Positions 1 to 64,000 of a DNA stretch of 64,000 nucleotides are shown here, one piece after another; positions within the stretch are counted from its first letter, which is position 1; each line of letters begins with the position of its first letter. A program made the position numbers and the translations under genes. Where the stretch lies: assembly GCF_007860095.1 (NCBI RefSeq), contig NZ_SJPT01000006.1, positions 62,001 through 126,000 on the forward strand. Direction: 5' to 3'. This stretch comes from Novipirellula galeiformis (GTDB lineage: Bacteria > Planctomycetota > Planctomycetia > Pirellulales > Pirellulaceae). The notes under the pieces are model-generated. The model made no database searches, was not told the DNA's origin, and worked only from the letters and a program-made list of their open reading frames with translations.

Positions 1-105
1 ACAGACGCCAAAAAAGGCGAATAAAACGGTAGCCCCCATCCACAAGGGAGCGAACACGACCAGAACGTTGCGAACGTGTTTCCACGGAATCGGAGCAGCT
101 GACAT
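1..105 (-). CDS. N-terminal fragment of a membrane protein, cut by the window edge
   Basis: An ATG at 105 on the minus strand opens a frame that runs off the left edge, so only the first 35 residues are visible. After a short polar start (MSAAPIPWKHVRN) there is one strongly hydrophobic segment at about residues 14-34, consistent with a membrane anchor or first transmembrane helix. This layout occurs in polysaccharide chain-length determinant (Wzz/GumC) proteins, but far too little is present to assign a family. It is oriented with the small gene at 252-584. No clear Shine-Dalgarno sequence is seen. Confidence 0.55.
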   Translation of the reverse strand, partial: MSAAPIPWKHVRNVLVVFAPLWMGATVLFAFFGVC

Positions 106-251
106 AACGAGTCTCAACGTGAAAGTTTTTAAACACTACTTAAAAACTTAGGTCTCAATTAATGCCACGATGAAAAAACGAGTGCAAAAAGAGCAAACAT
201 CCAGCAGAGATTCGCGACCGCATGACCGCGTGAGGGACGATTCCCACGCGA

Positions 252-584
252 CTAGGCCAACGCCGGTTGGTCCGTGTAGAGATCGAGCAATTGGCTTTGC
301 ACCTTCACCGCGCGAAGCAAGATCCACAATTGATCGGGGGTAAAGGAAATCGGCCCGCTGTTACACAATTGTTCCAATTCATCGGCGACCGCGGCATGTT
401 GATCCGCCGCGGCTTCGAGACGAAAACTTGCATTCTTCCAAGCTCGCATCAACGATGCTTCTTCGGCCAACTCTCGAGTATCCGTGGTTTGGGTCAAGAT
501 CAACAGACTCAACCGCGCCACCTCCGCAGGAGGCAATTCGGGGTGAATGGCATTAATTCGCTGGGCGAGTTCGTGACAAGTCAT
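252..584 (-). CDS. Small helical hypothetical protein
   Basis: The frame encodes 110 residues from an ATG at 584. The sequence is acidic to neutral, rich in Ala, Leu and Glu, with no signal peptide, no membrane segment and no cysteine-rich motif, and should fold as a helical bundle. I do not recognise the family. A central stretch (about 35-75) looks amphipathic. It lies 146 bp upstream of the gene cut by the window edge on the same strand, so the two may be cotranscribed. Amino-acid composition is convincing for a real protein, but no ribosome binding site is visible before the ATG. Confidence 0.6.
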   Translation of the reverse strand: MTCHELAQRINAIHPELPPAEVARLSLLILTQTTDTRELAEEASLMRAWKNASFRLEAAADQHAAVADELEQLCNSGPISFTPDQLWILLRAVKVQSQLLDLYTDQPALA

Positions 585-1142
585 GAGAGATTAATTTCTG
601 TCCAAACGGCTTGAAGTTGAACGCACGGTCCACCTCAACGTTTGGTCAAGGAATGGGCTTGACGATGATTACACGGCAATTCGATCGCTCCTTGCACCCT
701 CGAACACCACGGCCCCCCGACGTGCTCGTTACAACAGAACGAATTACAAAACCCTAGGTCACGTTCGTACACGAAGCAAGAAATTTTCAAAAACGGGTCT
801 TCGATCCTATCCCAATAGGGATTGAGGAGATTAGCCGTAGGTTAGCGAAGCGCCCGCTGCGCAATGCGAGAGTGCAAAATCGCTTTCGCCCCTGACGGGG
901 GCGTCGCCCGGTTGTCTGCGACCCTTTCTGGGGCAATCCAGAGGTTGGCTTAGGTTTTCCGGTCGAGTTCGCTACCCTCAAACCACCCGCTAATTGCTGA
1001 AATCCCGCTCGGCATTGGGCTCAAAAAAGAAGTGGTGGATAAAGCACGGCCAAGGGCTCGGCCCCTTTGTTAGGCGCACGCGCTGGATGCGAACAATCGG
1101 TCGGGCCGTGTGCTCTACTCAATCTCTAATGACTCGTGGTCT
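585..1142. other. Gene-free interval, 558 bp
   Basis: I see no convincing gene here. A possible 64-codon minus-strand frame (787-981) has an Arg/Lys/Ser/Gly-rich composition with no recognisable fold and sits in a stretch of short inverted GC-rich words such as gacgggggcgtc (895-906). I treat it as non-coding. The interval lies between two minus-strand genes, so it must hold the 3' end of the dehydrogenase/HEAT/cytochrome transcript and probably the promoter of the 252-584 gene, neither of which I can pinpoint. Confidence 0.4.
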
Positions 1143-4100
1143 CTAATGCCCCGCCGCGGCCGGAGACTTATCTTTCAGGCTCGCTAGATAGGCGACCAGA
1201 TCACGTAGCTCGCGTGCGGAGAGCTGTTTAATCAAGTCGGCGGGCATCGCAGATTTCCCTGAACGACGGGCGACGATTTGCGTTTGATCGATTCGTTTCA
1301 AGACGCCATCGCTTTGGATGACTTCGATCACCTCATCGCTTTCCGATTTCACGATGCCCGTGACCACTTGCCCGTCTTCGTCCGCAATCACTGCGGTTTC
1401 AAAGCCTTTGGCAATCGCGGCATTAGGTAAACAAATCGACTCAAGCAAATAGCGTGCATCTTTGTCGCTACCAATCGTCGTCAGATTGGGGCCGACCTCG
1501 CCTCCGGTGCGATCGACTTTGTGGCATCGCACACACGACAACTCGGTCTTGGCAAAGAGTCGTTTTCCCTTGGCGACGTTGCCACCGTGGAGCGACAACA
1601 ACCATTTGCCAAGCGGATCGTTTTCCGCAAGCGACGTTTGAAACTGCTTTAAATTCGCTGCCACCGTATCGGGCAACTTGCCCTGGGCGAGCAACGACTC
1701 GGCAGCCTCGACCACATTCAATTGCACTTCGGGCTGGAGCGTCCCCGCTAAATAGCTCTGGAGCGCAGCTTGAATCGCTTCGCTGGCACGCGGATCGGTC
1801 GATTGTGCCAACGTGTCCCAGGCAATGCGTTGGAGCGACGCGTTGCGGCTTTGCGTGGCGGCAATCATCACTTCGATCGAAGCGGCAAGGTCATGCTCGG
1901 CGAGCACTCGCAGCGCTGCTTCGGCGAGCGCGTCGGCGGGCACTAAACGGGTCTCTTTGGCCAGTTTGACCGCATTGGCAGGATCGAGTTTGGCTAAACC
2001 ACGCAGCGCCGATGCGCGAGCTCGAGCCGCTTGATTGGCATCATTAACACGCGTCACCAAGGCAGGTGCAATTTTCTTGACCCCCAGCTTCGAAGCGACC
2101 TCGATCGCTTTTTCGCGAACGTTTTCGCTGGACATCATCAACGTATCGATATGGGCATCCAACGCGGCGACGGGATCCGTTGCGGCCCGTTCCCCTAACG
2201 GACGAATGTCGTTGAGCACACGGTCGCGAGGGTCCGATTGGTCCCATTTCATTAGCACATCGAGGGCCTCTAATCGCATCGCTTCGGGTGAGGTCAACCG
2301 CGAGGCAAACTTGGCTAACGCGGTTGCTGACGCGGCCGTCCCGAGCTGATAATTGGCGTTGATCACGCGTCGCAGCAGCGGCAAATTCGCCGATGGTTTT
2401 TCGATCAATGCCGCCAACGAACCGAGCGCCACCGGGATCGGTTCGTCATGAATCGCACGCGCCGCTTCTAAGGCCACCAACGTGCTTTCATCCGCTAAAA
2501 ACTTGCTGACTTCGCCGCTCTTGATCCGCCGTAGGGCCACGACGGCACTTCGCCGCAGCGACTCATTTTCATGCTTGTGCAACTTCATAATCGACTCAGC
2601 CGAGCACGCACTCGTGAAAAAGACTTGGCCGGCATGCCGCAACACCGCATCTTGATTATTATTTTCAAGCATCATTTGGATCACCGCAGGCATGGCGGAT
2701 GACGCCTTCAATTTTGCCAACGCCATGGCCGCAAAATAACGCACGCGAGGAGATTCATCGGCTAACAAGGGGCTCAGCTCTGGTACCGATTCTTGGTCAC
2801 CTCGTTCGCCCAACACCTTCACAACCGCACCGCGAAGAACCGGATCGGTATCCGCCAGCAACGGCCGAAGCGCCGCCACGACCTCGGCTCTTTGGTCGTT
2901 GTTGACCCGCGCGATCTGGTCACTTCCCCAGATCGCATGCAGGCGTGCGAGCATCGTTTGTTTGGCATCCGTCGCAATCCCCAGCAACGACGCGGTATCG
3001 ACGCGGCGGGCGAGTTCCCATTGCGCTTCGAGTCGAATCCGTTGATCGAGATGACTCAAATCGAGGACCAAGTTCTGCGGGGTTCGTTGGGACCAATCGC
3101 TTGCCAGCACAGCGGAGACTTCGCGGACGATTTCGGAGTCGTGATGCTCTGGATCGGTCACGCGATAGATTCGGCCTTTCCCGGTACCACTCCATCCATC
3201 GACCCAATCGCTGACGTAGATTGCTCCATCGGGGCCGAAGGCAACGTCCGTTGCCAGCACCGACCAGACGGGGTTGGCCGGTTCGGTCAATTTGTAGGAC
3301 GCCCCTTGGCGGTTCAACTTGAACGAGCGCACCCCGCTGAGGCCCGACGAACCCACAAAGTCACAAACCAGAAACGAGTCCTTCAGTTCGTCGCCAAATC
3401 CGGTGCCGGGATAGTACGCCAAACCGCTCGGTCCATCGGTAAAATTGGCGATCGCGGGAACGATATAGGCGGCTTGCTCGGGATGCAACGGTTCCCATAA
3501 ACGGTCCTCGTTGTAAGGACCGCGCGTGGGCAAATATTGGTAATACATCCGCCATCCGTAGTCGCCTTTCTCGAGCAAATGAAAGACTTTGGCTTTGTCG
3601 CCACTGTCGCTGTTGTTGTCGACGGTGAACCAATCGCCAAGTTCATTGAAGGCCAACTCCTGGGGGTTGCGTAGACCGCTACAGAAAACCTCCAACCCGC
3701 TGCCGTCGGGCTCACAGCGGAACACAGCCCCCTCGGCCGGATTAGCAAGTACTTTTCCATCCCCCGTGGTGACGTGATAACCGCGGTCACCGATCGAAAA
3801 ATAGATGCGTCCATCGGGCCCCATCACCAATCCGTGTAGGTCGTGGCCGCGAAAGGCCACGCGCACCCCGTAGCCATCGGACAAGGCGACGCGTTGATCC
3901 GACACGCCGTCGTTGTCGTCGTCGGTCAGCTTCCAAAGACGTGGAATGCAGGTATAGAAGACCTCGTTGCCACGGACCAAAACGCCCGCTCCGGTCCCTT
4001 CCTCCAAATGATTAAAGCCGCTAGCAAAAAGATCACTGCGATCGGCTCGACCGTCGCCGTTGGAATCGACCAACCGTCGAATCCGATCATCGTGTTGAGC

Positions 4101-4589
4101 ATAGGTGATCGCCGCATCACCCAGCAGCGAGCGGTGATAGTTGATCCGATCTTGGACCGTTTTGGCCGACAAATCGGCTAATACCCACTCGTCGTTGTGG
4201 CTTCGATTATCGGTCACCCCTCGATCTTGTCGAAACGATTCGCACAGAAACAATCTGCCCTGATGATCGATATCAAACGAGACCACATTGGCAACCAACG
4301 GTTCCGCCGCAAATAAATCGATCGTCCAACCCTGCTTGACTGCGATCCCCTGCATCGATTGAGCGGCTTCGTCCGAAGCTTCGGCCACTTCCGGCTCAAG
4401 GGGTTGGGTCGCGGTTGCTTCCAAGGCATTGACGATCGGATTCAGACCCAAGCCGATGACACACCCGAAGATCGCAAGCAGTGAGATTGAATATTTAAAC
4501 GATTTCAAGGCGGTCTCATTCAAGCAGAAAGTGTAGGATGGATTCCCGATAGACCTAAGATAGCCGGATCGACCCAAACCTGGCAACAT
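1143..4589 (-). CDS. PVC-type secreted dehydrogenase-like/HEAT/cytochrome c fusion protein
   Basis: The protein is up to 1148 residues. In order it has a signal peptide, an N-terminal beta-propeller of the planctomycete/verrucomicrobial putative membrane-bound dehydrogenase type (about 75-490, beginning GWTIDLFAAEPLVANV), an alpha-helical HEAT-like region (about 500-960), and a C-terminal c-type haem domain with one CxxCH motif (CVRCH, residues 1019-1023) and a likely axial Met in the segment KSAMPADL. Such proteins are exported, probably to the periplasm, and are thought to oxidise sugars or other alcohols and pass electrons to the haem. The substrate is unknown. A hydrophobic core preceded by LKSFKYS suggests the true start may be the TTG at 4508; the extra 27 residues from the ATG at 4589 look non-coding. 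It stands alone, divergent from the gene at 4666. Confidence 0.9.
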   Translation of the reverse strand: MLPGLGRSGYLRSIGNPSYTFCLNETALKSFKYSISLLAIFGCVIGLGLNPIVNALEATATQPLEPEVAEASDEAAQSMQGIAVKQGWTIDLFAAEPLVANVVSFDIDHQGRLFLCESFRQDRGVTDNRSHNDEWVLADLSAKTVQDRINYHRSLLGDAAITYAQHDDRIRRLVDSNGDGRADRSDLFASGFNHLEEGTGAGVLVRGNEVFYTCIPRLWKLTDDDNDGVSDQRVALSDGYGVRVAFRGHDLHGLVMGPDGRIYFSIGDRGYHVTTGDGKVLANPAEGAVFRCEPDGSGLEVFCSGLRNPQELAFNELGDWFTVDNNSDSGDKAKVFHLLEKGDYGWRMYYQYLPTRGPYNEDRLWEPLHPEQAAYIVPAIANFTDGPSGLAYYPGTGFGDELKDSFLVCDFVGSSGLSGVRSFKLNRQGASYKLTEPANPVWSVLATDVAFGPDGAIYVSDWVDGWSGTGKGRIYRVTDPEHHDSEIVREVSAVLASDWSQRTPQNLVLDLSHLDQRIRLEAQWELARRVDTASLLGIATDAKQTMLARLHAIWGSDQIARVNNDQRAEVVAALRPLLADTDPVLRGAVVKVLGERGDQESVPELSPLLADESPRVRYFAAMALAKLKASSAMPAVIQMMLENNNQDAVLRHAGQVFFTSACSAESIMKLHKHENESLRRSAVVALRRIKSGEVSKFLADESTLVALEAARAIHDEPIPVALGSLAALIEKPSANLPLLRRVINANYQLGTAASATALAKFASRLTSPEAMRLEALDVLMKWDQSDPRDRVLNDIRPLGERAATDPVAALDAHIDTLMMSSENVREKAIEVASKLGVKKIAPALVTRVNDANQAARARASALRGLAKLDPANAVKLAKETRLVPADALAEAALRVLAEHDLAASIEVMIAATQSRNASLQRIAWDTLAQSTDPRASEAIQAALQSYLAGTLQPEVQLNVVEAAESLLAQGKLPDTVAANLKQFQTSLAENDPLGKWLLSLHGGNVAKGKRLFAKTELSCVRCHKVDRTGGEVGPNLTTIGSDKDARYLLESICLPNAAIAKGFETAVIADEDGQVVTGIVKSESDEVIEVIQSDGVLKRIDQTQIVARRSGKSAMPADLIKQLSARELRDLVAYLASLKDKSPAAAGH

Positions 4590-4665
4590 TTACGGGCCAT
4601 TTGTTTCGGAAAACCACCAGCGATTCCCCCATTTTTGCTGCATTTCGGAGGTGCGAGTCAACGCG

Positions 4666-5202
4666 ATGAAAGACGATTCGAGCGAGACACAACGCACCCC
4701 GAACGGGGATCAAATCGGTCGAGCGGGGGTGTCAACAAACGACTCCGCTAGCGATGCAAATCGAATCGTGATCGCAGCGTTGGTGACGCAAGATTCCACG
4801 GACTCTCCCGACTCGACTCATTCGGCCCCAACGGCTCAACCGGCTGCGTCCACGAACTCGGTGGGGGGAACGGCATCGTCAGGAGAGCAGCAAATCCGTG
4901 TGGGTTCGCCGTTTGCAACCGAGCCCGAACCGAATCCGCAGGCGGTTCAGGCCGAAGATATCTATTTCCAAGCGACACCGCTCCGCTACACCTCGATCGG
5001 TGCGGTGGTCGCGGCGACGATGGTCGTATTCTTCGCGGTAGCCGCGACCGCTTGGTTTCCCGTTGGGGGGACGATGATCGCGGGACTGGGGTGTCTGCTC
5101 AGCATCCTCGGGCTGTACTCGCACTTACGCGTCCCGGCTGCCGGTTTGTTAGCCGTGCATCTCGTCTTGTTTGTCACCAGCTATAGCCGGATCCTCGCTT
5201 GA
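4666..5202 (+). CDS. Small membrane protein with disordered acidic N-terminus
   Basis: From the ATG at 4666 the product is 178 residues. The first 100 or so are polar and low-complexity, rich in Ser, Thr, Asp, Ala and Pro and probably disordered. The rest holds about three hydrophobic segments (TSIGAVVAATMVVFFAVAA, FPVGGTMIAGLGCLLSILGL and VPAAGLLAVHLVLFV), so the protein is probably an inner-membrane protein with a long cytoplasmic tail. GGAGG at 4647-4651 lies 14 bp before the ATG; a GTG at 4651 overlaps it and would add five residues. I do not recognise a family. It is divergent from the large dehydrogenase-like gene. Confidence 0.7.
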   Translation: MKDDSSETQRTPNGDQIGRAGVSTNDSASDANRIVIAALVTQDSTDSPDSTHSAPTAQPAASTNSVGGTASSGEQQIRVGSPFATEPEPNPQAVQAEDIYFQATPLRYTSIGAVVAATMVVFFAVAATAWFPVGGTMIAGLGCLLSILGLYSHLRVPAAGLLAVHLVLFVTSYSRILA

Positions 5203-5355
5203 GGTGAGGGCTTCGTTTGCCGCGTTTCGAAGTGGCATGTCTTCCACCCCTCGAAGCGTGAACGAGTACATTGCTGGGAAAACGAGTGCATTGCCGGGAA
5301 AAACAGCAAACTCGCAACTTCAAAACGGACGCATCGGGGTTGGGGAACCCCCGGC

Positions 5356-6450
5356 TCAGTCTTGAATTCCCGCCAATTCGCACAGGTAGGCTTGAGTGAC
5401 CGGTTGCGGACAACTCCAGACCAGAAAAAACAGCGCTTCGCGACACCACTTGCCGACGGGGTGCCCTTGGACGTAGCCCGCCCCTTTGGCCGCAGTCAAT
5501 GCGGCTTGAGTGGATCGCAGTGCCATGCGGTTTGCTCGCCCTCGAAGTTCCGCCGCATCACAGCTCGTGTCGCCTGATGCCGCGTGAATCAAGTCGTTTG
5601 CAAGCAACTTCACCTCGGATTGCATCTCGTTAGCCACGCTTTGCAATTCAGGCCGCTTGTTGGCTTCGCCGGCAAGAAAGTCCACGGCGGCGGTCGAGAG
5701 CCCGATTGCCAGGGTCGATGTTTGCAGCCCCCCCGTACCGGCTCCGCTGCCCGTCCGCATCACATTTTCGATCGGTCCGGCAATCAACATGGAGGCATCG
5801 ATTTGAACCTGATCAAAGACAAGTTTATCAGTACAGCTGGCCGATAACGCGACCAATTCGGTGCCGGGAAAAGGATCAACACCGGGTAGCGATCGCGGGA
5901 CGGCGGCCAACAATTCTCGGCCATCGTCCAAGCTCGCTCCGACCACGTAGACATCCCCGTGCGGGACTCCCGTCACCCAAGGCGACATGCCGTTGAGCAC
6001 AAAGCCGTCTGCATTCTCGGTCGCCAATAAAACGGGTTTCGCGAGGTGCCGTCGACTCGTCGTCAAATGGCTGATCCCGACTGTCCCAAAGGCCTCTCCG
6101 GCGACCAATTTTTCCAGCCACCGCGAGGCTGGCGTTGGATTCTCGCTGCCAGCAATCCGCCGCATCGCGCCCACCAATTGGGTGATCACAAAGGTGGTCG
6201 TTAAATCGGCTGCCGACAATTGTAGGTAGCCGCGAGTTTGATCCTCATCACTCCACCCCAAACCGCCCGATGACGGCGGCAAGAACCAGCGGTAGACGCC
6301 TGCATCGGCGCACGCGCGGAGCGCTTCGGCGGGCCAATCGGACACGCCATTCCAGCGCAGCGACCACTGGCGTAGCGTCTCGCACAGTTGATGCATCGAC
6401 TTGTCACTCGGCGAGCAGATCAAGGAAGAGGTTGGCATCGACGTTGGCAA
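5356..6450 (-). CDS. Acyl-CoA dehydrogenase family flavoprotein
   Basis: The 364-residue product has the order of an acyl-CoA dehydrogenase: a helical N-terminal domain including an AGVYRWFLPPSSGGLGWS segment, a central beta domain with GTVGISHLTT and a WVTGVPHGDVYVV strand typical of this fold (FVTNA in classical members), and a helical C-terminal domain ending in a WCREALFFLVWSCPQPV segment. Members bind FAD and oxidise acyl-CoA or related substrates. I cannot place the catalytic Glu, the C-terminal domain is short, and the specificity is unknown. It lies downstream of glnE on the same strand with about 100 bp between them, so it might be read through from glnE, though there is no functional link. 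Confidence 0.8.
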   Translation of the reverse strand: MPTSMPTSSLICSPSDKSMHQLCETLRQWSLRWNGVSDWPAEALRACADAGVYRWFLPPSSGGLGWSDEDQTRGYLQLSAADLTTTFVITQLVGAMRRIAGSENPTPASRWLEKLVAGEAFGTVGISHLTTSRRHLAKPVLLATENADGFVLNGMSPWVTGVPHGDVYVVGASLDDGRELLAAVPRSLPGVDPFPGTELVALSASCTDKLVFDQVQIDASMLIAGPIENVMRTGSGAGTGGLQTSTLAIGLSTAAVDFLAGEANKRPELQSVANEMQSEVKLLANDLIHAASGDTSCDAAELRGRANRMALRSTQAALTAAKGAGYVQGHPVGKWCREALFFLVWSCPQPVTQAYLCELAGIQD

Positions 6451-6551
6451 TCAAGTGGGAGGAGAAGCGGGTACAGGTCAACAAACTCACGAATGGGCAA
6501 ACTTACGAACTGCAAACTCACAAATCGGCAGAATCACGTGGGACTCAACGT

Positions 6552-9500
6552 TTACGGACGGGCCAAAATTTGATTGAACAGTCGGCGGTTCCGCTGACGC
6601 GTTTGGCTACATGCCGCTTGAATCATCTTGGGATCCTTCTCGTGCATCAGAAAGGCTAGATTTTCCATCGCAGCATCCTGTTCGGGCAGCGCGTGCCGCT
6701 GAGGTGTTTTCATCAATCGCAAATTGATTTCGACTCCGCGAAGGGTTTGGTAGCCGGCGATCAACTGCAGCGCTTCGTGTTGGGGAAGATGGCCTGCGGC
6801 GGCCAGTCGTTCCAGCGAAATCGTCGTGTTGGAGTGTACAATTTTTGGCGATTCAGCGGCATGTTTTAGGGTCAACATCTGGGCGACAAACTCCACATCG
6901 ACCGTCCCTCCTTCACCTCGTTTTAGATTATCGGGGGTCGCGGTTTCTTGGATTCGCTGGCGAATCTGTTGGATCTCACTCACCATTTCCGGCTGCCATG
7001 GCGACTGAGTCAACAAACTCGCGATGGCCGAATCAAAACGTCGACGACTGGGTCGCGATCCAGAGATCGCACGTGCTTTACAGATCGCCAACCATTGCCA
7101 AAGGGGCGCGTGACGCTGCTCAAAGCGGTTGAGAAAGTCTACCGTTGAAACGGCAAAAACGCCTTCTTCTCCGCTCGGCCGTAGGCGTCCATCGAGTTCA
7201 TACAATCGCCCCTTAGGACCGGGCGCATTGACGCGTTGGATCACTCGTTGGGCGAGTTGATTAAAGAAACTGCGGTTGGTCGTCGTCGATCGCGGCCCCC
7301 CAACGCGGCGGCACGTTTCACCATCGGCGGAATAGAGGAAGACCACATCGAGGTCGCTGTGATAGTTAGGTTCACGTCCTCCCAATTTGCCAAGGGCAAC
7401 CGCAATCATCTCGGCCTTTTCCCCTTCGCTGTTCACCGGATCCCCGTACTGAGCCGCTAACCGCTCCTGTTCAAATTCGATCACACGGCGGAGACACGCT
7501 TCGGCCGTGTCACCGATCGCTTGTTGAGTGGAGGCCAACGATTCTTTGCCAAGAATGTTACGTACCCCAATCGTCAAATGAGCGCTTTGCTTGAAGCTAT
7601 GCAAGATCGGGTCGATCTCTTGGGCGCCGCGACACAGTTCAATCGATTGGCTGTCGAGTCGTTCTGCGGACGGTAAACGATCCATCAACAGCGAATCAAT
7701 CAACTCATCGATCATCCCTGGATTTTCAGTCAAGATCTCAACGAGGTACGGTGCCGCCGCCCCCAAACGCACCATCAATTGCATCGTGGGACGATTGGTG
7801 CCCAGCAATTCCCACAACGTCGCCTTGGCCCCAATCGAATCGGCAACACGCGTTAATGACGCAAGCGTTTGGTCGGGGTGAGGGGTGAGCGAAATTTCGG
7901 CGAGCAGCGCAGGAACCAGCTGTGCGAAAAAATGGCGGCAGCGGTGCGGTGACAGAAACGGAACCGATTCGCGGCTCAGCGCGATCAAATCCTCGAACGC
8001 TCGCGGTGGATCCGATAAACCGTGTTGAGACAAGACGTGCTCGATCGTCTCGGCGTTGGGATCGGGATCGAGCATCAGTTCGGTTTCCACAGCGACCGAC
8101 GAACCATCATCGGGCGCATCGAGCATCAAGTGGTTGATCATGCGACTATTGACGTCGAAGACTTCGTCCAATTGTTTGCGGAAACGATCGGCGTCCCCCT
8201 GTTTAGACTTGGCGTCACGGATTCCCAATTGCCACGCAATCCGCTGAGTCGAATCGCGGTCACCGGGGACTTGATTGTCAAGGCGTTCGAACATCACCGC
8301 GAGTTGATGTTGCAGACGACATAATCGCGCATGATTCTCGGATAACAGCGCCGCCTCTTGATGGGTGACGCATCCCGAGCGTTCCAGCGCGATCAACGCA
8401 TCATAGGTGTTCGCTTTGCGGACATCGGGCAAGCGATCGCCATGCAGCAGTTGCAGAAATTGGATCGTCCGCTGGATATCGCGTCGGCCCCCAGGTGCTT
8501 GCAAGACATTACACGCTCGCTGGCCCGCGTCTTCCTCACCGGCGGCGGTGGTGGACGATTCGGTTGACGAAACCGTACGACGTTCCAACTTATGCCGCAG
8601 CGTCCGTATTTCGGCTAAATCCGAACGGCTGATGAAACGTCGAAAGATCCACGGCTGCAATCGATCGAGGAACGCGTCCCCCAGCTCCCGAGAACCGGCA
8701 ACCACGCGTGCTTTGATAAACCCGAGCCGCTGCCAAATGCGCCCCGAGGTTTCAAACACACGCACCGCTTCAAAGGAACTACAGATCCGGGTCCCGGTTT
8801 CATACTTGGGGCTTTGACGAAGATCGATATTAAAACCTTCGTCAAAGCGATCCTCCGTCCGCAGCAATCGGATGAACTCAGTGACCAACAGGTCATAGAA
8901 TTCGCGATGCGTCACATTCCACGGATCGATCCGGTCATAAAGAAAGATCAAATTCAACGAGTCACCATAGCTCATCTCTTCGGCACCGAAGCTGCCGAGT
9001 GCAATCAGGGTGACTTGGGGTGTATTTCCGCTCGGCAACACTGGCGTGTCACGGATCGTGTCGAGATAGCGAATCAGAAAATCGAGACTCGCTTGGACAA
9101 CCGCATCGGTCACATACGTCAATTGGCGTCCCACTTTTTCGGGGACCATCGAGCGCACGAACTCGCCATAAATAATCCGGCTCGTGTGGCGGACCAAAAA
9201 GTCACGAATCCGCTGGGAAGCTTGCTCGAAATCGGTAATCTCACTCAAACTCGCCCGCAACTCTTCCACCAACCGCGAGCGATCGAGCGGTTGCCCATCC
9301 TGCGCGCAAAGGGTCTCGAAGGCATGCGGGTCGGCGATCAAACGCTCTCGCAACGTGGGGCTGGTGGCCAAGAGTTGCAGCAGTGCCGGGAGCGTTCTGG
9401 GATCGTTTTTAAATAACGCGAGTAACGTTTCAGCAGTCGTGGCCGACGCGATCATCCGCGCCAACCACTCCAGCATCGCATCGGGATTGTCCAGCTGAGG

Positions 9501-9722
9501 AAATTGCTCAATCAATTGCTCTCGCAACGCGGCAAGTAAATCGCCCGCAACCCCGCTTTGCCAAATCTGGTGGGCGTGTTGGCGTGCGACTTCGGGGGCT
9601 GCGAAGGTCGGTGAAGCAATCCACTCGAATTGATCTTGCATAGCTGGATTGGAATGGGGAGCGGCGTCCATGAGAGTGACGACCATCGGGCAGCAAGATG
9701 GAGGAACGCCGGGGGAAGGCAT
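6552..9722 (-). CDS. glnE: Glutamine synthetase adenylyltransferase/deadenylylase (GlnE)
   Basis: The product is 1056 residues, close to the usual 930-1000 of GlnE plus a short extension. GlnE attaches and removes AMP on glutamine synthetase to tune nitrogen assimilation. Two nucleotidyltransferase halves are recognisable. The C-terminal, adenylylating half keeps the motif LGKLGGREPNYHSDLDVVF with Asp790 and Asp792. The N-terminal, deadenylylating half has LGSFGAEEMSYGDSLNLIF, where the metal-binding Asp-x-Asp is replaced by Ser255-x-Asn257. So the C-terminal site looks intact and the N-terminal site looks eroded. The start is uncertain: ATGs at 9671 and 9641 are alternatives and none has a clear Shine-Dalgarno sequence. 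It is divergent from the sigma factor gene. Confidence 0.93.
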   Translation of the reverse strand: MPSPGVPPSCCPMVVTLMDAAPHSNPAMQDQFEWIASPTFAAPEVARQHAHQIWQSGVAGDLLAALREQLIEQFPQLDNPDAMLEWLARMIASATTAETLLALFKNDPRTLPALLQLLATSPTLRERLIADPHAFETLCAQDGQPLDRSRLVEELRASLSEITDFEQASQRIRDFLVRHTSRIIYGEFVRSMVPEKVGRQLTYVTDAVVQASLDFLIRYLDTIRDTPVLPSGNTPQVTLIALGSFGAEEMSYGDSLNLIFLYDRIDPWNVTHREFYDLLVTEFIRLLRTEDRFDEGFNIDLRQSPKYETGTRICSSFEAVRVFETSGRIWQRLGFIKARVVAGSRELGDAFLDRLQPWIFRRFISRSDLAEIRTLRHKLERRTVSSTESSTTAAGEEDAGQRACNVLQAPGGRRDIQRTIQFLQLLHGDRLPDVRKANTYDALIALERSGCVTHQEAALLSENHARLCRLQHQLAVMFERLDNQVPGDRDSTQRIAWQLGIRDAKSKQGDADRFRKQLDEVFDVNSRMINHLMLDAPDDGSSVAVETELMLDPDPNAETIEHVLSQHGLSDPPRAFEDLIALSRESVPFLSPHRCRHFFAQLVPALLAEISLTPHPDQTLASLTRVADSIGAKATLWELLGTNRPTMQLMVRLGAAAPYLVEILTENPGMIDELIDSLLMDRLPSAERLDSQSIELCRGAQEIDPILHSFKQSAHLTIGVRNILGKESLASTQQAIGDTAEACLRRVIEFEQERLAAQYGDPVNSEGEKAEMIAVALGKLGGREPNYHSDLDVVFLYSADGETCRRVGGPRSTTTNRSFFNQLAQRVIQRVNAPGPKGRLYELDGRLRPSGEEGVFAVSTVDFLNRFEQRHAPLWQWLAICKARAISGSRPSRRRFDSAIASLLTQSPWQPEMVSEIQQIRQRIQETATPDNLKRGEGGTVDVEFVAQMLTLKHAAESPKIVHSNTTISLERLAAAGHLPQHEALQLIAGYQTLRGVEINLRLMKTPQRHALPEQDAAMENLAFLMHEKDPKMIQAACSQTRQRNRRLFNQILARP

Positions 9723-10085
9723 TGAAAATTCACGACAAGCGGATTTGCCGCGTCTGTAAGTCTAAAAGCTTTCGTGAGATTCGTGTAGTGCGGCCAAATC
9801 GTAACCTAACTTTCAGTGACGGGGGAGTTTTGACGTTAGATGGCTCCGAGCACACCCGCCAGAGTGTGGGAAGCGCAACACACGGTTGTCTTTGTGCAAC
9901 ATCAAGGTGTTGCTTTTGGGAAACACGCTGGACTCGGAAAACGAACCCACTATTTCACCTAACCTATTCACTGACAACGGTTTGCCATGATTTATGCGAC
10001 GCCCAGCCTAACCGCTGGTACCGATACTGCTTGGTTCCTCCCCCACGTTACCGACGTTTTTGACACGGGTGCCGAGGAGAGCTTG
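9723..10085. other. Divergent intergenic region between glnE and the sigma factor
   Basis: This 363 bp stretch separates the divergent glnE and primary sigma factor genes and should carry both promoters. Short frames inside it (for example one ending at 10063) give Cys/Arg-rich translations without any fold, so I call it non-coding. Confidence 0.5.
9971..9998 (+). promoter_or_regulatory. Weak candidate promoter of the sigma factor gene
   Basis: CTGACA at 9971-9976 and TATGCG at 9993-9998 are separated by 16 bp and lie about 90 bp before the chosen start of the sigma factor gene. The -35 box matches the consensus at five of six positions, but the -10 box is poor. This is a weak call. Confidence 0.2.
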
Positions 10086-11675
<1,590 letters not shown>

Positions 11676-11719
11676 AAGTGCAGCCCTTGTTCGGGCGACG
11701 CCCTGGCAACGCACCAACG

Positions 11720-12799
11720 TCAAGCCGCGTTGGCGCGCTGGGGTGCATAGAAGTTATCGCTGTGGAACGGCATCACCACTTGCGTTGAGGACAACGTCAA
11801 CGCGTTGTCGCGCAGGGCCGCCAGAAATGTTTTGCCGCACAGATGAGCATCGTAGTACTGCGTCACACGCTGCGACATGGCCTCGAGCTGTGTGGGTGAT
11901 AATCGGCGAATTCGATCGACCGCGTCGCGTAAACCGCCGCTACCCTGAAAGCAAATCGCGTTCTCACCGTCGCTCAATTCGGGACGCATGCGGTCGCCGT
12001 ATTCAATCAACGGGATCGTTCCGACACTCATCGCTTCGATCAAGTTATGACACATCGGTTGTGCTGCCCCGGGACAGCAAACAAAGAAACGATGCTGTGC
12101 CAAAAACGGCAACCATTGTGCAGAGGAAATCGGCGTTACCGCACTGTCCTGTAATCGTATCGGCATGCTCGCGTTCTCGGTCGAGCAATCGTGGAGCACG
12201 TTGAGAATGTCCAACCGGCTCAGCACGCCAAAGGATTCCTCCATTTTTGCCCGTCCGTATCGCGACTTTTGGCTGCCCGCAAACAAGATCGCTTCGCGAT
12301 CAAACGCGGATCGCAGTGCCACTCGCGACGCATGATTCGAACGGCGCAGGGTCGCCGGGTGCATGGGGTAAGGCATCACGGGACGGTCGGGCAAGATATC
12401 GCGACCAATCAACATTTCGACTTGGCGATACCCCTTCCCCACTCGCGATGCGTTTTCCAGCGGCACGTCGCACAAGACAAACGCATCCTCAGGGAGCGGC
12501 TCATTCGGATACAGCCAAGTCGCATGTCCCTCGGCCAACATCTCGGCCCCTAGCCCTTTCCGCGCCACGCTGGCAAGCAACAACCGGCTTCCTCGCACAT
12601 AAAACGGCGAGCCAATCTCGGCGCTGTGAAGTGCCAGCGAGGCGAAATGGCGGGCGCAATCAAACAACAGTTGCGGCGTGTAGAGATCCAAGACCACCGG
12701 GCGTTCTCGCAGTGATTCGGACGTCGCTACCTTGCTTGCCAAAATCTGTTTCGCACGGCGAATGCCAAACGGAAACCTGACGATATTCTTCAATTGCAT
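11720..12799 (-). CDS. Glycosyltransferase, exostosin-like
   Basis: From the ATG at 12799 the product is 359 residues. The C-terminal half has a nucleotide-sugar-binding pattern seen in exostosin (GT47) and related GT-B enzymes: FFVCCPGAAQPMCHNLIEAM followed by SVGTIPLIEYGDRMRPELS. The N-terminal half is a poorly conserved acceptor-binding Rossmann domain. It probably transfers a sugar to a surface polysaccharide or glycan. The open frame extends up to 12940 and would overlap the upstream gene by 115 bp; ATGs at 12811 and 12799 fit better, both just after AGGAA and just past the upstream stop. It forms a two-gene operon with the glycosyltransferase at 12826-14181. Confidence 0.72.
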   Translation of the reverse strand: MQLKNIVRFPFGIRRAKQILASKVATSESLRERPVVLDLYTPQLLFDCARHFASLALHSAEIGSPFYVRGSRLLLASVARKGLGAEMLAEGHATWLYPNEPLPEDAFVLCDVPLENASRVGKGYRQVEMLIGRDILPDRPVMPYPMHPATLRRSNHASRVALRSAFDREAILFAGSQKSRYGRAKMEESFGVLSRLDILNVLHDCSTENASMPIRLQDSAVTPISSAQWLPFLAQHRFFVCCPGAAQPMCHNLIEAMSVGTIPLIEYGDRMRPELSDGENAICFQGSGGLRDAVDRIRRLSPTQLEAMSQRVTQYYDAHLCGKTFLAALRDNALTLSSTQVVMPFHSDNFYAPQRANAA

Positions 12800-12825
12800 A
12801 ATGGATTCCATTTCCTGGGGCGTCA

Positions 12826-14181
12826 CTACGCCACTAACTTGCCATGGCTCTGGGTGCACGGACGGATTCCCATCTGAATCAACGTGTTGGCACCGCGATG
12901 ACGTTTCGCGATCGCCATCGCGTGATGCGTGGACCGCCAACGCAGGGCACGATAATCGTGATACATTTGTTCCAGAAACTCGGGGATCTGATCAATCGAT
13001 TTGTAGATGTATCCGACCGAACCATCGCCCCCCGCCGCCCGGACCTGGTCCGCCAACCAACATCCATCCGGCACGATGACGGGGACTCCCCGAATGAACA
13101 TCTCCAAAAGCACACCGCTACATCGCGCGACATAACGCGACGCATCGTATAGAAAAAGCCCCACGTCGGCCGTGTCGAGCCAATGGTGGTAGTCGACCGA
13201 CGGCATGTCCGATGACTTGATTTCAAAGTAAGAGTCAGCAGCATCGCTTGCCGCCAACGCAGCCTCGTACGTCGATTGCATCTGCTTGGGAACCATCCGC
13301 TTCCACCGCTTGGCGGGCATTTGCATCGACATTTGGTATTGGCCGCTGCACAGCTGCGACTCATGGATCTGCGACAGCACAGCGGGAATTACGCGACGCC
13401 CCTTTTCGGCTCGCGGGGCCCCGGCGAGCACAATCTTGAAGCGATCCCCACGCGAGTTTTGCTGAGTCACCGGCGAGCGATAGCGGGTGGGATAGGGAAT
13501 CGCCTTGGCGGTCACCCCGACCTGTTCGAGTTGCTGCGCTAACGATGCGGTCGTAGCATGCAAATGGACACGATGGGACGCCATTTCCTGGAGCGCGGCG
13601 TTCACCTGGGCACCAAATTGCCGCTTCCGCGACGCGGAGCTGTGTTGATCAAACACAGCAAAATGGAAAACGATGTGAATGGTTAAACGGGTTTCATCGG
13701 GGATTTGTTTCAAGGCGTTGGCAATCGCCAGCATCACAAAATCATCGGCCGTATTGATCAGCAGCGTATCGCTCGCGTTGACGTTCCAACGGGCGAGCAA
13801 ATTCGAAAAATCATCAGACCACCGTTGCAACATCACCGTGGGGCGCCGTTCCGACCGCGACAGCGGATCACGAAGATTCTGCAACGTGTTTTGAATCACG
13901 CTACCGCCGACATTTCGACCTTCGAGGTTTCGCCGCACGCTCGAGTGGCCATCCACGCCGAGCGACCAATCGACCATGCGGCGGGCGAGAAACCCACCTT
14001 CGACGTCGAGCGTCGTGTCGATGGCATCAAACCCTGCAAAGCTTTGATGGGTCGCTAGCTTGGCGGGGTAGCCCAGCTCGGCTGCCCCCTCCATCAACAG
14101 TGTAGCCAATTCAAGGAAGTGACCGCCAATCGACCGAATGTTGTCGTCGAACAGTAACAATCGCGATTCGGAAGCAGCCAT
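12826..14181 (-). CDS. Glycosyltransferase, GT4-like
   Basis: This 451-residue product begins with a GT-B fold signature (LLLFDDNIRSIGGHFLELAT) and has a later donor-binding half with KIVLAGAPRAEKGRRVIPAV and DVGLFLYDASRYVARCSGVL, then EMFIRGVPVIVPDGCWLADQ. This matches the family 4/1 retaining glycosyltransferases, which build cell-surface glycans from nucleotide sugars. There is no signal peptide or membrane segment, so the enzyme probably works at the cytoplasmic face. It is the first gene of a two-gene unit; the next glycosyltransferase begins within about 30 bp of its stop. Neither substrate nor linkage can be read from the sequence. Confidence 0.8.
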   Translation of the reverse strand: MAASESRLLLFDDNIRSIGGHFLELATLLMEGAAELGYPAKLATHQSFAGFDAIDTTLDVEGGFLARRMVDWSLGVDGHSSVRRNLEGRNVGGSVIQNTLQNLRDPLSRSERRPTVMLQRWSDDFSNLLARWNVNASDTLLINTADDFVMLAIANALKQIPDETRLTIHIVFHFAVFDQHSSASRKRQFGAQVNAALQEMASHRVHLHATTASLAQQLEQVGVTAKAIPYPTRYRSPVTQQNSRGDRFKIVLAGAPRAEKGRRVIPAVLSQIHESQLCSGQYQMSMQMPAKRWKRMVPKQMQSTYEAALAASDAADSYFEIKSSDMPSVDYHHWLDTADVGLFLYDASRYVARCSGVLLEMFIRGVPVIVPDGCWLADQVRAAGGDGSVGYIYKSIDQIPEFLEQMYHDYRALRWRSTHHAMAIAKRHRGANTLIQMGIRPCTQSHGKLVA

Positions 14182-14531
14182 AGAACTATCGGGGGACGAA
14201 AGAGTGAACGTGGAACGGTCTGTTTACAGGCGATTTACGAGCGATGAACGAACCCAACCTGCCGTGGCGGAGACGCCCACTCGAAATTGCTAGCACGCGA
14301 TCACCAAGGGCACTCCTACGATTTCCATTCTCAATACCAAACTGGGGGCAACGCGGTCTAGCTTGAATCCACGAAAAGCGGCGCGGAATCGCTTTAGAGC
14401 CTGTACCGATTATGCCGATTCCTCCCTTTCAGGGCGGAGGAGCGGCGTGCACGTGGATGCGTGTGCGAGATTTTCCAAAAAATGACTTGGCTTTCGTTGC
14501 TTCAACGGAGCCTCAAGGGATGGATCGAAAC
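14182..14531. other. Divergent intergenic region, about 350 bp
   Basis: This separates the glycosyltransferase operon (minus strand) from the secreted protein gene (plus strand). An upstream extension of the latter (from 14412) is open but lacks features of real coding sequence. I see no convincing promoter, repeat or RNA. Confidence 0.4.
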
Positions 14532-15548
14532 ATGCGTATCTCGAATCCTCGTATCGCAAGCGCGATCGCGGTGTTGTTGTTGAGTGGATCGGCGTTGCAA
14601 TCGGCACACGCCCAACGGGCCGTCGTCCCCGGAACGGGGTCGGAGATCGTGGGCATTGCTGACGACTTCGAGGATCCCAATTGGTCGTACATTCCCAACG
14701 ACCCAAAGAGCACCGAAGATATCGACGAAAATCAACGCAGTCCGATGGGACGTTCGACGAACGGTCGTTGGTACGAGGGAATTAAACGCGGTCACCCCGA
14801 CATCGTCCAACGCGTCCCCACGCCAGCCGGAGGCGTGCCCGGCAGCGAAGGGGCTTTGCTAATGCGTTCTCGCTTTACCGGCATCCCCGGCAATCCGAGT
14901 GGCAAAATGCATCAAGACGATTTTGTCGCCAATGTTCAATACCGGCTCAAACGACGAATCGATGTTGCGGAGGTGCCGAGCGTGACGACCCGAGTCTTCT
15001 TGCCACCGGTTGCCGATTGGGAAAACCGCAGTGGACCGCACTTCGGCTTCCGACTCGCCTTGGAAACGACCGCCATGGTCGACAAAGAGGTCGGCATCGG
15101 AATCTTTAAACGGACCACCCAAGAAATGGGGAACGAGGTCTATTGGCCGGGCATGTTTATCGAGTTCGAGAGCAAGGGAGATGATCACCGCGCCAACGAT
15201 TACGCTTACTTGCGAATCCGCAGCAACCGTCGCGGAGGCGACTTTCGTGGCCCCCAAATCACTACGACGGGATGGTGGACGCTCGGTATGAGCGTGACCC
15301 CCGATGGAATGGTTCATTACTATGCGTCCGAAGGGGTGGATGATTTGACCGAGGACGATTACATCACCAGCCAATTCCCGTACGATTACCGCGCCGAACG
15401 CTTCCGAACGTTCTTCTACAACATCTGCAGTGCGGATGACGGTCATCGTTGGAGCACGTCGTTTATTGTCGATGACCCGAAGGTCTATGTGCTACGACCG
15501 AAACAGCAGATGGCGTCGCGAAATTCGACGTCTTCATCACGCCGCTAA
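14532..15548 (+). CDS. Secreted planctomycete protein of unknown function
   Basis: From the ATG at 14532 the product is 338 residues, with AAGGGATGGA just upstream as a ribosome binding site. It opens with a clear signal peptide (MRISNPRIASAIAVLLLSGS) ending at a likely AHA-Q cleavage site near residue 27, so it is exported. The mature part is rich in Asp, Arg, Gly and aromatic residues and looks all-beta, as in lectin-like or concanavalin-type jelly-roll domains (segments such as GPHFGFRLALETTAMV and GGDFRGPQITTTGWWTLGMS). I do not recognise a named family. It stands alone and is followed by a strong terminator. Confidence 0.75.
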   Translation: MRISNPRIASAIAVLLLSGSALQSAHAQRAVVPGTGSEIVGIADDFEDPNWSYIPNDPKSTEDIDENQRSPMGRSTNGRWYEGIKRGHPDIVQRVPTPAGGVPGSEGALLMRSRFTGIPGNPSGKMHQDDFVANVQYRLKRRIDVAEVPSVTTRVFLPPVADWENRSGPHFGFRLALETTAMVDKEVGIGIFKRTTQEMGNEVYWPGMFIEFESKGDDHRANDYAYLRIRSNRRGGDFRGPQITTTGWWTLGMSVTPDGMVHYYASEGVDDLTEDDYITSQFPYDYRAERFRTFFYNICSADDGHRWSTSFIVDDPKVYVLRPKQQMASRNSTSSSRR

Positions 15549-15581
15549 GCCCCTGGCAATGCGGCAGGCATCCTCCCAATC

Positions 15582-15616
15582 AATCTCGACCGGTTTCCTG
15601 GTCGAGATTTTTTTTT
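15582..15616 (+). terminator. Rho-independent terminator
   Basis: A perfect 10 bp stem (AATCTCGACC / GGTCGAGATT) with an 8 nt loop runs straight into nine T residues at 15608-15616. It lies 33 bp after the stop codon of the secreted protein gene and so should end that transcript. Confidence 0.9.
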
Positions 15617-15705
15617 GAACGAGGATCGCTCCCGTTACCGACCACACTCAAGTTTGGTAAAACGGATTCACTTCCAACTTTGATTCTTTCTAACGAGACC
15701 CAATT

Positions 15706-16485
15706 ATGCCGTCCGTTCTTGCCATCGCGGCGCACCCCGACGACATTGAATTCGTAATGGCCGGGGCCATGTTGCAACTTGCCCGACGCGGCTGGGATTT
15801 GCACTATGTCAATCTTTGTGACGGTTCACGTGGCTCGACCACCATGGATCGTGAGACGTGTGCGGCGGTTCGATTAGAAGAAGCACGCAACGCGGCGAAA
15901 TCGATTGGAGCGACATTTTATCCTCCGATTTATCCCGACATGGAAGCGACCTACAACACGGCAAACGTGCGCAAGGTCGCCGCGATCATCCGCATGGCAA
16001 AGCCGACGATCGTGCTGACCCATTCGCCGATCGATTACATGGAAGACCATGAAACGGCGTGCCGTTTGGCGGTCACCGCTGCGTTCACGCACGGCATGCC
16101 GAACTTCGAAAGCGATCCTGAGTTACCGGTCTACATGGACCCGGTGACGGTTTATCACGCTCAACCCCCAGGGCATCGCACGCCGTTGGGAGAATTGATC
16201 ACGCCGCACCTCTACGTCGACGAAACCGACGTGATTGAGCAAAAGGTCGCCGCACTCGCTTGTCACGCCAGCCAGAAACAATGGCTCGACGAGAGCCAGG
16301 GGATGGACAGCTACCTACAAACCCTGCGTGATTCGAGTGCCCAAATGGGTCGCATGAGTGGCAAGTTCTCTCACGCCGAAGGTTGGCGTCGCCGTGAACA
16401 CTGGGGATTCTGTGGCCCCGACGACGACCCGTTGCGTGACGCACTCTCGGACATCATCGTCGACACTCGCTCGGCCCGTTCGTAG
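15706..16485 (+). CDS. PIG-L/LmbE-type N-acetylglucosaminyl deacetylase family protein
   Basis: The 259-residue product has the family's zinc motif AHPDD (residues 9-13) at its N-terminus and the second ligand motif in HSPIDYMEDHETA, with Asp114 and His115. These proteins use zinc to remove acetyl groups from N-acetylglucosamine-containing substrates, for example in mycothiol, bacillithiol or glycolipid pathways; some members instead act on chitooligosaccharides. No signal peptide is present, so it is cytoplasmic. The start ATG at 15706 places the motif at the usual position. It is a single gene after the secreted protein and its terminator. The substrate is not evident. Confidence 0.88.
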   Translation: MPSVLAIAAHPDDIEFVMAGAMLQLARRGWDLHYVNLCDGSRGSTTMDRETCAAVRLEEARNAAKSIGATFYPPIYPDMEATYNTANVRKVAAIIRMAKPTIVLTHSPIDYMEDHETACRLAVTAAFTHGMPNFESDPELPVYMDPVTVYHAQPPGHRTPLGELITPHLYVDETDVIEQKVAALACHASQKQWLDESQGMDSYLQTLRDSSAQMGRMSGKFSHAEGWRRREHWGFCGPDDDPLRDALSDIIVDTRSARS

Positions 16486-16679
16486 CCCCAGTCGCCTTCG
16501 GTTGTGATGGTGGCTAGAGCAATTCGACAATGACGCGAGATACCTACCGTAGCTGCGTTCGCAAGAACGCGGCCCACTGTGCTGCGTGGTCGCTGCATCA
16601 AAATTAAAAATGCGTTAGCAGCCTCCACTGCGGCTCGCCAACTTCGCTTTGCCCCATGGGCGCCAGCGTGCGAGCGCCC

Positions 16680-16722
16680 AAAAAAAAGAGCCGGCGAAGC
16701 GGATAAACCGTTTCGCCGACTC
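16680..16722 (-). terminator. Rho-independent terminator of the TPR/alpha-CTD gene
   Basis: Read on the minus strand, a 15 bp stem (GAGTCGGCGAAACGG / CCGCTTCGCCGGCTC) with a 5 nt loop is followed by eight T residues. The two non-Watson-Crick positions are wobble or near-wobble pairs. It lies 34 bp after the stop of the gene at 16756-18087. Confidence 0.85.
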
Positions 16723-16755
16723 TGATGATCATCCATTTTGGAAAGCGAGCCTGGC

Positions 16756-18087
16756 TCAGTCGCCACGCAATTTCAAACCGAGGTCGGTCAATTTCTCGCG
16801 GACTTCGTTCAAGCTGGTGACCCCGAAGTTCTTGCACTCGAGCATCTCGTCGCCCGTCTTGCGAACCAACTCACCGATGGAGTTGAGCTGCAAACGCGCC
16901 ATGCACTTGCGTGCTCGAACCGAAAGGTTCAAGTCGGAGATTGGGCGTTCGAGCAACGCTTGCTCGTCTGGCGACATGTGACTGGTGTCGATCGGCGGAT
17001 CGTTGCTCTTCTTTTCGTGAGCGAATTGTCCCAGCGAGAGCCCTTTGCTGGTCAGCATTTCGCGGATCTCGACCAAGCTCGTTTCGCCAAAGTTCTTGCT
17101 GCTAAGCAGCTCCGCTTCGCTGGTGCGAGTGAGGTCACCGATGGTGTCGATGCCCATTTTCTGCAAGCAGTTTCGGCTCCGAACGCTCAATTCGAAGTTG
17201 GCCACGGGCAGGTTCAGCGTTTGTGCCAAACGATCGTTGCGGCGCTGTGCTTCTTCGTCGTAGAGCAGGTTGCCGGTCGCTGCGGCATCCTTCAAATACA
17301 AATTGGTTTGCGGATGATCGGGATACGACTCGAGGATACGACGATAACACGCTTGGGCGCGATCGAATTGATTGTTGTCCTCGTAGATCAAGCCGAGGTT
17401 GATCAGGGCACCGATGCCGGTTGGGAATGCCTTGGCGGCACGCTCGTACAACTTCAGCGCTTCGACATCGTTGCCGAGTCGGTCGTTTTCGAGTGCCAGT
17501 CCAAACAGTGCCCCGGCGTGGTTCTCATCGGCGTTAACGGCGCGTTGGTACAACGCCAACGCCTCTTCCAAACGTCCGCCGACCGCAGAAACGGTGGCGG
17601 CACGTTGGTACATGTATTCCGAGGTTTGCTCTGCAGGCCCGAAGATATTGTCGAGGATTTCGAGCGATTTTTCGGTGCGACCCGCGTAGCGATGTGCCTC
17701 GGCGATACGGATATTGCACTCGTCGGCGTTGTAACCGGACGTTTGCGCCTGCAGGTAAACCGGAATCGCCTCTTCGTAGCGGCTCAGCTCAAATTGGGCG
17801 CGAGCTTGATAGAACAACGCCATCGCGCTGCCGTCGGCATTGCCAAGAATTTCCAGCGCAGCTTTGAACTTGCCGAGCAAGAACAAACAAACGCCCATTT
17901 TGGTTTTCGTAGCGGGGCTAAGTGCCTCGTCCGCTTCCATCTCGTTTACGGCGTCGCGAAGTTCAGCAAAATGGCCGTAATTCTCAGTGATCGCAGAACG
18001 AATGGCTGCGACATCGGATGGCCCAAACGAATTGTTTGCCAGAACCATCTCTTTCAAATCGAGCACATCGAGTTCGATATCACTCAT
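16756..18087 (-). CDS. TPR protein with two C-terminal RNA polymerase alpha-CTD-like domains
   Basis: The 443-residue protein has a helical N-terminal segment, then TPR-like helical repeats (about 60-265, including the pair GDVEALKLYERA-type and NQFDRAQACYRRI), then two copies of the fold found at the C-terminus of the RNA polymerase alpha subunit (about 292-354 and 379-443). Copy 1 has ELSVRSRNCL and SKNFGETSLVEI; copy 2 has NLSVRARKCM and CKNFGVTSLNEV. The E. coli DNA-binding Arg265 and Cys269 equivalents are present in both copies (Arg303/Cys307 and Arg391/Cys395), and Asn268 in copy 1 only. TPRs bind proteins and alpha-CTD domains bind DNA or activators, so a role in transcription is a reasonable inference, but unproven. 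AGGAGA precedes the ATG; a tRNA-Thr gene lies 88 bp upstream on the same strand. Confidence 0.85.
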   Translation of the reverse strand: MSDIELDVLDLKEMVLANNSFGPSDVAAIRSAITENYGHFAELRDAVNEMEADEALSPATKTKMGVCLFLLGKFKAALEILGNADGSAMALFYQARAQFELSRYEEAIPVYLQAQTSGYNADECNIRIAEAHRYAGRTEKSLEILDNIFGPAEQTSEYMYQRAATVSAVGGRLEEALALYQRAVNADENHAGALFGLALENDRLGNDVEALKLYERAAKAFPTGIGALINLGLIYEDNNQFDRAQACYRRILESYPDHPQTNLYLKDAAATGNLLYDEEAQRRNDRLAQTLNLPVANFELSVRSRNCLQKMGIDTIGDLTRTSEAELLSSKNFGETSLVEIREMLTSKGLSLGQFAHEKKSNDPPIDTSHMSPDEQALLERPISDLNLSVRARKCMARLQLNSIGELVRKTGDEMLECKNFGVTSLNEVREKLTDLGLKLRGD

Positions 18088-18175
18088 CGAGAAGCATCTC
18101 CTGTCGCGAGCTATTTAAGCTGGGAATGTAAGTTTGGGGAAAACTTACGCTGAAAAAGAATTGTCTAAATCTAGA

Positions 18176-18249
18176 AGCCAGCGGCGGGATTTGAACCCGC
18201 AACCCTCGCATTACGAATGCGATGCTCTGCCAATTGAAGCTACGCTGGC
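18176..18249 (-). tRNA. tRNA-Thr (anticodon CGT)
   Basis: On the minus strand the sequence folds into a standard cloverleaf: acceptor stem GCCAGCG/CGCTGGC, a D arm, anticodon arm TCGCA-TTCGTAA-TGCGA with anticodon CGT (reads ACG, threonine), a 5 nt variable loop and a T arm GCGGG-TTCAAAT-CCCGC. The discriminator base is T and no CCA is encoded. It lies upstream of the TPR/alpha-CTD gene on the same strand. Confidence 0.95.
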
Positions 18250-18329
18250 GTTCACTCGTTAAGGGCACCCGGGACGCAAGCTCAGAAAGCTTGTCAAAAA
18301 ACTGTGCCAAAAGAATGACGAGTCCCAAG

Positions 18330-18359
18330 AAAATAGTCGAAATAGATAAATTTCGTCAA
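18330..18359 (-). promoter_or_regulatory. Candidate promoter upstream of tRNA-Thr
   Basis: On the minus strand, TTGACG (18354-18359) and TATTTT (18330-18335) are 18 bp apart, and their predicted start lies about 75 bp before the tRNA. It could drive the tRNA and possibly the TPR/alpha-CTD gene, since no terminator is visible between them. A second TTGACA occurs at 18292-18297 without a good -10 partner. Confidence 0.35.
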
Positions 18360-18446
18360 TAGGCGACAAAATTTTCCAGCCACTCTAGGGCCACGATTTC
18401 CCTCGCTAACGAGCGATTAGGAGGGACGAAGTCAACAAAGTACCAA

Positions 18447-19436
18447 TTAAATCAGCTTTTTTTTCCACGAGTTACCTTTTTCGGTATTTTCAAACTGAAG
18501 GCTCTCCAATTGGCCGATCAGCTCCGTTTGGCTGCTGTTGATGGCGGTTTCGACCGAATAAATGCGGCGATCGGCCAACGTTTGTATCAAACTGCCAATC
18601 AAAAAACTTTCCACCGACTTCAACTGCCCCGCCTCGGCCAATGGCGTCAAATCTAAGATCGCGTGGGCACCATCCATCACCTGGGCTTCAACATCGCTGC
18701 ACCACAGCCCGACCTCGGCAAGCACTTCGGCGGTCCGATGATCCACCACCTGATGCCGCTCGATATCAAAATGCGACATCGCGGAACCAAGCCGTGGCTG
18801 TGTCGGAATCTGAGTCTCGCGCACTCCCCGTGTGGTTCGCCGGAACTGCAACGCTTCTCGATTGATGGGAGGACGGTAGGGGCTCGTTGAAGCCACCAAT
18901 CGCGAGATCGATTCGCCCAAGGTGTAGCCCGAGCGGGCCAGCAAGGCGGTCATACGAGTGTCGCCCTCAGGGACGCCAATGCCATGTCCGATCGGTGGCA
19001 ATCCAACGTAGCCATCAAAACAATCGCGAACGAGCCCCACGTTCAACTCATCCGCCCCCAACGCTTTGACCCGCGCCTCGGCAGCGGCCAACAAGGAATC
19101 GCAGACTTCCAGCCCCCCATCAGGTGAAAAACAGAACGCCAAAATCCGCCCCGATCGTGTCGCGACGCTCTCCTCGGGAACGCCCGATTTCGGCACCGTG
19201 GTATCGATCTCGCTATCGACTGCGCCATCGACCGCGACGTGACACCACGCCAAAACGTCCCCATCGGATTGAGCGATCAACAAATTGGCGGGATCAAAAA
19301 AGGTCCGCGCCAAAATCGCCTGCTCCATCGTCGCCATCGCCACGGGAGGCGAGGCGCCCAAGCAGGACCAGTGCTCGATCCACACATTCACCAGTCGCGG
19401 TAAGTCTGCGTTGCAAAAAGGCCGAATGATCAACAC
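18447..19436 (-). CDS. GNAT-family N-acetyltransferase
   Basis: The 329-residue protein begins with a typical GNAT N-terminus (LIIRPFCNADLPRLVNVW) and has a LNVGLVRDCFDGYVGLPPIG segment, followed by DTRMTALLARSGYTLGESIS, as in the acetyl-CoA-binding half. A second region (about 215-329) looks like another, more divergent GNAT-type domain, giving a two-domain layout similar to mycothiol synthase-like proteins, but I would not assign that function. GNATs transfer an acyl group from acetyl-CoA to amines. The frame opens with GTG (or the adjacent TTG) rather than ATG. It is a single gene on the minus strand; the substrate is unknown. Confidence 0.65.
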   Translation of the reverse strand: MLIIRPFCNADLPRLVNVWIEHWSCLGASPPVAMATMEQAILARTFFDPANLLIAQSDGDVLAWCHVAVDGAVDSEIDTTVPKSGVPEESVATRSGRILAFCFSPDGGLEVCDSLLAAAEARVKALGADELNVGLVRDCFDGYVGLPPIGHGIGVPEGDTRMTALLARSGYTLGESISRLVASTSPYRPPINREALQFRRTTRGVRETQIPTQPRLGSAMSHFDIERHQVVDHRTAEVLAEVGLWCSDVEAQVMDGAHAILDLTPLAEAGQLKSVESFLIGSLIQTLADRRIYSVETAINSSQTELIGQLESLQFENTEKGNSWKKKLI

Positions 19437-19709
19437 GGTTCATTGCTGCTTGCGTCTGGCGGAAATCTTCAAGTTCGCGAGCCTGGAACGGCTACGAGTC
19501 CTTTATACACAAATCCTCGTTTTGGGGTCACCGGAACTTAGCAGATCCAAGCGGCATTCGCCGCGGCAAAACGCGAGCTCGATTGAATCCACACGCCCTC
19601 CACCAGCGTCCGTTTCCCAGCCGTTAACCAGACACTAACGCAGCCTGCGGCAACGTTAACTTGAAGCCCCGATAAAACCAACCACTCACCCGAAATTATG
19701 GACTCGCAC

Positions 19710-20318
19710 TCACGAGGTCCCCCTTCGACCGATTCCTTCATAGACACATTTTTCGGTAACCACTTTGTCCATAAAAATGTCGTGGCGCTGCATCGGAACG
19801 TCGTCGAACATTTGGCATTCGAAAGCGAGCGAAACGAGCAACGTTTCGGGCTTGGCGTGCTCAAGCAACCGATCGTAGTAGCCTTTGCCATGTCCGATAC
19901 GTCCACCGCGAGCATCGAAGCCGAGCCCCGGCACCAAGATGAGATCGAGTTGATTGATGTCAATCTTCTTCGCCGCGATCTCGCGAAGCGGCTCGCGCGG
20001 CTCCAGAATTTGGTACATCCCAACCTCCAACTCATCCATCGACTCGAGCCGAAACAACTTGAGTTCGCCATCGGCGCAGTAGGGAACCACGATGGCTTTG
20101 TCGCCTGCCACCTCGCCAGGGATCGCTTGGCGCGTGCGCGCTTCGTCACGAGCATCGACGTACCACATCACATATCGAGCGGCCACATATTCCGGCATCT
20201 GCAGGACGCGGTCGGTGATCGCCAAAGAGACAGCTTCCTTGTCGGGCTGAGCCTTCCGAGCGAGATGGGCCGCTTTGCGGATCCCTAGCTTCTGTGCGGA
20301 AAGAGCAGCGTCGTTCAT
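19710..20318 (-). CDS. 5-formyltetrahydrofolate cyclo-ligase
   Basis: This 202-residue protein carries the family's signature LVPGLGFDARGGRIGHGKGY around residues 128-147, which binds ATP and the folate polyglutamate tail. The enzyme converts 5-formyltetrahydrofolate to 5,10-methenyltetrahydrofolate using ATP, keeping the folate pool usable. Length and domain order match the family. The ATG at 20318 (MNDAALSAQKLGIRK) is preferred over an ATG at 20375, which would add 19 unrelated residues. It is a single gene, followed by the GNAT gene on the same strand with 273 bp between, so they are probably separate transcripts. Confidence 0.88.
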   Translation of the reverse strand: MNDAALSAQKLGIRKAAHLARKAQPDKEAVSLAITDRVLQMPEYVAARYVMWYVDARDEARTRQAIPGEVAGDKAIVVPYCADGELKLFRLESMDELEVGMYQILEPREPLREIAAKKIDINQLDLILVPGLGFDARGGRIGHGKGYYDRLLEHAKPETLLVSLAFECQMFDDVPMQRHDIFMDKVVTEKCVYEGIGRRGTS

Positions 20319-20694
20319 AGCACTCAGTTCTTCGCATTCATAACGGGGCTTTGCACTCATAACGGACGCACTCACAACAAGCGATGCAAAAAGGGAGCTT
20401 CAAGACCGAAGGGGCAAGATCAAAGGCAGACCATGGGCTTAGAAAAATCGCACAACGTTGCTGGCGTCGCTACCCCGGACGACTCGCATCCAGGGCGTGT
20501 TAGCATTGAGGCTGGGGTGTTTTTCCTACCCCCTGGCGTGCTCTTCCTAACCCACAGTGTCCGCGAGGGAAGATCGACATTGACTCGGTCCCTCGCTTAC
20601 GCGTCGGGTTATGATTTTGATTAAGCATCCGTTAACCGGGAGCGAGCGTCCAAGCGGCTAATGGGATTGCCCCCAATGATTCGTGCCTAGCCGC
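20319..20694. other. Repeat-bearing gap between rhamnulokinase and the folate cyclo-ligase
   Basis: These 376 bp contain one copy of the tccctcgc-acgcgtcgggtta repeat (20587-20614) and a half copy (20652-20688) of the palindromic element that is complete at 48077-48210. I see no gene. Confidence 0.5.
20587..20614 (+). repeat. Copy of the tccctcgc(t)NacgcgtcgggttaTga repeat
   Basis: The words tccctcgcttacgcgtcggg and then ttatga match other copies at 23405-23431 and 41070-41096 almost base for base. Upstream at about 20562-20571 a cgcgaggga stretch could pair with it. Confidence 0.75.
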
Positions 20695-22185
20695 TTATTG
20701 CTCAAGTTTACGAAAGACTTCGGCTGCGTCGTCCCAAGCGGCTGCGTTGGTCGGGTCAAACTGCTTAGTGCCAAAACTGGTGCGAATCAAATTGCGAGCC
20801 TCGACAATCGAGCCCAGCTTCTGAGTCCCCATCATCTGGACCGCAATGTTTCCCACCGCAGTCGCTTCGACCGGGCCGGCAATGACAACGCGATTGCACG
20901 CATCGGCGGTCATCTGGCAAAGCAACTCATTCTGGGAACCGCCGCCGACAATGTGAATCACGTCGATTCGGTTGCCTACCAAGGTTTCTAGCATCCCCAA
21001 ACAACTTCGATAACGGAGCGCCAATCCCTCGAGCGCGCCGCGATAGAGCACCCCGTTGCTCTGGGGAGCGGATTGCCCGGTCCGCCCGGCATAACGGACG
21101 ATCGCATCGAGCATGTCGTCCGGAGCGACAAAGGCAGCGTCGTCGGGATCGACCAACAATTCAAACGGCTTCGCGGCTAACGCGCGATCCACCATCACAT
21201 CCCAAGGCTCCGCGGTTCCGCGTCGCTCGAGCGATTTGCGAATTTGCTGGAAAATCCACAGTCCACCAATGTTCTTCAACAGCCGCGTGCTGCCTTGAAT
21301 GCCACCTTCGTTGGTGAAATTCAACTCCGCACACTTGTCGTTCACCAACGGCTTGGCCAATTCGCATCCCATCAACGACCATGTTCCCGAGCTGATGTAG
21401 CACCAACTGGGATGTTCCGGAGCGAAGTCATTCACCGGAACCGCGATGACCGCCGACGCGGTATCATGAGTCGCCGGCACAATCACGGGGACATCGTCGA
21501 GCCCGGTCGCCGAAGCGACCGAGGGTTGAATGACGCCGAGCTGGGAACCTGGCTCGATCACGTCCTGGAAAATTTTCGCAGGCAAGTCAAAACGCGAGAG
21601 CAAATCGCTCGACCAAGTCTGGTTTCTCGGATCCAACAACTGGGTCGTTGATGCATTGGTCGCCTCGATGCTTCGCGTCCCCGTCATCAACCAATGGAAG
21701 AAGTCGCCCATCATTAAAAAGCCGTCTGCGATCGGCAACGAACGCTCGCCCGCTAACCGGGCCGCGACCAATTGATACAACGTGTTGAGTTCCATGAACT
21801 GGAGCCCTGTCGCCGCGAAGATCTCCTGGCGAGGCACAATTTCCCAAGCACGCTCCATCATCCCGCGCGTCCGCGCGTCACGGTAATGGTGAACCGGACC
21901 GGTCATTTGGTCATGATCGTCCACCAACACGTAGTCGACCCCCCACGTATCGACTCCTACCGAGGCCACTTCGCTGAACTGTTGTGACGCCGCGCGTAGG
22001 CCTTGCTGAATTTCCGCCCACAATCCGTGCACGTTCCAATGCATCGATCGCTGGATCGTGACGGGATCATTTGCAAACCGATGGACTTCGGCTAGTTCGA
22101 TCAAGTCGTTCTGTAGAGACCCCGCGATCACACGGCCGCTGGAGGCACCCAAATCGATTGCCAAATGGACCGGAGTCGAGCTCAT
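20695..22185 (-). CDS. rhaB: Rhamnulokinase (L-rhamnose degradation)
   Basis: This 496-residue FGGY-family sugar kinase starts at the ATG at 22185. The N-terminal phosphate motif DLGASSGRV (11-19), the substrate segment SVGVDTWGVDYVLVDDHDQ and the catalytic Asp in ATHDTASAV (Asp241) match rhamnulokinases rather than xylulo- or glycerol kinases. It phosphorylates L-rhamnulose to L-rhamnulose 1-phosphate. Only this step of the pathway is present here; no rhamnose isomerase or aldolase is adjacent. Marine planctomycetes commonly use such sugars from algal polysaccharides, which is background knowledge rather than something seen here. A start at 22200 is also possible. Confidence 0.88.
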   Translation of the reverse strand: MSSTPVHLAIDLGASSGRVIAGSLQNDLIELAEVHRFANDPVTIQRSMHWNVHGLWAEIQQGLRAASQQFSEVASVGVDTWGVDYVLVDDHDQMTGPVHHYRDARTRGMMERAWEIVPRQEIFAATGLQFMELNTLYQLVAARLAGERSLPIADGFLMMGDFFHWLMTGTRSIEATNASTTQLLDPRNQTWSSDLLSRFDLPAKIFQDVIEPGSQLGVIQPSVASATGLDDVPVIVPATHDTASAVIAVPVNDFAPEHPSWCYISSGTWSLMGCELAKPLVNDKCAELNFTNEGGIQGSTRLLKNIGGLWIFQQIRKSLERRGTAEPWDVMVDRALAAKPFELLVDPDDAAFVAPDDMLDAIVRYAGRTGQSAPQSNGVLYRGALEGLALRYRSCLGMLETLVGNRIDVIHIVGGGSQNELLCQMTADACNRVVIAGPVEATAVGNIAVQMMGTQKLGSIVEARNLIRTSFGTKQFDPTNAAAWDDAAEVFRKLEQ

Positions 22186-22770
22186 CTTCGTGAATCCCAA
22201 GTTCGCTAGTTTTGTGGTGGAGATGCAAAGGATATCAAAAAAAGAAGGTCAAGGGACCGCCAGCCACCGACCTTGCCCCCCCCTCCTGTGGGAATCAGGA
22301 CAAGCGTGGCTCAAGACAGGGCGAATGTGCAAACCTGCAGACACAGGGTCACCTAAAAAGGCTGGGGGCATCTAGATAAGGCGAGGCCAGCCACGGCAAT
22401 GACCTCCACAACCACAAACCGGCCGCTCACCACCTGACGCGTATGCGGGGGAAGATCGATTTTATCTCGGCCACTCGCTGACGCGTCGGATTGCGCATTT
22501 CGCCGCAAAACATCCCGTGCCGGAAAGGAATCGCCCAACCCCGCCAACCCCACCCACGAAACAAAACAAAACAACTCCACAGAGGGGCATCCCTCAATCC
22601 CTTGCCCTCGTTAGACAATCGTTTTGCAAGCGAAAAACAACCCATTTGGCGGTCGCTCGTTGAGGCCTGGGGAATGAGCCCCATCCGCTCAAACTTTTTT
22701 AACTGCCGCAAGCGGAAGACTTTATGGCTTGAGCCACCCTGCGCGGGAAACGAATTTGAGAAAACTGTGG

Positions 22771-22798
22771 TTGACCCGTCACCCGCAAAACGTAATCT
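22771..22798 (+). promoter_or_regulatory. Candidate promoter in the 1.4 kb gap
   Basis: TTGACC (22771-22776) and TAATCT (22793-22798) are separated by 16 bp, a good sigma-70-like pair. It could drive a small RNA or the 57-codon frame at 22921. Confidence 0.25.
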
Positions 22799-23201
22799 AA
22801 CGGTGTCGACACATCACTCATCCGCCGTTCTTCTGCGGGGCTCTAACGTGGGGGATGTATGCGAACATCAATTGCTGCTAAGTTGTTGATAGACTACAAG
22901 TTATGAAGGACGAGTTTGAAATGCGAAAACGCATCCAAACTCTTCCGATTGTATATTGCGCTGGCAACGGATTGCCTTCAGCTGCGTCTTCCGCGAGTTC
23001 GCCTCGCGTGGGGTTTGCGCGGTCAGCTTGCGGCCACGGGCTGACACTCGTCGATGCGTCGTTTGGCAATTGTTTAACAATTGTCGATCGATAAATCACG
23101 AACCTCACGGGCCGGGTACATGGAGTACCCGGCCGCGAACGCTCGCGCGACACGCCCCCCGCCTCGATGCTGCGGCGCCCCCTGCATTTTTGCACAGCGC
23201 C

Positions 23202-23273
23202 GCCAGGCCCCTCCAAACTCGCCAGGCCCTTCTAAACTCGCCAGGCCCCTCTAAACTCAGGCCCCTCTAAATC
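23202..23273 (+). repeat. 19 bp tandem repeat, about four copies
   Basis: Three adjacent 19 bp units of gccaggcccctctaaactc (with c/t variants) at 23202-23220, 23221-23239 and 23240-23258 are followed by a shortened fourth unit to 23273. Confidence 0.9.
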
Positions 23274-23404
23274 CGCTAGCCCCCCTAGATCACGCTTGGA
23301 TTCGACCTTGAGGTCGCTGCCGTCGCCCGACGGTGGACCACGCTTTGATTCGGGATTCGGTGCCATCCACTGTAAGCCTAAGGGCGAAAGTCACAATTGA
23401 CTCG

Positions 23405-23431
23405 GACCCTCGGTTACGCGTCGGGTTATGA
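23405..23431 (+). repeat. Copy of the acgcgtcgggttatga repeat
   Basis: gaccctcggttacgcgtcgg followed by gttatga matches the copies at 20587 and 41070 with few changes. Confidence 0.7.
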
Positions 23432-23562
23432 TTGGCTAGGTAGAACTGCCATCGCGCAACATCAAAGCGGACACGTCGGTCTCTGATCTTGATCCCCAAC
23501 GCTCGGCACGCCGAGCAAAACCACGACTGGCCCCGATGCTGGACCAGACACTTGGGTAGCGA

Positions 23563-24891
23563 TCAAGAAGCGGGTTGGCTCGCCGGATTTTCGGATGCGG
23601 ATTGCAGCCCTCCGATCAACTCGCCGATTTTCCCGTCGCTGGCGGGCGTGACCCACTTCAAATCGACGATGATCGCTTGTCCATCTTCGCGAACGAGCAA
23701 CGACGGCAACTCTTCTCGCAGCTGGTCGGCCCACTCTTTAGCGCTGAGCGTTCGATGCTCGACACGAATTTGTCTGGACGGATAGCGCCACCGCCCTTTG
23801 GGGGTGATGCGGGCGTCTTCGGCAGTCACTTGGCAGCTTTTGATGGAATCGCTGGCACTCAACCGCATCGCCAAGCGTTCCGCTCTGGCCCGCAAGTTTT
23901 CCTCGCTCGTTTGCATCAATCCATCGATCGGCAATTGGCCTGATGAGTACTTCCCGAGCGTGCTGACCAGCATGGCCTGGACGGGGCTGGTCGCTTCGAG
24001 AGACTTCCAGAGGCTTGAATGGGTGATCGCTTGGACCAGTGCTCGCTTTCCGATAACCAGACCGCACTCGGGGCCTCCAAAAATGCCGCCCCCTTCCACG
24101 ATCACAAGATCGGCCCCCGCCTGGATCGCGGCTTCGACGGACGGCAATTTCGAGTCTTGGGTCTGCTTCAGGGTCGCCACGGGCAGCACGACAACCTGGG
24201 TGACCTCGGCTCGGCCAAACTCCAACGGTTTCGGGGCATCGGCTTGAGTTTCATCATCTGCCAAAATCAAGCAGAACGACTGAAAACCATCAAAGTCGGA
24301 GGCTTCGATGGCATCGTTGGCTCCGACTTCTTGAACGATCGGGACCAGCGAATTGAGCGCGTCGACGAGCGAACCACCACTGCGCAAACGAATCGCTTGG
24401 CTGCGGTGCACGAGGATCTCCTCTTGGCTCATCCCGATCACCAGTGCGGTCAGGATCGCGTTAAAGTTAGCCGCGACGGCGATCTCCAATTCCGCGGAGG
24501 CATCCAGATGATGGTGCAGCTCTCGTGTCAGCCGCTGAGCGGCATGATGGTCATTGCGAACGTCGCCATGCAGACAGGCGTAGGCGGCTTCGACGGCGTC
24601 TTCCGCGACCGGCACACCGGTCCCCAGGGGGGTAATTAGCGTACCCGAAGCGTTGACTAACGGGATCGCGATTGCGATTTGCTTTTTCGACCATCGTTGC
24701 ACATTTTTTTTACCCGCTTCGGTTGCTCGCATGACCGCGTCGAAGCCGCGCGCAGCGGTTTGAGGCAATTCTTGGATGATTTCGTTCGCTTGAGCTTTCA
24801 GTTTTTCCAGCGTCTCGGGCTCGCGTGCACGTCGAGCGACGTCATTGAGGCCGCGGCGCAATAATTCAACGGTCCAAGGAGGGATTGCCAT
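23563..24891 (-). CDS. SelA-like fold-type I protein without the PLP lysine
   Basis: The product is 442 residues from the ATG at 24891, and its overall layout resembles L-seryl-tRNA(Sec) selenium transferase (SelA). It has an N-terminal helical segment, then LVNASGTLITPLGTGVPVAE (SelA: NATGxxxHTNLGR) and, later, EGGGIFGGPECGLVIGK (266-282), matching SelA's SGDKLLGGPQAGIIxGK. In that motif the lysine that binds pyridoxal phosphate is glycine (Gly269). It is therefore unlikely to be a conventional PLP enzyme, and selenocysteine synthesis is not supported. No selB, selD or tRNA-Sec is adjacent. An upstream ATG at 24972 is possible but the conserved part begins at 24891. It is divergent from alaS. 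Confidence 0.75.
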   Translation of the reverse strand: MAIPPWTVELLRRGLNDVARRAREPETLEKLKAQANEIIQELPQTAARGFDAVMRATEAGKKNVQRWSKKQIAIAIPLVNASGTLITPLGTGVPVAEDAVEAAYACLHGDVRNDHHAAQRLTRELHHHLDASAELEIAVAANFNAILTALVIGMSQEEILVHRSQAIRLRSGGSLVDALNSLVPIVQEVGANDAIEASDFDGFQSFCLILADDETQADAPKPLEFGRAEVTQVVVLPVATLKQTQDSKLPSVEAAIQAGADLVIVEGGGIFGGPECGLVIGKRALVQAITHSSLWKSLEATSPVQAMLVSTLGKYSSGQLPIDGLMQTSEENLRARAERLAMRLSASDSIKSCQVTAEDARITPKGRWRYPSRQIRVEHRTLSAKEWADQLREELPSLLVREDGQAIIVDLKWVTPASDGKIGELIGGLQSASENPASQPAS

Positions 24892-25220
24892 GGGGGTGAT
24901 TCGCTTAAGGTTAGGGGATTGCTGCTGGACACATGTTCCCAGGCGAAAATCCGCAAAACGGATCTCCATCAATGCGGGACAGAGGAGCGACTTTGCCCCG
25001 GCAGCGTTTTCTTGGTAAATGGGTTCGAGTCAGTATTCGATTCTAACCGACGAATCTTGGATCTCAGACGTGCCCTCTGCCGAAAAGACTCGTTTCGATA
25101 TGATCATTCCATATTGGGGTACGAATACGGATGACGCCGGATGCGTTTATCAAGGGATCTCCGATGGCAGAAACGCCTCAATCCAAGCCTTCTACCAAGC
25201 TTCGAACATAGACGAGCGAT
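24892..25220. other. Divergent intergenic region before alaS
   Basis: These 329 bp separate the SelA-like gene from alaS. I see a tatgat hexamer near 25097 but no well-spaced -35 box, no T-box and no other structured leader. Confidence 0.35.
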
Positions 25221-28049
25221 ATGAAAACTGACGAGCTGCGCGAAAAATACCTTGCCTTTTTCGAGTCCAAAGGGTGTGTCCGCAAACCGAGTGACGTTTT
25301 GGTTCCCACTTGGGACCCCTCGGTTTTGTTCACTCCGGCGGGGATGAACCAGTTCAAGGACCACTTTCTCGGCAAGGTGAAGCTCGATTTTACGCGGGCA
25401 ACGACCTGCCAAAAATGCTTGCGCACGGGCGACATCGACAATGTCGGCCGGACCGCGTTTCACCATACGTTCTTTGAAATGTTGGGCAATTTCAGCTTCG
25501 GCGACTATTTCAAAGAAGACGCCATTCGTTGGGCTTGGGAATTTTTGACCGACAAGAAATGGCTCGGCATCCCAGGGGAACGCCTCAGCGTCACCGTTTA
25601 CAAGGACGATGACGAAGCGTTTCAGTATTGGAACGAGAAGATCGGATTGCCGACATCGCGGATTTCGCGGATGGAAGAGGACGAAAACTTTTGGCCTGCC
25701 TCGGCGCCCAGCGAAGGGCCCGATGGCGTTTGTGGTCCGTGCAGCGAAATCTACTACCACCTCGAAGACGGCAGTGATGTCGAGATTTGGAACCTGGTCT
25801 TCACCCAATTCAATCGGGTCGGCGATCCGCCCAACAACTTGAAACCGTTGCCGAGCAAAAACATCGACACCGGAATGGGGCTGGAGCGGACCGCCAGTGT
25901 ATTGCAGGGCGTGCCGACGAACTTCCACATCGACAACCTGTTCCCGATCGTCCAAGCGGCATCGGAAGTGTGCGGGGTGAAGTACGAGTATGAAAGCGAC
26001 AATGGTCGCCGCTTGCGACGGATCACCGACCACGCGCGAGCATGTGTCTTTGCGATTCACGAAAACGTGTACCCAGGTCCCAAGGATGCCAAGTATGTCG
26101 TCAAACGTTTGATCCGCCGCGCCGTATTGGACGGTTATCAAATGGATTTGCGTGGTCCGTTTCTGTACCAATTGGTCGAAGCGGTGGCCGAGAGCGCCAA
26201 GGTTCCTTACCCCGAATTGAGCGCCACGACCAAACGGGTTGCGGACGTGATCGAGGCCGAAGAAAAAGCGTTCTTCGGAACCATCGACGGCGGCATGAAA
26301 CGAATCGGCCAATTGTTCGAACAAATGCGTGAGGAATCCGCCGTGATGGTCCCCGGCGATGAAGCCGCGGAACTGAACACGACCTATGGCGTGCCCCCGG
26401 AATTGCTACAAACACTTAGCGCCGAGCAAAACTTTACCTTCGACTGGACCGGCTATCGCGACGCGATGCACGAGCATTCGATCAAGAGCGGTGCGGGCCA
26501 GAAGGAATTGTTCCAAACCGGACCGTTGGAAACGCTTAAAGAAGCGCTCCGCGAGACTCCGTTTCTCGGTTACGATTCGATCGAATCCGAGGCGGTCGTC
26601 AAAGGCATTATCACCGGCGTGGGCGGCAAGGGCGACGATGAAGGGCAATTGCTCAGCCATCTCGATCGCGCTGGCGATGCCGAGCTCCGCTTGGTCTTGA
26701 ACCAATCTCCCTTCTACGGCGAATCGGGGGGGCAAGTCGGTGACGTTGGCGTGATCCGCTGTGACAAATTTGAATTTGACGTCATCGATACTCAACGCCA
26801 CGGCGGTTTGATCGTGCACCACGGCAAACTGACACGTGGGGAAATCCACGAGGGTGATGTGTGCACCGCGACGGTCGATCAATCGCAACGGGACGCCTTG
26901 TCCCGCGCCCACTCTGCGACGCATATCCTGCACTATGCCCTGCACAAGAACGTTGGCGATCATGCGCAACAACAAGGCAGCAAGGTCGAAGCGGATCGTT
27001 TGCGATTCGACTTCACCAACCAACATGCGATCGATGATGAGACACTCGTCCAAATTGAAAAGGACGTGTGGGCTCAAATCGACGCGGCTCAACCAATCGA
27101 TTGGAAAACCGTCCCCCTAGCGGAAGCAAAAACCGCAGGCGCGATGATGTTGTTTGGTGAGAAGTATCCTGACCCCGTACGCATGGTCTCGATGGGTGGT
27201 TTCAGCAAAGAATTATGCGGGGGAACGCACCTGACCAACACCCAACAAGTGCAAGCGTTCGAAGTGGTCGTCGAGGAAAGCGTCTCAGCAGGCACTCGCC
27301 GCATCGAAGCGTTGACCGGCGAACGGGCCGAATCGCATCGTGTCCAAACTCGCGAATTGCTCGACCATGTGGCAAAGACGCTCGGTTGTCGTTTGCCAGA
27401 CGCGGTGGCCGGAACCGAACAATTGTTTGCGGAAGTGCGCCAGTTGAAAAAAGAACTTTCGGCAGGCAAGCCGATTGAACATTCCGAAACGTTTGAAGTC
27501 AAAAAATCGGATACGCCCGTCAACACGGACGATTACAACGCGATTCGTTCGGCGGTTCGCGAAATCACGCGACGTTTGAATGTTTCGATCGATGACGTCG
27601 TCACTCGCATCGAAGCGCTACTCGCGGATCGCTTGGGATTGGTCAAGGAACTTCGCCAAGTGACCGCGGGAGGAAAATTGTCAGCCGATGATTTGATCGC
27701 GACCGCAGAAATGGTGGGGGATTCGATGTTGATCGTAGCTGAAACGCCTGGTGCCAATCCGAACGTGATGCGGGGTTGGATCGATCAAATTCGCAAGAAG
27801 AGCGACAAACCCACCGCCGTGCTCTTGGCTTCAATCCAAGGCGACAAAGTGTTGTTGGTTGGCGGTGTCAGTCGCGAGCTCGTGGATCGCGGAGTGAAAG
27901 CGGGGGATTGGGTCGGCGCGGCGGCCAGTGTGGTGGGCGGCGGCGGCGGCGGTCGTCCCGACATGGCACAAGCCGGGGGCAAGGATCCTGAGAAGTTGCC
28001 CGCAGCGCTCGAGCAGGCCAAAGTCTCGATGCGCCAATCGCTGAGCTAA
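25221..28049 (+). CDS. alaS: Alanine-tRNA ligase
   Basis: This is a full-length alanyl-tRNA synthetase, 942 residues. It attaches alanine to tRNA-Ala and proofreads mischarged serine or glycine. The N-terminal class II catalytic core is clear (DVLVPTWDPSVLFTPAGMNQ, then FFEMLGNFSFGDYFK). The editing domain keeps its zinc-site residues HSATH (His564, His568) and CGGTH (Cys666, His670). A C-terminal DHHA1-like domain ends the protein, with a glycine-rich loop VVGGGGGGRPDMAQAGG typical of AlaS. It is a single gene; its start at 25221 gives the expected MKTDELREKYL opening. Confidence 0.97.
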   Translation: MKTDELREKYLAFFESKGCVRKPSDVLVPTWDPSVLFTPAGMNQFKDHFLGKVKLDFTRATTCQKCLRTGDIDNVGRTAFHHTFFEMLGNFSFGDYFKEDAIRWAWEFLTDKKWLGIPGERLSVTVYKDDDEAFQYWNEKIGLPTSRISRMEEDENFWPASAPSEGPDGVCGPCSEIYYHLEDGSDVEIWNLVFTQFNRVGDPPNNLKPLPSKNIDTGMGLERTASVLQGVPTNFHIDNLFPIVQAASEVCGVKYEYESDNGRRLRRITDHARACVFAIHENVYPGPKDAKYVVKRLIRRAVLDGYQMDLRGPFLYQLVEAVAESAKVPYPELSATTKRVADVIEAEEKAFFGTIDGGMKRIGQLFEQMREESAVMVPGDEAAELNTTYGVPPELLQTLSAEQNFTFDWTGYRDAMHEHSIKSGAGQKELFQTGPLETLKEALRETPFLGYDSIESEAVVKGIITGVGGKGDDEGQLLSHLDRAGDAELRLVLNQSPFYGESGGQVGDVGVIRCDKFEFDVIDTQRHGGLIVHHGKLTRGEIHEGDVCTATVDQSQRDALSRAHSATHILHYALHKNVGDHAQQQGSKVEADRLRFDFTNQHAIDDETLVQIEKDVWAQIDAAQPIDWKTVPLAEAKTAGAMMLFGEKYPDPVRMVSMGGFSKELCGGTHLTNTQQVQAFEVVVEESVSAGTRRIEALTGERAESHRVQTRELLDHVAKTLGCRLPDAVAGTEQLFAEVRQLKKELSAGKPIEHSETFEVKKSDTPVNTDDYNAIRSAVREITRRLNVSIDDVVTRIEALLADRLGLVKELRQVTAGGKLSADDLIATAEMVGDSMLIVAETPGANPNVMRGWIDQIRKKSDKPTAVLLASIQGDKVLLVGGVSRELVDRGVKAGDWVGAAASVVGGGGGGRPDMAQAGGKDPEKLPAALEQAKVSMRQSLS

Positions 28050-28064
28050 GCGGGGATTGGCTTC

Positions 28065-28141
28065 CCGGAGCGTTCTCCAGAACGCTCCGGTTGCGCTGGA
28101 CCGAGAGCCGTGGCAAAAGTCTTAACGGCTTTTGCTACGGC
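28065..28141 (+). repeat. Two adjacent intergenic hairpins after alaS
   Basis: Just after the alaS stop codon lie a perfect 11 bp stem with a 4 nt loop (CCGGAGCGTTC-TCCA-GAACGCTCCGG, 28065-28090) and a 13 bp stem with one wobble pair (GCCGTGGCAAAAG / CTTTTGCTACGGC, 28107-28141). Neither is followed by a T tract. Confidence 0.8.
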
Positions 28142-28191
28142 CACGCAGAGCCTCTCTCATCGAGCCTCTTGAAAAGGGATGGAGGATGCAG

Positions 28192-28238
28192 GGCCGGTTC
28201 CCACCGGCCGATCGCAAGCAGCCCGGTTCCCACCGGGC
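28192..28238 (+). repeat. Two small hairpins with identical loops
   Basis: GGCCGGT-TCCC-ACCGGCC (28192-28209) and GCCCGGT-TCCC-ACCGGGC (28221-28238) share the same loop and stem end, so they look like tandem copies of one repeat. They lie between convergent alaS and queE. Confidence 0.7.
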
Positions 28239-28251
28239 CTACGAGATGCGT

Positions 28252-28941
28252 TTAGGTGCCGCGGCGATTGCCGTACCAGCGGATTTGCATGCGGTCACAG
28301 TACCGATAGCCTTGCTCGGTCGTCCAAGGCCGCAACCATGTTGCAGCCTGGTCGAGATCGTCTTCGTTGATCCCCTGGGGCATGACCCAAACCTTGTCTG
28401 CGGGAACGTCAAGTTGCTCGACGATGGCTTGTAGCTCGTCGAAATCGCTTTTGTTGTCGACGACAAACTTGATTTGATGATCGCCGGATTGTCGAATCAA
28501 TTTGTGCATCGTTTCGATGGGCATCCGCCGCTGCTCGTGCAACGCACTCCACCGCGGATGGGCCTTGGCGTCCGGCGTGCTGGTACGAAATTTGGGGCTG
28601 ATCGACATCAGATCGCAGGCGATATCACGATCGATCGTGCCCGCCGTCTCGATCGTGATGTGGTAGCCCCGCTCACGTAACATCGCGCACAATCGCACCG
28701 ATTCCTTGGGCAGCAGCGGTTCACCACCGGTCAGCACGACGTGGCGAACGTCGGCCTCGGCGACCGCTTGGACGAGCGCGTCGAGCGAAACCGGGTCGCC
28801 TTCGGGACGCCACGATGCGTAGGGGGTGTCACAGAACCAGCAGCGTAAATTACAACCGCTCGTACGGATGAAAAAACTGTCCGTTCCGGTCAACAGGCCT
28901 TCGCCTTGACGGCTTGCAAATGTTTCTGAAATGCGCAGCAT
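28252..28941 (-). CDS. queE: 7-carboxy-7-deazaguanine synthase (QueE)
   Basis: This 229-residue radical-SAM enzyme carries the iron-sulfur motif CNLRCWFC (Cys30, Cys34, Cys37) and TGGEPLL downstream for SAM binding. It converts 6-carboxytetrahydropterin to 7-carboxy-7-deazaguanine, an early step toward queuosine and related 7-deazaguanines. The ATG at 28941 (MLRISETFASRQGEG) is chosen; the open frame further upstream would overlap queF. It is divergent from queF with 80 bp between the starts, which suits a shared control region for the queuosine pathway. No queC or queD is seen nearby. Confidence 0.93.
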   Translation of the reverse strand: MLRISETFASRQGEGLLTGTDSFFIRTSGCNLRCWFCDTPYASWRPEGDPVSLDALVQAVAEADVRHVVLTGGEPLLPKESVRLCAMLRERGYHITIETAGTIDRDIACDLMSISPKFRTSTPDAKAHPRWSALHEQRRMPIETMHKLIRQSGDHQIKFVVDNKSDFDELQAIVEQLDVPADKVWVMPQGINEDDLDQAATWLRPWTTEQGYRYCDRMQIRWYGNRRGT

Positions 28942-29021
28942 AGACGTTTCGGCCTTTCTCCCCCTGGCCGATTCCGACGAAGCCTGCAAAGATCCTGAAT
29001 TACGAAGCGGAGAACTCAAAA

Positions 29022-29393
29022 TTGAACGACTCAAATCATTTTCGCGAGCTTTTGGAAGTCTTTGACAATCCAAGCCCGGAACGAAACTTTACGATCCAGC
29101 ACCATTGCCCCGAGTTTACTTCGGTTTGCCCTAAAACAGGCCAACCTGATTACGGAACCATCATCTTTACCTATGTGGCCGACCAAAACTGCGTCGAGCT
29201 GAAGAGTTTGAAGATGTATTTGCAACGGTTCCGCAACGAAGGAATTTTCTACGAAGCGATTACGAACCGAATCATGGACGACTTTGTCGCTGTCGTAAAG
29301 CCGCGGCAAGCGACCGTCGAGAGCCGATGGACCCCTCGGGGCGGTTTGAACAGCAATATCATCGTCCAATACCCCGATATCCCGCTCGCCTAA
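29022..29393 (+). CDS. queF: NADPH-dependent 7-cyano-7-deazaguanine reductase (QueF)
   Basis: The product is 123 residues, the short type I form of QueF. The catalytic Cys36 sits in [19 protein letters not shown], the substrate-binding Glu in VELKS, and the C-terminal [12 protein letters not shown] is typical. It reduces preQ0 to preQ1 in queuosine synthesis. The start is TTG at 29022, supported by GGAG at 29009-29012 about 9 bp upstream; no ATG with a better site is available. It is divergent from queE. Length and motifs are normal for the family, so I see no sign of decay. Confidence 0.94.
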
Positions 29394-29733
29394 ACCGCAG
29401 GCATCCTCCAGACCGCAGGCTTTGTCCAGGCCGACCGCCTGTTCAAACGCTTGGGTTGTTTTGAGATTCGAGGATGCTCTCCCCCGACCGCGGCGACAAC
29501 ACAATCCGTTTTACGAATAGATTTAGCTGCAGGCTTCCATTTGTTAGATTTAGCCGCACGTTCCGGCGTCGCGGTGGCTTAACTTGCCATTCCGCAAATT
29601 GCCATTCCGCAATGTTGTGGAGCTGCCGCCGACCCAACGGGTCACAGGCGGCCAACCGATTTGGGGGCAATTCGAACCGCCCCTTCGTTTTTTCTCTCTT
29701 GCTACTCAAACCTCAAAAACTCAACACCAAGCT
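29394..29733. other. Intergenic region after queF
   Basis: This 340 bp stretch holds no convincing gene. An open frame from 29584 runs in phase into the isomerase but its first 50 residues are unlike the family and probably untranslated. I see no terminator. Confidence 0.35.
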
Positions 29734-30732
29734 ATGACAACTCCTATTTTACTAAGCGGATTTGCTGACGAAGCCGCCAACGAAAAACTTGCGGTCCAGC
29801 AATACTCGGCGTTCGCCGCACTGGGGCTGAAGTACTACTCGATCCGCTTCGTCGACGCTGGCGAGGGAATCAAGAATGTGATGATGCTCAGCGACGCCGA
29901 GATCAACCATTTGGTCAAAATGCAAAGCGACTATGGGTTGAAGGTCAGCAGCATCGGTTCGCCGATCGGGAAAGTGAAACTGAAAGACGTCGATGATGGC
30001 ACCGCCAACAAATTCGTGCCATTTGATCAATACTTGAAAGAAGACGTTGCTCGCGCGTGTGATCGTGCCGAAGCGTTCGGTTCCAAGTTGATTCGTGGTT
30101 TTGCGTTCTATCACCCCAAAGGCACCAAGCCCGAAGATCATATTGATCAGGTCGCCGACCAATTGAGTGCGATCGCCGAAGCGTGCGATAAGCGTGGCCT
30201 CACTTTCGGTCTGGAAGTCGAAGGGAACCTCGTCGGCCAATCGGGACGATTGCTCGAAGCGATCGCGGCAAAGGTCAACCATCCTGCGATGTTGACGATT
30301 TTTGATGCTGCCAACATTGTCACCCAAGGCTTCACCGCCGATGAAACCTACGGCGAATACCTGGCGATGAAACCCAGCTTGGGTTGGTTGCACATCAAGG
30401 ACTACCACGATCCATCGCCCACCGGCCGGATCGAGCATGTTGACGAAGCGAGCCTCAGCAACTTTGTTCCTGCGGACGTCGGTGACAGTGGACATGAAGC
30501 CATCATGCGAGATCTGAAGGGCTTCCTACCAGAGCTTCACAAGCGAATGATCGCTCGCGGTGCCGATGGAGTCTTCATGGACTTGGAACCGCACGTCAAA
30601 GGCGGCGGTCAATTCGGTGGTTTCAGTGGTCCCGATGGATTCGGCGTTGCCCTTCGAGGTTTCTGCCGCGTGTTGGACTACGTCGGAATCCCCTACGGTT
30701 TGCGCTCCTTCGAAGACATCAAAGCTTCGTAA
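29734..30732 (+). CDS. Sugar phosphate isomerase/epimerase-like TIM-barrel protein
   Basis: From the ATG at 29734 the product is 332 residues with the xylose isomerase-like TIM-barrel fold. Metal-ligand motifs lie at the expected order: GLEVEGN (Glu161 or Glu163), FDAANIV (Asp191), LHIKDYHD (His220, Asp223) and FMDLEPHVK (Glu285). Such enzymes isomerise or epimerise sugars, inositols or sugar acids with a divalent metal; the substrate is unknown here. There is no signal peptide. It stands alone and is followed by two strong hairpins (30758-30830). Confidence 0.82.
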   Translation: MTTPILLSGFADEAANEKLAVQQYSAFAALGLKYYSIRFVDAGEGIKNVMMLSDAEINHLVKMQSDYGLKVSSIGSPIGKVKLKDVDDGTANKFVPFDQYLKEDVARACDRAEAFGSKLIRGFAFYHPKGTKPEDHIDQVADQLSAIAEACDKRGLTFGLEVEGNLVGQSGRLLEAIAAKVNHPAMLTIFDAANIVTQGFTADETYGEYLAMKPSLGWLHIKDYHDPSPTGRIEHVDEASLSNFVPADVGDSGHEAIMRDLKGFLPELHKRMIARGADGVFMDLEPHVKGGGQFGGFSGPDGFGVALRGFCRVLDYVGIPYGLRSFEDIKAS

Positions 30733-30757
30733 CCGCAGACGAAGTCGTCACAATGCC

Positions 30758-30830
30758 ATGGCCATTGCGGAGCTTCGGCACCGCAGTGGCCATCAAAGTC
30801 ACCCTCACGTCCGGCAAACCGGACGTGAGG
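30758..30830 (+). repeat. Two adjacent hairpins after the isomerase gene
   Basis: ATGGCCATTGCGG / CCGCAGTGGCCAT (30758-30793; one wobble pair, loop 10 nt) and a perfect 12 bp stem CCTCACGTCCGG-CAAA-CCGGACGTGAGG (30803-30830) follow within 30-100 bp of the stop. No T tract follows. They resemble the pair after alaS. Confidence 0.85.
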
Positions 30831-31104
30831 TCGCGAGCGAGAAAAATTGGAAATCGGAACGGAATCTCGTGAGCCTATCGCTCGATTCTTGTCTCCGATA
30901 GTTCAATGAAAGGGTTCGAGGCGAGTTGAGCCGCTCGGCGAACGTGCATCCGCACAAGCTCCTCAAAAACAAATCGCCACGATTCCCAATCCAGGCTTGC
31001 GACTGGGGGTGCGTCCTTGGACGATGAAGGGAACGTTCCTTTCGTCCTGATCGCTCTGTCCTTATCGCTTCGTCTTTATCGCTCTGTCTTTAGGGGATTC
31101 GACG

Positions 31105-32502
31105 ATGAAAACGCGTGAACTGTGCAACTTGGGCGTTCCCAAAGGAACGGCGATGCAGATCGCCAAGAAAGCCATTCCATTGGCGGTCCAATCCGGCCTC
31201 GGGCACCGCGAACTTCGTGATCGGATCGCGACAGTCGTCGAGACGCCCAACGCCTATCTCGAACACGAAATTTGGGGAGAATTGGCGACCGAACTCTCCG
31301 GCGTGTTTGCCGCTCAAGCCCGTTACGTCGGACGCGAACAACCGGCCGCGTGGCGACAATGGGGCGAAGATCTCGAACCTACCGCCGTGCAACAAATGGC
31401 CAACGCGTGTCAGTTGCCGGTGTCCGTTCGCGGTGCGCTCATGCCCGATGCGCACCAAGGTTATGGATTGCCGATCGGTGGCGTTTTAGCAACCCAAAAT
31501 TGTGTGATCCCCTATGCGGTCGGCGTCGATATCGCGTGCCGCATGAAAATGACGGTTCTCGATATGCCCCCCCAAGCCCTCGACAACCAACGAGACCGAT
31601 TGCGAAGCTCGATTGAGCGAGAGACTCAATTTGGTATTGGAGCTCGTTTCCGAAACCCTCGCCAACACGACGTGATGGACGCCGATTGGAACGTTTCGCA
31701 CATTACCCAAGAGAATCGCGATCGCGCCTGGAAACAACTGGGCACCAGCGGCAGCGGGAATCACTTTGTCGAGTTCGGGACCTTGACGCTCGACGCCGAC
31801 GATCTCGGGTTGCAGGCGGGCACCTACTTGTCGTTGCTCAGCCATAGTGGATCGCGAGGCACCGGAGCGGCGGTTTGTGATTACTACAGCCGTGTGGCAA
31901 AACAAATGCATCCCGAACTTCCCCGCGAGCTCGTGAACCTAGCGTGGTTGGATCTTGATTCCCAAGCGGGTGCGGAATATTGGGCAGCAATGAATTTGAT
32001 GGGCCAATACGCCGCCGCCAACCATGCCTGTATTCACCAAGCGATCGCCGAAAACTTGGGCGTCGAGGTTTTATTGGATATCGAGAATCACCACAACTTT
32101 GCCTGGAAGGAAACGCATGCGGGCGAAGAGTTAATCGTCCATCGCAAGGGCGCAACCCCCGCTGGCAAAGGGGTCCTGGGGATCATCCCCGGTTCGATGG
32201 GAACCCCCGGCTACGTCGTTCGTGGCAAGGGTGTCGAATCATCGCTCCAAAGTGCAGCGCATGGCGCGGGGCGAAAGATGAGCCGGACCGCCGCGAAACG
32301 TAAATTCCGATGGAACGAGGTCAAACGGTTCCTCGATCAACGCGGCGTGACGTTGATGTCGGCAGGACTCGACGAAGTCCCGATGGCCTACAAAGACATT
32401 GAAACGGTGATGGCAGCGCAACAAGATCTTGTGCAACCGATCGCTCGCTTTGACCCCAAGTTGGTGAAGATGGCCGAGGCGGGTGAACGTCCCGAAGACT
32501 AG
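31105..32502 (+). CDS. rtcB: RtcB-family RNA ligase
   Basis: This 465-residue protein has all RtcB signatures: PDAHQGYGLPIGG (114-126), GVDIACRM (Asp142 and Cys145 metal ligands), GSGNH (His220), LSHSGSRG (His247), the NHHNFAW motif, RKGATPA, and SAAHGAGR (His386, the residue that carries GMP). RtcB seals 2',3'-cyclic phosphate or 3'-phosphate RNA ends to 5'-hydroxyl ends, using GTP and manganese, in RNA repair. Here it stands alone; no rtcA, rtcR or archease gene is nearby. AGGGGA precedes the ATG by 9 bp. There is no sign of decay. Confidence 0.96.
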   Translation: MKTRELCNLGVPKGTAMQIAKKAIPLAVQSGLGHRELRDRIATVVETPNAYLEHEIWGELATELSGVFAAQARYVGREQPAAWRQWGEDLEPTAVQQMANACQLPVSVRGALMPDAHQGYGLPIGGVLATQNCVIPYAVGVDIACRMKMTVLDMPPQALDNQRDRLRSSIERETQFGIGARFRNPRQHDVMDADWNVSHITQENRDRAWKQLGTSGSGNHFVEFGTLTLDADDLGLQAGTYLSLLSHSGSRGTGAAVCDYYSRVAKQMHPELPRELVNLAWLDLDSQAGAEYWAAMNLMGQYAAANHACIHQAIAENLGVEVLLDIENHHNFAWKETHAGEELIVHRKGATPAGKGVLGIIPGSMGTPGYVVRGKGVESSLQSAAHGAGRKMSRTAAKRKFRWNEVKRFLDQRGVTLMSAGLDEVPMAYKDIETVMAAQQDLVQPIARFDPKLVKMAEAGERPED

Positions 32503-32520
32503 TGTCGAGCCGGCGATGCG

Positions 32521-32565
32521 CTGATTGACACGTCGCTGATTGACACGTCGCTGATTGACACGTCG
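32521..32565 (+). repeat. 15 bp tandem repeat, three perfect copies
   Basis: ctgattgacacgtcg occurs three times in a row just after the rtcB stop and before the convergent M20 gene. Confidence 0.95.
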
Positions 32566-32578
32566 CTGTGGATTGCCG

Positions 32579-33937
32579 CTACGGTTTCATCAATTCCAAC
32601 ATCGCCGCGGTCATCGTTTGGAAACTTGTCCGCAGCGTCTCGGGGGCATCGGGATAGAACAGGGCCGAATGCAGCGTCGGTGCGGGGATGCCAAGTTTCT
32701 CAAAACGCTGCAGTCTGGCGGGGTCAATCGTCCCGACTCGGTACATCAAGATCGGTACGCCGGCGATGCCGTAGCGACTGAAGTCTTCGCCCCCCATCGA
32801 TTGCTCACCGGGGACAAGATTCTCTTCGCCAATGGTTTCGGCGAACAACGCCGCCATTTGCGTCGCCAAGGCATCGTTGTTGCGCAGCGAGGGTGTGCCT
32901 TCGCTGATTTCCACATCGGGCTCGGGAGCGTTATGAGCCATTGCAACCGCTAAGCTGCGTCGGCGGATCGCCGCGAGCACTTGTTGGCGCACCTCCTCGC
33001 TGTAGCTGCGGACGGTCAATTGCAGCTTGCATTGATCGCCAATCACGTTGTGTTTGGTGCCGCCGTGAATCGCGCCCACCGTCACCACGGCAGGCTCGAT
33101 CGGTTTGACTTCGCGGCTCACGATCATCTGTAGCGACAACACCAACTCCGCCGCTTGTACGATCGGATCGATCGTCCCATGAGGCGCCGAACCATGACCG
33201 CCACGTCCTTTGACCGTGATGTCGACGCTATCGACATTGGCCATCGTGTAGCCAGGCATCACAGTGATCGTCCCCGTTGCCATGTCCGCGCTAACGTGAA
33301 TGGCCAACGCGAAATCAGGCTTCTTGAACTTTTCGAACAAACCATCATCCAGCATCGCCCTGGCGCCGGCACCACGCTCTTCGGCGGGTTGGCCGATCAT
33401 CATCAGCGTTCCCGACCACTGGTCGCGATGTTCACTCATGTAACGTCCGACGGCGGTGATGTTGGTCATGTGGATATCATGACCACAAGCGTGCATCACT
33501 CCGGTGCTACTGCCGTCCTCGAGTTGGATTCGCTTGGTCGATGCAAACGGCAACGGGGTTTGCTCCGTCACCGGCAATGCATCCAAATCGGTTCGCAACA
33601 TCACCACGGGGCCATCGCCGTTTTCCATCACTCCGACAATGCCATGTCCGCCAACGCCCGTGGTCACCTCAAAACCGTGCTCGCGCCAGATGCCGGCCAG
33701 CATCGCTGCGGTCTCTTGCTCTTGGAACGAAACCTCGGGGTGGCTGTGCAGCCAGCGATACAGATCGAGAAAGCCTTTTTGGTGCTGATCATACCAATTC
33801 GCCCGAGAGGTCACGTTTGCAGCCGAGCGATCCGGAGAGCCATTCGTTGATTGGGCCAGCGAGGCGGGGCCGTTGACGATCAGTTCGCCGAGCATCAATG
33901 CCGAGACAAAGAACGCGGTACGATAGCGAAGGAGCAT
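32579..33937 (-). CDS. Secreted M20 family amidohydrolase
   Basis: The product is 452 residues from the ATG at 33937, opening with a hydrophobic signal segment (about 7-28), so it is probably exported. The M20D metal-binding set is present: MHACGHDIH (Cys151, His153), the Glu pair in GQPAEERG (186-187) and AIHVSAD (His214), followed by GGHGSAPH and, near the end, GGEDFS and LHS. These enzymes hydrolyse N-acyl or N-carbamoyl amino acids and amides (hippurate or N-acyl-amino-acid amidohydrolases). An upstream ATG at 33982 would add 15 residues and hide the signal peptide. It is convergent with rtcB. Confidence 0.88.
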   Translation of the reverse strand: MLLRYRTAFFVSALMLGELIVNGPASLAQSTNGSPDRSAANVTSRANWYDQHQKGFLDLYRWLHSHPEVSFQEQETAAMLAGIWREHGFEVTTGVGGHGIVGVMENGDGPVVMLRTDLDALPVTEQTPLPFASTKRIQLEDGSSTGVMHACGHDIHMTNITAVGRYMSEHRDQWSGTLMMIGQPAEERGAGARAMLDDGLFEKFKKPDFALAIHVSADMATGTITVMPGYTMANVDSVDITVKGRGGHGSAPHGTIDPIVQAAELVLSLQMIVSREVKPIEPAVVTVGAIHGGTKHNVIGDQCKLQLTVRSYSEEVRQQVLAAIRRRSLAVAMAHNAPEPDVEISEGTPSLRNNDALATQMAALFAETIGEENLVPGEQSMGGEDFSRYGIAGVPILMYRVGTIDPARLQRFEKLGIPAPTLHSALFYPDAPETLRTSFQTMTAAMLELMKP

Positions 33938-34398
33938 GGCCAGACTTTCGTCGAAGGGGAGGAAACGTGCCGTCACGGACACGACTTGGCGATGGACTTG
34001 GGCCTTGGCATTCTAAACGCTCACGATTACCCATGCCACGCACCACGAGGGGGCGCATGAAGTGCAATGCTGCGGTGGGCTGGCATGTTGCGTGATCTTG
34101 AAAAACCAACGCGTAAGCGAGGAACCACCTGCATGACTCGGTCCCACGCGGACGCTTCGAGTGATGATTTGCAGTGAAAACGGCACTAGTGCTTCGTCTA
34201 GCCTAGGAATTGGGGTTAAAGCGATTAGCCGCTTTGGCGTTAGCCACGGTTCTGTCGCTAAAACCGTGGCTAACGCCAAAAGTAAAGTTTGAGGCAGCAC
34301 TCGCACCACTTCAAAATGGATGCTTCGTTTTTTTGATTTCCGGGAAAAACGTTGTAGGCTTCAAAGGTAACACCTCCTCTTATTTCGATGGATGTAAC
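33938..34398. other. Intergenic region with a palindrome
   Basis: This region lies between divergent genes and carries a degenerate copy of the acgcgt/tcgagtgatga repeat (about 34108-34165) and the perfect inverted repeat at 34233-34280. No gene is seen; the open frame from 34210 is not coding before the signal peptide at 34399. Confidence 0.5.
34233..34280 (+). repeat. Perfect 19 bp inverted repeat
   Basis: TTTGGCGTTAGCCACGGTT (34233-34251) and its exact reverse complement (34262-34280) are separated by 10 nt. The same core appears in the element at 48077-48210. Confidence 0.92.
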
Positions 34399-34779
34399 AT
34401 GTTGCGAAGCTTTATCGCCCTGACCGTGATGCTCTGGGTCAACCTTGGCAGCGAAGTTCAATCACAAAATCACCGACCGCATTCGCACCCTCCTCGTTGG
34501 CAATCGCACGCATCCTCGTCGCAATTGAGTCCTAGATTGAGTCTCGGTGCGGAGCGTTACCAGCGCAACGATCGCGGCGATATTCGCAATCCGTATGGCT
34601 ATCCCTTTTACGGCTACGGATACATTTACGATCCCTATCAAACGGGCAGCTTCCGCGCACCGGATCTGATGAACGATCCCTATTTTCGCGATCAACACAA
34701 ATTCGACAGTCGCTATCCGGGCCGCTATTCGCGCCGTCCGCCACTGGAGTTTCGTCATCCCGCCCAAGTGCCTCGGTAG
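34399..34779 (+). CDS. Small secreted Tyr/Pro-rich protein
   Basis: From the ATG at 34399 the product is 126 residues: a signal peptide (MLRSFIALTVMLWVNLGSEV, cleaved around residue 21) followed by a basic, low-complexity mature part rich in Tyr, Arg, His, Pro, Ser and Asp (for example NPYGYPFYGYGYIYDPYQTG). It is likely exported and perhaps surface- or cell-wall-associated, with no recognised domain. The stop codon lies inside a 16 bp tandem repeat (34769-34847). It is convergent with the DUF1598-like gene, with a bidirectional terminator between them. Confidence 0.6.
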   Translation: MLRSFIALTVMLWVNLGSEVQSQNHRPHSHPPRWQSHASSSQLSPRLSLGAERYQRNDRGDIRNPYGYPFYGYGYIYDPYQTGSFRAPDLMNDPYFRDQHKFDSRYPGRYSRRPPLEFRHPAQVPR

Positions 34780-34847
34780 CCACCTGCCTCGATAGCCGAG
34801 TGCCTCGGTAGCCAACTGCCTCGGTAGCCAACTGCCTCGGTAGCCAT
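34769..34847 (+). repeat. 16 bp tandem repeat, about five copies
   Basis: tgcctcggtagccaac-type units repeat about five times with small changes. The first unit overlaps the last codons and stop of the secreted protein gene. Confidence 0.9.
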
Positions 34848-34921
34848 CGCGGCGCATCCGCAGCAAAGCGGTGGCCGCCGACCAAGAGTGGATCTGGGGG
34901 CCGGCAGCTGCGGTTTTCCCG

Positions 34922-34965
34922 AAAAAAAACGCCCTTTCCTCAATTCGAGGCAGGGCGTTTTTTTT
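34922..34965. terminator. Bidirectional rho-independent terminator
   Basis: A-run plus CGCCCT (34922-34935) pairs with AGGGCG plus T-run (34952-34965), with an inner CCTC/GAGG stem in the loop. Both strands therefore end in a T tract after the stem. It lies between two convergent genes, so it probably ends both transcripts. Confidence 0.92.
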
Positions 34966-34993
34966 GTTTTGGCGTCGTCGTTTCGGCGTCGAC

Positions 34994-36361
34994 TTAGCGG
35001 TTCCACCACCAACGGTCGCTTGCGGCGGCGAGCGATGCTTCTCGCTCGGTCGCGACGGCGGCGTTGACGGTCTGTTTCTCAACCACCGAGAAGGCATCGA
35101 TGTCGACGCCCCCAGATGCGGTCACGGTCCAACCGCTGCGACCGCGAACAAAACTGCACTGAGGATGCAGGGCTTTGGGAACGGCGTACGAGGTCAACTC
35201 AACCGCTTCGCTCTCTTGCTTGAGCAGCGAGAGATCGATACCGGCCTTTTGATCGAGGCGTTCTTGGGTGATCAAGGTTGCCACGACGGTCATGTCCATA
35301 ATGTTCTGGAGATCGCCAAAGACATGAATCTTTTGTGCCAACTCGGGATACTTTTGGGTCATCGTTTCGGCCCAAGTTTGAGCGATCTTATCGCTACGCC
35401 CGGCGGCTTTGACATCGCCATCGGCACCCACCAAATCTTGATCGGTCAACGTTTTCACCCCTTGGCCTGACAATTTCCAAGCCAACGCATCTTCGCTTTT
35501 TAGCATCGTGTCGTAGTTGCATGCCATCCACCAACGCGGATTTTGCGATGCGTTGTGACGGCTGTTCTTGGCCATTTGCAAATAGCTCGGCAACCCGGCG
35601 ACATGCGAAGGAGCCAACTCCATCGCAACACGCTTCATTTCAAAGTCAGCCGCAACGAGCACTCGGGCGTAACGACTGTCTTGCGGAACGCCATTCAAAT
35701 GAATCATCTGAGGGCCAAACGCTTGCTTCATCGACGCTTCGTAAATCGCGGGGTTTTGCCCCGGACGTAGCTTCACGTTGCGAAGCAAATTTTGCAATCG
35801 TTGGCGACCATCGGCTGTCGGTTCGATCGAGCAACTGATGCCACCGTTACGGGCGTCTTCCACGGTGCGAAGGGCGACAATCAAATCAGCCAACCGCATC
35901 GTCGACTTGCCTGACACCGTACCGACCACGCTCCCATCGTCGAGCATCTTCCAAGGCTCCGCGGGGCCCGCGATGATGATGTCTTGCTTGTCAGGGTCGA
36001 CGAACACGTACTCGATCCGTTGCAATCCGGCCAAAAATTCGACCTCACTCGAAATCGGCTCCCCCGCTTCGCGACTGGCTTGCAATTGGCGTTGCAGCTT
36101 CGCCAACGAAATCATTCGTAACTCGGTCGCTTCGGCCATCTCGCCCTCAGCCTGCTTCAGCGCGGCGCGGGCGGCATTGGCCAACTCATGTTGCTCGGCG
36201 AGGGTGGCGTTGCGAACCATCCCTTCGGCATCAATCATCACCCCCCCGACGGACTGACGTCCTTGGATATTATTGAGTCCCGCTTGCAGCGATGCGGACA
36301 CGCCGATCACCGCGATCACGGAAGCGACGAAGCGAAGGATGCGTAGTGGACCGAATTCCAT
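34994..36361 (-). CDS. Secreted DUF1598-like planctomycete protein
   Basis: From the ATG at 36361 the product is 455 residues, starting with a signal peptide (MEFGPLRILRFVASVIAVIG, cleaved near residue 27). The mature part has an N-terminal helical region rich in Ala/Glu/Leu and a conserved-looking segment with RIEYVFVDPDKQDIIIAGPA and RYARVLVAADFEMKRVAMEL, which I recall from planctomycete proteins annotated as DUF1598. The family name is from memory and should be checked. The function is unknown; the protein is exported or periplasmic. A longer reading from 36424 would bury the signal peptide. Confidence 0.72.
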   Translation of the reverse strand: MEFGPLRILRFVASVIAVIGVSASLQAGLNNIQGRQSVGGVMIDAEGMVRNATLAEQHELANAARAALKQAEGEMAEATELRMISLAKLQRQLQASREAGEPISSEVEFLAGLQRIEYVFVDPDKQDIIIAGPAEPWKMLDDGSVVGTVSGKSTMRLADLIVALRTVEDARNGGISCSIEPTADGRQRLQNLLRNVKLRPGQNPAIYEASMKQAFGPQMIHLNGVPQDSRYARVLVAADFEMKRVAMELAPSHVAGLPSYLQMAKNSRHNASQNPRWWMACNYDTMLKSEDALAWKLSGQGVKTLTDQDLVGADGDVKAAGRSDKIAQTWAETMTQKYPELAQKIHVFGDLQNIMDMTVVATLITQERLDQKAGIDLSLLKQESEAVELTSYAVPKALHPQCSFVRGRSGWTVTASGGVDIDAFSVVEKQTVNAAVATEREASLAAASDRWWWNR

Positions 36362-36919
36362 CGAGTGGATCTCCGAGGTATCCCGCAAAACGGCACGCGT
36401 TTTTTTGGCGGGGGAAGGGTTCAAGGCTTAGAATGGATACCCGTTATTTGATAAAAACCGCGACAGTAAATCGACAAGTGACGACGGTCCGACAGGCAAC
36501 TATCTCACAGGATACTTGCGGAAAATCCTTATCGCAACAGAAGTCTGTTCGCTGAGAACCCACAAACCAATGGTTTCTCCGGTAAAATGCCGGTGCGACA
36601 GGAATCATCGTAGAATCCGAATCGAATCGATGGCGGCAAAGTAGCGGCGGACGCGGGTGAAACCACGAAAATGCGTTGTTTTTCCCGTCATCGGTCTTCC
36701 TGACGGCCCGTCGGTCTTCCTGGCACCGATCGCTACTAACCGATCGCTCCTACTCGTCAAATTCACGAACGGGGTTTGTCGGGCGTACGGGGTTTGTCGG
36801 GGGTCCAGTCCATCACCGCCTGCCCCCCCATGGCTTGCCCGATGGGGTCGGGCGCCACCTTTTAAACCTATTTCATCGATCACCTCGTCTTCTCACTTTA
36901 TCACCCAGCGTGGATTAGC
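36362..36919. other. Divergent intergenic region, 558 bp
   Basis: No convincing gene. It contains two short direct repeats: tcggtcttcctg at 36691-36702 and 36711-36722, and acggggtttgtcggg at 36769-36783 and 36787-36801. Short open frames here are low-complexity and probably spurious. Confidence 0.45.
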
Positions 36920-39175
36920 TTGAACACCAAGGCCCCTCGGACAAACCTATCGCCAATCCCCGCCGAGACTCGCTCGACGCTCGGTCGTTCGGGTGCTTAC
37001 CTCGTGCTGCAGTCCGCAGGCCGCTGGAGTGACGTGTTTCGGCTCTCGCCCCCCGCCGAGGCGTTTTTAGGACGAGCCTCCGCCAACCAGATTGTGATTC
37101 GCAGCGAGCAAGCCAGCCGCCAACACTCGCGGATTTTCTGGACCCCTCCGCAAGCCGCCTCGGGCGTTCCCACAAATTCCAGTGGGCCCACAAATCCCAG
37201 CGGGCTCACGAATTCCAGCGGGCAATGGGCGATCGAAGATCTTGGCAGCCGAAATGGGACCTACGTCAACGGCAGCAAAATTACCGCTGCACACACGCTT
37301 TCTGACGGCGACAAAATCGGGATCGCCGGATTTTCCATCCAATTCACCCACACCATCCATACCGACGGCAACGAATCGAATTTCGCCCGCGATTCGGCTG
37401 CCCAGGCCAGCGACGATCAACAGACCATCGAAATCAGTCCCGACGCGATCACCGATCGCCGCCGCCACAGCGATTATTTGCACGGTCACTCGTTGGAATC
37501 CGCAGCAAGAACGCCGCACGGGGGCCCGCCCACGGGACACGCGCCCACTGGAAACACTCCCACTGGAAACACTCCCACTGGAAACACTCCCACTGGAAAC
37601 ACTCCCACTGGAAACACGCCCCCAACCAAGGCCTCCGACCCCCGAACCGGCGGCCATGACGCACTCGCGATCCGCGGACGACTGTTGAAGCTCGCCTTCA
37701 CGCTCGCGCGATTGGAGGACACCGAGTCGGCCGTCGCCGAGTGTCTCGATGACCTCGTTGCGCACCTCCACTTTGATACGGCCGGAGTTTATCTTTCCGA
37801 GCGCTCCCCTCATCCCGCCTCGATTTCAGGAATCCCGCTCGTCGCCACGCGGCAAAGCGGGGCTCGCAGTTATCGTCGGCCCCCCGAAACGCTGCTACAA
37901 AATCTCGCCGGCGAAAACGGTCACGCGCTGCTGGCTCGCAACATCGCTGGCGACGACCAATTGGCGACGCAAAACAGTCGGGGTGAAATCGACGTCGAAA
38001 GCATCATTTTGGCTCCCATCCGCGACCATCGCGATCGCTTTTTGGGCATGATCCACTTGACCACCGCCGCCGGGATTCGCCCCTTTGCAAGTGACGACTT
38101 GCAAGTGGTCGTGGCGGTCGCCGAAATTCTAGCCGAATCGGTCTCGCGTCTGGATGCCCAGCGCCGGTTGACGCAATCGCTTCGGCTCAGCCGTCGCAAA
38201 GCCGAACTGTTGCAAGAGCAACTCAGCGACAAGGTGCGTATGGTCGGCAATAGCGAGGCGATGCGAACGGTCGTCGAGAAAATCAAGTTAGCCGCCCCCA
38301 CCAATGCCATGGTTTTGATCCGCGGCGAATCGGGGGTGGGCAAAGAATTGGTTGCCGCGGCACTGCATCACAACAGTCGCCGCAACGAAGGCCCGATGGT
38401 TTGTTTAAATTGTGCCGCACTGAGCGAAACCTTGCTCGAAAGCGAGTTGTTCGGACACGAAAAGGGCGCTTTCACCGGAGCCACGGACCGCAAACGTGGC
38501 AAATTTGAAATGGCCGATGGCGGTACCTTGATGCTGGACGAAATCGGCGAGATGAACGCAGAGCTACAAGCAAAATTGCTGCGTGTGCTCGAGGGACATC
38601 CGTTTGAACGTGTCGGGGGTCACGAACCGATTCAAGTGGACGTCCGCGTCGTGGCCGCCACCAACCGAGATCTACAAGCGATGGTGACCCAAGGCACGTT
38701 TCGACAAGATTTGTACTATCGGCTGCACGTCGTTGAAATCATCGTGCCGCCGCTGCGGAAACGAGAACGAGATTGTTTGTTGTTAGCCCACTTTTTCCTC
38801 GAACGCTTTAACCGAGAAATGGGCCGACGAATCGAAAGGATTACCGAAGAAGCCCAAAAACGGCTGCTGCGATACCATTGGCCGGGAAACGTGCGTGAAC
38901 TTCGCAACGTTATCGAACGCGCCGTCGTACTGAACCCCAAAAACGTGATCGACGAAAGGGACCTCGCCCTTTCGCCCACCGCAACCGCAAGCGAGATGCA
39001 AGCCATTGCCGATGCTGACGACGTCGAAATGACGTTGGCGGCGCTGGAGCGACAGCACATCGAACGAGTCTTGCGGCACACCGATGGCAACAAAAGCCGG
39101 GCCTCTGCGATCCTCGGCATCGAACGCAGTACGTTGGACCGCAAACTGAAAAAATTTGCGGCCGAGGAAGCCTGA
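36920..39175 (+). CDS. FHA-GAF-AAA+ sigma-54-dependent transcriptional activator
   Basis: The 751-residue protein has an FHA domain (about 46-140; [17 protein letters not shown] and [11 protein letters not shown] bind phosphothreonine), a low-complexity linker, a GAF-like sensor (about 255-405), and a sigma-54 AAA+ domain (440-670) with Walker A GESGVGKE (469-476), the sigma-54 contact loop GAFTGA (516-521) and Walker B LMLDEIGE (537-544). A Fis-type helix-turn-helix follows (about 722-745). It should activate sigma-54 promoters in response to a phosphorylated partner and a GAF signal. The TTG at 36920 is the most upstream start that keeps the FHA domain. A 15 bp in-frame repeat (37544-37618) lies in the linker. 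The target promoter is unknown. Confidence 0.92.
37544..37618 (+). repeat. In-frame 15 bp tandem repeat, five copies
   Basis: cccactggaaacact repeats five times and encodes a (PTGNT)n stretch in the linker between the FHA and GAF domains. Confidence 0.97.
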
Positions 39176-39698
39176 TCGAGCAACGTGGCAACGGCATGCG
39201 TTCCCCGGTGGACGCATTTTGAAGTGGCGTTATTTGCTGCCGCAGCGTGACAATTCCCGATCGCCTCGGACTTCAGTCCGAGGAATTCCCGTCAACATCT
39301 ATCGATGTCCCCGCGGGACGTTTCGTGATTCGATCGTTCGCCACAATCCCCCGCTCCACGATTGAATGCCTATCTCAAAAACCGAAACCTTGGACGACAG
39401 GCCAAGGCGATCACCCAAAGTGCCTCCGGCACGAAAAACAGCAACGTCAAAATTGACGCGGCGGTCGATGAACCTCACGACCTGAGCGAGGAAACCGCGA
39501 GTCGCGGCCCAATCGGCGTTTCACCTCCCAACCGGTGTAGCGAGCGACGAGAATGTGAAACGAGTTGCAAACGTTGCCGGCACAATTGGCACAATCGCTA
39601 AGCTTCCTTCGCCTGTGCATCGCATTTCGCACTCTCAGGGGGGTAGGACTCGACCTGGGTAATCGCAGTAACCCAAGCTTGCTGCGACGGGGCTCGGC
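39176..39698. other. Intergenic region with a small palindrome
   Basis: This 523 bp stretch between same-strand genes has a perfect palindrome (39264-39283) and no gene I can support. Confidence 0.45.
39264..39283 (+). repeat. Perfect palindrome
   Basis: CCTCGGACT-TC-AGTCCGAGG is a 9 bp stem with a 2 nt centre, without a T tract. Confidence 0.75.
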
Positions 39699-40859
39699 AT
39701 GAAACCCAGCTCAATGATCCTGCAAAGTCCGTCTTTCCTACCGCCAAGTAATGCGACCGCAATGACGACCGAGTCACCTCAAGCGATTTTGAAACCCCAC
39801 CAACGTATCGTCGAGCTTGACGCTCTACGTGCGCTGGCGGCGATCAATTTGCTGCTCTTCCATCTGTCGTATGTCTATGCGGTCAAGTATGGATTCGTTT
39901 CGCCGTTGGGCTGGGATTGGCCTTACGGCAAATACGGCGTGGAGATGTTCTTTATCCTGAGCGGGTTTGTGAACAGCATGTCGCTGATGCGACGTGGCAA
40001 ACCGGTCGACTTTGTCGCCGCTCGAATGATTCGCATCGTGCCTATTTTCTTGATGGTGATCGTTGCCAATCTTTGGATCACGCGGCAAATGCCGCTGTCG
40101 AGCGAACCGTTGGGCGCGGCCCAGTTCTTTGCCAACATGACCTTGCTTCCTCGGGTGCTTGGGTATGAATGCGTCGACCCTGTGATGTGGACGCTGCAGG
40201 TCGAGATGATGTTTTACATCACCATCGTGGTGCTGTTCAAAATAGGGGCGTTGAAACGATATTTTGTGGGCTGGGGAACGCTATGTGCTCTGTCGCTCGT
40301 CGTTTGTCCGCTGTTGGATGCCGCGACCGCGGTACATCACAACGCAGGATGGTTCGTCGTCTTGTCGAGCATTCGTTTGTTGATGCTGTTGGATTTTGTG
40401 CCGCTGTTTGCCATCGGTTTTCTGCTCTACATGATCAAAACAGGGACAGGAGAAAAATGGCAGAACTTGGCAGGAATGGTCGTTGCTTGTGGCGTTTTCC
40501 ACTCCATCGATCATGGCAAACACAATCCGGTCGCCACCGTGTTGATCATTGCTCTGGTGACCCTGTGTGCCTACGGAAAAATGCCCTTACTAAGGGTTCG
40601 CCCCCTGATTTATGTCAGTACGATTTCTTACGCACTCTATCTGTGTCACAACAACCTGGGGTGTGTGTTGATGTACCGTTTGAATCATTCCGGGATTCCC
40701 GCGAACATCAGCTTTTTGATGGCCGTTATCTTTTCCTTTTCGCTGGCGATCATTGTCACGCATCGAATCGAACAACCGATCACCGAAGCGTTGCGTCGGC
40801 TTTGGGCGCGTTACCGCACCAAAGAAGGTTCGGCAACGGTGGCCGCGCCAGCTCGCTAG
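39699..40859 (+). CDS. Acyltransferase family 3 (OafA-type) membrane protein
   Basis: The 386-residue product has about ten hydrophobic segments and the family's N-terminal signature LDALRALAAINLLLFHLSYV, then YGKYGVEMFFILSGF. A C-terminal YALYLCHNNLG segment is also typical. Members transfer acetyl or other acyl groups to sugars or glycans at the membrane, including polysaccharides and lipids. The substrate is unknown. The ATG at 39699 is used; an ATG at 39762 (MTTESPQAIL) gives a shorter start and is equally plausible. No partner gene lies next to it. Confidence 0.88.
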   Translation: MKPSSMILQSPSFLPPSNATAMTTESPQAILKPHQRIVELDALRALAAINLLLFHLSYVYAVKYGFVSPLGWDWPYGKYGVEMFFILSGFVNSMSLMRRGKPVDFVAARMIRIVPIFLMVIVANLWITRQMPLSSEPLGAAQFFANMTLLPRVLGYECVDPVMWTLQVEMMFYITIVVLFKIGALKRYFVGWGTLCALSLVVCPLLDAATAVHHNAGWFVVLSSIRLLMLLDFVPLFAIGFLLYMIKTGTGEKWQNLAGMVVACGVFHSIDHGKHNPVATVLIIALVTLCAYGKMPLLRVRPLIYVSTISYALYLCHNNLGCVLMYRLNHSGIPANISFLMAVIFSFSLAIIVTHRIEQPITEALRRLWARYRTKEGSATVAAPAR

Positions 40860-41036
40860 CGCCGATGCTTCATCGGACGCCGGATGCTTGTGGCAAGATC
40901 GTTCGGCACGACATGCTACGAGAGCGAGTTTGATAACCCGCGCGTATCACGAAAACACCTTTGCCGCAGACGGTGACCTCTCGCTGCCGCATTTTGAAGA
41001 TGCGTTATTGCCGTTTTCACCAGCAAATCATGCCCC

Positions 41037-41096
41037 GACGCGTTAGCAAGGGACCGAGCCAAGTGTGATATTCCCTCGCTGACGCGTCGGGTTATG
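41037..41096 (+). repeat. Hairpin-forming copy of the acgcgtcgggtta repeat
   Basis: gacgcgttagcaagggacc upstream and ttccctcgctgacgcgtcgg then gttatga downstream form inverted arms around a short spacer. Similar arms occur at 45107 and 48222-48295. Confidence 0.8.
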
Positions 41097-41140
41097 AAAA
41101 GCGTGCCACTTCAAAGCGACCACATGCGGGTTAGGCTCCC

Positions 41141-42766
41141 TTAGCGATTGGCATCTTCCCGCTGAGCAAAGCGGAGCTCACGATCGGCCCAGCCATCTTC
41201 GCCAAGCACACTTTTTCCTGGGAGGTCCCAGCGGGCGGTAGTGTTGGTCATCAGTTGTTCGTCAACCCACGCAAACGATTGACGCGCCGTTTCGTGCGGG
41301 ATTTCGATAAAGCCAATTTCACCATGGGGGCGCCGCGATAACAGCCCGATCCCTTTGTTAGGTGATGCGACGCCATACGCATTGATCGTGGAACCCAATA
41401 GATCGTAGCGCCAAACCGGCACGCCGCGATAGATGCTTAACAGCACGCCGGTGGAGGACAAGACCAAGTCGGTATCGATCCAGACTGGGGCCCCTTTACC
41501 GAGGCTACGCTGTGATTTGGCTTCGCCCCGCAGCGTCGCCGAAGAGAGTTCCCAAACGCGGAGCCGGGACGTGGTGATGATCGCCAATGAATCGCCGCGT
41601 GGGGAAAAACTCACCTGAGCGGATCGTCCCGATTCGATCGGGATGGTGCCCAAGCTGCTGCCATCGCTGGTTTGGTAGAGTTCGACGCCGACGGATGTAG
41701 GCACCGCGATGTAGCGTCGTCCGGCGGAGATTGCCGGCGTGACCTTCGGCTGGACGTTGCAAACACGGTGCAGGCATTGTCCCGAAAGGAGATTCCAAAC
41801 GGCAATCTCGCCGTTGATCGACGCAACGACATGCTCGCCATCGACCCAGCGAGCCCAGTGCAGTTGGCGTGTGTGCGCGGACGATCCGGCGTTTGCGGAT
41901 CCGATATTCGGCAACGCTCGCGAGTATTGGATTGTGAGCGTGTCGTCGTCCCATCCCTTGGCGATCGCCAACTCGCCCCCTTGGCCCATGACTCGGTGTC
42001 CGTTGAGAACCAGCGTCCGTCCACTGGCTTGGTGATGGTCCAAAATCGTAATCGGTTGGTTCGACTGCAACACGGTCGAGACGTTGCCGGTCGCCGGATC
42101 AAAGCGGACGATTCGGTTCGCGTTGGGAGAGGGCGTTGAGCTCAGTCCCGTGCTGATCGATACCGCCAGGAATGTTTGGGTTGGCGTGGCAATCGCGAGC
42201 GGAGGCGAGCATGAATCGTAGGAATGAATTTTCCCCAACGTTTGCTTGCCGAATGGCAATGCGATGGCAAAGGCTTGTGGATCGGGCAACAAACTCGACG
42301 GAAACGATTGGTTTTTCGTCGGGGCGGGGCCACTCAGTGGTGCGAGCGGTTGACCTTCGTCCAACAGACTCGAGGCCGGCGGCAATTCCAAAACAGGTTG
42401 GGCGACAAGCTCGGGTAAAACCGGAGGGGTCCAGCGAAGGTGGTTCTCGCGGAGCGCGGAGTGGTCGGTCCAACTCTCAATGTAATCACGATCCACTTGG
42501 CTCAATTGAGCGACGGAGATATTGACCTTCGTTCCGTTGGCGCGTTTCAGCAGCGCGACGCCATCCGTGATGCTTTGCAGGCTCGCTTCAATTGAGTGCA
42601 GCCCCGTTTCATCGACCCAAATCCGCACCGGTTCCGATGCTTGAACGGGCGAGGTCGCAGCGACCACGGTCGATGCCAAGAAGATTGCGAGCCCGAGTGA
42701 ACCTCGCAAAACGTTGCAGAGAGCCCGCGTTTTAGCGGAGCATGGTTCCAGTAGTGTTGGGGTCAT
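41141..42766 (-). CDS. Secreted SHD1-domain/beta-propeller protein
   Basis: From the ATG at 42766 the product is 541 residues with a signal peptide (hydrophobic core GSLGLAIFLASTVVAA), followed by an SHD1-like segment (RIWVDETGLHSIEASLQSIT then GTKVNISVAQLSQVDRDYI) and a repeated beta-rich C-terminal region of WD40/YVTN-like strands (for example GQGGELAIAKGWDD, VDGEHVVASINGEIAVW). SHD1-like domains are common in secreted planctomycete proteins. The protein is exported; its function is unknown. Its start lies 35 bp inside the upstream HEAT lipoprotein gene, so the two may be translationally coupled. Confidence 0.72.
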   Translation of the reverse strand: MTPTLLEPCSAKTRALCNVLRGSLGLAIFLASTVVAATSPVQASEPVRIWVDETGLHSIEASLQSITDGVALLKRANGTKVNISVAQLSQVDRDYIESWTDHSALRENHLRWTPPVLPELVAQPVLELPPASSLLDEGQPLAPLSGPAPTKNQSFPSSLLPDPQAFAIALPFGKQTLGKIHSYDSCSPPLAIATPTQTFLAVSISTGLSSTPSPNANRIVRFDPATGNVSTVLQSNQPITILDHHQASGRTLVLNGHRVMGQGGELAIAKGWDDDTLTIQYSRALPNIGSANAGSSAHTRQLHWARWVDGEHVVASINGEIAVWNLLSGQCLHRVCNVQPKVTPAISAGRRYIAVPTSVGVELYQTSDGSSLGTIPIESGRSAQVSFSPRGDSLAIITTSRLRVWELSSATLRGEAKSQRSLGKGAPVWIDTDLVLSSTGVLLSIYRGVPVWRYDLLGSTINAYGVASPNKGIGLLSRRPHGEIGFIEIPHETARQSFAWVDEQLMTNTTARWDLPGKSVLGEDGWADRELRFAQREDANR

Positions 42767-43442
42767 TGAAATCGTTCTTCTCGAGTTCTGCGACCCAAAC
42801 CTCTGGGTCGTTCCCAAGGTTCTTTCCGGTCACGCCTCGGAGTGACTGCATTGTCAAATCCCGAGTGGCCGGATTGCGGTCAGACAGTGCGAGTCGCAAG
42901 GAATTAACCGAGACCGCGTTTTTGTGTTTGGCGAGCGATGCAATGGCCGCGTGACGCACGTCTTGGTTGGATTCTTTGCCGACCATCGAAGCCAACATTC
43001 GCGAAGATTGTTCGTCATCGATCCGGCTGAGCGCTCGGCACGCTTCCATTCGCACTTTAACGCTATCGTCGTCCAAGCCTTTCTCAATCAATGCCAAGTT
43101 GCGACTCGATTTGATTTTGCCGCTGGCCAGCACGGCGAGCCGGCGCATCTCGGCGCTGTCGTCATTTTCTAAGATTTGTTGCAGGTGATTGGCCCAGTAC
43201 TCTTGGCGATCCGCGGGGTAATATTCAATCGAATCGGCAAGCTGGGAAAGTTGCTTTCGCCGCTCGTGATCGGTGACCCCGTAAGCTTCGTCTTCACGCC
43301 ATTCCTTCATCACAAACCAAGGATTGACCGTTTTGAGCGCGTACAGAGGGCCGTCTTGGCATCCGCTCAAGCAGCAAGATAGCGACGCGAACAAAAACGA
43401 CATGCCCAGGGAAAACGTGATGCGTTTTCTGCAGATCGTCAT
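42732..43442 (-). CDS. HEAT-repeat lipoprotein
   Basis: From the ATG at 43442 the product is 236 residues. A lipoprotein signal peptide (hydrophobic core FSLGMSFLFASLSCC) ends at a lipobox LSGC (Cys28), so it is probably lipid-anchored. The mature part is a helical repeat domain of HEAT type, with repeating segments such as SAEMRRLAVLASGKI, DDDSVKVRMEACRALSRI and NQDVRHAAIASLAKH. HEAT repeats mediate protein-protein contacts. The 35 bp overlap with the SHD1 protein gene suggests a two-gene unit. An upstream ATG (43502) would hide the lipobox. Confidence 0.75.
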   Translation of the reverse strand: MTICRKRITFSLGMSFLFASLSCCLSGCQDGPLYALKTVNPWFVMKEWREDEAYGVTDHERRKQLSQLADSIEYYPADRQEYWANHLQQILENDDSAEMRRLAVLASGKIKSSRNLALIEKGLDDDSVKVRMEACRALSRIDDEQSSRMLASMVGKESNQDVRHAAIASLAKHKNAVSVNSLRLALSDRNPATRDLTMQSLRGVTGKNLGNDPEVWVAELEKNDFNDPNTTGTMLR

Positions 43443-43765
43443 GCAAATTCTCAAACGTTGAAAGGCGAACGGATTCCGGATCCGGTTGAATTGAAGCGGC
43501 ATCTTGATCCTTTATCAAAGCAACCCCGTCTAGACCAACCCCAGTTCCCTCGTGTTATGGTAGGGAGGCGAGACGATCGGTGGCTCGCCGGACGAGGTGC
43601 CTCGGTTAGGGTTGGGGGGCTTCGGGTTTACCGGGGCAATGCCAGCAAACATGCTGCGTTCGCCCGCTCTCCCGATGCGTCGCATTAACGAGCCCAAACG
43701 ACCACGAGCCCCAAACGACTCAGCCAACATCTCCCCCTCCTCAGCGAACAAGGCCCTTTGTATCT
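43443..43765. other. Divergent intergenic region
   Basis: This 323 bp interval between the HEAT lipoprotein (minus) and the M20 hydrolase (plus) contains no convincing gene or repeat. Confidence 0.35.
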
Positions 43766-45016
43766 ATGCTCGACGGCTCAAACCTCAAAGTTAACCTAGA
43801 ACGGATAAAAACGGACATTTTGACTTTGGCCGAAATTGGGCAAAGTAGCGAAGATCGCGGCATCTACCGGATGGCCTTTACCGATGCGGACATGCAGGCC
43901 AAGCAATGGCTTTCCCAGCGGATCACCGACGCGGGACTGCACTATAGCTCCGACGGAGCCCTCAATCTTTCCGCCGAATTACGTGGTTCGACTGACCAAC
44001 CCCGCGTTTTAGTCGGCTCGCACATCGATACCGTTCCCTGTGCCGGTGCCCTCGATGGGACCCTCGGCGTCATCGTCGGGCTAGAGTGCCTGAGGCGGAT
44101 GCACGAGGCGGGAATCGAACCCCAGCGCACCCTCGAATTGATTGCATTTAGCGATGAAGAGGGGCGATTTGGAGGGATGTTTGGTTCGCAATCGTTTGCG
44201 GGCATGATCAATCCCGAACGATTGGCCACGATGAAGGACCTCGACGGCGTGCTGCTTCAAGACGAATTGCGTCGGCACGGCCACGATCCCTTTGCCGCAC
44301 TCGAAGCGGCACGGGCCCCCGATTCGATCGCCTGCTATCTCGAATTGCATATTGAACAAGGTCCGGTGCTCGATCGGTCTCACATCCCAATTGGGATCGT
44401 TGACGAGATCACGGGACTGTTCACCTGGTCGGTTTGGTTACGGGGCGAGGCCAATCATGCGGGCACGACACCGATGGAAATGCGAAACGACGCGTTCATG
44501 GGACTCGCCGACTTCGCCCATGAAGTCCCTCGCGTGTTGGAAGAAAACGGCAGCGATCGCAGTCGGGCAACGATCGGGAAAGTGCAAATCCTGCCCGGGG
44601 CTGCGAACACCGTCCCAGGATTGGTCGAATTTTCACTCGACGTGCGAGACACTTCCGAGGGGGTGCTGGAGGAGTTGTCTAGCGCCTTTCGCAAAGCCCT
44701 CTCGGCGATCGCTCGGCGACGTCATTTGATGTTCGAGTTCGAACAAAAAAGCTTCATCACGCCGGTGGCCTGCGACACGAACGTGGTGGAGGCGCTGATT
44801 AAACAAACCCAGCAACTGGGACTCGACTATCAAACCATGCCCAGCGGTGCGGCGCATGACGCCCAGATCATGGGAGGCATCGTGCCCATCGGAATGATCT
44901 TTGTCCCCAGCAAGAACGGACAAAGTCATTCGCCAGCCGAATGGACCGCGTGGTCCGATATCGAAGCGGGTGCCAACGTGATGTTGCAAACGCTGAGGTA
45001 TTTATCGCAATGTTGA
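43766..45016 (+). CDS. M20 family Zn-dependent hydrolase (N-carbamoyl amino acid/allantoate type)
   Basis: The 416-residue product carries the metal ligands of the allantoate amidohydrolase/N-carbamoyl-L-amino acid hydrolase group: GSHIDTVPCAGALDG (His86, Asp97), FSDEEGRFGG (Glu131/Glu132), ELHIEQG (His195) and a C-terminal NGQSHSPAEW (His388). These enzymes hydrolyse ureido or carbamoyl groups from nitrogen-rich compounds. Which substrate is used is not evident. No signal peptide is seen, so it acts in the cytoplasm. It opens a run of catabolic-type genes (43766-49804), possibly a nitrogen-compound pathway; that is inference from neighbourhood only. Confidence 0.85.
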   Translation: MLDGSNLKVNLERIKTDILTLAEIGQSSEDRGIYRMAFTDADMQAKQWLSQRITDAGLHYSSDGALNLSAELRGSTDQPRVLVGSHIDTVPCAGALDGTLGVIVGLECLRRMHEAGIEPQRTLELIAFSDEEGRFGGMFGSQSFAGMINPERLATMKDLDGVLLQDELRRHGHDPFAALEAARAPDSIACYLELHIEQGPVLDRSHIPIGIVDEITGLFTWSVWLRGEANHAGTTPMEMRNDAFMGLADFAHEVPRVLEENGSDRSRATIGKVQILPGAANTVPGLVEFSLDVRDTSEGVLEELSSAFRKALSAIARRRHLMFEFEQKSFITPVACDTNVVEALIKQTQQLGLDYQTMPSGAAHDAQIMGGIVPIGMIFVPSKNGQSHSPAEWTAWSDIEAGANVMLQTLRYLSQC

Positions 45017-45106
45017 AGCAAACATCCCCATTGGATCCGTTGATGGAATAACCCGCACGTGTCAGTTTAGGAAGTCGCACTATTGCAGTTTTCTACCAGT
45101 CGATCC

Positions 45107-45135
45107 TAACCCGATGCGTCAGCGAGGGACTGCGC
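45107..45135 (+). repeat. Left arm of the acgcgtcgggtta repeat
   Basis: The arm taacccgatgcgtcagcgag then ggac is followed by a truncated right arm at 45150-45165. It lies just before the cysteine hydrolase gene. Confidence 0.65.
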
Positions 45136-45248
45136 CAAGCGTGAGATTCCCTCGCTTTGGCAACGGTTGAAGTTGCTCTGTTTTAAGCTCGAGCTTTGCC
45201 CCATCACTTATCCGTCCCCCCCTACTTATCCCTAATCCCCAAGGTTTC

Positions 45249-45992
45249 ATGAACGATTTCCATCCCTCCGACGACTCTCATCCCGAACACATCGACCCGC
45301 TAAAGGAGGTCTATCATGAATCGTTTATTGACAACCCGGCCCATCGTGATTTTCTAGTCGATCGCGACACGGCGTTGTTGTGCATTGACATGCAATATCT
45401 CGACGCCGCCCCAGGGCATGGAGTGTTCCGTGATGCAGCTCAAAGTGGCGTTTCGCCCGAAGCCCAAGAATACTACTTCAATCGTCTCGACTCGACGGTA
45501 TTGCCGAACGTGCGAAAACTGCAAGATGCGTTTCGCAGCCATGAATTGGAAGTGATTCACACGCGGATTCAATCGCTCACTCAAGACGGGCGTGACCGCG
45601 GCAAAGGGCACAAACGACTCCATTTGCTCGCCCCCCCCGGTTCGCGTGAAGCGGACTTCCTTGAAGCCATCGCGCCGCTTCCCGAGCGAGACGAGATCGT
45701 GATCAACAAAACGGCGAGTGGTGTATTCTCTTCCACCAACCTGCATTACGTGCTCAAGAATCTCGGCATCGAATCGTTGTTCATTGTCGGGGTGTATACC
45801 AATGAGTGCGTCGAAACGACCGTTCGCGATGCGTGCGATTTGGGCTACCTCGTCACGGTCGTAGAAGATTGTTGCGCCACGGTGACGCCTGAGTTGCACG
45901 AAGCCTCGTTGGCCACTTTGCGTGATCGCTATGCACGGATACTGACACTCGACCAAGCCTGCTCAACGATCAACCGACTGGTGCCGTCCTAA
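45249..45992 (+). CDS. Isochorismatase-like cysteine hydrolase
   Basis: The 247-residue product has the Asp-Lys-Cys triad of this family: Asp47 in ALLCIDMQY, Lys154 in VINKTASGVF and Cys187 in VGVYTNECVETT. Related enzymes hydrolyse isochorismate, ureidoacrylate, biuret or nicotinamide. It sits between an M20 hydrolase and an AraC regulator, consistent with breakdown of a nitrogen compound, but the substrate is unknown. AAGG lies just upstream of the ATG. Its 3' end overlaps the convergent AraC gene by 30 bp (45963-45992). Confidence 0.85.
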   Translation: MNDFHPSDDSHPEHIDPLKEVYHESFIDNPAHRDFLVDRDTALLCIDMQYLDAAPGHGVFRDAAQSGVSPEAQEYYFNRLDSTVLPNVRKLQDAFRSHELEVIHTRIQSLTQDGRDRGKGHKRLHLLAPPGSREADFLEAIAPLPERDEIVINKTASGVFSSTNLHYVLKNLGIESLFIVGVYTNECVETTVRDACDLGYLVTVVEDCCATVTPELHEASLATLRDRYARILTLDQACSTINRLVPS

Positions 45993-46937
45993 GTCGGTTT
46001 TATTTTGGGAGCCCCTTTCCATTTGGGATACTCGTTCGCGATAGGCTAGGGGCGAGCAACCGACTTGGCGTTTGAATTGGCGATAAAACGTCGACAAGTC
46101 ATTGAAACCGCATTCAAAGGCGATCGAAATGATCGGGATGTCCGAATCACGCAAGCGAAGCTTGGCATGTTCAATCGCTAACGAGCGAACGTAACCCAAC
46201 CACGTCGCTCCGGTGATCTCCGCAAACAGCTTGGTAAAACGGCGGCGTGGGATCCCCAAGTGACGAGCGGCCGCTTCGATCGTGGTCGCTTCATAGAATT
46301 GAGTCTGCAACTCCTTAACATACCGCTGGATTTTCTGGCGAATGGGAGTTGGGGGGACCGGGGACAGTCGAGTGCTCGCGTCCCCATCCTGTACGGCGTC
46401 AAAGGGCTTTGCCGAATCATCCTCACGCGTGTTTTGTCGTTCGACAATCCACTGGATCAATTGCATCGCATCGGTCACCATCGCGATCGCTCGCGCAGCA
46501 TCCTCGCGGTTTTGCCAGTGGATCATTCGCCGCAGCCGGCTGGCAATTCGGCTGGCCAAATGTCCGTCGCGGCGATAGCACTCCGAACGCAAATGCGCGT
46601 CAATACTGGGGTCAAACCTGAGCAACTCCGTCGCGATACAGCCCACATACAAGCTGGACGCCGAAGCGGGATCATCGACGATCCGATTCCGGTCACCGCC
46701 GCGGACCACGATCACGTCGCCCACTTCGAACGGATATTGCATCGTCGGTTGATCCTGCGGATCGACGTAGAGCGTCCCGCGACCGCTGAGCACGTACAAA
46801 AGTTTGACGAATTGATGCGACCGCCACGGCATCGTAAAGCGTGGCGAGTGATGGCTTTCTAACACCAAAACCCCCCACGGAGGCAGCGTCTCGTCGAGGG
46901 CGAGATCGGTTAACGCAGGTTGGCTTTCGTGGGCCAT
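45963..46937 (-). CDS. AraC-family transcriptional regulator
   Basis: The ATG at 46937 is chosen because GGAGGATAA lies about 9 bp upstream; this gives 324 residues. An N-terminal cupin-like sensor (about 25-110; RSHQFVKLLYVLSGRGTLYV) is followed by two helix-turn-helix motifs in the C-terminal 100 residues (IEAAARHLGIPRRRFTKLFA and PIISIAFECGFNDLSTFYRQ). It probably controls the adjacent genes. It is divergent from the DHDPS-like gene with 147 bp between the starts, and convergent with the cysteine hydrolase gene, overlapping it by 30 bp. The inducer is unknown. Confidence 0.9.
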   Translation of the reverse strand: MAHESQPALTDLALDETLPPWGVLVLESHHSPRFTMPWRSHQFVKLLYVLSGRGTLYVDPQDQPTMQYPFEVGDVIVVRGGDRNRIVDDPASASSLYVGCIATELLRFDPSIDAHLRSECYRRDGHLASRIASRLRRMIHWQNREDAARAIAMVTDAMQLIQWIVERQNTREDDSAKPFDAVQDGDASTRLSPVPPTPIRQKIQRYVKELQTQFYEATTIEAAARHLGIPRRRFTKLFAEITGATWLGYVRSLAIEHAKLRLRDSDIPIISIAFECGFNDLSTFYRQFKRQVGCSPLAYRERVSQMERGSQNKTDLGRHQSVDR

Positions 46938-47084
46938 GGCCTTTATCCTCCAGGGTTGCCGACAAGGGTGCCCGATTTGCAAACCCAAGTATAACCCGAT
47001 TTCCAAAGACGAATTACTGCATTCCTGTTAGCTTTCACTGTTCATTAAGGACAAAACGCCCATTTCGCAATCAGGTAATCGCTC

Positions 47085-48035
47085 GTGGCTGAATTGGATC
47101 CCCTCTCGCTCTTAACCCCGCGCCGCAAAATCACCGGTATGTCGGCAATCCTGCTGCCGTTTTTGGAAAACGGCCAGGTCGATTGGAGCGGGTTTGATGC
47201 CCACGTGACGCGGACGCTGGTGGCCGGCCTAGTTCCCGCGGTCAATATGGATACCGGCTATGGCCATTTGATCGATGCAGAGACCCGTGCCGAAGTGCTG
47301 CGGCGAACGCGATCGATCGCCTCAGGAAAGCAGTACGTCGCCGGCGTGTTCGTAAACGATACGCCCGGCAACCACTTCAACGCTGATGCTTATACCACCG
47401 GCATGAATCAGATCCAAACGCACGACGGCACTCCGATTCTGTTTCAAAGCTACGGTTTGGTGGAACAATCCGATCAACAGATCGTGAACTCCTATCTCGA
47501 GCTGAGCAAACATTGCGACTCGTTTTTGGCCTTTGAGCTTGGCCACATGTTTGCACCCTTCGGCAAGATTTATTCGCTCGAAGTGTACGAGCAACTGTTG
47601 GGAATCTCGAATTGTGCCGGAGCAAAGCATTCGTCACTCAGTCGCCTGCAAGAGTGGGAGCGATTGGTTCTCAAGAATCGCGTGCGTCCCGATTTCATGG
47701 TTTTGACCGGTAACGATCTCGCCATCGACATGGTGATGTATGGCAGCGATTACTTGCTGGGGCTAAGTACGTTTGCACCGGATGCGTTTGCAAAACGCGA
47801 TGCGTTGTGGGCGGCTGGGGATCCAGCGTTTTATGAATTGAACGATTTGCTGCAATATCTCGGTGCGTTTGCATTTCGCCCCAACGTTCCTGCGTACAAG
47901 CATTCCGCAGCGATGTTCATGCACTTGCGTGGTTGGATCCAAACCAACCTCACGCACGCTCAATCTCCCGCTCGCCCCGACTCGGATCTCGAGGTATTGG
48001 AGAGCATTTTGCAAGACCTTGAGCGGTTGCTCTAA
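47085..48035 (+). CDS. DHDPS/NAL-family aldolase-like protein
   Basis: This 316-residue (beta/alpha)8 protein resembles dihydrodipicolinate synthase and N-acetylneuraminate lyase. A candidate Schiff-base lysine, Lys181, lies in [15 protein letters not shown]. The usual pyruvate-binding GTTGE is replaced by NMDTGYGH, and the catalytic Tyr region reads [10 protein letters not shown] instead of YNxP. It therefore may act on a different keto acid or substrate than the classical enzymes. The start is a GTG at 47085 without a strong Shine-Dalgarno sequence. It is divergent from the AraC regulator, which may control it. Confidence 0.78.
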
Positions 48036-48076
48036 GCACCCAGGAAAGAGTTGTTCCGTAAAATGCACCGCAGGGT

Positions 48077-48210
48077 GCTAAGCAGGTAGGCAGGAGTCTT
48101 TCGGTAGATTAGCCGCTTTGGCGTTAGCCACGGTTCAAGTGGTTCAACCGGGGCTAACGCTCAAGCGGCTAATGGGATTTCACCCAATCATTCCTGCCTC
48201 CCTGCTTAGC
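48077..48210 (+). repeat. Nested palindromic element
   Basis: Outer 19 bp arms (48077-48095 and 48192-48210; one mismatch) enclose inner 28 bp arms (48108-48135 and 48146-48173; 25 of 28 pair). The inner core ggcgttagcc matches the perfect inverted repeat at 34233-34280, and the right side (about 48163-48198) matches 20652-20688. Confidence 0.9.
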
Positions 48211-48221
48211 TCAACGAATCC

Positions 48222-48295
48222 TAACCCGAAGCGTCAGCGAGGGACCGCTGGCACACGACCGTCCAAGTGTGGTCCCTCGCGGACGCGTCGGGTTG
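48222..48295 (+). repeat. Full hairpin copy of the acgcgtcgggtta repeat
   Basis: Left arm taacccgaagcgtcagcgag then ggacc (48222-48246) pairs with right arm ggtccctcgcggacgcgtcg then ggttg (48271-48295), separated by 24 nt. Confidence 0.88.
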
Positions 48296-48379
48296 CGAAA
48301 AACCCAGGCTAACGCCGCCGCGCAGACAGGTTCATCGACGTCGTCTTGGGGTCGATCCATTTTCAAAGAAAGGTGACTT

Positions 48380-49804
48380 ATGGCTTACCCTCGCATTGCA
48401 AGTTTAAAAACGCACGACCAATTCCTGTCTCGACTCACGGAGCTTGGACTGGAATTGCCAAGCGATGAAAACGTCCAACAGGGCGGTGCATCGGTGCTCG
48501 CGCAACCCATTCAGCTGACCCACGATCTGATTGGAAATCGTTTTTGCATTTTGCCGATGGAAGGTTGGGACGGCACGACCGACGGTCAACCGAGCGAGTT
48601 GACACGTCGCCGATGGAAGAATTTTGGCATCAGTGGTGCGAAATTGATTTGGGGCGGGGAAGCGGTCGCGGTGCGCCACGACGGACGGGCGAACCCCAAC
48701 CAACTGCTCTTGACCGAAGCCAATCTGAAGTCAATCGAGTCGCTGCGTTTGGACCTCGTTTCCGCTCACGAGTCGCGTTTTGGCAACAGCGATGATCTGT
48801 TGGTGGGTCTGCAACTGACCCATTCGGGACGTTATGCCCGACCCAATGAAAAAGCTCGCGCTGAGCCGTTGATCCCGCAGCACAACCCTGCGCTCGACCC
48901 GCGTCTCGGGATCACCGATGATTCAACGTTACTTAGCGATGACGATCTGAAACGATTGATCGACGACTTCATCGGGGCCGCCGTGCGGTCGCAAAAAGCG
49001 GGCTATCGCTTCGTCGATATCAAGCATTGCCATGGGTATCTGGGGCACGAGTTGTTAAGTGGTTTCGATCGCGTGGGCGAATTTGGGGGCTCGTTTGAAA
49101 ATCGCACACGGTTCCTGCGAGAGATTGTTGCGGGGATTCGCTCGGAAGCTGCCGGACTTGAACTAGGCGTGCGGATCAGTCTGTTTGACTTTGTTCCCTA
49201 TCGCCCGGGCGAGGACCGCGTCGGGGTGCCGGATGAGAAAGCGGATCCCCGATTGGCCTTCGGCGGCGATGGGTCAGGCCACGGAATCGATCTGGCGGAA
49301 CCGTCGCGTTTGATGCAGCTTTTCGAAGAACTGGGGATCCAATTGGTTTGTACCACGGCGGGAAGCCCGTACTACAATCCTCATATCCAACGCCCCGCCT
49401 ACTTTCCACCGAGCGATGGGTATCAGCCTCCTGAAGATCCCTTGGTCGGCGTCGTTCGCCAGATTCAAGCGACGGCCAAGATCAAACAAATGCATCCGAA
49501 TTTGACGCTCGTGGGTTCGGGGTACACCTATCTGCAAGACTGGTTACCGAACGTGGCACAAGCCGTGGTGCGAACCGGGATGGCCGATTCGATTGGCTTG
49601 GGACGGATGGTGTTGTCGTATCCCGATCTGCCCGCCGATGTCATTGACGGTAACGTGATGACGCGAAAGAAAGTGTGCCGCACCTTTAGTGACTGCACGA
49701 CCGCGCCACGCAACGGCATCGTTAGCGGATGTTATCCCTTGGATCCTTTCTACAAAGCGATGCCCGAACGCAAACAATTGGCGGATCTAAAAAGCAAAGC
49801 GTGA
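48380..49804 (+). CDS. Old yellow enzyme-type NADH:flavin oxidoreductase
   Basis: The 474-residue product has the family's TIM-barrel pattern: a flavin-binding N-terminus ([14 protein letters not shown]), [10 protein letters not shown], and the signature [20 protein letters not shown] with [18 protein letters not shown]-dependent members reduce activated C=C double bonds or, in larger relatives, unsaturated fatty acids. The C-terminal [11 protein letters not shown] region is unusual but I cannot say whether it binds a metal. AAAGGTG precedes the ATG. It ends a run of catabolic-type genes and may be part of the same unit as the DHDPS-like gene, although a repeat-rich gap separates them. Confidence 0.82.
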
Positions 49805-50155
49805 ATGCCGCGGTTCGTTCGGGACGTGCGGTCGATCCGTTGGAGGAAAATTCCATGTCCCGAGCGATATCGGTGTCCCGAGCGAGAAGCGACATCGAAA
49901 CGGTTCGGCCGCAGCGTGAACCATTGAAAAAGCTAAATGGTAAACTGAAAACTTTGAATTGGAGGACGCGAGGATGCATCGCGAGTCTCTGATCCGTTTT
50001 GCCGCTTTACATTTTTCAATTTAACTTTTTCAATTCGCTCGTGGCTCCCACGACGAGCCCCGAGGGGGCCCGTTTGTTACGAAGGGTTCATTGGCGAGTG
50101 AAGGTGGCTGCGAATTTTGCCAGTTGCGATTTCCCAGCCCAGTTTCACCCGATTC
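49805..50155. other. Intergenic region, about 350 bp
   Basis: No gene supported. A 16-codon frame starting at 49974 has GGAGG and GAGG upstream but is too short and without partner evidence, so it is not called. Confidence 0.35.
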
Positions 50156-51199
50156 TTAGCCCAGTTTCACTCGTTTGCCGCTGCGTGCGCTTTCGTAAAT
50201 CGCTTCGATCACGGCCACGCTGCGGCGGCCTTCGCGACCATCGATCACACACGGCCGATTTTCTTTAATCGCCGCAACAAGCTCTTCGACAAGCAACATG
50301 TGGCCGTGGTGCCCGATCGAAGACGGATCGGCGGCGCCACCGCCGGTTGACGTTTTGTCAGCCATCGATTGGCGAATGTCTTCATCGCTTTCGTCTTCGT
50401 TGAGGAACTTCCATGTGTGGATGTCTTCCTCTTCGATGACGGCGGAGCCTTCGCTGCCGCTGATCTCAATTCGCTTGAGCGCTCCGGGGTAGGCGGTCGT
50501 GGTTGCTTCGATCACGCCGAGTGCTCCGTTGGCGAATCGCAAATTCGCCACGACAATGTCTTCGACTTCGATTCGCTCGTGAGTCATGGTGTCCATCATC
50601 GCGCTGATCTCGACGACATCGCCCATCAACCAAAGCAGCAAATCGACGTTATGAATCGCTTGGTTCATCAAGGCGCCGCCGCCATCGAGATCCCAAGTCC
50701 CACGCCAAGCACCGCTGTCATAGTACTCTTGGGTGCGATACCACTTCACGTAGGCATCGCCCATCGTGACTTTGCCGAAACGTCCCGCTTCGACCGCTTT
50801 TTTCATCAATTGGCTGGATTGGTGAAAACGACTTTGGAAGGTGACCCCGATTTGCACGCCGGCGTCGTCACACGCTTTGATGATTTGGTCACAGCGATCG
50901 GTGGTGATTTCCAGGGGCTTTTCGACCAACAGATGCTTGCCGGCTTTGGCGGCGAGCAAAGCGGGTTCCAGGTGTGCCCCGCTGGGGGTACAGATCGAAA
51001 CGGCTTGAATCTCTGGATCGGCCAACATGGCTTCCAAGGACTCGTAGGCTTTGCAGTTGTTTTCGGCAGCAAAGGCGGCAGCCTTCTCAGCTCGACGGTC
51101 GGCACAACCGACCAATTTGGCTCCTGCCGCATCCGCGATCGCCTTGGAGTGAAAGCCGGCGATCATGCCGCAACCCATAATGCCAATTCCAATCGTCAT
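50156..51199 (-). CDS. Gfo/Idh/MocA-family oxidoreductase
   Basis: From the ATG at 51199 the product is 347 residues. The N-terminal Rossmann fold has the GIGIMGCGMIAGF dinucleotide motif, EKPL (93-96) and, further on, GGALMNQAIHNVDLLLWL, which contains the conserved His183 and Asp186 of this family. These enzymes oxidise sugars, inositols or their derivatives using NAD(P). The product is unknown. An upstream start at 51298 would overlap the divergent mfd gene and adds residues outside the fold; AGGGA lies about 11 bp before the chosen ATG. It is divergent from mfd with only about 50 bp between. Confidence 0.88.
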   Translation of the reverse strand: MTIGIGIMGCGMIAGFHSKAIADAAGAKLVGCADRRAEKAAAFAAENNCKAYESLEAMLADPEIQAVSICTPSGAHLEPALLAAKAGKHLLVEKPLEITTDRCDQIIKACDDAGVQIGVTFQSRFHQSSQLMKKAVEAGRFGKVTMGDAYVKWYRTQEYYDSGAWRGTWDLDGGGALMNQAIHNVDLLLWLMGDVVEISAMMDTMTHERIEVEDIVVANLRFANGALGVIEATTTAYPGALKRIEISGSEGSAVIEEEDIHTWKFLNEDESDEDIRQSMADKTSTGGGAADPSSIGHHGHMLLVEELVAAIKENRPCVIDGREGRRSVAVIEAIYESARSGKRVKLG

Positions 51200-51251
51200 C
51201 GTTATTGTTTCCCTATCTTGCGTAAATGTATCTTGAGGTGGTGTTTCCAGA

Positions 51252-54200
51252 ATGCACAGCACACGATACGTTTTCTGTAGCTTTTTTACTACCTGCAATC
51301 CCGGTGTCTGTTTGGCTCACGCCACTGTCACAACCGCCAAGAGTTTGCACGATTTACCTCGTTTGTTGAACGAGGCTGCGGGGATTGCTGCGCAGGTCAA
51401 AAAATTGCGTCCCCGCAAACTCGCTTCGGGCAAGCCATCGCGGCGAACGACCAACGTCGAGTTGGCGTTTGACGGGGTTTGGGGCTCGATTCGAGGGCTT
51501 TTGGCTGCCACGCTCTCCCAGCACAGCCCCAATTTGCTATTCCTGCTGCCTCATGCGGCGGAAGCTGACATTGTCGCCGGCGATGCGATCGCATTCGGAT
51601 TGACCGATTCGATCTCGTTGCCGCTCTCCTCCGGCGGACAATCCTCAGGCAATCACCACCACCGTGACGCCGAATTTGCGGAGCGGTTGCAGGTCCTACA
51701 GCGGCTGCAGGACCGATCCCCCGACGACGCGGCCCCCTTGTTGGTGACCGCATATATCGGCGGGGCGATGCAACGCGTCCCCTCACGCCAACGGCTCGAC
51801 GCCGCAACGCGGGTGTTGAAGGTGGGCGAACAGGTGAATCCCGAAGCGATTCGGCGGTGGTTGGCCGAAGCCGGGTTCGCAGCGACCACGGCGGTCCAAT
51901 TTCCGGGTGAGTTTGCCACCCGCGGTGGGATCTTGGATATCTTTTCGGCCGATCAACCCCATCCTCTCCGGGTGGAGTGGTTCGGTGACGAGATCGAATC
52001 CATCCGACGCTTCGATTTGGGCAGCCAGCGAAGTATCGAAGCGGTCAAGGAGGTCGAGATCACCGCGATCAGCGGCGAGGATGTCGAAGAGAAAACCGAT
52101 ACCGAAACCGACTCCTTCGCGCTGCTAGCCGATTACTTGCCCGAAGACACCTTGGTCGTGTTGGTAGATCCCCAGGACTGCAAGGCCTCGGCCGACGCGA
52201 TCATCGATCGATCGGGAGACGACCCACGTTTTGTTGGCTTTGAAGAGCTCGTGGGCTCGCTACAAAAATTTCGCATCGCGATGGCCAGCTCGCTGAACGA
52301 GGCGGTCGATGGCAAGGTGATCGATTTGCAATCCGCCAGCGCCGATGGGTTTGCGGTGACGCTCGACGAGGCCTGCAAGCGAATCGATACGGTCGCCAGT
52401 AACCACGACATCGTGTTGGTGGGCGACACGGCGGCGGACAGCGAACGGTTGTCCGAATTGCTGCGTGACACCGAGGCGAACTCACGCGGCCGGTTGCACT
52501 TGACCGTCGCGGAGCTGAGCGGTGGATTCCGCTTGACCGGTCTCGAGGTTTTGGTGCTGACCGGCGCCGAGCTTTTTCATCGCAGCCCCGTGCGACGGGG
52601 GCGATCACGGGCACGTGGCAAACCGATTGCCGATTTGCTGCGGCTCGACGTCGGAGACCTTGTGGTCCATCTGTCTCACGGCATCGGTTTGTATCGCGGT
52701 TTGCAGCAGATCGAAAAGAACGGCCAGCATCTCGAGCATTTAACGATCGAGTTTGATGGCGGCAGCAAAATTTACGTACCGGCGTCACGGATCGGGCTGG
52801 TGCAACGTTACGTGGGCGGCACGAAGACGCAGCCACGACTGGCCAAAATCGGCAGCCAAGCGTGGCAACGCCAACGCAAAGCAGCGGAGTCGGCGGTCAC
52901 CGACATGGCGAGCGAATTGCTGGAGATGCAGGCCGAACGAACGTCGCGACGCGGGATCTCGTTCGATGCCGATTCGGCGTGGCAACGACAATTCGACGCC
53001 AGTTTTCCGTATGTCGAAACCGATGACCAAGTCACCGCCATCGACGCCTCTAAAAACGACATGGTGACGCCCAAGCCGATGGACCGGTTGATTTGTGGAG
53101 ACGTTGGCTTTGGCAAGACCGAGGTCGCGATGCGAGCCGCTTTTAAAGCGGTGATCAGCGGCTATCAAGTCGCCGTGCTCGTACCCACCACCGTGCTCGC
53201 CGAACAGCACTACCACAGTTTCTGTGCTCGAATGGCCGAATTCCCTGTGGAAATCGCTAAGTTGAGCCGGTTTTGCACGGCCGCCGAGCAACGTGAAACG
53301 GTCAAACAACTGCGCCGCGGCAAAGTCGACATCGTAGTGGGAACGCACCGTTTGGCCAGCAAGGATGTGGACTTCACCAACCTCGGACTCGTGATCGTCG
53401 ACGAAGAGCAGCGGTTTGGTGTCGCGGTCAAGGAGCGTTTGAAGACGTTGTATAGCAATGTTGATGTGATGACGCTTTCGGCAACACCGATCCCCCGCAC
53501 CTTGCACATGGCGCTCGTCGGGGTTCGTGACATCAGCAACCTGGAAACGCCTCCCGCCGAACGAATGGCGGTCGAGACGAAGGTCACACGCTGGGAAGAT
53601 CACATGATTCGCACCGCGATCGTGCGTGAATTGAATCGTGGCGGACAACTCTTCTTTATCCACAATCGCATCGGGGACATGCACGCGGTAGCAGATAAAA
53701 TCCGTCGCATTGTTCCCGAAGTGCGCATCGGCATCGGTCATGGACAAATGGGCGAAGGGGAACTCGAACGAGTGATGGTCGATTTTATCGAGCACAAGTT
53801 TGATCTGCTGTTGGCGACCACCATCGTCGAAAGCGGCATCGACATCCCCAATGCGAATACGATTTTCATTGACGATGCGGATCGTTACGGGTTGAGCGAT
53901 CTGCATCAGTTACGAGGCCGTGTGGGACGGTACAAACATCAAGCGTACGCGTATTTGATGGTAGCCCCGCACAAGCATTTGACGCCCGAAGCGTCCAAAC
54001 GCTTGCGCGCGATCGAAGAATTCAGTCACATGGGAGCGGGCTTCGCGATTTCGATGCGCGACCTTGAAATCCGCGGCGCAGGCAACTTATTGGGCAGCCA
54101 ACAAAGTGGTCATATCGCCGCGATCGGTTACGAGATGTATTGCCAATTGCTCGAGGACGCGGTGCGTCAGGCTCAGAAGTTGCCGCCGAAATTGTCGGCC

Positions 54201-54632
54201 GACGTCGATATCGACCTGCCCGTGGAAGCCTATTTGCCGGACGACTATGTGCCCGATTTACGCCACAAAATCGATCTCTACCGCCGCATCGCGAGGATCG
54301 AGAATGCGGCGCAAATCAAGGAGGTTCGCGTGGAGTTGCGGGATCGATTTGGCCCGCTACCCAATCCTGCAAAACGGATGCTAGAACTTGCGGAGTTGCG
54401 GCTGGATGCGGCGGCGTGGCAGATCGCAGCAATCACGTATGATGCCCGCTTCATCGTGCTGCACTACTCCGACCGCAAACGGATTGACCAACTGGGGCGA
54501 CAAAGTTCGATCGCCATTCGCATCGTCGATCATCGCCGCGCCTACATTCCCACCAAAGACTATGACATGGAAGTCGATGCCGCAGGGACAAGTTGGTTGC
54601 AACTCGCCCGGGCGGCGTTGCATCTCGGGTAG
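51252..54632 (+). CDS. mfd: Transcription-repair coupling factor (Mfd)
   Basis: The 1126-residue product has the Mfd layout: UvrB-homology N-terminal half (GEFATRGGILDIFSADQPHP), an RNA polymerase-interacting domain (LRLDVGDLVVHLSHGIGLYR, then VPASRIGLVQRYVGG), a superfamily 2 translocase with Walker A GDVGFGKTE (616-624), DEEQ (717-720) and SATPIPRT, and a C-terminal domain with PVEAYLPDDYVPDLR. Mfd removes stalled RNA polymerase at lesions and recruits UvrA. The first 35 residues (Phe/Cys-rich) look non-coding, so the real start may be somewhat downstream and leave room for a promoter in the short gap to the oxidoreductase gene. It is a single gene. Confidence 0.96.
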   Translation: MHSTRYVFCSFFTTCNPGVCLAHATVTTAKSLHDLPRLLNEAAGIAAQVKKLRPRKLASGKPSRRTTNVELAFDGVWGSIRGLLAATLSQHSPNLLFLLPHAAEADIVAGDAIAFGLTDSISLPLSSGGQSSGNHHHRDAEFAERLQVLQRLQDRSPDDAAPLLVTAYIGGAMQRVPSRQRLDAATRVLKVGEQVNPEAIRRWLAEAGFAATTAVQFPGEFATRGGILDIFSADQPHPLRVEWFGDEIESIRRFDLGSQRSIEAVKEVEITAISGEDVEEKTDTETDSFALLADYLPEDTLVVLVDPQDCKASADAIIDRSGDDPRFVGFEELVGSLQKFRIAMASSLNEAVDGKVIDLQSASADGFAVTLDEACKRIDTVASNHDIVLVGDTAADSERLSELLRDTEANSRGRLHLTVAELSGGFRLTGLEVLVLTGAELFHRSPVRRGRSRARGKPIADLLRLDVGDLVVHLSHGIGLYRGLQQIEKNGQHLEHLTIEFDGGSKIYVPASRIGLVQRYVGGTKTQPRLAKIGSQAWQRQRKAAESAVTDMASELLEMQAERTSRRGISFDADSAWQRQFDASFPYVETDDQVTAIDASKNDMVTPKPMDRLICGDVGFGKTEVAMRAAFKAVISGYQVAVLVPTTVLAEQHYHSFCARMAEFPVEIAKLSRFCTAAEQRETVKQLRRGKVDIVVGTHRLASKDVDFTNLGLVIVDEEQRFGVAVKERLKTLYSNVDVMTLSATPIPRTLHMALVGVRDISNLETPPAERMAVETKVTRWEDHMIRTAIVRELNRGGQLFFIHNRIGDMHAVADKIRRIVPEVRIGIGHGQMGEGELERVMVDFIEHKFDLLLATTIVESGIDIPNANTIFIDDADRYGLSDLHQLRGRVGRYKHQAYAYLMVAPHKHLTPEASKRLRAIEEFSHMGAGFAISMRDLEIRGAGNLLGSQQSGHIAAIGYEMYCQLLEDAVRQAQKLPPKLSADVDIDLPVEAYLPDDYVPDLRHKIDLYRRIARIENAAQIKEVRVELRDRFGPLPNPAKRMLELAELRLDAAAWQIAAITYDARFIVLHYSDRKRIDQLGRQSSIAIRIVDHRRAYIPTKDYDMEVDAAGTSWLQLARAALHLG

Positions 54633-54884
54633 CAAGACGCGAGGTCGCGTGATCAGCGTTTAAACGAGCGAGGATCTTAGAGAAAAAGGCCCCGGAACCG
54701 GTAACTCACGCCGCGTTGGCACGAGTGCAGCTGGCGATCTCAGGTGGATGACGACCTCTCGTTTCTCGTGACCGAAACGGTCGCATGCCTTTATCCCCTT
54801 ATTGATTACTAATCCTAATCTTCATGACTTGGCTCCGGTCCGGTGTGGCTTGCGCGGACGGGATTAAGATGAAGCGTTGCTTGG

Positions 54885-55802
54885 TCAAGGACTAGAGGAG
54901 CTTGTTTCGTCGCCTGGGAAAGGGCCGATCTGTTGGGTGCCAAACGCTGGGAACACGGGCGACAATACGTATTGGCGAAATACAAACCAAAGTAAATTGC
55001 CTTCATTCAATTTTGGATTAATCGTAGCTGCGATCGCCGCATGTGCTTTTGGCAATTGGCTCCAGTGCATTCCGGGGTGTTCGTGGTGGGCGGTATGATA
55101 ACCGTTGTTGAAAAACAGAAAATTGAACCACCATCCGGTAAAGTTGCGTGAGTGGTCATGCTCGGACCACGCGTCGGTGTGAATGTGCTGGACAAAGTTA
55201 AAGAACATGATCACCGTGCTCGACAAAATCGCGGGCAAAATCACCGAGAAAAACCACAAATACAACCCCAATCCGGTTTGTTGATTGTGGTAAAGCAAGG
55301 CCGCCAATACGCCTAACCCAATGTAGCCGCCCATCCAAATCGTGTACTGAAGCCGAATGCGGGCGTACAGCTTCGGCTTGCCGTTTTTTACTTTGCTGAT
55401 GTACTCGCGAATGGGGAAGCTTTGAAAGTAGCCTGACACAAAGGGATAAGTCAGCACGACCCAAAGGCGGTGTTGATTGGTGTATCGCCAAGTCGCGGTC
55501 GCATCGCCGGGACGGTTTACAAATTGATGATGATTCAAGTTGTGCGTCGGCACCCACATTAGCGTCGGATAGCCATAGAACAGCGTCAAAACATGACCGA
55601 ACCAAGTGTTCCAACGCGGAGACTTGAACGTCGCTCGGTGGTTGTGATTGTGAGAAATCGTGCCGCAGGCGATCGCTAAATAGCAACTGATCGGACTCAA
55701 ATAAACCACCCAGCGCGGGTCGGAATATTGAATCACGACCAAGGTGATGGCGATCATCACCCAAAGAATCGATCGAATATCGGCAGCATGATGAATTGGC
55801 AT
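54885..55802 (-). CDS. Membrane fatty acid desaturase
   Basis: From the ATG at 55802 the product is 305 residues with several hydrophobic segments and three histidine boxes of the membrane di-iron desaturase family: HNHNH (His51-His55), HNLNHH (His87-His92) and HTAHH (His236-His240), with QHIHTD before the last. These enzymes introduce double bonds into fatty acyl chains using oxygen and a di-iron site, altering membrane fluidity. Electron donors are not seen nearby. The longer frame from 55835 is also open. It stands alone, in a repeat-rich region on its upstream side. Confidence 0.85.
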   Translation of the reverse strand: MPIHHAADIRSILWVMIAITLVVIQYSDPRWVVYLSPISCYLAIACGTISHNHNHRATFKSPRWNTWFGHVLTLFYGYPTLMWVPTHNLNHHQFVNRPGDATATWRYTNQHRLWVVLTYPFVSGYFQSFPIREYISKVKNGKPKLYARIRLQYTIWMGGYIGLGVLAALLYHNQQTGLGLYLWFFSVILPAILSSTVIMFFNFVQHIHTDAWSEHDHSRNFTGWWFNFLFFNNGYHTAHHEHPGMHWSQLPKAHAAIAATINPKLNEGNLLWFVFRQYVLSPVFPAFGTQQIGPFPGDETSSSSP

Positions 55803-56331
55803 TAACGCGATCCCGCCGCTGAACGTGGGCTGCAAAGAATGATTCGACGCCGGAAGTCAAAATTTCGCTGTCAAAATGACGTCAGGCGTATTGCCAAACA
55901 GTGTCACGTGTTTTGAGCGATTTCAAATGAAAGCGTGAACCTAGGCACAGACTAAGGCAACCTTAGTGAAAGTCAATCGACGATTTCCAATTGCGTGCTA
56001 CCTGAGGAGTAACACCGTACCAAGCGGAACAATCCGTTCGGCCACTTCGCTGCGACGTGCCCCCCCTATTGATCAACTCGGCGCAGTCAGTGAAGTCGCG
56101 TCAGTGAAGTCGCGCCAGTGAAGTCGCGCCAGTGAAGACGCGCCAGTGAAGTCGCGTCAGGGAAGACACGGCCAGTGAACTCGAACGCGATCCCTTGCGG
56201 TAAGCCTAGTGCTAACGGCAAGGGAAAGTCGTGAGGCACGCGGGTAAAGTGATCAATCCAACCGCTAGCGTGTCCCGTTCAGCAAAGCAACGAGCCTCGA
56301 CTCACCGTCATCGCCGAGGCGTTTCTAACGC
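55803..56331. other. Intergenic region with tandem repeat
   Basis: The 529 bp interval contains the seven-copy repeat at 56081-56179 and no gene I can support. Confidence 0.5.
56081..56179 (+). repeat. 14-15 bp tandem repeat, about seven copies
   Basis: gtcgcgccagtgaa-type units repeat seven times with minor changes (gtcgcgtcagtgaa, gacgcgccagtgaa, gtcgcgtcagggaa), ending in a 15 bp variant. Confidence 0.92.
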
Positions 56332-57759
56332 CTACAAGATGGAACCGGGACGGTATTCCGCGAGCTCGGGATGCTTGCTCGTGATCGCGTCGATTTTTGC
56401 AATCACACTTTGCACCTGATTGGTGGCATTGCCGATAAAGAGTTTCGGGTCGCCGATGGCAGCGCGAAGGGCGTCGGCATCCATCGGAATGCGATCATCG
56501 CCCGCCAATCGCTCGATCACATCGTTGTCGTCGCGGCCACTTTCGCGCATCGCAAGCGCTGCGGCAACGGCGTGTTCCTTGATCGCTTCGTGAGCAAGCT
56601 CGCGTCCGACGCCGGCTTTGATCGCAGCAACGAGGATTTTGGTGGTGGCCAGAAACGGCAAATAACGACGCAGTTCACGATCGATCACGGCAGGATAGGC
56701 ACCATAATCAACGAGCACCGTCAGGAAGGTTTCCAATTGTCCATCGATCGCTAGGAAGGCATCTGGGATCGCCACGCGGCGGACCACACTGCAACTGACG
56801 TCGCCCTCGTTCCATTGATCACCAAGCAACCCACCCACCATCGTCAAATAGCCACGTAGGATCACGTTGAATCCATCGATACGCTCGGCCGACCGCGCGT
56901 TCATTTTATGAGGCATCGCGGACGAACCAACTTGCCCCGGTTTGAAGCCTTCGGTGGCCAATTCCGCCCCCGCCATCAAACGCAACGTGCGAGCAAAATT
57001 CGCAGGCCCCGAGGAAAGCTGAGTCAGGGCTGAAATAACGTCAAAGTCCAGCGATCGCGGATAGACTTGTCCCACCGAATCAAAACACGACTCAAAGCCA
57101 AGTTTGGTCGCGATGCGATTGTCAAGTTGGTCTAGCTTGCCAGCGTCCCCTTGGAACAGATCGAGCATGTCTTGCTGAGTGCCCACCGGCCCCTTGATGC
57201 CGCGAAGCGGGTAGCGAGTGAGCAAGTTTTCAATGCGGTCGTAGGCGACCAACAACTCTTCGGCGACGTTGGCAAAACGCTTTCCAACGGTCGTGACTTG
57301 AGCCGGAACGTTGTGGCTGCGACCGGCGATCGCAAGCTCGTTGTACTCCGCCGCTCGTCCCGCCACCAGCGAGAGCGCGGTGACGATGCGATCACGCACG
57401 AGATTTAGTGCGGAGCGAATTTGCAGTTGCTCGACGTTTTCGGTCAAGTCGCGCGACGTCATCCCTTTATGGACATGTTCGTGACCGGCCAATTCATTGA
57501 ACTCTTCGATGCGTGCTTTCACATCGTGCTTGGTGACACGTTCACGCGCATCGATGGCAAACAAATCAACACGATCGATCACCGAGCGATAGGCTTCGAT
57601 GACGCCGTCGGGCACGTTGACACCAAGGTCCTTTTGAGCCTCTAGCACGGCGATCCACAATTCACGCTCTAAGACCACCTTGTTGGCGGGCGACCAGATT
57701 TTCACCATGGCTTCACTCGCATAACGTGAAGCAAGAATATTCGGTAGATCGGTCGACAC
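56332..57759 (-). CDS. purB: Adenylosuccinate lyase
   Basis: This 475-residue fumarase-superfamily lyase cleaves fumarate from adenylosuccinate and SAICAR in purine synthesis. It carries the family signature GSSAMPHKMN (278-287) with the catalytic Ser (279), and the conserved His149 in GRSHNVPAQ. The segment KGMTSRDLTENVEQLQI in the first third is also typical. The start is GTG at 57759, supported by GGAG about 8 bp upstream. It is divergent from the EamA permease. Two members of this superfamily (PurB and argininosuccinate lyase) are similar, but the GSSAMPHK sequence and length point to PurB. Confidence 0.92.
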   Translation of the reverse strand: MSTDLPNILASRYASEAMVKIWSPANKVVLERELWIAVLEAQKDLGVNVPDGVIEAYRSVIDRVDLFAIDARERVTKHDVKARIEEFNELAGHEHVHKGMTSRDLTENVEQLQIRSALNLVRDRIVTALSLVAGRAAEYNELAIAGRSHNVPAQVTTVGKRFANVAEELLVAYDRIENLLTRYPLRGIKGPVGTQQDMLDLFQGDAGKLDQLDNRIATKLGFESCFDSVGQVYPRSLDFDVISALTQLSSGPANFARTLRLMAGAELATEGFKPGQVGSSAMPHKMNARSAERIDGFNVILRGYLTMVGGLLGDQWNEGDVSCSVVRRVAIPDAFLAIDGQLETFLTVLVDYGAYPAVIDRELRRYLPFLATTKILVAAIKAGVGRELAHEAIKEHAVAAALAMRESGRDDNDVIERLAGDDRIPMDADALRAAIGDPKLFIGNATNQVQSVIAKIDAITSKHPELAEYRPGSIL

Positions 57760-57977
57760 GTTGACACTCCAAACAAAGGGGGGAACTCATTCACAAACGA
57801 AGTGCCGGAATATACGCTTTGGATTGGTTTGCGTGAAGCATCGTAGTGTTTCGTCGCCGCAGCCATGGAGCGGTCTCCCCCTTCAAACCGACTCACCGCT
57901 GCGACGCGGCCCGTAAACCCCACTGCGATTTCGGATTCCCAGAACTCGCTCCCCCCATCCGAACCTCTAAAACGAAC

Positions 57978-59051
57978 ATGAACCAAGAATTCACCGCGTC
58001 CGATCGTCGCCGAGCCATCCTCGCGCTCGTCTTGGTCAATGCGATGTGGGGAGCTTCGTTTCCGATCATGAAGGCCTTGAATCTACAGATCGATGGTCAC
58101 TTCGGAGTGACCCAGTGGACCGCCTCGGGCTGGCTTCGCGTCAGTTCGGCGGGGTGGTTGATCGGGATGCGGTTTGGGATGGCCTTTTTGCTCTTGGTCC
58201 TGCTGTTACGAGGCATGCTGGCCCGCGTGCAATGGCCGCATCTACTTGCGGGTGCCGCGATTGGATTCCTGTTTTGTTGCGGTTTGTTGCTGCAAGTCAT
58301 GGGACTCGCCACGATCCCGGCTTCGCGCAGCGGTTTTCTGACAAGCTTGGTGGTGATCATTACGCCGATGATGAACACGCTGGTACGGAAGCGGTTGCCC
58401 CGGCGGTGTGTCATCTTGGGGGCCTTGGTGGCGGTGATTGGAGTCGCCACGTTGACCGGCTTGATTGCGATCGAGAACGGCCAGGTATCCTTGGCCAAGG
58501 ATGCGTTCGCCCAATGGACCCACGGAGATACGCTGACGACCGTGGCCACTTTGTTTTTCAGCGCCCAGATCTTACTGATCGACGTGTTCGGCAAACGTTA
58601 TGAATCAGTATTGTTCACTCCCAGCATGTTTGCCACGACGTCGATTTTCGCGTTCGCGGTTTTTGGCTGCTCGAGTTTCTACGTCCCCGAGGTCGCCAGC
58701 GGAGGGTGGATCGGACTGGCGAGCGAGCCACGTTTCTATTTCCTATTGGCCGTCTTATGCGTCTTTCCGTCGCTGGTTGCTTTTATGTGGATGAACAAAT
58801 ACCAGCCAAGATTGACTGCGGGGCAAGCTGCCGTGATCTACACGCTTGAACCGTTGTTCGCGTCGACCTGGGCGATGTTCTGTCCCGCAATCATCAGTGC
58901 CATGTGCGCAATCCACTACGCCAACGAGTCGTTTAGTATGCCGCTATTAGCCGGCGGATCGCTGGTCATGTTGGCAAACGTGTTAGCGTTGTGGCCGGAA
59001 AGGAAAACCACGACACGCGACATTGTGTTGCAAGCGAAGGGCGAGGAGTGA
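57978..59051 (+). CDS. EamA/DMT-family permease
   Basis: From the ATG at 57978 the 357-residue product has about ten hydrophobic segments and two EamA-like halves. The first begins with AILALVLVNAMWGASFPIMK, the usual N-terminal signature, and contains TIPASRSGFLTSLVVIITPM; the second has QPRLTAGQAAVIYTLEPLFA. Members move metabolites such as amino acids or nucleotides across the inner membrane, but the substrate is unknown. A longer frame from 57846 is unlikely to be translated. It is divergent from purB and convergent with the SLC13 transporter. Confidence 0.85.
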   Translation: MNQEFTASDRRRAILALVLVNAMWGASFPIMKALNLQIDGHFGVTQWTASGWLRVSSAGWLIGMRFGMAFLLLVLLLRGMLARVQWPHLLAGAAIGFLFCCGLLLQVMGLATIPASRSGFLTSLVVIITPMMNTLVRKRLPRRCVILGALVAVIGVATLTGLIAIENGQVSLAKDAFAQWTHGDTLTTVATLFFSAQILLIDVFGKRYESVLFTPSMFATTSIFAFAVFGCSSFYVPEVASGGWIGLASEPRFYFLLAVLCVFPSLVAFMWMNKYQPRLTAGQAAVIYTLEPLFASTWAMFCPAIISAMCAIHYANESFSMPLLAGGSLVMLANVLALWPERKTTTRDIVLQAKGEE

Positions 59052-59173
59052 CCGTCAATGCTCGCTACTGCGACGGTGCGTGACCATTCCTCGCTGACGT
59101 TGATTGTGCGTGCGTTAGACTCGTTTCCTGACGCCAACGACGTCAATGGACACCAGGCCAGTCGGGTCACCGC

Positions 59174-60688
59174 TCAGGGCCTTTGGCCGTCAACGGTTGC
59201 GTCGTCAATGGATTCCATCGCGATGTCCGGCGGTGCGATCGCGGTGCCAATGCCTGACTTAAAATCGACCAGGAAATAACAGCTGACCGAAATCACAACG
59301 ACGCCGATCAAGTTCAGTGCCAAGCCCGCTCTAGCCATCTCGCGAACCGTCAATTGTTCCGAGCCAAAGACGATGGCATTGGGCGGCGTCGCGACCGGCA
59401 ACATGAACGCACAACTTGCCGATAACGCGGCAGGCACCATCAAGACCGCGGCGTCATACCCCGCTCCTTCGGCCACGGCACCTAAGATCGGCATCAACAG
59501 CGTCGTGGTCGCAGTGTTGGAGGTGACTTCGGTTAAAAAGGTCACCGTCAAACAGATCACACCGATCAGCAATAGCGGATGAAGCCCCGAAAGTTGGGCA
59601 AATTGGCCTCCGATCGTTTGGGAAAGTCCCGTCACTTCGGCCGCCTTGGCAATCGCTAACCCGCCTCCGAACAGAATCAAGATGCCCCAAGGGATGTCGC
59701 GAGCGGTTTCCCAATCGAGCAAACGGTCAGCTTGCAATCGCTTCGGACCCGCTGCGGTTTTCGCGGGACGTTCGCTGGTTTTCCCACTGGGAATCAGGAA
59801 CAGGGCGACCACGGCGGCCAAGCCGACCGTCGCGTCATGCGCCATCGGCATGTCTAACCAAAACGACCAACCGCCCATCGGAGCACTACGCGTGATCCAT
59901 AACAATGCGGTCAACGAAATGACACCTAAGACGCGTCGCTGAGCGCTCGTCCATGGCCCCAAATTTTGCAGTTGCATCGTGGAGCCATGCGAAAGCCCCC
60001 GCGTCAACAGCACTCCCGCAGCGACCAGCATGATCAACGCGACCGGGACTCCTATTTTTAGCCAAGAGATAAAATCGACCGAATGAGCATTCTGCTGCTC
60101 GTAAATCGAGACAAAGATTCCGTTAGGGGGCGTACCGATGATGGTCGCAATCCCGCCGATACTTGAGCCATAGGCGACCGCCAACAAGAGCGGCACGTTT
60201 AGTTTCGCATCGTTTTGTTCAGCGAGCACGGCAATCGCCACCGGTAACATGATCAATGCCGTTGCGGTGTTCGAAATCCACATGCTTGAAAAGGCGGTGG
60301 CAACGAGAAACCCAAGCACGATCCGTCGCTGGGATTTCGTCCCCAGCAGATTCATCAACCCATGCGACACGCGGAGATGCGTTTGGGATCGCTCGGCCGC
60401 GCGCGAAATCATAAACCCCGCCATGAACAACAAGACAAACTTGTCGCCATAGGCTTCGGCAAGCTGGCGATGGTCGAGCACACCCGCCATTGGAAAGACC
60501 ACAAACGGCAATAGCGATGTAACCGGAATCGGAATCACCTCGGTGCACCACCATAGGCCGCAAAGCGAGGTGACCGCGGCGGTCACCGCAGCGGCGTGTT
60601 CCAACCCAAACCCGTCCACGCACAACACATAGACGCCACACGCGAGTAGCAATCCGGCGACCGTTAGGAGGCTGCGAAAGTGTGGCAT
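59174..60688 (-). CDS. SLC13/DASS-family sodium-coupled anion transporter
   Basis: From the ATG at 60688 the product is 504 residues with about 12 transmembrane segments. The motifs CTEVIPIPVTSLLPFVVFP (first half) and FLTEVTSNTATTTLLMPILG (second half) are characteristic of divalent anion:sodium symporters, which import dicarboxylates, sulfate or citrate. The motif FSSMWISNTATALIMLPVAI is also present, matching the family's SNT signature. The substrate cannot be read. The frame upstream of 60688 is open to 60937 but lacks transporter features. It is divergent from the GntR gene, 462 bp away. Confidence 0.9.
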   Translation of the reverse strand: MPHFRSLLTVAGLLLACGVYVLCVDGFGLEHAAAVTAAVTSLCGLWWCTEVIPIPVTSLLPFVVFPMAGVLDHRQLAEAYGDKFVLLFMAGFMISRAAERSQTHLRVSHGLMNLLGTKSQRRIVLGFLVATAFSSMWISNTATALIMLPVAIAVLAEQNDAKLNVPLLLAVAYGSSIGGIATIIGTPPNGIFVSIYEQQNAHSVDFISWLKIGVPVALIMLVAAGVLLTRGLSHGSTMQLQNLGPWTSAQRRVLGVISLTALLWITRSAPMGGWSFWLDMPMAHDATVGLAAVVALFLIPSGKTSERPAKTAAGPKRLQADRLLDWETARDIPWGILILFGGGLAIAKAAEVTGLSQTIGGQFAQLSGLHPLLLIGVICLTVTFLTEVTSNTATTTLLMPILGAVAEGAGYDAAVLMVPAALSASCAFMLPVATPPNAIVFGSEQLTVREMARAGLALNLIGVVVISVSCYFLVDFKSGIGTAIAPPDIAMESIDDATVDGQRP

Positions 60689-61150
60689 CACGGAGGAGGT
60701 CCAAACAAAAGGAAACGGAACACATAAGGAAATGGAAACGGTCACCGCTCGGCCCGCGCGGAGGCCGGCAAGCGAGTGTCGTCCGCGTGGACTGAGAAAA
60801 GGCGACAAGAAACGAACTGATTTGCGGCCGAATTCTGCGAGAGCGATAAATCCAAACGACAATGAATCCAAACGCCCCAGTTCCGCTCCAACCGACCGCT
60901 CCAAAGTATAGGGAATTCGGCCGCCGGTCGCTGGCACCTAGGACGCCCTTATTTCTTCGCCCCGCAGGGGAAACGCGATATGCATCGCCGTCGGCTTGGT
61001 ATTTTATGTTGTACTTCGATTCCCCGCAGCAAAGCGCAAGCTTCATTCATTGTTTCCTGACCGAATCACCTCTTCGCAACGTGAAGAAAAGGTTAGAATG
61101 CTAAGCGTCGCAGTGAGAGCTACTTTTCTGTTATTGAATTAGGTTAGAGC
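60689..61150. other. Divergent intergenic region, 462 bp
   Basis: Between the SLC13 transporter and the GntR regulator. I see no gene or clear repeat; the 5' end of the open frame of the transporter is probably non-coding here. Confidence 0.4.
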
Positions 61151-61864
61151 ATGAGGACTGAAACAAACGCACACCGTGCCTACCTGCATCTAAGAAACAA
61201 ATTAATTTCGGGCGATTTTGAACCGGGAACGCGATTGCTCTACGGACCGATCGGCAAAGAGATTGGAGTCAGTGCGACGCCGGTGCGAGAGGCCGCAGGG
61301 CAATTGGCCAACGAGGGACTCGTCGATCTGGTTCCCAACATGGGAGCGATCGTACGCCGGCTCGATCGAAACGCCTTGATCGAAATTTACGAGGTTCGCG
61401 AAGTGATCGAACCGGCCACCGCGGCGATGGCAGCGAAGCGGGCGAGCCCCGAGCAACTCTTGGTGATTGAAGAAGAGTTGCAGCAAATGTTGGAATTGAC
61501 TTCACAGCATGAACAATCTGCGGCCCAATATGCGGGCAAACGAATCAAGGGGCGATTTGACAAGGCGGATTATCGATTTCATATGTCGATCATCGAAGCC
61601 ACTGGCAACCAGGCGCTCGTGCGCACGGCTTCCCAGTCGCAAGTGTTAACACGTGTGTTTGGCATTCGACGGCATCGCCATGATATCGAAGCGATGCAAC
61701 GCACCTGCAAAGACCACCAACGTATTTTTGAAGCGATCCGCACCGGCGATGCCGAGGAAGCATGCCAAGCGGCTGTGGATCATATCCGCAATGGGTTGCA
61801 GGCTTCCTTGCTCGAAATCGATGCGGAGCCCGAAACGGAAGTGAACACGTCCGAGGCAGGCTGA
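61151..61864 (+). CDS. GntR-family (FCD-type) transcriptional regulator
   Basis: The 237-residue product has a winged helix-turn-helix in its first 70 residues (GPIGKEIGVSATPVREAAGQ, then LANEGLVDLVPNMGAIVRRL) and a helical FCD effector-binding domain (about 75-225; YEVREVIEPATAAMAAKRAS). FCD-type GntR regulators repress genes until an organic acid or sugar acid binds. AGG lies upstream of the ATG. It is divergent from the SLC13 transporter and convergent with L-ribulokinase, so either may be its target; that is only a neighbourhood inference. Confidence 0.9.
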   Translation: MRTETNAHRAYLHLRNKLISGDFEPGTRLLYGPIGKEIGVSATPVREAAGQLANEGLVDLVPNMGAIVRRLDRNALIEIYEVREVIEPATAAMAAKRASPEQLLVIEEELQQMLELTSQHEQSAAQYAGKRIKGRFDKADYRFHMSIIEATGNQALVRTASQSQVLTRVFGIRRHRHDIEAMQRTCKDHQRIFEAIRTGDAEEACQAAVDHIRNGLQASLLEIDAEPETEVNTSEAG

Positions 61865-61982
61865 GGCTGGACATTTCACAACCCCAAAGAGTTAGCAGTA
61901 TTGCATCGACGCAACACGCTCCGCCGCACCCAAGTGCAACGTTCACGCAGGACACACTCACGCTAATCGACGCAAGCTCGCA

Positions 61983-63599
61983 CTAATCAAGGCAAGTGCC
62001 GTTGGCGAACCGTTTGGCAAGTTGCCGGTATTGGGCGTACAACGAATCGTATGCCTGAGTGCGTTGGAGACGAGGCCGGACGATGTCTTGGCTCCCCTTG
62101 GCGACGCTCGCCATCGCGCCGGCCGCTTCGCGGATCGATTGGAATCCGCTCGCTTCGGGGCCTGCCGCGATCATGCCCAATACCGCTGCCCCCACGGCCG
62201 GACCTTGCGTGGATGGATGAATTTCAATCTCGCTGCCAAGCACATCAGCATAGACTTCGACGAAGGCGCGGTTGTGATGCGGCAGCCCGCCGGTCGCCAC
62301 GAGTCGTTCGATCGGCACGCCGCCATCGCGAAGCAGTTCGACAATCCAACGCAGCCCAAATGCCGAGCCTTCCATCAACGCCAAGTACATGTGTTCCGGA
62401 CCGTGCTCGAGCCCTAGCCCAGTGAAGGCGCCACGCAGACTCCCGTCCATCAATGGCGTACGGCAACCGTTCATCCAATCCAAACACATCACGCCTTGAG
62501 CCCCTGGGGGCAAGCGAAGTGCAGCTTCGGCAAGCGAATCGAAGGAATCGAGTCCAAGCAAACGGCGCAGCCATGCAAACGCATCCCCGACCGCGGCTTG
62601 GCCCGTTTCGTATCCAAACATGCCTGGCAAAATGCCCCCCTCGACCACCCCCGCGATGCCGGGGATCTCCGCGGCGACGTTTGCGTTTAGCATGTGACAA
62701 CTACTCGTGCCCAGCACCATCACCAGCGTTCCTGGTTCGGCAGCCCCGACGCCGGGAACGGCCGCGTGAGCATCGATGATGGCGGCCGAAACGGGAGTGC
62801 CCGCACGAAGTCCGAAGCGCGTTGCCATCGCTTGAGTTAAACCACCAGCCACCTCACCGGGCGACCGCATCACCCCAGGCAATCGGCTGCGCACGGCTGC
62901 GGCCAATTGAGGATGGACGGCCGAGAAAAAGGCGTCCGACGGGTATCCGTCGCTGGCCGACCACATCGCTTTGTAGCCAGCTTGGCAAGTCGAGCGAGTC
63001 AGCGACTCCGCCGGACCGCCGACCAATTGCCAAACCAACCAATCGCCCGCCTCGAGCCAGACATCGGCTGCGGCGGCGACATCGGGAGCCTGCTCAATCG
63101 TTTCGAGCATTTTAGGAAAGAACCATTCCAAGCCGATCGTCCCACCATACCGCTGTAAGAACGCCTCGTCACGCTCGCGAGCCACGGCGTTCATCCGTTC
63201 GGTTTGCTCCAGGGCACCGTGATGTTTCCAAAGTTTCGGCCACGCCAAGGGAGTTGATTTCAATGAATCTAATTGGCATAGCGGCGTGCCATCCGATCGT
63301 GTCGGCAGCATCGTACAACTGGTGAAGTCGACACCGATTCCCACAATCCTGTCGCCCGTGACCGCCGCCTCGACCATCGCGGCACACGTTGCCGACGCAG
63401 CCGAATCGAGCCAATCCCCAGGCGATTGCAACGCGTAACGAGCCGGCAAGAGGGTATCCCCCCCAGGAAGTGTCTCGGTGATTTGCCCGTTCGCATATTC
63501 GCTCGACGCCAACCCGAGTTGATGCCCCGCAGCATCGATTAAGATCGCGCGGACCGATTCGGTGCCAAAGTCGAGGCCCAGTGAAACGGGGTGGTTCAT
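61983..63599 (-). CDS. araB: L-ribulokinase
   Basis: The 538-residue FGGY kinase starts with GLDFGTESVRA (8-18) and has GIGVDFTSCTMLPTRSDGTP, both typical of ribulokinases. GTSSCHMLNA and the downstream GGLPHHNRAFVEVYADVLG complete the ATP-binding part. It phosphorylates L-ribulose (and often D-ribulose) to the 5-phosphate, a step of arabinose use. No araA or araD is visible in the window. GGAG lies about 9 bp before the ATG at 63599. The name araB is used by analogy; a D-ribulokinase assignment would also be possible. Confidence 0.85.
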   Translation of the reverse strand: MNHPVSLGLDFGTESVRAILIDAAGHQLGLASSEYANGQITETLPGGDTLLPARYALQSPGDWLDSAASATCAAMVEAAVTGDRIVGIGVDFTSCTMLPTRSDGTPLCQLDSLKSTPLAWPKLWKHHGALEQTERMNAVARERDEAFLQRYGGTIGLEWFFPKMLETIEQAPDVAAAADVWLEAGDWLVWQLVGGPAESLTRSTCQAGYKAMWSASDGYPSDAFFSAVHPQLAAAVRSRLPGVMRSPGEVAGGLTQAMATRFGLRAGTPVSAAIIDAHAAVPGVGAAEPGTLVMVLGTSSCHMLNANVAAEIPGIAGVVEGGILPGMFGYETGQAAVGDAFAWLRRLLGLDSFDSLAEAALRLPPGAQGVMCLDWMNGCRTPLMDGSLRGAFTGLGLEHGPEHMYLALMEGSAFGLRWIVELLRDGGVPIERLVATGGLPHHNRAFVEVYADVLGSEIEIHPSTQGPAVGAAVLGMIAAGPEASGFQSIREAAGAMASVAKGSQDIVRPRLQRTQAYDSLYAQYRQLAKRFANGTCLD

Positions 63600-63771
63600 C
63601 GTTGTCGCTCCGTTAACGTTGCAATTGTGGGACGCGGTTCACGCCGGTGAAGGGGGCAGGGGTTCAAGCGGCGGGTTCACCCCGCAGTGCCAAATTCTAC
63701 CGCACCGTTTGGCGATGGCCGAGTCCCGTCCCAAAGTAACTTTTGTAAAACATGGCAACCGCGTTCGGCCA

Positions 63772-64000
63772 CTACAGCCCGTCGAGTGCGACGCCGCCGG
63801 TATGATGCGCCAATTGGATCAAATCATCATTCTTCTCTTCGACCACAAAGACATGCAGGATGATCCCTTTAAGCTCATCCGGGCGGACGTTAATGCCGTG
63901 GTCACCATCGGTCACAATGATCAATTCGGGTTGCTCCGACTCTTGGTCATTGACCAAGTTCTTGATCCGCTTGATTCCTTCACGCAGCGCCAAGTTGATG
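63772..64000 (-). CDS. C-terminal fragment of a protein with a VWA-like segment
   Basis: The gene's upstream part lies beyond the right edge; the visible C-terminal part (about 75 residues) includes ELIIVTDGDHGINVRPDELK followed by LHVFVVEEKNDDLIQLAHHT. The TDGDHG stretch resembles the second metal-binding strand of von Willebrand factor A domains. I cannot name the protein. It is on the minus strand, upstream of L-ribulokinase by 172 bp, so they may share a transcript. Confidence 0.55.
   Translation of the reverse strand, partial: INLALREGIKRIKNLVNDQESEQPELIIVTDGDHGINVRPDELKGIILHVFVVEEKNDDLIQLAHHTGGVALDGL

Follow-up and report, generated by a model that had tools for sequence, protein, structure and literature searches.

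Activation through the C-terminal domain of the RNA polymerase alpha subunit (alpha-CTD) is usually ascribed to RNA polymerase as such. A gene of Novipirellula galeiformis raises the question of what such domains may do elsewhere: it encodes tetratricopeptide (TPR) repeats followed by two tandem domains of the alpha-CTD type. We asked what these domains are, how widely and how strictly they are kept, and what role is the most plausible for the protein. The gene lies in a window (the whole stretch of DNA that was analysed) of 64,000 nucleotides, in which we find the following features:

18176 to 18249, minus strand: tRNA-Thr(CGT), just upstream of the gene
16756 to 18087, minus strand: gene of the TPR-tandem-alpha-CTD protein, an open reading frame with ATG start (443 amino acids plus stop)
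17266 to 17916, minus strand: TPR superhelix, residues 58-274 (Pfam TPR models; AlphaFold2 mean pLDDT 89.7)
17020 to 17235, minus strand: alpha-CTD copy 1, residues 285-356, with R303, R305, N306 and C307 at E. coli positions 265, 267, 268 and 269
16978 to 17019, minus strand: linker between the copies, residues 357-370, poorly conserved and with a dip in pLDDT
16759 to 16977, minus strand: alpha-CTD copy 2, residues 371-443, with R391, R393, K394 and C395 at the same four positions
16687 to 16723, minus strand: intrinsic terminator hairpin and U-run, directly downstream of the gene (-25.9 kcal/mol, z -4.97)

The order of domains proposed in the first-pass annotation, TPR repeats and then two alpha-CTD-like domains, is confirmed by Pfam. 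The whole protein scores 144.6 bits with RNA_pol_A_CTD (PF03118, curated cut-off 23.8, E 7.2e-43) over two stretches, each copy alone still reaches 76.5-78.6 bits, and TPR_2 gives 69.3 bits (cut-off 27), with many other TPR models also above their cut-offs. A sequence search of the PDB matched alpha-CTD chains, for example 1coo (2.9e-13), 1lb2 (4.3e-13) and 3gfk (4e-12). Because of these E-values, and because of the conservation across Planctomycetota described below, a chance match or a misread frame is ruled out. The protein is not a misannotated or split rpoA either: a 331-residue rpoA reading frame with its own CTD stands elsewhere in the genome (L002). The score with the rpoA model TIGR02027 is 128.3 bits, contributed by the CTD region, where 227.8 are required, and the protein likewise stays below the thresholds of NF005841 (PRK07758, a small hypothetical protein; 43.2 against 115 bits) and of BREX PglW (NF033442; 29.7 against 990 bits). 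No model of the alpha N-terminal domain (alpha-NTD) is among the best 25 of the 30 Pfam families matched. The terminator suspected behind the gene is real as well; it is absent from the output of a consensus terminator scan, though its hairpin folds stably before the U-run.

An AlphaFold2 model built on 65 aligned rows (mean pLDDT 89.7, pTM 0.61) predicts paired helices as far as residue 274 or so, followed by two four-helix domains; because of the pTM value, the placing of the domains relative to each other in the model is uncertain. As read from the model, six pairs of helices, closed by a capping helix, would make up the TPR superhelix. The predicted helices are 302-310, 316-320, 324-328 and 335-347 in copy 1 and 390-398, 404-407, 412-416 and 423-435 in copy 2. 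Shifted by 38 and 126, respectively, they fall at about 264-272, 278-282, 286-290 and 297-309, which we take to be the helix limits of the E. coli alpha-CTD, so that by a comparison of helix limits the predicted helices of both copies coincide with those of alpha-CTD. A VIA search with the whole model returned a list filled by TPR proteins, and the alpha-CTD part was thus not probed by that search. In the last TPR repeat, N230 and E236 are invariant in the 65 aligned rows and D237 is nearly so; these positions presumably line the groove, as in other TPR proteins. Taken as a whole, the groove is weakly more conserved (p 0.026). Compared with the TPR scaffolds Ctr9 and O-GlcNAc transferase (TPR part), the identity is 16%, the repeats are generic and we see no sign of the same partners.

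The conservation of the architecture across Planctomycetota, which had been suggested as a check, is borne out. As we read the table, a match at E<=4.4e-32 is present in 369 of 392 genomes of the phylum. At E<=1e-10 there are matches in 384 genomes and none in the other 8; 15 of the 384 fall between 2.6e-11 and 1.8e-15, a level that the tail of RpoA alone could give. All 217 good genomes (>=90% complete, <=5% contaminated) match at 1e-10, with at most three in the weak group (G031, G143 and G301, by rounded values). For 40 genomes drawn at >=95% completeness we looked for an RpoA-type frame and for adjacent pairs of alpha-CTD matches: the former was present in 40/40, and a second frame with two adjacent matches in 39/40, G088 having one. 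Among the nearer relatives, 56 of 60 have a match at E<=1.6e-121 (in one case divided between two contigs), and the remaining four (G393, G399, G426 and G442) have matches of RpoA level only; G393 and G442 are drafts of many contigs with 97% completeness. The three genome sets (392, 40 and 60) overlap.

Both copies are present in 101 of the 103 family loci that we read, a number in which at least one gene is counted twice (G339, as L050 and L094). The exceptions are L030, which is cut by a contig end, and L133, where copy 2 is lost. The latter belongs to family f46, in which copy 2 is degenerate in three further loci (L131, L132 and L135) and copy 1 scores fully; a shorter TPR part with both copies kept is seen in L093, L123-L125 and L134, and L121 is truncated where its contig stops. 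A scan of genome contigs with patterns from the window protein, which reaches near relatives only, gave 39 loci, all from Planctomycetota by title. No plasmid record out of 72,556 was covered at 80% (76 match in part), and no INPHARED phage out of 50,697 (15 match in part). Judged by these matches, nearly all of the sampled Planctomycetota have a member of the family.

Next, we compared the residues that would face DNA. We used redundancy-reduced rows in E. coli numbering (49 of copy 1, 54 of copy 2 and 21 of RpoA of Planctomycetota) and a list of alpha-CTD contacts from the E. coli literature, including R265, N268, C269, G296, S299 and E302, which we assume to hold here. The DNA face was defined as nine contact positions; the core positions are our own list. 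With the CTD of RpoA the copies share the sequence family, the order and limits of the helices in the model and, in copy 1 of the window, the equivalents of all six residues named; copy 2 has Lys at 268 and keeps the other five. Across the family, R265 is found in 49/49 rows of copy 1, 52/54 of copy 2 and 21/21 of RpoA. The corresponding counts are 45/49, 36/54 and 20/21 for C269, 49/49, 49/54 and 21/21 for G296, 49/49, 48/54 and 12/21 for S299, and 48/49, 54/54 and 21/21 for E302. Thus the DNA-contact Arg and Cys claimed for both copies are there (R303/C307 and R391/C395), and a lack of conservation of the Arg, Cys and Gly residues, named beforehand as evidence against alpha-CTD, did not occur: the Arg265 face is retained in both copies.

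The Asn/Lys difference at position 268, noted for the window protein, holds for the whole family, with Asn in 46/49 rows of copy 1 and Lys (36) or Arg (11) in 47/54 of copy 2, the RpoA rows having Asn in 21/21. Position 267 is Arg in 46/49 and 50/54 rows of the two copies and mostly Ser in RpoA (11/21). In these alignments the family is set apart from RpoA by Arg267 in both copies together with Lys/Arg268 in copy 2, and also by its lack of an alpha-NTD match and by the tandem, TPR-borne arrangement; T298 of the TPR-borne copies is shared with RpoA of Planctomycetota. The mean entropy of the DNA face is 0.24 (copy 1), 0.78 (copy 2) and 0.34 bits (RpoA), compared with 1.50, 1.88 and 1.65 bits at the other non-core positions. 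Of 20,000 random draws, 0, 1 and 0, respectively, were as low as the DNA face (copy 2, p 5e-5). Some residues of the face, namely Asn294, Gly296 and Ser299, may owe their conservation to the fold. The linker block 361-375 has a mean entropy of 3.13.

Domains of the copy 2 type also occur on viral contigs, an observation that is new here. Searched with the family profile, IMG/VR gave seven loci with alpha-CTD-type domains; a further profile scan added two viral contigs, and two scans with single proteins brought up no contig beyond those already found. Four viral versions bear the marks of copy 2; all have R265, R267 and K268, and the motif reads VR[AC]RK[CA]:

L142, 4043-4270: identical 75-residue protein in L141 and L142, on contigs of 101 and 205 kb
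L143, 4025-4267: 80-residue protein, version of L143 and L144
L160, 504-884: short open frame on a 6.3-kb contig
L161, 3542-4204: C-terminus of a 220-residue open frame on a 120-kb contig

A large terminase subunit (phrog_675) is encoded nearby in L142 (E 1.8e-55), L143 (4.5e-54) and L160 (1.6e-55). Since both the terminases and the neighbouring frames are alike, these three are, as judged from their genes, related phages, and separate captures need not be assumed. For L161, none of the 4 neighbouring frames has a PHROG match, so we take its viral nature from the IMG/VR listing; its alpha-CTD protein itself matches (residues 54-111) a PHROG family without known function. In 294 Planctomycetota genomes, the terminase of L142 has just two relatives, both weak (30-35% identity), and for this reason the host is read from the ancestry of the domain alone. 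The simplest reading would be that copy 2 passed from planctomycete hosts to the viruses, with its DNA face preserved. Single alpha-CTD-like domains without the copy 2 marks are seen on the viral contigs L145 (3911-4315) and L146 and L147 (3638-4219). A precedent for interference with alpha is given, in PMC7552054, by T4 ModA, ModB and Alt and the phiKMV-like Rac; as described there, these phage proteins modify alpha or cause its cleavage, whereas the viral genes found here encode an alpha-CTD of the copy 2 type.

Is the pair a recent duplicate of RpoA? We do not favour this, because copy 1, copy 2 and the CTD of RpoA form separate groups in both of our trees, which are built on short alignments. 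In the second tree (73 rows thinned from 182, 62 columns), from which 17 long or degenerate rows including the viral L145 and L146 had been removed by hand beforehand, the groups are copy 1 (98/92), copy 2 joined by the four viral rows (99/90) and RpoA together with the small proteins described below (87/89). In the first tree (115 rows thinned from 197, 62 columns), which includes the hand-dropped rows and whose bootstrap had not settled, they are copy 1 with L146 (96/92), copy 2 with L142/L143 (95/86) and RpoA with the small proteins and L145 (92/87). For the second tree, the AU test rejects none of three other arrangements of the viral rows: next to copy 1 (p 0.28), next to RpoA (p 0.08) or all in one clade (p 0.34).

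There are four alpha-CTD matches above the cut-off in N. galeiformis: two belong to the TPR-alpha-CTD protein, rpoA has the third, and the fourth is in a small protein of 90 residues with a gene of its own (L004 1471-1740; G000 C1, 1245745-1246014, plus strand). The small protein keeps R265, N268 and C269 in a single alpha-CTD which, like the TPR-borne copies, has no alpha-NTD in frame; it is set apart from them by Thr267 combined with Asn268, and it groups with the CTD of RpoA and with neither copy. Similar proteins of G121 (L117) and G167 (L116) group with it on the RpoA side, and it looks like a later offshoot of RpoA, as far as the trees go. An alpha-CTD-like segment is also present in each of two BREX PglW kinases (L118 1485-5738, minus strand, and L120 1466-5815, plus strand; 1655 and 1458 bits with NF033442), which are different proteins sharing this stretch, and a 795-residue frame in G019 (L119 2674-5058) has three such segments N-terminally. 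A literature search, with subscription papers and preprints outside its scope, gave no account of the TPR-tandem-alpha-CTD architecture among the matches listed. As regards essentiality, rpoA, TPR and tetratricopeptide are not mentioned in the main text of an insertion study of Planctopirus limnophila (PMC10632474).

What, then, may the protein do? Its architecture, its presence in most Planctomycetota genomes examined and the lone copy 2 domains of some viruses point to an undescribed core factor of gene control. We give about even chances to the view that the protein serves Planctomycetota as a core transcription factor acting in trans, with its alpha-CTDs as a detached pair, because of the identity of the domains, the low entropy of the DNA face with R265 and E302 retained, the distribution over the phylum and the copy 2 domains on viral contigs. 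From the sequences we infer that it would bind DNA and contact RNA polymerase. Upstream of promoters, the Arg265 equivalent of each copy would enter the minor groove of A/T-rich DNA. Copy 1, acidic at 261, could sit beside sigma region 4 (Arg596, Arg603), and copy 2, more basic through Lys/Arg268, would grip DNA. A partner peptide, perhaps of RNA polymerase, might bind in the TPR groove, whose last repeat has the invariant Asn and the acidic residues; in this way the protein would bring extra alpha-CTDs to promoters or compete with those of RpoA. Viruses with copy 2 might use the domain to compete for, or to redirect, the system.

Several observations bear on the details. The proposed contact of copy 1 with sigma is suggested by position 261, which is acidic in 97% of copy 1 (E 91%, D 6%; 87 distinct rows), and by Arg596 and Arg603, which are kept in both of the sigma-70 paralogues that we read, out of five matches to E. 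coli RpoD in the genome. On the other hand, both paralogues have Gln instead of Arg599, and an acidic 261 is also found in RpoA of the phylum (D 45%, E 27%), which argues against a specialisation of copy 1; RpoA of N. galeiformis has Arg there, and copy 2 is mostly non-acidic (N 54%). Two DNA contacts would not always be needed, because copy 2 is degenerate or lost in f46. Against the transcription factor as such speak the weak overall signal of the TPR groove, the possible role in the fold of the three face residues named above, and the four relatives with RpoA-level matches only, two of them at 97% completeness.

Alternatively, the protein could be an architectural or adaptor DNA-binder of A/T-rich minor grooves along the chromosome, with TPR repeats that recruit or bridge proteins and with indirect effects on transcription. 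A DNA face retained without alpha-NTD, a presence in nearly every genome sampled and the net positive copy 2 (mean charge +1.83) agree with this, but copy 1 is not basic (-0.74) and keeps an acidic 261 that DNA binding alone does not need, and we consider the idea rather unlikely.

In E. coli the alpha-CTD serves as a hub for other proteins, so one can also imagine a decoy or hub for alpha-CTD-binding proteins such as activators and NusA-like factors, with no role on DNA; the viral copies could then be decoys. Against this speak the 287 and 273 determinants, protein-contact faces in E. coli: their mean entropies (copy 1, 1.59 and 1.68; copy 2, 1.80 and 2.02) lie near the values of the other non-core positions, while the DNA face is far lower. 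Copy 1 does show some conservation of the 261 determinant (1.05), unlike copy 2 (1.83), which leaves room for a protein contact of copy 1. As a full account of the protein we find the hub improbable.

Finally, we looked at the gene neighbourhood in 60 loci (39 from the contig scan, 20 from a second set and the window), several of which are too short to show a neighbour. The tRNA-Thr(CGT) gene, whose position had been taken as a hint, is indeed kept among the relatives of the window (within 1.1 kb upstream in 37/60 loci, 30 on the same and 7 on the opposite strand), but it says little on function, since in other lineages the gene precedes ruvA-ruvB or spoIID-tgt-yajC. In 39/60 loci tgt is found further downstream, on the strand of the gene; ruvA follows directly in 9/60 (in L092 at 2.8 kb), and a SpoIID gene and secDF, the latter name being our own reading of one frame, occur in 8/60 each. 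L087 has ruvA-ruvB-queH-spoIID-tgt-yajC in a row (families confirmed by Pfam) and then a secDF match, and L079 appears to have the same order. A factor of DNA repair, recombination or tRNA modification, to which this order before ruvA-ruvB, queH and tgt could point, is very improbable, because the row is a general housekeeping cluster in bacteria and varies in order, in N. galeiformis no tgt lies in the roughly 6 kb that follow the gene, and the domains are alpha-CTDs by sequence. The neighbourhood gives no particular pointer to transcription either, and this counts against the trans-acting factor that we prefer. A sigma-70 (RpoD-type) gene lies in the window about 5 kb away (9987-11675, plus strand). 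In summary, the first-pass interpretation stands with regard to alpha-CTD homology, the Arg265 face of both copies, their constant difference and the conservation in Planctomycetota; the imitation of, or competition with, alpha-CTD that it proposed is a putative role, and the tRNA neighbour is of little help on function.

With some reserve, since we lean somewhat against it, we may extend the transcription factor reading: core transcription in Planctomycetota would include a second set of alpha-CTDs, independent of the polymerase, with a sigma-facing and a DNA-gripping copy, and viruses would have taken the DNA-gripping copy as a small gene to capture this system. The viral copy 2 genes are an independent handle, being one small domain to express and assay. 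A nearly phylum-wide pair of alpha-CTDs acting in trans, with a strongly constrained DNA face, would give a major phylum a transcription factor of the core type.
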